Of a stretch of DNA of 37,607 bases, positions 1 through 37,607 are shown piece by piece. Position numbers and translations under genes: made by a program. The stretch lies in assembly GCA_902601235.1 (NCBI GenBank), contig CACKMG010000007.1, positions 1-37,607 on the forward strand, written 5' to 3'. Positions within the stretch are counted from its first letter, which is position 1, and each line of letters begins with the position of its first letter. This DNA is from an uncultured Pelagibacteraceae bacterium. GTDB lineage: Bacteria; Pseudomonadota; Alphaproteobacteria; Pelagibacterales; Pelagibacteraceae. The notes beneath the pieces were generated by a model that saw only the letters and a program-made list of their open reading frames with translations, did no database searches and was not told the origin of the DNA.

Positions 1-1709
1 TTTTTATATTCCACTGAAGTAGTTAGTAGTTCTTGGTGGTTACCTTCACCAATTACTTGACCGTTATTAATTACGTATATTTTATCAGAATTTAAAATCG
101 TAGAGAGTCTGTGAGCTATAACTATAGTTGTTCTGCCTTTTGTTAGATAAGTTATTGCTTTTTGAATCTTACTCTCTGTTTCAGCATCTAAAGAAGATGT
201 TGCTTCGTCCAATAATATAATTGGACTTTTTTTAAGTATTGCTCTTGCTATAGATAATCTTTGTTTTTCTCCACCAGATAATCTTATTCCATTTTCACCA
301 ATTAGTGTGTCATATTTTTTTGGAAGCTTTTCAATAAATTCGTCGGCAAATGAAAATTTTGCAGCTTCTTTTATTTCATTATCAGAAGCATCTAAATTAG
401 CATAGGCTATATTATTTCTAATACTGTCATCAAATAAAGTTGTTTCTTGGCTGACTAAAGAAATATTTTTTCTTAGTGAGGATAAAGTAGAACCATAAAT
501 TGATTGATTATCTATCTTAATGTCACCTTCACTAATATTATAAAATCTAGGAATTAGATTTAAAATAGTAGATTTTCCTGCACCACTTTGACCAACTAGT
601 GCAGTCATTTTTTCTCCAGGTAAATTAAGATTTATTTTATTAAGAATTTGATTTTCATTATTTTTATATTTAAAATCGACATTTTCAAATTTAATAGTAC
701 CGTTAGTTACATTTAAATTTTTTGCATTACTTTCATCCTTTACCTGTGGTAAATCATCTATGATTGGTAAAACATTTCTAGCACCTGCCAAACCTTGCTG
801 TATTGATATATTTAAAGTCGCTAAAGATCTTACTGGTTGATAGGCTAACATCATTGCAGCTAAAAATGAGAAAAAATTACTGACCTCAAGTTCATTTTTC
901 ATTATTAATTTTGCAGATACAAATATGATTATTGCTATCATAATGCCAGTAAGCGATTCCATTATTGGGGATGCTCTAACAAAAACAATAGCAATTTTTC
1001 TTTGTGTTTCTTTTAAGGTCTCAATAAACTCTCGAGATCTATTTTTTTCATATTCTTCTTTTTGAAAAATTTTAATTATTTTATGATTTTTGAAAATTTC
1101 AATTAGATATGAAGATAAAGTTCCAAGTTTATGCATTTGTTCAATTGAAACTTTCCCAATTCTTTTTCCAAGTGTTCTAGCTACGACACTTGCAAATGGT
1201 ATCATAATTATTGCAATTATGGATAGCTTCCAATTTTGATAAAACATTACAGACAACAAACCTATTAATGTAAGACTATCTTTAAATAAATTCAGTAAAG
1301 CAGTACTTATTAAATTAACTATTAAGTTTACGTCATTAAGTAAGTTACCAATAAACTGACCTGTGTGCTTTTCGTCAATTCTTTGAGTATCTGCTTTAAT
1401 TAGTGATGCGAACATATCATTTTGAAGATCTCTCTTTACATCTTCAGCTACACCAATCATGATAAATTTTGCAGAATAAAGTGAAATACCTTTAACAAAG
1501 AAAGCAATTATGATTAATAAGGGAATAATAAAAATTAATGTTTCAGATTTATTTATAAAAAGTTCTTTAATTGCTGGATCTAATAGATATGCTACAGACG
1601 ATGTACTGGCAGCTAATATTAAAGATAGAACAGCAGATATTAAAATTTTATTTAAATATTTTCTTGTATATTGCTTATAAAGCCGTATAAAAATTTCTTT
1701 ACTTTCCAT
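1..1709 (-). CDS. ABC transporter, ATP-binding/permease (MsbA/ABCB-type exporter), partial at window edge
   Basis: Not in the ORF track because it runs off the left edge. Reverse strand reads ATG at 1707-1709, a TM region, then Walker A (VGQSGAGKST-like, ~570-600) and the signature RLSGGEKQRLSIARA (~235-290). Confidence 0.9.
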   Translation of the reverse strand, partial: MESKEIFIRLYKQYTRKYLNKILISAVLSLILAASTSSVAYLLDPAIKELFINKSETLIFIIPLLIIIAFFVKGISLYSAKFIMIGVAEDVKRDLQNDMFASLIKADTQRIDEKHTGQFIGNLLNDVNLIVNLISTALLNLFKDSLTLIGLLSVMFYQNWKLSIIAIIMIPFASVVARTLGKRIGKVSIEQMHKLGTLSSYLIEIFKNHKIIKIFQKEEYEKNRSREFIETLKETQRKIAIVFVRASPIMESLTGIMIAIIIFVSAKLIMKNELEVSNFFSFLAAMMLAYQPVRSLATLNISIQQGLAGARNVLPIIDDLPQVKDESNAKNLNVTNGTIKFENVDFKYKNNENQILNKINLNLPGEKMTALVGQSGAGKSTILNLIPRFYNISEGDIKIDNQSIYGSTLSSLRKNISLVSQETTLFDDSIRNNIAYANLDASDNEIKEAAKFSFADEFIEKLPKKYDTLIGENGIRLSGGEKQRLSIARAILKKSPIILLDEATSSLDAETESKIQKAITYLTKGRTTIVIAHRLSTILNSDKIYVINNGQVIGEGNHQELLTTSVEYK

Positions 1710-1712
1710 AAT

Positions 1713-2576
1713 TTAAATTTTTCCTAAGATTAGACTTAAAGTGATTATAAACCCTAAACTGTTATTAGATTTAAAAATTTTATAACAATTTAGAGGATCA
1801 TTAAAATTCAACTTTTTAATTTGAACTAAGAAAATTTGAAAAAAAACTATCACCATCGATAGAAAAAATATTTTATTTAATTCCATCAAATAACCAACAA
1901 TTAATAAGCTTGTAAAAAAGATAGTGTAGGATGTGCATAAAAATATATGTGGGTTTTTTTTAAATTTTATTGAGGTTGATTTAAGTCCTATAATTTCATC
2001 ATCTTTAATATCTTGAAATCCATATATCGTGTCATATCCAAGTGTCCAAAATATGGCTCCAATATAAAAGATTATTGGGACAAGATTTATTTCATTATTT
2101 ATTGATGTCCAGCCAAGAATTAGGCCATAATTAAATGTAATTCCCAAAAAAAGCTGTGGCCAATAAGTAAAGCGTTTCATTAAAGGGTAAGTAAATGCTA
2201 ATGGCATTGATCCTAATGCTAAAAAAATAGTTAAATAATTAAAATTAATTAATACAAAAAAAGCTAGAAGACATAGAATTAAAGAATAAATTATTCCTAG
2301 CTTTACAGAAACTTTACCTGATGCAATTGGTCTACTTTTTGTTCTTAAAACCTTTTTATCAAAATTTCTGTCTATTATGTCATTTACAATACAGCCAGCA
2401 GATCTCATTAGGATTGCACCTAAAAGAAATAAAATTAAGTACAAAATATAAGTCGCTTTCTCCACTAAAAAATTAAACCCTAAAGTTAATCCCCAAGCAC
2501 ACGGCCAAAAAAGCAACATATATCCTATTGGTTTTTTAAATCTTGTAAGTTCAATGAATAAATTTATTTGGTTCAT
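1713..2576 (-). CDS. ubiA: 4-hydroxybenzoate polyprenyltransferase
   Basis: UbiA prenyltransferase motifs NDIIDRNFDKKVLRTKSRPIASG and GYDTIYGFQDIKDDEIIGLKSTS; multi-TM. Confidence 0.95.
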   Translation of the reverse strand: MNQINLFIELTRFKKPIGYMLLFWPCAWGLTLGFNFLVEKATYILYLILFLLGAILMRSAGCIVNDIIDRNFDKKVLRTKSRPIASGKVSVKLGIIYSLILCLLAFFVLINFNYLTIFLALGSMPLAFTYPLMKRFTYWPQLFLGITFNYGLILGWTSINNEINLVPIIFYIGAIFWTLGYDTIYGFQDIKDDEIIGLKSTSIKFKKNPHIFLCTSYTIFFTSLLIVGYLMELNKIFFLSMVIVFFQIFLVQIKKLNFNDPLNCYKIFKSNNSLGFIITLSLILGKI

Positions 2577-2586
2577 AAAAATTTAC

Positions 2587-2615
2587 TTGTAAATAACAAA
2601 GGCAACATTGATAAT
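2587..2615 (+). promoter_or_regulatory. Putative sigma70-type promoter for the DUF2721 gene
   Basis: TTGTAA (2587-2592), 17-nt spacer, GATAAT (2610-2615). The predicted TSS falls just before ATG 2629. Confidence 0.45.
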
Positions 2616-2628
2616 CAAACTGATTCGC

Positions 2629-3033
2629 ATGAATATCGACTATACAGTAACAGCACTAATGTTTCCTGCAATTCCTCTAATAATGGGAGTTTATAGTAAC
2701 AGATTTCATTCTTTAAGTGCTTTAATTAGAGAGCTTCATGATGAGCATGTTTATGAAAAACATGTTCCACCTGAATGGAAAAAGCAATTTATAAATTTAA
2801 GTGGAAGAATTACTTTGCTTAGATGGTCAATTATGTTTGGAGCATTTGGTTTTTTATTTAATATGCTAACAGTTTTAGCTCTTTACTTGAATGAGGTTTT
2901 TATAGCAAGATTGATTTTTGGATCTTGTTGTTTATCAATGATGATTTCAATAATTTTTTTTATAAGAGAAATTCATGTTTCAACAAATGCTCTAAGACTA
3001 CATATGTCAGATATGGATGTAAAAGTTGATTAA
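2629..3033 (+). CDS. DUF2721 family membrane protein
   Basis: MNIDYTVTALMFPAIPLIMGVYSNRFHSLSALIRELH resembles DUF2721. The track start (TTG 2608) overlaps the putative -10, so ATG 2629 is preferred. Confidence 0.75.
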   Translation: MNIDYTVTALMFPAIPLIMGVYSNRFHSLSALIRELHDEHVYEKHVPPEWKKQFINLSGRITLLRWSIMFGAFGFLFNMLTVLALYLNEVFIARLIFGSCCLSMMISIIFFIREIHVSTNALRLHMSDMDVKVD

Positions 3034-4001
3034 GGAATTATTACCGCAGGGCCAGTAAGTACTCTCGTCTCTAAATCTTTGTGTGCTTGAGCTGCGTCTT
3101 TAAGAGAGTATTTTCTTGAGATATCAACTTTGAACTTAGCAGATAAAATAGCATCAAAAACTTTTTTTGCTGATTCAACTAATTCTTCCCTCGTAACAGT
3201 GTAATGTGCAATAGATGGTCTTGTAAAAAATAATCCTTTGGCATTTATATCTTTTTTTACATCAATCGTATCGACATACCCTGAAGCATTTCCGAATGCC
3301 ACCATCATTCCTCTAATCTTTAATGTTTCAATTGACCCTTTGAATGTTTTAATACCAACACCATCATAGACTACGTCAATACTATTTTTACCTACAATTT
3401 TTTCAACTTCTTCTACAAAATTTTTTTCACTATAATTAATTACATGATGACAACCATTTTTTTTCGCTATCTCTTCTTTATCTTTTGAACCCACAGTTCC
3501 AATCACTTGTGCACCTAAGGCATTTGCCCATTGGCATAAAATTTGGCCAAGTCCACCTGCAGCAGCATGATATAAAACTTTGTCACCTTTTTTTAATGGA
3601 TATGCCCTATGTAGTAAATATTCTGCAGTAATTCCTTTTAAAGTAATACAAGACGCTACTTCATCAGAAACACCATCAGGGACAGATACCAATTTTTCTT
3701 CAGGCATTATTTGTTTTTCTGAATATGCTCCAATAGGCATCGAAGCATGAGTAATTCTATCACCAACTTTAAATAAATTAACTTCAGATCCAACTTTTTC
3801 GATAACACCACAGGCTTCAAGACCAATACCACTGGGTAGTGGAATAGGGTAAAGACCTGTTCGATGATAAACGTCTATAAAATTTAAACCGATTGACAAA
3901 TTTTTAATTAAAACCTCTTTTGGCCCAGGTTTTCCGATTTCCACATCCTTATAAACGAGAACCTCAGGTCCACCAAATTTTTCAATTAGTATTGATTTCA
4001 T
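3030..4001 (-). CDS. qor: Zinc-independent NADPH:quinone oxidoreductase (MDR family)
   Basis: GLNFIDVYHRTGLYPIPLPSGIGLEACGVIEKVG and HAAAGGLGQILCQWA are typical of Qor. Confidence 0.9.
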   Translation of the reverse strand: MKSILIEKFGGPEVLVYKDVEIGKPGPKEVLIKNLSIGLNFIDVYHRTGLYPIPLPSGIGLEACGVIEKVGSEVNLFKVGDRITHASMPIGAYSEKQIMPEEKLVSVPDGVSDEVASCITLKGITAEYLLHRAYPLKKGDKVLYHAAAGGLGQILCQWANALGAQVIGTVGSKDKEEIAKKNGCHHVINYSEKNFVEEVEKIVGKNSIDVVYDGVGIKTFKGSIETLKIRGMMVAFGNASGYVDTIDVKKDINAKGLFFTRPSIAHYTVTREELVESAKKVFDAILSAKFKVDISRKYSLKDAAQAHKDLETRVLTGPAVIIP

Positions 4002-4003
4002 AA

Positions 4004-4840
4004 CTATTTTACAAAAGTACCATTATGATAATCTTGAACAGCTTGCAAGATCTCAGCTTTTGTATTCATCACAAAAGGCCCACCTCTAGCTATTCTTTCA
4101 TTAATAGGTTTACCAGAAATAACTAAGAACTTTGCATTAGTTTGTGCTTTAACTTTTAAATTTTCACCTTTTGATAGCAAAATTAAAGTACTGCCTTTAA
4201 CTAAATCATGTTTTTTTTGACCAATTTTTATTTCACCATCAATTAAATAAATAAATGTATTATGAGCAGATGGCAGACTGTAACTAAATTCCTTTTCTTT
4301 TTTCAATTCTACATCAAAATAAGTTGGCTCAACATTGTGACCTTTAATAGGACCCTCGGCTTTTTCAAATTTACCAGCTATAACCTTTACTTGTTTTTCT
4401 GAGTCCTTGTGCATACTCATTTTGTCTGCATCAATATAAATATATTCTGGTTTACTCATTTTTAATTTTGCTGGCATGTTTATCCATAATTGAAATCCAT
4501 GAAGTTTGCCTTCTTTCATCGCTGGCATTTCTGAATGGATAATACCGCTTCCAGTTTTCATCCACTGAACATCGCCTGCAGTCATCCTCCCTTCACCACC
4601 AGTACTATCTTTATGTTCAAAATCTCCCGCAAGCATGTAAGTAACTGTTTCAATACCCCTATGAGGATGGGGAGGAAAGCCTGCAATATAATCTTCACTA
4701 TTTTCAGAGCCAAATTCATCTAACATTAAAAATGGATCAAAATAATTAGGCTCAACACCAATGCTTCTTTTTAACTTTACTCCTGCACCATCTGAAGCGG
4801 GGATAGGATCTATAATTTGTTTCACTTCAATATTTTTCAT
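4004..4840 (-). CDS. Pirin family protein
   Basis: PHPHRGIETVTYMLAGDFEHKDSTGGEGRMTAGDVQWMKTGSGIIHSEMP pirin cupin motif. Confidence 0.95.
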   Translation of the reverse strand: MKNIEVKQIIDPIPASDGAGVKLKRSIGVEPNYFDPFLMLDEFGSENSEDYIAGFPPHPHRGIETVTYMLAGDFEHKDSTGGEGRMTAGDVQWMKTGSGIIHSEMPAMKEGKLHGFQLWINMPAKLKMSKPEYIYIDADKMSMHKDSEKQVKVIAGKFEKAEGPIKGHNVEPTYFDVELKKEKEFSYSLPSAHNTFIYLIDGEIKIGQKKHDLVKGSTLILLSKGENLKVKAQTNAKFLVISGKPINERIARGGPFVMNTKAEILQAVQDYHNGTFVK

Positions 4841-4876
4841 AGAACTTAAATAATAATTTTAATGCTTAATTCAATA

Positions 4877-5245
4877 TTACTTTTTATCTAGGCAATAGCC
4901 TTTTGCTCCATTAACTACTAAAAATAAAAAACCACCAGCTAAGGCAATGTTTTTTAAGAAAGCAGTAAGTTGCATTTGATCACTAAAATCATTATGAAAT
5001 ATTACGGCAGTTGCAATGCAAAATAAACTCAAAGCTGCTGCAGCTATTCTAGTTTGATAACCAATAATAATTAAGATTGGTCCAACAATTTCAAGAATTA
5101 TGGCTGGAAAAATTAGAATACCTGGCAGACCAAAGCTTTCCATCCAACCAACAGTTCCCTCATAATTATTAATCTTAAAGATACCATTTAAAAGAAATAA
5201 AATTGAAATTGAAATTCTTGCAATTAAATCAAAAATTTTTGTCAT
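4877..5245 (-). CDS. DoxX family membrane protein
   Basis: Four-TM, ~122 aa, ILFLLNGIFKI...GLPGILIFPAIILEIVGPILIIIGYQTR typical of DoxX. Confidence 0.85.
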   Translation of the reverse strand: MTKIFDLIARISISILFLLNGIFKINNYEGTVGWMESFGLPGILIFPAIILEIVGPILIIIGYQTRIAAAALSLFCIATAVIFHNDFSDQMQLTAFLKNIALAGGFLFLVVNGAKGYCLDKK

Positions 5246-5258
5246 AACTATTTATATA

Positions 5259-5921
5259 TTAAAATTTATTTAATAATCCAGATAAATCTTCTATTTCAAT
5301 ATTTGCCTTAAAATCTAAATTATCAAAAATATTATTATTTCTATTTACCCAGATAGATTGATAACCATAATTTCCACCACCAGATACGTCCCAAGTATTT
5401 GCACTTAAGAAAGCAACTTCATTTTTTTCAATTTTATATTTTTTTATAGGTATGTCATAAACTTTTGAATGTGGTTTATAAACTCCTACTTCTTCAATAG
5501 AAAAAATATCATCAAATAAATTTTCTAAATTATTACTTTTGACTAATTCATTTAGCAATGAAGGAGTTCCATTTGAAAGAATTGATAATTTAAATTTTTT
5601 TTCTTTTAAGGCTTTTAAAGTTTCTGGAACCTCTTTGTAGGGTGATAAGATTTTATATAAGTTAAGCAATTCATTTTTCATTGAAAGATCTATATTAAAA
5701 GCTTTCATTGATTTATCTAAACTATCTTCAGTAATTTGCCAAAAATCTTTATGTCTTTCCATCAGACTTCGAAGCCAAGTATATTCTAGTTGAGTGGTTC
5801 TCCAAAAATTTGCAAAAGACTCCCATTTGTCTCCGATTTTATCTTTGCATTTCTCAGCAGCAGAATTAACATCAAACAATGTGCCATAAGCATCAAAAAT
5901 TATTGCTTTAATATTTTTCAT
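5259..5921 (-). CDS. Haloacid dehalogenase, type II (L-2-haloacid dehalogenase family)
   Basis: IIFDAYGTLFDV; FWRTTQLEYTWLRSLMERHKDFW; LSNG; YKPHSKVY; SANTWDVSGGGNYGYQSIWVNR. Confidence 0.88.
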   Translation of the reverse strand: MKNIKAIIFDAYGTLFDVNSAAEKCKDKIGDKWESFANFWRTTQLEYTWLRSLMERHKDFWQITEDSLDKSMKAFNIDLSMKNELLNLYKILSPYKEVPETLKALKEKKFKLSILSNGTPSLLNELVKSNNLENLFDDIFSIEEVGVYKPHSKVYDIPIKKYKIEKNEVAFLSANTWDVSGGGNYGYQSIWVNRNNNIFDNLDFKANIEIEDLSGLLNKF

Positions 5922-5938
5922 AAATTAACTTAACATAA

Positions 5939-6640
5939 ATGAGTAATATTAGATTATTTTTTTCAGACACATTATCATTGGATATGATAGATAAACTGGA
6001 TAAGTCTCAATCATATTATCTGACTAAAGTGATGAGACTAAAGGAAAATGAATTTTTTTCTCTATTTAATGGTAATGGCGAATGGGAAACAAAAGTTCTA
6101 GGAGTAACGAAAGGTATTGTTGAATTTAAAACTGTTAAACAATTAAGAAAGAAAGAAAGTTCAAAAGAATTATGGCTAGCATTTTCTCCAATTAAAACAA
6201 ACTATCAAAATTTTATGATTCAAAAAGCAACAGAACTAGGAGTAACAAAATTCTTACCCATTATTTTTGATAGAACAGTTGTGAGAAAAATTAATAACGA
6301 GCGTTTAGAAAAAATAGCTATTGAAGCAAGTGAGCAATCAAATCGTCTAAATGTTCCCAAAATAGAGAAAGCTCAAAATTTAAAAAATTTTCTAAAATTA
6401 AATTCAATGGATTTAATTTTTACTGATTTAAATTCAGACAATAAAAAAATTGATAAATCAAAGTTAACAGACAAACCTATTTGTATTATAATAGGTCCAG
6501 AAGGTGATTTTTCAGAGGCTGAAAGAGAGCAGATTCTCTCTTTTAAAGGTGTTCAGCCTCTTAAAATTAATGAGAATATTTTAAGATCTGAAACAGCAGT
6601 GATATCCGCTATTTCGATCATAAATTATGTGATTAATTGA
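5939..6640 (+). CDS. rsmE: 16S rRNA (uracil(1498)-N(3))-methyltransferase
   Basis: RLFFSD..., KATELGVTKFLPI, ERLEKIAIEASEQSNR, IIGPEGDFSEAE, LRSETAVISA. Confidence 0.95.
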   Translation: MSNIRLFFSDTLSLDMIDKLDKSQSYYLTKVMRLKENEFFSLFNGNGEWETKVLGVTKGIVEFKTVKQLRKKESSKELWLAFSPIKTNYQNFMIQKATELGVTKFLPIIFDRTVVRKINNERLEKIAIEASEQSNRLNVPKIEKAQNLKNFLKLNSMDLIFTDLNSDNKKIDKSKLTDKPICIIIGPEGDFSEAEREQILSFKGVQPLKINENILRSETAVISAISIINYVIN

Positions 6641-6701
6641 TAAATTGTCGCGAAAACTAAAGTGTAATTTTTATAAAAGAGCTTTATATAGCTATTAAAA
6701 A

Positions 6702-9151
<2,450 letters not shown>

Positions 9152-9168
9152 AACAAAAGCTAAAAAGT

Positions 9169-10083
9169 TTGATGGATAATTCAAAGTTAAAAAAAAGAAA
9201 TTTATCACAAGAAGATTTATTTAATTTCTCAGAGTTATTTAAATTGATGAAGCCAAGAGTTATGTCTTTGGTGATTTTTACATGTGCAGTTGGTTTGTTA
9301 ACTGCACCAAATCTCGTTTCAACAAAAGATGCAGTTATTGGTATTTTATTAGTTTCTTTAGGAGCCGGTGCAGCAGGAGCATTAAATATGTGGTATGAGT
9401 CGGATCTTGATGCTTTGATGACTAGAACTTGTTTAAGACCTATACCAACAGGAAAGGTTAACAGAAATCAAGCTTTTATATTTGGAGTCACTTTATCGAT
9501 TGTTTCAGTATTAGCATTAGATTATTTTACTAATAGAATTTCAGCAGCAATATTACTTTTAACAATTTTGTTTTATGTTTTTGTTTATACAATCTGGCTG
9601 AAGAGACGTACACCACAAAATATTGTCATTGGTGGGGCTGCTGGAGCATTTCCTCCTGTGATTGGATGGACAATTGCTACCGGCTCAATTTCGATCGAAC
9701 CATTGGCCTTCTTTTTAATAATATTTTTTTGGACTCCTTCACACTTTTGGGCTTTAAGTTTGTATAAATCGGATGATTATAAAAAAGCTAATATCCCGAT
9801 GCTTCCTTTAACAAATGGAGTTCAAAGCACAAAAATAAATATATTTGTTTACTCACTATTAATGCTTCCAGTTATAATTTTTCCATATTTAATAAGTTTT
9901 GTTGGATTAACTTTTTTAGTCCCATCATTATTATTAACATTCTATTATAATTTTTTATGCTACGAGTTATACAATTATAAGAAAAATAAGTTTAATCCTA
10001 AAAAGGCAAAATCAATATTTGGATATTCAATACTTTATTTATTTTTAATTTTTGTTCTTTTTCTGATAGATAAAATATTATGA
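9169..10083 (+). CDS. ctaB: Protohaem IX farnesyltransferase
   Basis: LMKPRVMSLVIFTCAVGL, NMWYESDLDALMTRTCLRPIPTGK, HFWALSLYKSDDYKKANIPMLP. Confidence 0.97.
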   Translation: MMDNSKLKKRNLSQEDLFNFSELFKLMKPRVMSLVIFTCAVGLLTAPNLVSTKDAVIGILLVSLGAGAAGALNMWYESDLDALMTRTCLRPIPTGKVNRNQAFIFGVTLSIVSVLALDYFTNRISAAILLLTILFYVFVYTIWLKRRTPQNIVIGGAAGAFPPVIGWTIATGSISIEPLAFFLIIFFWTPSHFWALSLYKSDDYKKANIPMLPLTNGVQSTKINIFVYSLLMLPVIIFPYLISFVGLTFLVPSLLLTFYYNFLCYELYNYKKNKFNPKKAKSIFGYSILYLFLIFVLFLIDKIL

Positions 10084-10205
10084 TAACCCCAGATAAAAAA
10101 ACAAAAAAAAAAAATAAAATTACGGCACTTGCAATTATTGCTTTTATGATTTTTCTTTTCTTTTTTACTTTATATAATACAGGAGTATTTGATAGAGCTA
10201 TATGA
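10080..10205 (+). CDS. Small single-TM protein (41 aa) in the oxidase operon; CoxF-like position
   Basis: Read by eye, not in the track: MITPDKKTKKKNKITALAIIAFMIFLFFFTLYNTGVFDRAI*. ATGA overlaps with the ctaB stop (10080-10083) and with the ctaG start (10202-10205). Confidence 0.8.
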   Translation: MITPDKKTKKKNKITALAIIAFMIFLFFFTLYNTGVFDRAI

Positions 10206-10735
10206 TTGAAAGAAAAAAATTAACCCCAATAGTCTTGGCTGGTATTTTTGTTTTAATGCTAGGCTTATCTTATGCAGCAGTGCCATTATATGACCTTTTT
10301 TGCCGGGTTACTGGTTTTGGTGGAACTACTCAAGTATCGAACAATGCACCAAAAATAGTATTAGATAAAGTGGTCAGTGTGAGATTTGATACTAACGTAA
10401 ATAATTTACCATGGGATTTTAAAGCTAAATCAAATGTTATTGATGTAAAAGTTGGTCAAGTTAATAAAATAGAATTTGAAGTAATTAATTATAGTGACGA
10501 ACCAACAGCTGGAGTAGCAAGTTTTAATGTTTCACCAACTGGCTTTGGGAAATATTATAGTAAATTAGGTTGTTTTTGTTTTGAAAAACAGGAATTAAAA
10601 GCTGGTGAAAAAGCAACTTATGTTATGACTTTTTATTTAGACCCCGAAATGGTCAATGATCCTGCTGTGAAAAATTTAGAAGATGTAACTATGTCGTATA
10701 CTTTTTTCTCGACAGATTACTATAAACAATCATAA
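10202..10735 (+). CDS. ctaG: Cytochrome c oxidase assembly protein Cox11/CtaG
   Basis: YAAVPLYDLFCRVTGFGGTTQ, CFCFEKQ, MTFYLDPEMVNDPAVKNLEDVTMSYTFF. Confidence 0.97.
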   Translation: MIERKKLTPIVLAGIFVLMLGLSYAAVPLYDLFCRVTGFGGTTQVSNNAPKIVLDKVVSVRFDTNVNNLPWDFKAKSNVIDVKVGQVNKIEFEVINYSDEPTAGVASFNVSPTGFGKYYSKLGCFCFEKQELKAGEKATYVMTFYLDPEMVNDPAVKNLEDVTMSYTFFSTDYYKQS

Positions 10736-10744
10736 TCCAAAAAA

Positions 10745-11533
10745 ATGTCAGCTGAAAAAAAACACGATTATCACCTTGTAGATCCAAGTCCCTGGCCAAT
10801 CTATACTTCTTTCTCATGCTTGGTTTTAGCGTTGGGTGCAGTTTATTATATGCATGCAGATGTATCTTGGGGTATGTATTTAGGGTTAGCTCTATTAATT
10901 TATGGAGCTTACATGTGGTTTAGAGATGTTGTCATTGAAGCTGAGCATCAAGGACATCATACTCCAGTTGTTCAGATACACCATCGTTATGGAATGACAT
11001 TATTTATTGCTTCAGAGGTTATGTTTTTTGTTGCATGGTTTTGGGCTTATTTTGATATAAGTCTTTTTCCTAATGAATTTGTTGGAAATGTATGGCCGCC
11101 AAAGGATATCGAAACTTTTGATCCTTGGGATATTCCATTGATCAATACATTAATATTATTATTGTCAGGAACAACCGTTACTTGGTCTCATCATGCCCTT
11201 TTAGAAGATGATAGGAAAAGTTTTATAAACGGATTAATCTTAACAGTAATTTTAGGAGTTTGTTTTACAGCTTTGCAAGCTTATGAATATCATCATGCAA
11301 CATTTGCTTTCTCAGATCATATTTATGGATCAGTATTTTATATGGCAACAGGTTTTCATGGTTTCCATGTTATTGTAGGAACAATTTTTTTAGCAGTATG
11401 TTTGTGGCGTGGAAAATTAGGTCACTTCAACAAGGACCATCATTTTGGTTTCGAGGCTGCAGCTTGGTATTGGCATTTTGTAGATGTAGTATGGCTTTTT
11501 TTATTTGCTGCCATATATATTTGGGGAAGTTAA
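10745..11533 (+). CDS. coxC: Cytochrome c oxidase subunit III
   Basis: HHRYGMTLFIASEVMFFVAWFWAYF, TGFHGFHVIVGTIFL, AAAWYWHFVDVVWLFLF. Confidence 0.98.
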   Translation: MSAEKKHDYHLVDPSPWPIYTSFSCLVLALGAVYYMHADVSWGMYLGLALLIYGAYMWFRDVVIEAEHQGHHTPVVQIHHRYGMTLFIASEVMFFVAWFWAYFDISLFPNEFVGNVWPPKDIETFDPWDIPLINTLILLLSGTTVTWSHHALLEDDRKSFINGLILTVILGVCFTALQAYEYHHATFAFSDHIYGSVFYMATGFHGFHVIVGTIFLAVCLWRGKLGHFNKDHHFGFEAAAWYWHFVDVVWLFLFAAIYIWGS

Positions 11534-11541
11534 GTTGATCT

Positions 11542-12195
11542 TTGAAATATAAATTTTTATTTTCAGTTTTTGTTATTTTCTTTATTTTAGTTTTTGTTTC
11601 TTTAGGAACATGGCAGATTGTACGTTTAAATTGGAAAAATAATCTTATTTTAGAAATTGAAGAATCACTAAAAAATCCTCCAACAGAACTTTCTCAATCC
11701 AATAAAAAAAATTTTCTAAGAATTAAAACATCAGGTATTATTGATTTTGAAAAGCAAATTTATCTATATAATTTGAATGACTCTGGAACACCAGGATTTG
11801 AAGTAATTAATCCAATTTTAATTAATAATGAAAGTTACTTGATTAATCGAGGCTGGATACCATTTGAAAAAAAGGATAACCCAGAAATAAATATTTTTGA
11901 TCAAAATAATATAATTGGAACTCTCAAAACTCAGGGAAGAAAAAATATTTTTAAACCAGACAATGATATTAAAGAAAATTACTGGTTCAGCTTAAACAGA
12001 GATGATATCTTAAAATTTACTGGTAAAAAATTTTCTAAATACATAATTTATTTGGATGGAAATTATCAATTTCCAAGACCAAAAAAAATTACTGCCAATA
12101 TTTCAAATAATCATAAAAAATACGCAATGACATGGTTTTCATTAGCGATTTCAATTCTTTTGCTATATTTATATTTTAGAAAAAAGAATTATTAA
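11542..12195 (+). CDS. SURF1 family oxidase assembly protein (TTG start)
   Basis: N-terminal TM with LGTWQIVRLNWK, GFEVINPI, LINRGWIP, C-terminal YAMTWFSLA TM; located in the cox cluster. Confidence 0.92.
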   Translation: MKYKFLFSVFVIFFILVFVSLGTWQIVRLNWKNNLILEIEESLKNPPTELSQSNKKNFLRIKTSGIIDFEKQIYLYNLNDSGTPGFEVINPILINNESYLINRGWIPFEKKDNPEINIFDQNNIIGTLKTQGRKNIFKPDNDIKENYWFSLNRDDILKFTGKKFSKYIIYLDGNYQFPRPKKITANISNNHKKYAMTWFSLAISILLLYLYFRKKNY

Positions 12196-13569
12196 ATGAA
12201 TTACATTAGTACAAGGAATAATCAGAAAAACTATACTTTTAAGGATGTTTTTCTCAAAGGTTTAGCAGATGATGGAGGGCTATTTGTGCCTCAATTAATA
12301 AAACCATTTAAAAAAGAGGAATTAGATAATTTAAAAAACCTTAGTTACAATGATTTAGCAGCTGAAATAATTTATCCATTCATAGGAGATTTCATGTCTA
12401 AAAATGATTTAGTCTCTTTGATTTCAAAATCATACTCAAATTTCAGATCTAGCAATGTTGTAAAAATCTCTAAACTAGGAAATTTAAAAGTTTTAGAGCT
12501 GTTTCATGGTCCTACACTTGCTTTTAAAGATATCGCAATGCAATTAATAGGTAATTTTTATCAATATCATTTAGGACAAAATCAAAAAAAAATTAACATT
12601 ATAGTAGCAACTTCAGGCGACACAGGTGCAGCTGCTATTGATGCTTTAAAAGGAAAAAATAATTTAAATGTTTTTGTATTACACCCAAATAATAGAATTT
12701 CACCAGTACAAAGAAAACTAATGACAATACATGAAGATAGCAATGTTTTTAACATTGCTGTAGAGGGCAACTTTGATGATTGTCAAAATTTGGTTAAAGC
12801 AATGTTCAATGATGAAAAATTTTCTAAAGCAATTAATATGTCTGGTGTTAATTCAATAAATTGGGCAAGAATTATTGCTCAAGCTGTGTATTATTTTTAT
12901 GCTTACTTTAAAGTTGGAAATGGTCAACCTCTATCATTTAGTGTTCCAACAGGTAATTTTGGAGATATTTATGCTGGTTATTTGGCAAAAAAACTAGGAC
13001 TTCCAATTGATAAATTAATCGTTGCTACAAATAAAAATGACATACTTCATAGGGCAATATCAGAAGGTGATTATACTCAAAAGAAAGTTGAGGAAACAAA
13101 TACACCAAGTATGGATATACAAATAGCAAGTAATTTCGAAAGACTTTTATATGATGTAAAAGATTGTAACTCAGAAGTTACAAAAAATGTAATGGCTGAA
13201 ATAAAAAAAAATACTTATAAAATTGATAAAAACGATTTAGATATAATTAAGAAAAATTTTATATCTGAGATGCTTGATGAAAATGAAACGATTGAAATAA
13301 TAAAGACTATTAATGATGAACATCAGATGGTAGTTGATCCTCATACAGCGGTGGGTATTGGTGCTGTTAGAAAATTAGGATTGCAAAATAATTGTGTTGT
13401 ATTATCAACTGCTCACCCTTGCAAATTTCCAAAAGCAATAGAAGATGCAATCTCAAAAACTGAAAATTTACCAGATAGTCTTCAATATGTTAATGGCAGA
13501 AAAGAAAAATTTGAAATTCTTTCAAATGATATTGAAAAAGTTAAAAAATATGTAATGAATTCGATATGA
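12196..13569 (+). CDS. thrC: Threonine synthase
   Basis: MNYISTRN...FKDVFLKGLADDGGLFVP, FHGPTLAFKDIAMQ, ATSGDTGAAAIDA, SVPTGNFGDIYAGY. Confidence 0.98.
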   Translation: MNYISTRNNQKNYTFKDVFLKGLADDGGLFVPQLIKPFKKEELDNLKNLSYNDLAAEIIYPFIGDFMSKNDLVSLISKSYSNFRSSNVVKISKLGNLKVLELFHGPTLAFKDIAMQLIGNFYQYHLGQNQKKINIIVATSGDTGAAAIDALKGKNNLNVFVLHPNNRISPVQRKLMTIHEDSNVFNIAVEGNFDDCQNLVKAMFNDEKFSKAINMSGVNSINWARIIAQAVYYFYAYFKVGNGQPLSFSVPTGNFGDIYAGYLAKKLGLPIDKLIVATNKNDILHRAISEGDYTQKKVEETNTPSMDIQIASNFERLLYDVKDCNSEVTKNVMAEIKKNTYKIDKNDLDIIKKNFISEMLDENETIEIIKTINDEHQMVVDPHTAVGIGAVRKLGLQNNCVVLSTAHPCKFPKAIEDAISKTENLPDSLQYVNGRKEKFEILSNDIEKVKKYVMNSI

Positions 13570-14054
13570 AACTTAAAATAAAAGATCAAATACCAAATAC
13601 AGAGATTTTTCAACTTGTTGATGGAGAGCCTCAAAAAAACAAATTAAAAGAAGTTTTAGGTAATGGAAAAATTGTTTTGTTTGGATTACCTGGGGCATTT
13701 ACATCAACTTGTTCAAAACTTCATCTACCAGGTTTTGTAGCAAATGCAGACAAAATTAGATCAAAAGGAATAGAAAATATATTTTGTTTATCTGTAAATG
13801 ATCCTTATGTAATGAATGCATGGGGAGAGATTAATAACACTGGAAATAAAATTAAAATGTTATGTGATCCTTATTTATTATTTACTAAAGCAATTGGTGC
13901 AGAAGTTGATCGAAATGCAAAAGGAATGGGAATTAGATCTAATCGTTATTTGATGGTTATTGAAAACTCTACAATTGTTAATATTCATGTAGAAAAAGAA
14001 ACTAAAGAATGTGGTTTAACATCAGCAGAAAATTTGTTAAATAATCTATTATAA
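13566..14054 (+). CDS. Peroxiredoxin (Prx5-like, redoxin family)
   Basis: LFGLPGAFTSTCSKLHLPGF peroxidatic Cys motif; SVNDPYVMNAWG. Confidence 0.92.
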   Translation: MKLKIKDQIPNTEIFQLVDGEPQKNKLKEVLGNGKIVLFGLPGAFTSTCSKLHLPGFVANADKIRSKGIENIFCLSVNDPYVMNAWGEINNTGNKIKMLCDPYLLFTKAIGAEVDRNAKGMGIRSNRYLMVIENSTIVNIHVEKETKECGLTSAENLLNNLL

Positions 14055-14471
14055 GTTTGCAGCATCTCTAGCTAGCAAATCAACTTTATTATTTAATTCA
14101 TCAGTTGAGTGAGCTTTTACCCAATTCCAACTTATTTCAAATTCATTATTTAGTAGATCTAATTCTGCCCAAAGTTCTTTATTACTCACATCTTTTTTAT
14201 TTGCGGTTTTCCATCCATTTTTTTTCCAATTATGTATCCATTCTGTTATTCCAGATTTTACGTATTTAGAGTCTGTAAAGATTTCAACTTTGCTACCTTT
14301 TGGAATTTCTTTAAGAGCTTTTATAGGCGCTAATAATTCCATCTGATTATTTGTAGTATCATTTTTACTTCCTTTAATTTCAGTTTTTTTTCCTTCATCT
14401 AATATTATTGCCGCCCAACCACCTTTGCCTGGATTCCCAATACATGAACCATCAGTATAAATTTTAATCAT
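14049..14471 (-). CDS. rnhA: Ribonuclease HI
   Basis: IYTDGSCIGNPGKGGWAAI, NNQMELLAPIKAL, TDSKYVKSGITEW, WVKAHSTDELNNKVDLLAR. Confidence 0.97.
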   Translation of the reverse strand: MIKIYTDGSCIGNPGKGGWAAIILDEGKKTEIKGSKNDTTNNQMELLAPIKALKEIPKGSKVEIFTDSKYVKSGITEWIHNWKKNGWKTANKKDVSNKELWAELDLLNNEFEISWNWVKAHSTDELNNKVDLLARDAANL

Positions 14472-15436
14472 TAAATTAAATAATCTTTATATTTTTTTAA
14501 ATTATTGTGCACTATTAGTTTTTGATAATATTCTTTAGGATCTTTAATTTTAATCAAAGCTGTTTTTGGGGTATTTGTGTAATCATAAAGTCTTGTAAGA
14601 AAATATCTCATTGCGGCAGCTCGACATAAAATATTCAGTGATTTTTTTTCTGTAAGTAAAATTTTTCTTTTACTTTCATACCCTTTTATTAAATTTTTTA
14701 CCTTTTTTTTATTCAATTCAAATCGGGCATTTTTTTTATCAAAACACAATGCGTTTATACATATTGCGATTTCGTACATAAAATAGTCATTTGCAGCAAA
14801 ATAAAAATCTATAATCCCAGAGATCTTATTTTTCTTGAAAAAAATATTATCTATGAATAAATCTCCATGAATTATTCCACTAGGTAATTTTTTTGGCCAA
14901 TTACTTTTTATATCTGTAAAGTTTATTTTTAAAAATTTTTCTATGTTAGTAAATTTTTTTGATTTAAATTTAATACTATTTAAAAGAGGACTTAAATTTT
15001 TTATTCCCATCGAATTTTTCCTATTAAGTTTAATCTTTTTAGTTGAGGAATGCATCTCAGCAATTATTTTACCAACATCATAACAATTTTTTATATCAAG
15101 ATTTTTTTTATCTTTTCCCTTTAGAAAAGAAACTATACATGCACTTTTATTTTTTAACTTGATCAAATAATTACCCTTATTATTTCTAAGGGGTTTGGGA
15201 CAATTTATTTTAGAATCATTTAATTGATCCATAAGTTTCATAAAAAAAGGTAATTCCTTTTTTGACACTCTTTTTTCAAAAATTGTCAAAATAAATTTTT
15301 CATTCCTTGTTCTTAGTAAATAGTTTGTATTTTCGATTCCTTGTTTAATTCCTTTAAAGCTGATAAATTTTTTAGATCTAAATTTACTATTTATGTATGT
15401 TAGAATTTTTTTATTTATTTTTGTATAAACAGCCAT
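14471..15436 (-). CDS. thrB: Homoserine kinase (APH-fold ThrB)
   Basis: MAVYTKINKKIL, GIENTNYLLRT, IIHGDLFIDNIFF, ISGIIDFYFA. Confidence 0.93.
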   Translation of the reverse strand: MAVYTKINKKILTYINSKFRSKKFISFKGIKQGIENTNYLLRTRNEKFILTIFEKRVSKKELPFFMKLMDQLNDSKINCPKPLRNNKGNYLIKLKNKSACIVSFLKGKDKKNLDIKNCYDVGKIIAEMHSSTKKIKLNRKNSMGIKNLSPLLNSIKFKSKKFTNIEKFLKINFTDIKSNWPKKLPSGIIHGDLFIDNIFFKKNKISGIIDFYFAANDYFMYEIAICINALCFDKKNARFELNKKKVKNLIKGYESKRKILLTEKKSLNILCRAAAMRYFLTRLYDYTNTPKTALIKIKDPKEYYQKLIVHNNLKKYKDYLI

Positions 15437-15437
15437 T

Positions 15438-16382
15438 TTAATTTAATTTTTTTGGAATCTTAAACACAACGTTTTCTTTTATTGCTTCTATTTCATCTAT
15501 ATTGACTGTAAATCTCTTTTTTAAACTATCGATAAAATTATTTACCAAAACTTCTGGAGCTGATGCTCCAGAAGAAATCCCTATTATATTCGATTTTTCA
15601 ATAAGTTCATAAGGTATCTCGCTTTGAGAATGAATTAGATGAGAATTAATACAACCTGATTTTTTAGCAACTTCTACAAGTCTAACTGAATTAGATGAAT
15701 TTCTACTACCTATAACAAAAAACAAATCACATTTTTTTGCAATGTTTTTTACTGCTAATTGTCTATTTGTTGTTGCATAACAAATATCTTCTTTCATTGG
15801 CTCTTTTATATTTGGAAATCTTTTTTTCAAAATCTTTATAATTTCTTTTGTATCATCTACAGACAGTGTTGTTTGAGTGACATATGAAATTTTATCTTGA
15901 ATTTTTGTCTTGTATTTTTTTGCTTCATCTTCATTTTGAATAAGATCAATCGATCCATTCGGTAATTGACCCATTGTACCAATAACCTCAGGATGGTTTT
16001 GGTGACCAATCAAGATTAAATGATATCCAGCTTTATGAAGATTTTCAGCCTCTCTATGAACTTTTGAAACCAAAGGGCAGGTAGCATCAACGTAAGTCAT
16101 ATTGTAATTTTTTGCTTCTTCAGGTATTTTTTTTGGAACACCGTGAGCAGAAAAAATGACTGGTCTTGATTTATCTTCTATTTCTTCAAGTTCTTCAACA
16201 AAAACTGCTCCTTTATTTTTTAAATCATCAACCACATACTTATTATGAACAATTTCATGCCTGACATAGACTGGAGCTCCATACTTTAGAATTGATTTTT
16301 CAACTATTTCAATAGCTCTTTCAACTCCAGCACAAAAACCTCTGGGTGCAGATAATAATATTTTAATTTCTTTATTTTTCAT
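15438..16382 (-). CDS. ispH: 4-hydroxy-3-methylbut-2-enyl diphosphate reductase
   Basis: APRGFCAGVERAIEIVE, HEIVHNKYVVDDLKNKGAVFV, FSAHGVP, DATCPLVSKVHREA, GSRNSSNSVRL, SGASAPE. Confidence 0.98.
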   Translation of the reverse strand: MKNKEIKILLSAPRGFCAGVERAIEIVEKSILKYGAPVYVRHEIVHNKYVVDDLKNKGAVFVEELEEIEDKSRPVIFSAHGVPKKIPEEAKNYNMTYVDATCPLVSKVHREAENLHKAGYHLILIGHQNHPEVIGTMGQLPNGSIDLIQNEDEAKKYKTKIQDKISYVTQTTLSVDDTKEIIKILKKRFPNIKEPMKEDICYATTNRQLAVKNIAKKCDLFFVIGSRNSSNSVRLVEVAKKSGCINSHLIHSQSEIPYELIEKSNIIGISSGASAPEVLVNNFIDSLKKRFTVNIDEIEAIKENVVFKIPKKLN

Positions 16383-17307
16383 TTTTTTCTAAAACATATT
16401 CCAGCAATATATGTGGAAAGGTTAAAGACGCCAAACCTATAAATATAATTTTAAGAATTGAACTGTCAAAAGCGTAAGTTTTATTTATAAAGTAAAGACC
16501 AATTAAACAAATAGATGCAGTTAGTACTGTCAAAGGGAGAGCTTTTTTTACAAACATTTTAAAACCCAAACTTAAGTTATTTTTTTCAAGCTCAAGAATT
16601 AAAGTTATGCTGTGACGAATTGAATGTAGAAAACAAAAATACAGTGTAAATGCCAAAAGAGGAGAAAAATAATAATTAAGAATTAAGATTGAAAAATAAT
16701 CTAAAAAAATAGCAAATTTTTTAATCTCAAAGTTTTTAGTGAACAATATGATATTTGCTAAAGTGCTTAAGATAATGCCGAAAAGTAAAATTTTATTTGT
16801 TTCAATAAAATTTAAAAATATATAAAAATTTTCATTATCAACTAGCAGTATTTTAAAAATATTTATTGTTTCATCAAAATGAAAATATATAGGTGCTAGG
16901 ACAATTAAGGTTCCTTTTATAAGAAACAATAATTGATTTAAATATGAATTTTCAACAACAAGAAATTGCGTATCCTCTTTTCCAAAGTGATAAGAAGCTA
17001 CAATCAAAAAAACTATTAAAGAAATAGAAGGTATGATGATCCATAAGATTATTACCGATATTGAAATCAAAATATATAATAGATAAAAAATAAAAAAATT
17101 ATCAATACCAAAAATTTTCAAAAGTTTTTCTCCTTTAAGATTATCAAGTGAACCATGAGAAATACCAATACTTAAAATTAATAATAAACAAATCAATGGA
17201 GATACTGTAAAATTATTTATCACAAAAGTTATTAAAGAAAAAATGTTGCAAAATAAAAAGAAAATAAATGAATGATTAAAATTTATTTTTTTAATTTTAT
17301 TTTCCAT
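16372..17307 (-). CDS. blh: Beta-carotene 15,15'-dioxygenase, Brp/Blh family (retinal-forming)
   Basis: Multi-TM; ISHGSLDNLKG, ASYHFGKED, HSIRH motifs retain the His positions of Blh; directly follows crtY. Confidence 0.92.
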   Translation of the reverse strand: MENKIKKINFNHSFIFFLFCNIFSLITFVINNFTVSPLICLLLILSIGISHGSLDNLKGEKLLKIFGIDNFFIFYLLYILISISVIILWIIIPSISLIVFLIVASYHFGKEDTQFLVVENSYLNQLLFLIKGTLIVLAPIYFHFDETINIFKILLVDNENFYIFLNFIETNKILLFGIILSTLANIILFTKNFEIKKFAIFLDYFSILILNYYFSPLLAFTLYFCFLHSIRHSITLILELEKNNLSLGFKMFVKKALPLTVLTASICLIGLYFINKTYAFDSSILKIIFIGLASLTFPHILLEYVLEKNEK

Positions 17308-17308
17308 T

Positions 17309-18376
17309 TTAATAAAATAATGCTTTGATAAAAGTCAATTTAGGCATTTGCAAAATTATTTTTAAATCTTCAAAAAAATTACTTTTATTAGACAAAAATT
17401 TTATAACAGTCTTCGGAGATGTGTTAAACATGCTAAAGAATATATTAGACATTTTTCCAGGATTTTTATTTAGGACTCTTAGAAAAATATCATCTAAAAA
17501 TTGATATTTTCTATTTATTTCAAATTTTTTTAATGTAGAAATATTTTCAATATTCTCTCTTAAATATTTACTATGTTCCTGAATATTAAGAAATGTATAG
17601 CCAGTACTTAATCTTGTCATACCACCAGCAGTTCCAATGTTTATTTTATTTTTTTCTTTTTTGTATAAGGGATAAAAAAGGGGAATAGCACCTTCTTCTT
17701 TGTAAGTAATTTCATAATTTTTTATTTTTAGGTGTTTTTCAATATATTCTTTAATTTGATTATCATAATCTTTTTGAGAATTATCATTCATTTTTGATAA
17801 CCAGGTAGTTTCAATTAAAGCTTTATTTTTTGAATAGGGAAGAGTATAGAAAAAATGAACACTTTCTCTTTGTTCGCAATCAAAATCCATCAGATTAAAA
17901 ATTTCTTCATCAAAAAAATTATTTTCTGTTTTAATTTCAACACCACAAAAATGTTGCCAAAGATTAAGATGATTTTTTTTTGTTTCAGTAACACTATTAA
18001 AAATGAATGAATTTTTTGTATTGATTTCTGAAATATCTCTAAAAAAAGAGATATTTTTGTTTTCTTTTATTCTATTATTTATTTTTTTGTAAAATAATCC
18101 GCTATCAACACTTTGATATGGAAAATTTTTACACTCAAGATAATTTGTTTTGCCGGGTATATTTATTGAAAAATTTTCCCAACTTTTCTTTACACAATCA
18201 TCAAAATTATGAGGTATTACTTTCCAGAAAGACCATGTTTTATCTCTCTTATATTCTTCCCTTGGTTCGATAATTGCTAGAGTTTTATTTTTTAATTTTT
18301 CATGGATTTCAAGTTCATATGCAAGCGATAACCCCGCACATCCACCACCAATAATTACATAATCAAATTCTTTCAT
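17309..18376 (-). CDS. crtY: Lycopene beta-cyclase
   Basis: FDYVIIGGGCAGLSLAYEL, KTWSFW, IGTAGGMTRLSTGYTFLNIQ. Confidence 0.95.
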   Translation of the reverse strand: MKEFDYVIIGGGCAGLSLAYELEIHEKLKNKTLAIIEPREEYKRDKTWSFWKVIPHNFDDCVKKSWENFSINIPGKTNYLECKNFPYQSVDSGLFYKKINNRIKENKNISFFRDISEINTKNSFIFNSVTETKKNHLNLWQHFCGVEIKTENNFFDEEIFNLMDFDCEQRESVHFFYTLPYSKNKALIETTWLSKMNDNSQKDYDNQIKEYIEKHLKIKNYEITYKEEGAIPLFYPLYKKEKNKINIGTAGGMTRLSTGYTFLNIQEHSKYLRENIENISTLKKFEINRKYQFLDDIFLRVLNKNPGKMSNIFFSMFNTSPKTVIKFLSNKSNFFEDLKIILQMPKLTFIKALFY

Positions 18377-19247
18377 CTAAATCTACTTCTTGACAAATAA
18401 TAGCATGTTCCTCTGCTCTTTGGTGAGGTTCTAATTCCTTTAAATAAATCAAAATTAGATCAAATATAGAAATAATTGTTTGATAAATTTTTTCAAAATT
18501 GTTCACATAAATTTTTCCTGATTTTTCATAATCTTCCATATTTTTTTTTTTTAAAATTTTTCTGCCAATTTGTCTGTAAATTCGTCTAGCAACAATAATA
18601 GAGAATTTATACCTAAACGGTATTTTCTGGATAGAACTAAATGAGCTTTCATAAAACATATCTGCAAGTCTTAAAGTTGCTTGAATATTTTCAAAATCCG
18701 GCTTGATATATTCTCTGTTCATCTTCTTATCTTCAATTACGTCTCTAGCAATATTTGTCAATTGCATCGCAATACCTAAATCAATTGCTCCTTTTAAAGC
18801 CCTTCTATCGTTCACCATTAAAATTTTTGACATCATTAAACCTACTGTTCCAGCTACTCTATACGAATAAACTAATAAGTCTCTAACAGATCTAATATGA
18901 ATTTTTTCTTTTAAATCTGATGCAACACCATCGACCAGGTCCTTTAAAATTATTTTTTTTATATTATTATGTTTTGCAAGAGTAATAACATCATGAATAA
19001 TTTTTTCATTTTCGTTAGATGAATATATTTCTATGTCATTTGAATCGTAAAATTTTTCTAGAAGTTTTCTCATTTCATTAAACTTTTTAATTTTAGAATC
19101 TAAACTAGTTTTTTCATCCGCTATGTTATCTAGAACTCTACAAAATGCGTAAAGTATGGCAGAATCTTCATAAATTTTTTTGGGTAAAAAAAAACCTGCC
19201 CAATTAAATGATTTAGCGAAAATTGCTAGATAGTTTTTTTTATTCAT
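18363..19247 (-). CDS. crtB: Phytoene synthase
   Basis: AFCRVLDNIADE, SYRVAGTVGLMMSKIL, DLGIAMQLTNIARDVIEDKKMNREYI. Confidence 0.96.
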   Translation of the reverse strand: MNKKNYLAIFAKSFNWAGFFLPKKIYEDSAILYAFCRVLDNIADEKTSLDSKIKKFNEMRKLLEKFYDSNDIEIYSSNENEKIIHDVITLAKHNNIKKIILKDLVDGVASDLKEKIHIRSVRDLLVYSYRVAGTVGLMMSKILMVNDRRALKGAIDLGIAMQLTNIARDVIEDKKMNREYIKPDFENIQATLRLADMFYESSFSSIQKIPFRYKFSIIVARRIYRQIGRKILKKKNMEDYEKSGKIYVNNFEKIYQTIISIFDLILIYLKELEPHQRAEEHAIICQEVDLDERI

Positions 19248-20708
19248 TAAATTATTTTATCTAACACTTTAGCTGACGACAAGACTCCTGGCACACCAGC
19301 ACCAGGATGTGTTCCAGCTCCAACAAAAAATAAACCATCGTAAACTTCTGATTTATTGTGAAATCTAAAATACGCAGATTGTGAAAATTTTGGTTGGATA
19401 GAAAAACCTGAGCCATGTTTAGTATTTAAATCTTTTTCAAAATAATCTGGAGTTAAATAAAAATCCTCGACAATATTTTCTTTTAGATTAGGCATTAAAT
19501 CATTTTGCATTTTATCAATAACTAAATTTTTCATTTTTTCTCCTTCTAAAGACCAATCAATATTCGATTGATTATTTGGAACAGGTACAAGAACATAAAA
19601 GCAATCGTTCCCCTCAGGAGCCATAGATTTATCTGTTGCAGATGGTCTGTGAAGATAATAACTAATATCATCATTTAACTTTTTTTTATTAAATATATCA
19701 TCTAGATGTTCTTTATATTTGTTCCCAAATTTAATTGTATGATGTTCTACATTTTCGTATTTTTTTTTGGTGCCAAAATAATAAACAAATAATCCCATTG
19801 AATACTCCATTCGATTCATTTTCCATTTAAAAAGAAATGAATTATTAGTATTTCCATTTAACATTTTTTCATAAACTGCAGGTGGGTCTGCATTACAAAT
19901 TACATTATTAGAATTTATGATAGTTTGATCATTAAGTTGAACACCAGTAATTTTTTTTTTATCTGAAATAATTTTTGTAACTTCACGACCTTTAATCACT
20001 TCAATTCCTTCTTCATCCATAAGTTTTTCAAATCCTTTTATTATATTTCCAGTTCCCCCCCATAGAATAATGAATACCCCATTTTTTCTCTAAATATAAA
20101 ATTAGTCCATAAATTGAAGTTGTGGTGAAAGGATTGCCACCAACAAGTAATGGGTGCATGCTGAACATTCTTCTTAATTTTTCATTTTTTATATAGGATG
20201 AAACTAGTGAATAAACTGATTTGTAACTTTTAAGTTTTAAAAGAGCTGGCAATTGTTGCACCATCACTAATGGTTTATCAAATGGCACATCAGCCAGTTC
20301 AGTAAAACCTTTATCAAATATTTTTTTTGTAAAATTTACTAATTTTTTGTAGCCCTTTAAATCATCTTTACTTATTTTCTCGATTTGCCTTTTCATCTCG
20401 TTCTCATCTCCTGAGTAATTAAATTTGGTTTTATCTTCAAATATAAATTGATACCAAATTTTAAGAGGAGAAAGTCTTATGTAATTTTTTGGATCTTTAT
20501 TAAATAACTCGAATAACTCATTGATTAAGTAGGGGGCAGTAATAACAGTTGGCCCACCATCATAAATAAAACCATTTTTTTTAAACACTCTAGCCCTTCC
20601 ACCTAGATCAGGATGTTTTTCAATTAATGTAACATCATGTCCTTTTGCTTTCAGACGGAGAGCAGTAGCTATACCTCCAAAACCAGATCCAATAACTACA
20701 GAATTCAT
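19247..20708 (-). pseudogene. crtI: Phytoene desaturase split by a +1 G frameshift (track ORFs 20028..20708 and 19247..20020)
   Basis: N-terminal half VIGSGFGGIATALRLKAKGHDVTLIEKHPDLGGRARVF; C-terminal half GAGTHPGAGVPGVLSSAKV. The frame shifts at the G7 run (C7 on + strand, 20055-20061). With one G removed, ...HYSMGG continues as TGNIIKGFEKLMDEEG... and the span becomes 1461 nt (486 aa plus stop). Confidence 0.93.
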
Positions 20709-20747
20709 TAATATAACTTATAGTTTTTTAGAAAAATTGTAAGAGAA

Positions 20748-21245
20748 TTATGAATTAATTTTTTTTAACTCTTCTTTAGTTTCATCTAAATTTTTTTGAA
20801 ACAAATTATCAAGTTTTGATTTATCTACAGAAGTGGTGATGATTTTTTTAACAGAGTCTACTGAAATTTTAACTGAAGCATCTTTAATTTCTTTTATAGC
20901 AGCTTCTTTCATATGAATTATTTTATCTTTTGCTGAATTTTTTTTAATTTCTGATGATTTGTGAAATTTATCATTAAGTTCTATCATTAATTTATCGCTA
21001 TCTTTTCTTGCTTGCTCCAAAATTTCATCACTTACTGATTTAGCTGTATCTAGTTTTTTTTGTGCATTATCTAATAGAGTTTTTGCTTCAGTTCTAAGTT
21101 TTTCACTTTCATCAATCTCATTTTTTATTTCAGAAATTATCTTGTTAAGAGTCTCATTAATTTTTTGTGGAACTTTTAAATATATTAACCCTCCAAAAAA
21201 TATAAAAAATGAAACTGCTACCCAAAAAGTAGAATCAATTGTCAT
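20748..21245 (-). CDS. atpF: F0F1 ATP synthase subunit b
   Basis: Single N-terminal TM plus long charged helix; ATG at 21243-21245 (MTIDSTFWVAV) preferred over the 11-aa longer track start; order in F0 operon. Confidence 0.9.
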   Translation of the reverse strand: MTIDSTFWVAVSFFIFFGGLIYLKVPQKINETLNKIISEIKNEIDESEKLRTEAKTLLDNAQKKLDTAKSVSDEILEQARKDSDKLMIELNDKFHKSSEIKKNSAKDKIIHMKEAAIKEIKDASVKISVDSVKKIITTSVDKSKLDNLFQKNLDETKEELKKINS

Positions 21246-21828
21246 AATATTTATTCCTATTCCTTTTTGATAGATCATTTACTATAGCCGAGATACTGCT
21301 GCTGTTTACATCTGCACCTATTAAATTTTTTAAAATTTCAGATGATGTTTCAATAGCAATTTTATTTATTTTATCTGGTGCGCTTTTTTTGAGTAAATTA
21401 ATTTCTTGTTCAGCGTTTTTTATCTCTTGATTAATTTCATTTTCTAAATTTTCTCTTTTAGAATTAATATTTTTAAGAGTCTTTTCTCTAACTTCTTTAA
21501 AAATGTTTTTTGCCTCGAGTTTACTTTTTAATATTATATCATCATATTCTTTAAGTTTTGTGTCAGCATCATTTCTTTGTTTTTCTGCAGCTTCAATATT
21601 TTCTAGTATTTGAGACTTTCTTAATTCTAAATTTGAACTTATCTTAGGTAATATTAATTTTGACAAGATAATATATAAAATACCAAAAGTTAATGTTAGC
21701 CAGAATATTTGTGAAATCCAAAATTCAGGATTTAATTGGGGCATACCACCACTTTCAGCTGCAAAAACCTCTTTTATAAAAAAGAGGTTTAAAAATATTA
21801 ATTGAAAAAAATATTTTTTAATCATCAA
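21235..21828 (-). CDS. atpG: F0F1 ATP synthase subunit b'
   Basis: GGMPQLNPEFWISQIFWLTLTFGILYIILSKLILPKI typical of b' in alphaproteobacteria; b' naming varies. Confidence 0.9.
   Translation of the reverse strand: MMIKKYFFQLIFLNLFFIKEVFAAESGGMPQLNPEFWISQIFWLTLTFGILYIILSKLILPKISSNLELRKSQILENIEAAEKQRNDADTKLKEYDDIILKSKLEAKNIFKEVREKTLKNINSKRENLENEINQEIKNAEQEINLLKKSAPDKINKIAIETSSEILKNLIGADVNSSSISAIVNDLSKRNRNKYYDN
21765..21790 (-). repeat. Perfect 11-bp inverted repeat, 4-nt loop, in the 5' part of the b' gene
   Basis: + strand AAACCTCTTTT (21765-21775) ATAA AAAAGAGGTTT (21780-21790). Confidence 0.85.
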
Positions 21829-21830
21829 AT

Positions 21831-22058
21831 TTAAAATGCAAATAAAATGATCAATGCAACAACCAATCCAAATAACCCAGTTGCCTCTGCAAGAGCAAAC
21901 CCTAAAAGTAAATTAGGAAATTGTTTTTGTGCTGCAGAGGGGTTTCTCATTGCTCCTGATAAATAATTTCCAAAAATTATTCCAATACCAACTCCTGCAC
22001 CAGCCAGAGCAATAGCTGCTAAACCTGCCCCAATCATTTTTGCTGCTTCTAATTCCAT
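21831..22058 (-). CDS. atpE: F0F1 ATP synthase subunit c
   Basis: 75 aa, AIALAGAGVGIGIIFGNYLSGAMRNPSAAQKQFPNLLLGFALAEATGLFGLVVALIILF. Confidence 0.98.
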   Translation of the reverse strand: MELEAAKMIGAGLAAIALAGAGVGIGIIFGNYLSGAMRNPSAAQKQFPNLLLGFALAEATGLFGLVVALIILFAF

Positions 22059-22063
22059 TATAT

Positions 22064-22069
22064 CCTCCT
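22064..22069 (-). promoter_or_regulatory. Shine-Dalgarno AGGAGG for atpE
   Basis: Reverse strand tAGGAGGatataATG, 5-nt spacing to the atpE start. Confidence 0.85.
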
Positions 22070-22079
22070 ATGTTGTTTA

Positions 22080-22814
22080 TTAATGGTGTAAATTTAATGC
22101 ATCATTTAAATATATGCATGTTAAGATTGCAAATACATATGCTTGAAGAAAAGCAACTAATATCTCCAAACCAGTTAATGCAACCGAAAAACTCAGTGGA
22201 AGCCATCCACCAACTATTCCAAGGCTTATAACAAAGCCTCCGAAAACTTTCATCATGGTATGACCTGCCATCATGTTAGCAAAAAGTCTTACAGATAGAC
22301 TTATTGGTCTACTCAAATAAGATATAATCTCAATCACAACTATCAAAGGAAGTAATACAACTGGAACTCCACTAGGAACAAATAGTTTTAAATATCCAAA
22401 ACCATGTTTCATGAAACCAATAATTGTTACCCCAATAAAAATAAACGCTGCAAGAACAAATGTTACAATGATGTGACTTGTTACTGTAAAGGTATAAGGT
22501 ATCATTCCGAACATGTTACAAAAAAGAACAAACATAAATAATGAAAATATGAATGAGAAATATGGTTTTGCTTTTGAGCCCGCAGTATCACTAATCATTT
22601 TTGAAACAAAGGTGTAGCTCAATTCTGCTAAAAGCTGAATTTTACTTGGCAACATTGAATTTTTTTTTGAACCAATATTAAAAATAATCAAAATAGCTAA
22701 TGAACTTATAACCATAAATAAACTTGCATTTGTAAATGAAATATCAAAAGCACCTACTTTAATTTCTGGTCCAATTCTATAAACTTCGAATTGCGTCATT
22801 GGGTTTGCTGCCAT
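22080..22814 (-). CDS. atpB: F0F1 ATP synthase subunit a
   Basis: NMFGMIPYTFTVTSHI, LSVRLFANMMAGHTMMKV, LEILVAFLQAYVFAILTCIYLNDALNLHH. Confidence 0.98.
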   Translation of the reverse strand: MAANPMTQFEVYRIGPEIKVGAFDISFTNASLFMVISSLAILIIFNIGSKKNSMLPSKIQLLAELSYTFVSKMISDTAGSKAKPYFSFIFSLFMFVLFCNMFGMIPYTFTVTSHIIVTFVLAAFIFIGVTIIGFMKHGFGYLKLFVPSGVPVVLLPLIVVIEIISYLSRPISLSVRLFANMMAGHTMMKVFGGFVISLGIVGGWLPLSFSVALTGLEILVAFLQAYVFAILTCIYLNDALNLHH

Positions 22815-22824
22815 AAATTACTAT

Positions 22825-23100
22825 CTATTTTTGCATTTTTTTCGCAGATTTAATTACATTTGTTATTCCAGCAACTACCCCTACAAAAAAAAATATTAAA
22901 ATTAACCAAGGTTTAGTACCAAAGGTCTTATCTAAAATAAACCCAATAATTGTCCCTACTGCAACAGCTGATACTAACTCAGTACTAAGCTTAAAAGCGG
23001 TGCCAATAGGTGATGGTTTAGAGTTTTTATTGGCTGAAACTCTATTTGAGACTTTTTTTTTTGCAATTTCTAAGCGAGTTTTAAACGGATCTTTGGACAT
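22825..23100 (-). CDS. atpI: AtpI-like ATP synthase accessory protein
   Basis: GTAFKLSTELVSAVAVGTIIGFILDKTFGTKPWLILIFFFVGVVAGITNV; upstream of atpB. Confidence 0.9.
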   Translation of the reverse strand: MSKDPFKTRLEIAKKKVSNRVSANKNSKPSPIGTAFKLSTELVSAVAVGTIIGFILDKTFGTKPWLILIFFFVGVVAGITNVIKSAKKMQK

Positions 23101-23112
23101 TATTTATTTTAA

Positions 23113-25509
23113 TTAGGCAACCATACTTTCTGCTTTTTGTAAATCAACAGCAACTAATTGGCTTATGCCCTTTTCTGGCATAGTTACACCATAAAGTCTG
23201 TTCATTTTAGACATAGTTAAAGCATGATGAGTAACAATTATAAATTTTGTATTTGTTATTCGTATTAGCTCTTCTAGTAAACTACAAAATCTAGTAACAT
23301 TTGCATCGTCCAGTGGAGCATCGACCTCATCAAGTACACAAATTGGAGATGGGTTAGTTAAAAAAACTGCAAAAATTAGTGACAAAGCTGTTAAAGCTTG
23401 TTCACCACCAGATAATAAAGTTATTGATTGAAGTCTTTTTCCAGGAGGGCTCACCAACATTTCTAACCCAGCTTCAAGAGGGTCATCAGAATCAACTAAT
23501 TCAAGTTTTGCGTTTCCTCCATTAAATAATTTTGTATATACTTCATTAAATTTTCTATTAACCTTTTCAAAAGCTTCAACCAATCTTTCTCGCCCTTTCT
23601 GATTAAGCTCATTAATGCTATTTTTTAACTTCGCTATTGCATCTACTAAATCTGTTCGGTCTTGTTCCATTTTTTTAATTTCAATCTCATATTTATTTGT
23701 TTCTTCATCGGCTTTTAAATTAACTGAACCTAGTTTTTCTCTTTCTTGTTTTTTTTTATCTAACAAATCTTCTTGGTTTACTGCATCAGGTAAATCTTCT
23801 AGACCATTAAGATTTGAATTTTCTAAAATATTTTCTTCGTTTAAATTTAATTCAGAATTAATTCTATCAATTAAATCATCTTTTCTTTTATTTAGACCTT
23901 CTATTGTTGCTCCAGAACTCGCTTTTCTTTCTCTTATTTGAATTGAATCCTCTTGAACTTTATTTAATTCTCTTCTAAGATTTTCTATCTTTTCATCTGT
24001 ATCACTTATTATTATTTCATTCTCTTCTTTTTCTTTCTCAGATATTCTAAGGTTTTCAGATATTTGACCTTTTTTTTCTGCATGTATTTCTGGTTTATTA
24101 TCTAATTTTTCTAATTGAAGAACAAATTTATCTTTTCTATCACTTAGTTCAGCAACCATTTTTTCAGAATTTGAAAGCAGATTTTTCCAACTTTTAATTT
24201 CCTTTTCTATGACATTAATTCTTTCACTTCTTTTAACAGATTCTTTTTTTATATTTTGATTTTTACCAAAAATTTCCGCATATGTTTCTATAATTATTTT
24301 AATATTTTCTAATGCAACTATCGACTCTTCATTTTTTTTATCTTTAATAAGTTGTTTTATCTTTTCAATTTCATTTTTTAATTTATTTTTTTCTCTTTCT
24401 AAATCTTCATTAGATTTTTTTTCAGTTTCATAATATTTGGAATCTATCTCAATAAGTTCACTTTTTTCTTCTTTAAGTCTTTTTTCATTTGAATTAGCAT
24501 CAATGACAATTCCTTTTTCTCTTGAAATATCTTCATCTAATGTTTTAAGAGTGCCTTTGATATTTTCAATTTCATCTTGAGTTCTAGTATTTTCTTCATC
24601 AAGGTTTTGAAGTTCTAAATTAAGTCTTTGTATTTTTGATAAATTTTCAATATTTTTTTCTCTAAGTGGATTAATTTTTTCTGTTTCAGACTTGATTGAT
24701 TGCTCTAATTCAAAAATCTTTTTGTTAAAACTACTTACTTCATCCTCAGCTTCGGTGTTTATTTCATTTTCAACTCTAATTTCTTTATCAATCTCTAATA
24801 ATTTCAAATAGTATAAACCAGCTTCAATTTTTTTTATTTCGTCTGAAATATTTTTATATTTAGTTGCTTCTTCAGCTTGTTTTTGTAGGTTAAGCAACTG
24901 TTTTTCTTGTTGTCTTCTTAATTCATCAGCTCTTTTCAAATTATTTTCAGCTGCACCCAATCTGAGTTCTGCTTCATGCCTTCTTACATGTAGACCAGAT
25001 ATACCTGCAGCTTCTTCAAGAATTGCTCTTCTATCTGTAGGTTTTGCAGTTACTAATGCACCAATTCTGCCCTGACTGATCATTGATGGGGAGTGTGCTC
25101 CAGTAGAAAGATCTGCAAAAAACATTTGCGTATCTCTAGCTCTTACTTCTTTATCATTAATATAAAATTTTGAACCTTTATCTTTTTCAATTTTTCTTCT
25201 TACACTTACCTCACTAAGTTCACGATACTGAATTGGACCCTCGTTATTTTCATTTTTAACAGTCACCAAAACTTCAGCAATATTTTTCGAGGCTTTATTA
25301 GATGTGCCTGAAAATATTACATCTTCCATTCCTGATCCTCTCATACTCTTGGCTGAAGTTTCTCCCATTACCCATCTTAAAGACTCTACGATGTTAGATT
25401 TTCCACATCCATTAGGTCCAACAATGCCTGTTAAACCTTCTTCGATTAAAAAATCGGTTTTATCTGCAAACGATTTGAATCCATTGAGTTGAATTTTTTT
25501 AAACTCCAT
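23113..25509 (-). CDS. smc: Chromosome segregation protein SMC (short form, 798 aa)
   Basis: N-term IVGPNGCGKSNIVESLRWVMGE; C-term LLSGGEQALTALSLIFAVFLTNPSPICVLDEVDAPLDDANVTRF; coiled coil between. Confidence 0.95.
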   Translation of the reverse strand: MEFKKIQLNGFKSFADKTDFLIEEGLTGIVGPNGCGKSNIVESLRWVMGETSAKSMRGSGMEDVIFSGTSNKASKNIAEVLVTVKNENNEGPIQYRELSEVSVRRKIEKDKGSKFYINDKEVRARDTQMFFADLSTGAHSPSMISQGRIGALVTAKPTDRRAILEEAAGISGLHVRRHEAELRLGAAENNLKRADELRRQQEKQLLNLQKQAEEATKYKNISDEIKKIEAGLYYLKLLEIDKEIRVENEINTEAEDEVSSFNKKIFELEQSIKSETEKINPLREKNIENLSKIQRLNLELQNLDEENTRTQDEIENIKGTLKTLDEDISREKGIVIDANSNEKRLKEEKSELIEIDSKYYETEKKSNEDLEREKNKLKNEIEKIKQLIKDKKNEESIVALENIKIIIETYAEIFGKNQNIKKESVKRSERINVIEKEIKSWKNLLSNSEKMVAELSDRKDKFVLQLEKLDNKPEIHAEKKGQISENLRISEKEKEENEIIISDTDEKIENLRRELNKVQEDSIQIRERKASSGATIEGLNKRKDDLIDRINSELNLNEENILENSNLNGLEDLPDAVNQEDLLDKKKQEREKLGSVNLKADEETNKYEIEIKKMEQDRTDLVDAIAKLKNSINELNQKGRERLVEAFEKVNRKFNEVYTKLFNGGNAKLELVDSDDPLEAGLEMLVSPPGKRLQSITLLSGGEQALTALSLIFAVFLTNPSPICVLDEVDAPLDDANVTRFCSLLEELIRITNTKFIIVTHHALTMSKMNRLYGVTMPEKGISQLVAVDLQKAESMVA

Positions 25510-25517
25510 GGATTAAA

Positions 25518-26093
25518 TTATATCAGTTTTTCTAATGATTTTTTTAAATTTTTATAATTTAGAGATTTTTCAAACTTTTCGTTATTAATTATTATCGTGG
25601 GAGTAGCATTTACCTTGAATTTTTTTACACCTTCGATTCGATCATTAAGCACATAATCTTCAATTTCTTTATTATTAATACATTTCTCAAAGTTTACATT
25701 AAAACCCTCCTTTTTAATAAATTGTCTTAAATTATTATTAATTTCCTCCACCGTACTTCCTTTTACCCAAGATTGTTGATTAAAATATAAACTTTCTAAA
25801 ATTTCTAGACCCTGGCCGCTTTTACATTGCGCAATTTTAGAAGCATTTAAGGCTGCAATGTCTAAAGGGAAATGTCTAAATTCTATTTTTACTAATCCTG
25901 TATCAATGTAATCTTTTTTAAGTTGAGGATAAATATCTTTATGAAAATTTGCACAATGACTGCAAGTTAAAGATTCGTATGCAATTATTGTAATTTTAGC
26001 ATTTTCTTGTCCTGAAACTATTCGATTAGTTTCAGCATTACAATTAATAGTCAAACCAAAAAAAATAATAATTAATAAATAAAATTTTTTCAT
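25518..26093 (-). CDS. DsbA-family thioredoxin-fold protein
   Basis: Signal peptide, ESLTCSHCANFHKDIYP (CxxC), C-terminal VNATPTIIINNEKF. Confidence 0.88.
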   Translation of the reverse strand: MKKFYLLIIIFFGLTINCNAETNRIVSGQENAKITIIAYESLTCSHCANFHKDIYPQLKKDYIDTGLVKIEFRHFPLDIAALNASKIAQCKSGQGLEILESLYFNQQSWVKGSTVEEINNNLRQFIKKEGFNVNFEKCINNKEIEDYVLNDRIEGVKKFKVNATPTIIINNEKFEKSLNYKNLKKSLEKLI

Positions 26094-26578
26094 TTTTCTT
26101 TGAATACTCTTGATAACTCTAATAAAGATTTTTTAATTTTCTCATTCTTAACATCGTTAATTTTATTTTGATATTTATTTTTTGTCTCACTCTTTTTAAA
26201 TAATGTAGTATTAGTATTAATTTTTTGTTCTTTTTCAAAAGATTTAAATTTTATTTTTTCTACGATTACTTTTCCAAAAAAATTATTCATTTTGTCTATG
26301 ATATCTTTTTTAGAGTATTCTAAATCTATCTCATGACCTCTTTTGACCATTATTAATAATGTGCTTACACCAAATTTATTTGAATTCTTAAATGATTTTG
26401 GATAACAAATTCTGAAAAGATTTTCCCCAACAATAAATTTCCAATTATTTAATGTTTCTGAATAAATCTGACCTCTATTTGTGATAACTTTTTTAATATT
26501 TTTTGGCAAAGTGTCTTTAAAAGATCTTAAGCCTTGAATGGTACCAAATCTCTGCTTAATATTATTTTTATATCGCAT
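26090..26578 (-). CDS. DUF721 (DciA-like) family protein
   Basis: WKFIVGENLFRICYPKSF...LLIMVKRGHEIDLEYSKKDIIDKMNNFFG; beside mutY as often seen in alphaproteobacteria. Confidence 0.75.
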   Translation of the reverse strand: MRYKNNIKQRFGTIQGLRSFKDTLPKNIKKVITNRGQIYSETLNNWKFIVGENLFRICYPKSFKNSNKFGVSTLLIMVKRGHEIDLEYSKKDIIDKMNNFFGKVIVEKIKFKSFEKEQKINTNTTLFKKSETKNKYQNKINDVKNEKIKKSLLELSRVFKEK

Positions 26579-27559
26579 ATGAAAGAAAAGATAATAACAA
26601 AAAAAATTCTCAAATGGTATGATTTAAACAAGAGATCATTACCATGGCGAAAAGAAGTTTCTTTACAAAAAAAACAATATTACACGTTAATAAGTGAATT
26701 TATGTTACAGCAAACTCAAGTTACAACTGTAATCCCTTTTTTTAATCGGTTTTTAAAAAATTTACCTACTATTAAGTCTCTTGCTAAAGTTGATGAGGGA
26801 AAACTAATCAAACTTTGGGAAGGCTTAGGATATTATTCAAGAGCTAGAAATTTAAAAAAAACTGCACAAATTATTATTAAAAATTTTGATGGAAAATTGC
26901 CTAACAATCTTAGGGATTTATTAACACTTCCAGGTATAGGAAATTATACTGCAAATGCAATTTTAGCTATCGCATTTAATAAACCTTATATTCCTCTAGA
27001 TGGAAATATTGAAAGAGTCTTAAAAAGATATCTTTATTTAAAAAAAGACAAAGAAATTCAAAAAGACAATTTAGTACAAAAAAAAAATATATTTGGAACT
27101 ACTTTAAGATCTGGTGATTATGCACAAGCTTTAATGGAATTAGGAGCGCTTATATGCAAGCAAAGTAACCCAATATGTGTTCAGTGTCCAATAAGGAAAA
27201 ATTGTAAATCCTTCAAAAAGAAAGATTTTACTTTAAAAAAAAATATTAAGAAAAATAAAGAAAAATATTTTATCCTTAAAGTGTACAAAAAAAGACAAAG
27301 ATATTTATTAATTAAAAATACCAAATTTAATTTTCTTAAAAACTTATCAATATTTCCTATGGAAGAATTATCTAATCCTAAAAATTTTAATGAAAATTTA
27401 AATTTTAAAATGTCTAATATGAATATGAATATAAAGATCCAATACTTAAAAGATAACAAAAAATTTACTTCATCTTATTGGGTAGATAAAAAAAAATTAG
27501 ATAGTTACATGTTACCTTCATTTACAAAGAAAATTGTTCGATATTTAGAGAAAAATTGA
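26579..27559 (+). CDS. mutY: A/G-specific adenine glycosylase
   Basis: LPWRKE, SEFMLQQTQVTTVIPFFNRF, LPGIGNYTANAILAIAF, Fe-S loop CKQSNPICVQCPIRKNC. ATG 26579 preferred over track start 26534, which lies inside the divergent gene. Confidence 0.95.
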   Translation: MKEKIITKKILKWYDLNKRSLPWRKEVSLQKKQYYTLISEFMLQQTQVTTVIPFFNRFLKNLPTIKSLAKVDEGKLIKLWEGLGYYSRARNLKKTAQIIIKNFDGKLPNNLRDLLTLPGIGNYTANAILAIAFNKPYIPLDGNIERVLKRYLYLKKDKEIQKDNLVQKKNIFGTTLRSGDYAQALMELGALICKQSNPICVQCPIRKNCKSFKKKDFTLKKNIKKNKEKYFILKVYKKRQRYLLIKNTKFNFLKNLSIFPMEELSNPKNFNENLNFKMSNMNMNIKIQYLKDNKKFTSSYWVDKKKLDSYMLPSFTKKIVRYLEKN

Positions 27560-28698
27560 TGAAAAAAATTGCTATTATTGGAGCAGGTATTTCAGGTTTA
27601 TTTATCGCAAATTTATTTAAAAAAAATTCTAATTATCAAATTACAATTTATGAAAAAAATAGCTCAATTAATTTAGAAGATGGTTATGGAATTCAATTAT
27701 CAGTGAATAGCGTAAAGCTTTTAAATCAAATAGAATTTAATAAATTTCAAAATGATAAAAAGTTTAATCCTAATCAAATAGATTTTCACTTAATCAAATG
27801 TTCAGAAAAAATATGTGATTTAAATATTTCAGATTTCAATTCAGAAGACTGTAAATACACAACATTGAAAAGGTCAGATTTAGTTAATTTTTTAAAAAAA
27901 GATTTAGAGAGCTCAATTAAAACCAATTATAGTATTTCAAATATTGATCAAGAAAATCAAAGGATAAAAGTTTCCTTTGAAAATCATGAAACCTTCGAAT
28001 GTGATTATTTGATTATTTCAGATGGAGTTTTTTCAAAAAGTAAAAATCTTATTTCAAAAAACAAAATTCAACCAAGATATAACAATACATTGGCTATTAG
28101 AGGATTGATCTCCAATGCTTCTAAAATTGATTGTAAAAATATTTCATTGTTTTTAGGTCCTGATTTTCATCATGTAATTTATCCCATAAACCCAAATGGA
28201 GATTTAAATTTTATAGCAATAATGAAGTATGAACTCACTGCAGATGAGCAAAAAAATCACTCTTTATCTGATGATGAAAATTTTATTAAAAGAATTTTGG
28301 ATAATGTCCCCTTCGAAACAAAAGAATTCTTAGATGAAATAAAAGAGTTAAAGATATTTCCAGTATTTGTTAGCAATAATTTTTATAAACCAAAAAATAA
28401 TAATATCCATTTTATAGGTGATGCTTTTTTTGCTTTTCCTCCGTCTTTTGCTCAAGGGGCATCTCAGTCAATAGAGGGTGCATATGAATTATTCAAAAAT
28501 ATAGAGAGCAATACAGAAAATAGATTTTTCAAAAATAGAGTAAGTAAAACTAAAATGGTCAATAATAGATCAAAATTTAATCAATTTGTATTTCATTTAT
28601 CAAATCCTTTAATGATATTTTTAAGAAACATTTCCTTGAAAAGATTAGTTAAAAATAAAAGGTTTTTAGAGAGTTATCTTGGTAAAATTTATAGATAG
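27559..28698 (+). CDS. FAD-dependent monooxygenase (UbiH/PHBH-like)
   Basis: KKIAIIGAGISGLFIANLFKK; HFIGDAFFAFPPSFAQGASQSIEGAYEL. Confidence 0.85.
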   Translation: MKKIAIIGAGISGLFIANLFKKNSNYQITIYEKNSSINLEDGYGIQLSVNSVKLLNQIEFNKFQNDKKFNPNQIDFHLIKCSEKICDLNISDFNSEDCKYTTLKRSDLVNFLKKDLESSIKTNYSISNIDQENQRIKVSFENHETFECDYLIISDGVFSKSKNLISKNKIQPRYNNTLAIRGLISNASKIDCKNISLFLGPDFHHVIYPINPNGDLNFIAIMKYELTADEQKNHSLSDDENFIKRILDNVPFETKEFLDEIKELKIFPVFVSNNFYKPKNNNIHFIGDAFFAFPPSFAQGASQSIEGAYELFKNIESNTENRFFKNRVSKTKMVNNRSKFNQFVFHLSNPLMIFLRNISLKRLVKNKRFLESYLGKIYR

Positions 28699-29768
28699 CT
28701 TTTATCTACAAGAAATTTTTGTCTTAAATTATCTATTGGCACAAAAGAACTACCTAATTTAAAATGCCAATAAGTCCATCCGTTACAGCTTTCAGCACCT
28801 AAAATTATAGCTGCTACTTTATGAATTGAGCCTTCAGTTCGGGCATGCTTGATACTGCCGTCAGCCATTATTTTTGCACTAATTTTCCTTTTATTATCAA
28901 AAATAGTGGTGCCTGGTTTAATAATTCCTAATTCAACTAATGAGCCAAAAGGTATTCTTGGTTTAGATCTATTGTTTTTAATAGTATCTAAATAATGATC
29001 TTCTATAGGTTTTGTTTTTTTTAATCTTTGTTCTGCAGCTTTAAAATAAGTTTTTTCTTTTTCAATTCCATAATAATTTCTACTCAATTTTTTTGCAACT
29101 GTTGCTGTTGTTCCCGATCCTAAAAAAGGATCTAAAACCAAATCATTTTTATTTGAAGTTGCCAATAAAATTCTGTGAAGCAAAGCTTCTGGTTTTTGAG
29201 TGGAATGCACTTTTTTACCATTCTTCTTTAGCCTCTCAGATCCATTACAAATTGGCAGATCCCAGTTAGATCTCATTTGAAGATCGTCATTTAAACATTT
29301 TAAGGATTGATAATTGAAAGTGTATTTTGATTTTTCAGACTTAGATGCCCAAATTAAAGTTTCATGGGCGTTCGTAAAACGTGTTCCTCTAAAATTTGGC
29401 ATGGGGTTTTTTTTATTCCAAATGACGTCATTTAAAATCCAAAAACCTAAATTTTGAACAGCCGTACCAACTCTAAAAATATTGTGATAACTACCAATTA
29501 CCCAAATAGCTCCATTTTTCTTTAAAATTCTTTTACATTCACTTAACCATGAATAAGTAAAGTCATCATACTTTTTAAAATTTTCAAATTGATCCCATTT
29601 GTCATTTACTGCACTAACTTTAGATCTGTCTGGTCTTATTAATTCACTTTTTAATTGTAAGTTGTAGGGAGGGTCAGCAAAAATTAAATCAAAAGTCTCA
29701 TCAGGAATTTTTTTTAATTCCTCTAAACTATCTCCGTTGACTAATTTGTTTTTTAAATTTTGGCTCAT
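28689..29768 (-). CDS. ccrM: CcrM-type adenine-N6 DNA methyltransferase (predicted GANTC)
   Basis: LIFADPPYNLQL, NPMPNFRGTRFTNAHETLIWASK, HSTQKPEALLHRIL, LDPFLGSGTTATVAKKL, plus the C-terminal domain ending GAESCNGWTYWHFKLG. Confidence 0.95.
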   Translation of the reverse strand: MSQNLKNKLVNGDSLEELKKIPDETFDLIFADPPYNLQLKSELIRPDRSKVSAVNDKWDQFENFKKYDDFTYSWLSECKRILKKNGAIWVIGSYHNIFRVGTAVQNLGFWILNDVIWNKKNPMPNFRGTRFTNAHETLIWASKSEKSKYTFNYQSLKCLNDDLQMRSNWDLPICNGSERLKKNGKKVHSTQKPEALLHRILLATSNKNDLVLDPFLGSGTTATVAKKLSRNYYGIEKEKTYFKAAEQRLKKTKPIEDHYLDTIKNNRSKPRIPFGSLVELGIIKPGTTIFDNKRKISAKIMADGSIKHARTEGSIHKVAAIILGAESCNGWTYWHFKLGSSFVPIDNLRQKFLVDKSYL

Positions 29769-29784
29769 TTTTTTTTAAAAATAA

Positions 29785-29813
29785 ATTAGACTCCAAAAAG
29801 ATTCATGGGTCAA
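29785..29813 (-). promoter_or_regulatory. Putative ccrM promoter carrying two GANTC sites
   Basis: Reverse strand TTGACC (29808-29813), 17-nt spacer, TCTAAT (29785-29790). GANTC at 29800-29804 (spacer) and 29789-29793 (overlapping -10). Confidence 0.65.
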
Positions 29814-29875
29814 CCTACGATTGAATTATTTAGATTTTATTTGTGTAGGTTTTTTTTAAAGCAACTAGATATTGT

Positions 29876-29890
29876 GTTTCTACGTGAAAC
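29876..29890. repeat. Interrupted palindrome GTTTC-TACGT-GAAAC
   Basis: Perfect 5-bp arms and 5-nt centre, 3 nt beyond the rnhB stop. Confidence 0.5.
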
Positions 29891-29893
29891 TTA

Positions 29894-30451
29894 TTAATAT
29901 TTATTTATTGGAGAAAAAGTTTTTCTGTGATGAACCGTAACTCCTAATTTTTTAATAGCTTTTAAATGCTGTTTAGTACCATAACCGTAGTTTATATCCC
30001 AGAAATATCCCTTATATTTTTTCCCTAAATTTGAAATTGAATTATCACGAGTAACTTTAGCTATAATTGATGCGGCCGAAATTGATGGTATTATTTGATC
30101 CCCTTTTATTACTGAATTTAGTTTGTAGTTTTTAATTTTTGGCAATTTATTTCCATCTACTAAAACTATTGTAGGTTTTTTTTTTAACTTAACGACAGCT
30201 CTTTTCATTGCCAGCAGACTTGCGTTTAAAATATTATTTTTTTCAATTTCTTTTACTGATGCCTTGCCAATAGACCATATTGAATTTTTTTTAATATATT
30301 TTGATAATTTTTCCCTCTTTCTCTTTGTTAATTTTTTTGAGTCTTTAAGTATTTTTTTATCTATAGAACTATTTAATATTACTGCAGCGGCATAAACAGG
30401 CCCAATTAAACTGCCTCTTCCAACCTCGTCTACGCCAGCAATTATTTTCAT
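29894..30451 (-). CDS. rnhB: Ribonuclease HII
   Basis: IAGVDEVGRGSLIGPVYAAAVIL, KDSKKLTKRKRE, SAASIIAKVTRD. Confidence 0.97.
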   Translation of the reverse strand: MKIIAGVDEVGRGSLIGPVYAAAVILNSSIDKKILKDSKKLTKRKREKLSKYIKKNSIWSIGKASVKEIEKNNILNASLLAMKRAVVKLKKKPTIVLVDGNKLPKIKNYKLNSVIKGDQIIPSISAASIIAKVTRDNSISNLGKKYKGYFWDINYGYGTKQHLKAIKKLGVTVHHRKTFSPINKY

Positions 30452-31170
30452 TTAATTTGAATTTTAAGTTTTTTTATTTGTTCTCTTATATTTTTTAGAT
30501 CCTCCCATGACTGTCTTTTATATTCTGGATATCTCAGCAGATAGGATGGATTGTATGTAATTAATAATGGGTAGCTCTTATTCTTTAAAATAATTTCTTT
30601 CCATTTACCTCTTTCATCTGTGATTTTACTGTTTAATCCAGTTAGAGCTTCCATTGCTGTTCCACCCAGTAAAATTATGATTTTTGGATCTATTATAGAT
30701 ATGTGTTCTTTTAAAAAAATTGAATAGCGCTTTATTTCTTGGGACGATGGTCTTCTATCATCAGGTGGTCTAAAATTTATAGAGTAAGTTTTATATATAC
30801 TTTCTAAGTTAATATCAATCGCCGAAAACATTTTTTTTAAAAGATCGCCAATTTCACCCTGAAAAGTCAATCCAGATTTGTCCTCTTCATAACCGGGTGT
30901 CTCACCAACAATCATCAAAGGACTATTAATGTCCCCATCACCAATAGTTAAATTTTTTGAATTTATTTTTAAATTACAATTTTCAATTGAATTTAGTTGT
31001 TTTTTCAGCTCTTCAAGCTTTTCCAGTTTTTGACTATCATCAACATTTTCTGAAATATTTATGGTTTTTATTCTATTTAAAGGTTTCTCACTAAAAATAA
31101 AATCTGGTTCAATTATATCGATTAGTTTTTGGATAGATTTGGAGTTTTGATTTAAGGTTCTTTTAGTCAT
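30448..31170 (-). CDS. Uracil-DNA glycosylase, family 4-like
   Basis: MIVGETPGYEEDKSGLTFQGEIGDLLKKM, RPPDDRRPSSQEI, ITYNPSYLLRYPEYKRQSWEDL. Confidence 0.9.
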   Translation of the reverse strand: MTKRTLNQNSKSIQKLIDIIEPDFIFSEKPLNRIKTINISENVDDSQKLEKLEELKKQLNSIENCNLKINSKNLTIGDGDINSPLMIVGETPGYEEDKSGLTFQGEIGDLLKKMFSAIDINLESIYKTYSINFRPPDDRRPSSQEIKRYSIFLKEHISIIDPKIIILLGGTAMEALTGLNSKITDERGKWKEIILKNKSYPLLITYNPSYLLRYPEYKRQSWEDLKNIREQIKKLKIQIK

Positions 31171-31181
31171 AAAGTAAGTTT

Positions 31182-32867
31182 ATGTTTTTCAAAAAAATAA
31201 AATTTGTCTTAATCTTGTTATTATTCTATCAGAGCCCATCATATTCTAAAAGCAATACTTTTGATAACTTAGACTCTAAAAATTTATCTAATTATTTTTC
31301 TGGTATCATTGCATTTGAAAATAAAGATAATTCAAATGCTTTGGATTTTTTTCAATCTTCAAAAATTTTGATTTCCAAACACGACCCTTATTTAAAAAGA
31401 TATGTTTCATCTTTGGTTTTAGAAAATAAAATTTTACAGGCAACAAATATAGTTAGAAATAATTTTGGAAATGAAAATACGAATTTTTTTGATGCTTATC
31501 TTCTTCTTATTTTTGATAGTTTAAAAAAAAGAAACTTCAATCAAGCTGAATTTTATTTAAAAGAGGCAAAAAGTTATTTAAAAAACGATGATTTTACCAG
31601 TGCAATACTAGGAATATTAAATCAATACATCTTAGTGTTTCAAGAAAATAAAATTCCAGCTAATAAAAAAAATTATGGGAACATATCATTAATTACAGAA
31701 ACTTTTCAAAGATGTTATTTAAACGATGATAAAACTGATAATTTTTTCTTGAATTTGATTAATAATCAAGAGACCGATTATACGAGATATACCTTTTTTT
31801 ATCTTAGTTATTTGATTGAAAATAATAATTTTATAGAAGCAATAAATATTACAAAAGATATAAACTATATAAATAGTACATTGTTATTGTCTCAAGGAAA
31901 ATACTGGATTGAAGAAAAAAACTTTAATAAATTTAGTGATGTATTTTCTTGTAAAAATCATAATGATATTCTGAGTGAATTTCTATTTTTAGTTTCTAAT
32001 CTTTACTCATCAGATGATAATTATGAAAAATCGAATTTTTATTTGAATCTCTCAAATTATTTAAATCCAAAATTTAAGTACAACTTATCATTAATAGTAG
32101 AGAATTATTATTTTAATAAAGAATATAAAAAATCTAAAAAAATATTAAAAAATTTCAACAAAGATGAAATTTTTTTTTACTGGTATCGAGTTAAAAAACA
32201 AGCTCAAATTATAGAAAAACAAAGAAACGCAGCAGAGTCCATAAACTTTATTGAGTCTGAATTTAATAAAATTGCAAATCCAAATAATAAAATGCTTTTT
32301 GATTTAGCAAATTTTTATAGGAATGCAAAAGAATTTGAAAAAGCAATAAATTTGTACACAAAACTTTTAGATAAAATTGATGATAACGCATTTATTCGTT
32401 CTGACATTTTATATCGAAGGGGAAGTAGCTATGAGAGAATTAAAAATTATAAGAAAGCTGATAAAGATCTTCTTGCCTCATTAGAGCTTGATCCTGATGA
32501 TGCTTATGTTTTAAATTATTTGGCTTATTCATGGCTAGAGAGAGATTTTAATATTGATGAGGCAATTAAAATGTTGGAAATTGCTTATAAGGCTGAAAGT
32601 GAAGACCCGTATATCATAGACTCTATCGGATGGGCTTATTATTTGGTTGATGATTATTTAAAAGCTGAAAAATTTCTTAATATTGCAGTGCAGTTGATGC
32701 CAGATGATCCAATTGTGAGTGATCATTATGGAGATATATTATGGAAGTTAGATAGAAAAATTCAGGCGAGGTATTTTTGGAAAAACGTTCTCCAAATGAA
32801 AGATGCAGAGAAAGAAATGATCAAAAATATCAATATTAAACTAATTTATGGACTTGATAATTCTTAA
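31182..32867 (+). CDS. Secreted/envelope TPR-repeat protein
   Basis: N-terminal signal sequence; C-terminal TPRs (ILYRRGSSYERIKNYKKADKDLLASLELDPDDAYVLNYLAYSWLE...IDSIGWAYYLVDDYLKAEKFLNIAVQLMPDDP). Confidence 0.85.
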   Translation: MFFKKIKFVLILLLFYQSPSYSKSNTFDNLDSKNLSNYFSGIIAFENKDNSNALDFFQSSKILISKHDPYLKRYVSSLVLENKILQATNIVRNNFGNENTNFFDAYLLLIFDSLKKRNFNQAEFYLKEAKSYLKNDDFTSAILGILNQYILVFQENKIPANKKNYGNISLITETFQRCYLNDDKTDNFFLNLINNQETDYTRYTFFYLSYLIENNNFIEAINITKDINYINSTLLLSQGKYWIEEKNFNKFSDVFSCKNHNDILSEFLFLVSNLYSSDDNYEKSNFYLNLSNYLNPKFKYNLSLIVENYYFNKEYKKSKKILKNFNKDEIFFYWYRVKKQAQIIEKQRNAAESINFIESEFNKIANPNNKMLFDLANFYRNAKEFEKAINLYTKLLDKIDDNAFIRSDILYRRGSSYERIKNYKKADKDLLASLELDPDDAYVLNYLAYSWLERDFNIDEAIKMLEIAYKAESEDPYIIDSIGWAYYLVDDYLKAEKFLNIAVQLMPDDPIVSDHYGDILWKLDRKIQARYFWKNVLQMKDAEKEMIKNINIKLIYGLDNS

Positions 32868-32870
32868 GTT

Positions 32871-33710
32871 ATGTTTGACAAAATTAAATCTCACGCGAAG
32901 ATTAATTTAGCATTAAATATTACGGGTAAATCAAAATCATTGCATAAAGTAGAGAGCATCATTGCTTTTGTAACATTACATGATGAAATATATATAAAAC
33001 AAATTAAAAAGCAAAATCATCAAATCTCTTTTTTTGGTGAATTTTCAAAAAATATAAATTCAAAAAATACTATTTCAAAATTACTTAAAATTTTAGATGA
33101 TAGAAATTTATTAAAAAAAAAATTTCGAATTAAGATAAATAAAAAAATTCCAATAAAATCAGGCTTAGGTGGTGGATCAATGAATGCAGCTAATATCTTA
33201 AAATATTTGTTAAAAAAAAACCTTATTAAACTTAGTAAAAAACAAGTTTTGAAAATTTCAAAATCAATAGGTGAAGATGTAATTTTAGGGTTAAATTCCT
33301 CTTGTTTAATTTTTAATTCAAAAAATGAAGTAAAACAATTTAAAGGGTGTAAAAATTTTTTTACTCTAATCATTAAACCTAATTTTGGATGTTCTACTAA
33401 AGATATATATTCACGGGTGAGAAAATTTGAAAGAAGTAAATTAGATAAACCAAAAAAAAAGATGTTTAATTATAAATTTTTGGCCAAAATGCACAATTCA
33501 CTCGAACCTATTGTATTACTAAGATATCCAAAATTAAAAAAATTAAAATCATTTTTAGAAGGTTTGTCAAAACCACTCTTTGTTCGAATGACAGGTTCTG
33601 GGTCCGCAATAGTTGCATATTTTCACACCAAAAAAGATTGTGATAAATCAATGATGCAGTTCAGAAAACAATATAAAAAATACTGGTGTATATCCTCAAA
33701 AACTATATAA
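32871..33710 (+). CDS. ispE: 4-diphosphocytidyl-2-C-methyl-D-erythritol kinase
   Basis: SHAKINLALNITGK, IPIKSGLGGGSMNAANILKYL, FVRMTGSGSAIVAYF. Confidence 0.95.
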   Translation: MFDKIKSHAKINLALNITGKSKSLHKVESIIAFVTLHDEIYIKQIKKQNHQISFFGEFSKNINSKNTISKLLKILDDRNLLKKKFRIKINKKIPIKSGLGGGSMNAANILKYLLKKNLIKLSKKQVLKISKSIGEDVILGLNSSCLIFNSKNEVKQFKGCKNFFTLIIKPNFGCSTKDIYSRVRKFERSKLDKPKKKMFNYKFLAKMHNSLEPIVLLRYPKLKKLKSFLEGLSKPLFVRMTGSGSAIVAYFHTKKDCDKSMMQFRKQYKKYWCISSKTI

Positions 33711-33742
33711 ATTCTTCTTTTTGTGTTATACGAATTTAATAT

Positions 33743-33816
33743 TGGGGCGTAGCCAAGCGGTAAGGCACGGGTTTTTGGTACCTGCATCCTAGGTTCGAAT
33801 CCTAGCGCCCCAGCCA
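33743..33816 (+). tRNA. tRNA-Gln (anticodon TTG), CCA encoded
   Basis: TGGGGCG...CGCCCCA acceptor, D-arm GCCAAGCGGTAAGGC, anticodon arm CGGGT TTTTGGT ACCTG, T-arm CTAGG TTCGAAT CCTAG, G-CCA 3' end. Confidence 0.97.
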
Positions 33817-33819
33817 AAT

Positions 33820-35097
33820 ATGAAAAATTTAATAGATAAAATATTTAGTAGAAAAAATAATTTAGAAAATATAAGCGAAAAAATAAAAAATCTTTCAAAT
33901 ACCCCACAATTAAAAAAAATATTCGATTCAATCAATTCATATTCTGAAACAAGTGAAATTAGGCTTGTAGGCGGATGTATAAGAAAAATTTTGAACAATG
34001 AAGAAGTTGATGACATAGATCTTGCAACAAATCTAGAACCCAATGAAGTTTCAGAGGTTTTAATGAAAAACCAGATAGATTATTACGAAACAGGAATTAA
34101 ACATGGCACCATCACAGCAATAATAGATGATAAAAAATTTGAAATCACTAGTTTAAGAGAAGATGTATTAACGGATGGTAGACATGCACAAATAAAGTTT
34201 TCTAAAGATTGGAGAAATGATGCTTTAAGAAGAGATTTTACAATTAATTCCATTTATTCTGATAGAGAGGGAAATATTTTTGATCCTTTTAATGGCAAGG
34301 AAGATTTAGAAAAAGGATTTGTAAATTTTATAGGTGATGGTGATAAAAGAATAAAAGAAGATTATCTTAGAATATTAAGGTATTTGAGATTTTTTATATG
34401 TTACTCTAAACAAAAACATAATCCTACAACTTTAAAAATAATAAAAAAAAATATTGATGGAATATCTCGATTATCTAAGGAAAGATTGTTAGATGAGTTA
34501 AAAAAAATTATTACACCTAATAATTTAATTAAGATTTCAAAAGACAAACAGACCTTAGATTTACTTAAGATTGTTTTTCCTGAACTGAAATATATCGATA
34601 ATTTTTATAAAATTAATTCTCAAGCAAAAAATTTTTTTATTGAAGTAGATTTTTTATTTTTATTATCAATAATGACTATTGATGATACTGATAATCTAGA
34701 TTACTTCTTATATAAATATAATCTTTCAAAAAAAGATCTAAATAGAATTAAAATTATTTCTGATTTCTATAAAGATAAACCTAATTCGACAACATTTTCA
34801 GAAAAAAATATGAATAAAATATTCTATTATAATGGAAAACAAGCTGTTTTAGATATTTTATTATTTAATATATTTAGATCTAAAAAATTTAATCAAAAAA
34901 ATATTAGCAATTTTATCAAATTATATAAATCAAAAAATATTCCGCTGATGCCTATAAAAGCCGATTTACTGATGTCAAAATATAATCTTTCAGCAGGTAG
35001 GAGTTTAGGCAATAAACTACAGTTAATTGAAAAGGAATGGGTTGAAAATAATTTCAAAATTACAGATCAGCAAGTTGAAAACATAATTAATAATTAG
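33820..35097 (+). CDS. cca: CCA tRNA nucleotidyltransferase / poly(A) polymerase family
   Basis: [71 protein letters not shown]. Confidence 0.92.
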
Positions 35098-35570
35098 ATA
35101 TATTTTACATCTTTTATTTCAAAATTTTTTACTCCAGCAGGTGTATTAATTTCAACTAAATCATTTTTATTTTTTCCTATTAACCCTTTTCCTATTGGAG
35201 ATTTAAAATAGATTAATTTTTGTTTTAGATCTGCTTCATCTTTACCGACAATTTTGTAATTTATTTTTTCACGCGTGTCTAAATTTTCTAAAAAAACTGT
35301 GGAGCCAAAAATAACTTTACCTTCATTATTTAATTTTGTAATGTCGATAACATTTGCTCTTGCAATAATATCATTTATTTCTGTTATTCTTCCTTCATTA
35401 TGAGATTGTTCTTCTTTTGCGGCATGGTATTCAGCATTTTCTTTTAGATCTCCATGAGATCTTGCTTCTGCTATAGCGGCAACAATTTCTGGTCTTTTTT
35501 TTTCTTTTAAAAAAATTAATTCTTCCTTAAGTTTATTTAAACCATTTAATGTAATTGGTTCTTTATCCAT
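35094..35570 (-). CDS. greA: Transcription elongation factor GreA
   Basis: [56 protein letters not shown]. Confidence 0.98.
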
Positions 35571-35571
35571 G

Positions 35572-36399
35572 TTATTTCCACTTAGCCAATGGAGGTAATG
35601 ACATCAATATTCCCTCAACATTGCCACCTGTTTGTAAACCAAATTTAGTTCCTCTGTCGTAAAGCAGGTTAAATTCTACATATCTTCCTCTTTTAAGGTA
35701 TTGTATTTCTTTATCTTTAACGGTCCATTTTTTTTTAATTTTTTTCAAAATAATATTTTGAAAAATCAATTGGAATGTTACACCAACATCTCTTACAAAT
35801 TCAAAATCTTTATAAAAATTTTTTTTCTTATAATCAAAGAAAATCCCTCCTATGCCTCTTGCCTCTTTTCTATGTGGTAAGTAGAAATATTGATCACACC
35901 ATTTTTTATATTTTTTATAATAATTTTTATTATGTCTATCGCACATCTTTTTTAAAATTTTGTGAAATTCTTTTTTTTCGTTTTTATCAATTTTTGATGG
36001 CGTAACATCCATACCTCCTCCAAACCAATCATGAGTTGTACATATGTATCTCGTATTAAAATGCATAGCTGGTATTAAAGGATTTTTCATATGCATCACT
36101 ACTGAAATACCCGATGCCCAAAATCTCGGATCCTTTTGAGCTCCAGGGATATTTTTTTGAAAGTGTTTTGGAAATCTTCCATATACTTTAGAAAAGTTTA
36201 CACCAACTTTATCAAAAACTTTTCCATTTTTTAGAATTTTATATTCCCCACCTCCTTCATCTTTTTTTGAATTTCTTTTCCAATTTGTTGATCTGAAATT
36301 AATCTTATTTTTTTCAAGTTTTATTATTGAATCACAAATAGTATTCTGAAGTATTTTAAACCAATTACTTGTTATGTTTTTTTTTATCTCCAAATCCAT
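35572..36399 (-). CDS. hemF: Oxygen-dependent coproporphyrinogen III oxidase
   Basis: [76 protein letters not shown]. Confidence 0.98.
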
Positions 36400-36400
36400 T

Positions 36401-36874
36401 TTAAATAAAACCAGTTTGTTTAAGACTTTCAGCTAAAATAATTGCTGCTGATGAAGCTATGTTAAGAGAACGTTTATCATTTTTCATTGGTATTTTTAAT
36501 CGATATTTTACCAAATTATGAATTTTTTTAGGTACTCCTGCGCTTTCTCTACCAAAAAGTATTGTATCATCTTTTTCAAATTTAAATTTGGTATATGATT
36601 TTGTAGCTTTCGTAGTCATCAATATAATTCTTTGATTCTTTTTGAACTCAAAAAAATGATCAAAACTTTGGTAAAATACAATTTCTTTTTCATCCATATA
36701 ATCCAACACAACTCTCTTAAATCTCTTGTCATTTAATAAAAAGCCACATGGCTCTATAATCTCTAATTTTGTGCCAAGACAAGCACATGTTCTCATTATT
36801 GCAGCTGTATTCTGAGGAATATCTGGTTCAAATAATGCAATTTTAGGCCTTTGATTTATAGATTTCTGTGTCAT
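36401..36874 (-). CDS. trmL: tRNA (cytidine(34)-2'-O)-methyltransferase (SPOUT)
   Basis: ALFEPDIPQNTAAIMRTCACLG, ILFGRESAGVPKKIH, IPMKNDKRSLNIASSAAIILAE. Confidence 0.94.
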   Translation of the reverse strand: MTQKSINQRPKIALFEPDIPQNTAAIMRTCACLGTKLEIIEPCGFLLNDKRFKRVVLDYMDEKEIVFYQSFDHFFEFKKNQRIILMTTKATKSYTKFKFEKDDTILFGRESAGVPKKIHNLVKYRLKIPMKNDKRSLNIASSAAIILAESLKQTGFI

Positions 36875-36966
36875 TCTTTCAGTAGTAAATTTACAATTTT
36901 ATATTATATGAAACATATATTTAAGTAGAAATTATCTATATTGAGTATATTTAATTAAGAATATTA

Positions 36967-37476
36967 ATGTCAGAAAAAAAGACTAAAAGAAGAGATTTTT
37001 TATTCACCGCTACCTACGCAGTGGGCGCAGTTGGAGTGGGGGCAACGATTTGGCCTATGATAGACCAAATGAACCCAGATGCATCAGTAAAGGCATTGGC
37101 AAGTACTGAAGTAGATGTGAGTGCAGTAAACCCTGGTAAAACAATTACTGTTTTATGGAGAGGTAAGCCTGTTTTTATTAGAAGAAGAACTCAAGAAGAA
37201 ATAGCAGAAGCAAAATCTGTGAAGTTAGAGGAATTAAAACACCCTGAGAGAGATGAAGATCGAGTTAAAAATCCAGAGTGGCTTGTAATGTTGGGAGTAT
37301 GTACTCATCTTGGTTGTGTGCCATTAGATCAAAAGGGAGATTATAATGGTTGGTTTTGTCCATGTCATGGATCTCATTATGATATATCAGGTAGAATTAG
37401 AAAAGGTCCAGCACCAACAAATATGGAAATTCCCAAATATGAATTTGTTGACTCTAACATAATTAAGATCGGATAA
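36967..37476 (+). CDS. petA: Ubiquinol-cytochrome c reductase Rieske iron-sulfur subunit
   Basis: [39 protein letters not shown]...[11 protein letters not shown]. Confidence 0.98.
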
Positions 37477-37481
37477 CAATT

Positions 37482-37607
37482 ATGAGTGATCACGAATATA
37501 TACCTAAATCAAAATTTGGAAAATGGTTTAATGATCGTTTACCTTTACTTACTTTAGCTAATCACTTAACTGATTATCCAACTCCAAAAAACTTAAATTA
37601 TTGGTGG
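37482..37607 (+). CDS. petB: Cytochrome b (bc1 complex), 5' end only
   Basis: ATG at 37482; MSDHEYIPKSKFGKWFNDRLPLLTLANHLTDYPTPKNLNYWW runs off the window after petA. Confidence 0.9.
   Translation, partial: MSDHEYIPKSKFGKWFNDRLPLLTLANHLTDYPTPKNLNYWW

Follow-up and report, generated by a model that had tools for sequence, protein, structure and literature searches.

The window, meaning the whole stretch of 37,607 nucleotides that we analysed, comes from an uncultured Pelagibacteraceae bacterium and carries ccrM, which encodes an orphan GANTC adenine methyltransferase, on its minus strand downstream of rnhB (Table 1). The encoded protein contains the Pfam domains N6_N4_Mtase (234.8 bits) and RAMA (57.7 bits) and aligns with the solved Caulobacter CcrM, 6pbd, at E=3.6e-141. 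The NCBIfam CcrM model was its best match at 573.8 bits, a score under the model's Caulobacter cut-off of 830. The gene 3' of the promoter described here thus supplies the genome with a CcrM-family GANTC methyltransferase. With the GC-skew minimum and maximum taken as ori and ter, respectively, ccrM lies at 0.36-0.37 of the ori-to-ter distance in two complete relatives, G003 and G015. No phage-borne relatives were found in the viral contigs searched with this ccrM as the query.

Table 1. Features of the ccrM promoter region and of related loci. Positions refer to the window unless a genome and contig are named.
Feature	Position	Strand	Remarks
ccrM, orphan GANTC adenine methyltransferase, 359 aa	28689-29768	-	Pfam, 6pbd match
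Predicted transcription start zone	29774-29778	-	Inferred from -10 position
-10 element TCTAAT	29790-29785	-	Final T invariant (n=151)
GANTC site 2, GAGTC, about -15 to -11	29789-29793	-	Last two bases shared with the -10
Spacer, 17 nt	29807-29791	-	Read from the sequence
GANTC site 1, GAATC, in the spacer, about -26 to -22	29800-29804	-
-35 element TTGACC	29813-29808	-	TTGAC in 151/151 anchored upstream regions (TTGAC is the anchor)
TTCAATC block 5' of the -35	29819-29825	-	In 98/151 regions
rnhB	29894-30451		ccrM lies downstream of it, on the minus strand
OmpR-family regulator and gcrA, first example	G009 C1 960034-961222
OmpR-family regulator and gcrA, second example	G034 C13 7676-9183
GANTC triple upstream of the umuD-like gene	G003 C1 382088-382115 (L154:2088-2115)

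A first-pass annotation had described a TTGACC-17-TCTAAT promoter for ccrM on the minus strand, one GANTC site (GAATC) lying in its spacer and the other (GAGTC) overlapping the -10. All of these elements are present in the sequence; the overlap amounts to two bases. The interval between the -10 and the ATG (29768-29766, minus strand) is 16 nt, not the 17 nt given there. From the position of the -10, the ccrM leader is predicted to be about 6-10 nt long, and site 1 would start at about -26, provided that TCTAAT is the -10. Because GAGTC overlaps the -10, a C is fixed at -11. In the window, this sigma70-like promoter thus contains both GANTC sites within its -35 to -10 interval.

GANTC is a depleted motif in these genomes. 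The window holds 54 copies against 99.5 expected, a count below that of all 100 of 100 dinucleotide shuffles, and G003 has 1.48 per kb against 2.86 expected. Among 387 upstream regions compared, a GANTC pair within 16 bp occurred in 4 in G003 and 2 in G015, while a first-order simulation of the G003 upstream regions gave 0.66 with such a pair; a close upstream cluster was present in both genomes before ccrM and umuD only. A GANTC pair in a single promoter is therefore uncommon and not decisive alone, in line with the first-pass view that two sites within 16 bp are suggestive and not proof. The pair gains its significance from conservation across the order, which rules out chance alone as its source.

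We compiled 151 distinct ccrM upstream regions, comprising 80 public Pelagibacteraceae loci, the window, and genomes from two families, and aligned them on TTGAC, counting offsets from its first T. This alignment, which the first-pass annotation had proposed as a check, showed the GANTC pair kept at matching places in 122 of the 151 regions and at least one site in 143; one site is kept in 21 and none in 8. The pairs fall at offsets (9,20) (n=78), (8,19) (n=23), (8,20) (n=14), (9,25) (n=5), and (9,19) (n=2). Counted separately, site 1 is a GANTC in 135/151 regions (offset 8, 9, or 10 from the -35) and site 2 in 130/151 (offset 19, 20, or 25). All four bases are found at the N position of site 1 across the order. 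Since both sites are kept across most of the order, CcrM very probably affects its own production through these promoter sites.

The exceptions are concentrated in particular lineages. GANTC is missing from between the hexamers in genus g2 and in most of g4, two g4 genomes have site 2 only, and g3 has mainly kept site 1 and lost site 2, while all three genera retain the TTGAC -35. Loss of the sites with retention of the hexamers, which the first-pass annotation had named as grounds for rejecting methylation control, thus holds only in a minority of lineages (g2, most of g4, and g3 for site 2). Genomes of these genera still carry ccrM and gcrA, so the system can exist without this promoter layout.

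The alignment also showed features of the promoter beyond the two sites. The sequence TTCAATC-N4-GTTGAC, found in 98/151 ccrM upstream regions, forms a conserved imperfect inverted repeat that extends into the -35 and is possibly a candidate operator for some regulator. An extra GANTC lies within 40 nt 5' of the -35 in 80/151 regions, usually at a fixed distance from it of either 24 or 14 nt (e.g., L002 and L130); the window has AAATC at the extra upstream position. Within the spacer, a T at about -17, 5 nt 5' of the -10 hexamer (29795 in the window, minus strand), is invariant in 151/151 regions, and its 3' neighbor is among the more variable positions.

The first-pass annotation had also noted a possible CtrA box overlapping the -10. 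The string CTAA-N7-TTAA is indeed present, and it occurs in 5/151 ccrM upstream regions, so it is not conserved. A search of 58 genomes with a Caulobacter CtrA sequence found no ortholog; the best match, at 36% identity, reads as other response regulators, and Pelagibacter has been reported to lack ctrA (PMC2877005, PMC7987155). With no ortholog found in these 58 genomes and no conserved box, we rejected CtrA control of ccrM. The wider proposal of a methylation-controlled ccrM loses its CtrA part and keeps the rest, as the hexamers and both sites are real and deeply conserved; from these we infer, with good reason, methylation-sensitive control of ccrM.

The candidate reader of such methylation is GcrA, a sigma70 cofactor that prefers methylated DNA and gives a footprint from -35 to -10 on the methylated Caulobacter ctrA P1 promoter (PMC3667746). 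GcrA (PF07750) is encoded in 138/148 genomes of the order, including all nine genera searched, and a SAR11 GcrA aligns with both the DNA-binding and the sigma-interacting domains of the solved Caulobacter protein. A search of the assembly that contains the window found no GcrA; this may reflect its completeness of 62.5%, as GcrA is present in the order. GcrA and CcrM have been reported to share the same conservation pattern (PMC3973325). In several SAR11 genomes, a gene for an OmpR-family response regulator adjoins gcrA (two examples in Table 1).

We favor, with modest confidence, a model in which the SAR11 ccrM promoter is a sigma70 promoter controlled through CcrM methylation of the two GANTC sites and read by GcrA. 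CcrM would methylate both sites in its own promoter, and replication would leave them hemimethylated. The most likely reader of this state would be GcrA bound to sigma70 RNA polymerase, as at Caulobacter ctrA P1. It would respond to the change in methylation, and ccrM transcription would then follow replication fork passage and CcrM activity without CtrA. The two sites are presumed to be methylated in the window organism; in cultured and environmental Pelagibacter, GANTC is methylated throughout the genome (PMC9516812, PMC12570018).

GcrA would be expected to bind at the ccrM promoter and to activate it. We favor activation for two reasons: the positions of the sites match those in GcrA-type promoters of Caulobacter, and the site 2 overlap forces a poor -10, with C at -11, that probably needs help with opening. 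Caulobacter promoters that fire at 40-60 min are marked by a GANTC between the -10 and -35, located at -28/-29 in ctrA P1 and at -24 in podJ P2 (PMC4287350). Under positive control by methylation alone, a lost mark would be hard to regain, so another input would be needed.

Several observations count against the favored model. First, neither window site matches YGAKTCK in either orientation, the minus strand reading TGAATCT and GGAGTCT; this motif is preferred by Caulobacter GcrA, while B. subvibrioides GcrA shows little preference (PMC7987155). Second, the N bases of the sites barely change in g1-type sequences. Third, g2 and most of g4 are without sites and nevertheless retain ccrM and gcrA. 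Fourth, the incomplete assembly of the window organism yielded no GcrA.

The main rival to GcrA activation is negative feedback in which methylation acts on RNA polymerase directly: full methylation would weaken the promoter and hemimethylation would re-open it, without GcrA. The methylated adenines of site 2 would lie at about -14 and opposite -12, in the region of sigma70 contact and opening, and such feedback is a stable arrangement for an enzyme whose level has to be kept in check. We nevertheless consider this unlikely: the order has conserved GcrA, which is known to read GANTC at this position in Caulobacter, and effects at the -10 alone leave the conserved spacer site 1 unexplained.

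Alternatively, some other constraint on the promoter or on an operator, such as binding of a regulator of ccrM, could have preserved the GANTC letters as a by-product, with methylation playing no regulatory role. Genus g1 strongly conserves the entire block from TTCAATC through the -10, and among 86 g1-type sequences the N bases of the two sites show 1 and 0 changes; this near fixity means that something beyond methylatability may be under selection. Some lineages without the sites also retain the hexamers. Against this, site letters and their surroundings behave differently. By approximate parsimony counts in the same 86 sequences, the fixed letters of both sites average 1.0 change per column, and the remainder of the spacer averages 6.9. 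Bases flanking the sites vary freely: each of the three positions directly 5' of site 1 changed 14-15 times, and the one directly 5' of site 2 changed 16 times. GANTC also recurs after register shifts in other clades, with other N bases and other flanks: on the CcrM tree, site 1 shows 16 changes of position or presence against 9 of presence alone, because GANTC is kept or re-made after shifts of 1-2 nt. The N of site 1 varies in the (8,20) and f2 groups, with 3 and 2 changes, respectively, by the same approximate counts, clade f2 not being monophyletic in the CcrM tree. GANTC is otherwise depleted. We regard the by-product explanation as quite improbable.

Two further readings fared worse. Some restriction-modification methyltransferases repress their own promoters, and the two CcrM sites overlap the RNA polymerase footprint, so CcrM protein might bind both sites and repress its own promoter. 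This is very improbable, since CcrM has no DNA-binding domain besides the methyltransferase and RAMA domains and has been reported to dissociate from DNA once it has methylated a site (PMC10073500). Translation from the -35 TTG, with GAATC and GAGTC as codons, is a mundane cause of conservation to which we give almost no credence: an open, in-frame TTG is present in 33/151 loci, G003 and G015 included, and the reading is refuted by the 118/151 that are out of frame or stopped, the window itself having a TAA before the ATG.

The layout that we favor as GcrA-read resembles Caulobacter ctrA P1 and podJ P2 in having a CcrM site between the -35 and -10 of a sigma70 promoter. It differs from them in its pair of sites, which are spaced by about one helical turn and of which the second overlaps the -10, and in that the target is ccrM itself, no CtrA was found, and GcrA dependence is presumed. 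The ccrM promoter fits the class of promoters with a CcrM site inside a sigma70 core promoter; membership among GcrA-dependent promoters is putative. The Caulobacter ccrM promoter likewise has two GANTC sites nearby (PMC10073500) and is most probably methylation-controlled (PMC3973325). Caulobacter ccrM is activated by CtrA, whereas no CtrA was found in SAR11; in contrast to Caulobacter ccrM, the short predicted leader of about 10 nt places the SAR11 sites within the core promoter.

Control of ccrM by GcrA was anticipated in an earlier comparison of 13 species, in which Ca. P. ubique was the one SAR11 genome and site position was not used (PMC7987155). From extended GANTC motifs near the gene, that study placed ccrM among the likely core GcrA targets in Alphaproteobacteria, and it inferred that this control was lost in Caulobacterales, where CtrA activates ccrM. 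By that inference, the first-pass suggestion that Caulobacter feedback had been kept in SAR11 with its sites moved probably has the history the wrong way round. Thus, ccrM as a predicted core GcrA target is already known (PMC7987155), while the exact promoter layout, the depth of conservation, the repositioning, the -10 overlap, and the lineage losses are new. Relative to the published regulon, position, pairing, -10 overlap, and gains and losses in SAR11 are now resolved over 151 sequences, which sharpens a prediction based on a motif close to ccrM into a defined promoter layout. Sites that are kept, and even re-created after small shifts, point to a specific control point for which GcrA is one candidate reader.

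SAR11 bacteria are among Earth's most abundant cells, and the finding bears on cell-cycle timing without CtrA. More tentatively, SAR11 may time its cell cycle without CtrA, by a loop between CcrM and GcrA directly at the ccrM promoter, where hemimethylation of the two core-promoter sites upon replication would set the moment of CcrM synthesis; we hold this to be possible and, on balance, doubtful. Such a timer would differ from that of Caulobacter, which uses a CtrA relay.

Outside ccrM, upstream GANTC sites are conserved more often than comparable motifs. With tRNAs left out, since T-loops inflate the number of conserved upstream GANTC, 21/53 sites were conserved between G003 and G015, compared with 65/311 for seven composition-matched control motifs (Fisher p=0.0036). 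The umuD-like gene has three GANTC sites 11-12 bp apart upstream (Table 1), with a GAAC-N7-GAAC (LexA-type) box closer to the start than the triple. The triple is kept in G015 and is the sole conserved GANTC cluster apart from that of ccrM. SOS promoters may show GANTC through LexA box overlap (PMC7987155). A single conserved GANTC precedes genes in G003 and G015 that resemble recA, clpX, clpP, guaB, thyX, and ubiA, labels that come from reading protein starts only, and this group is a candidate SAR11 GANTC promoter set.
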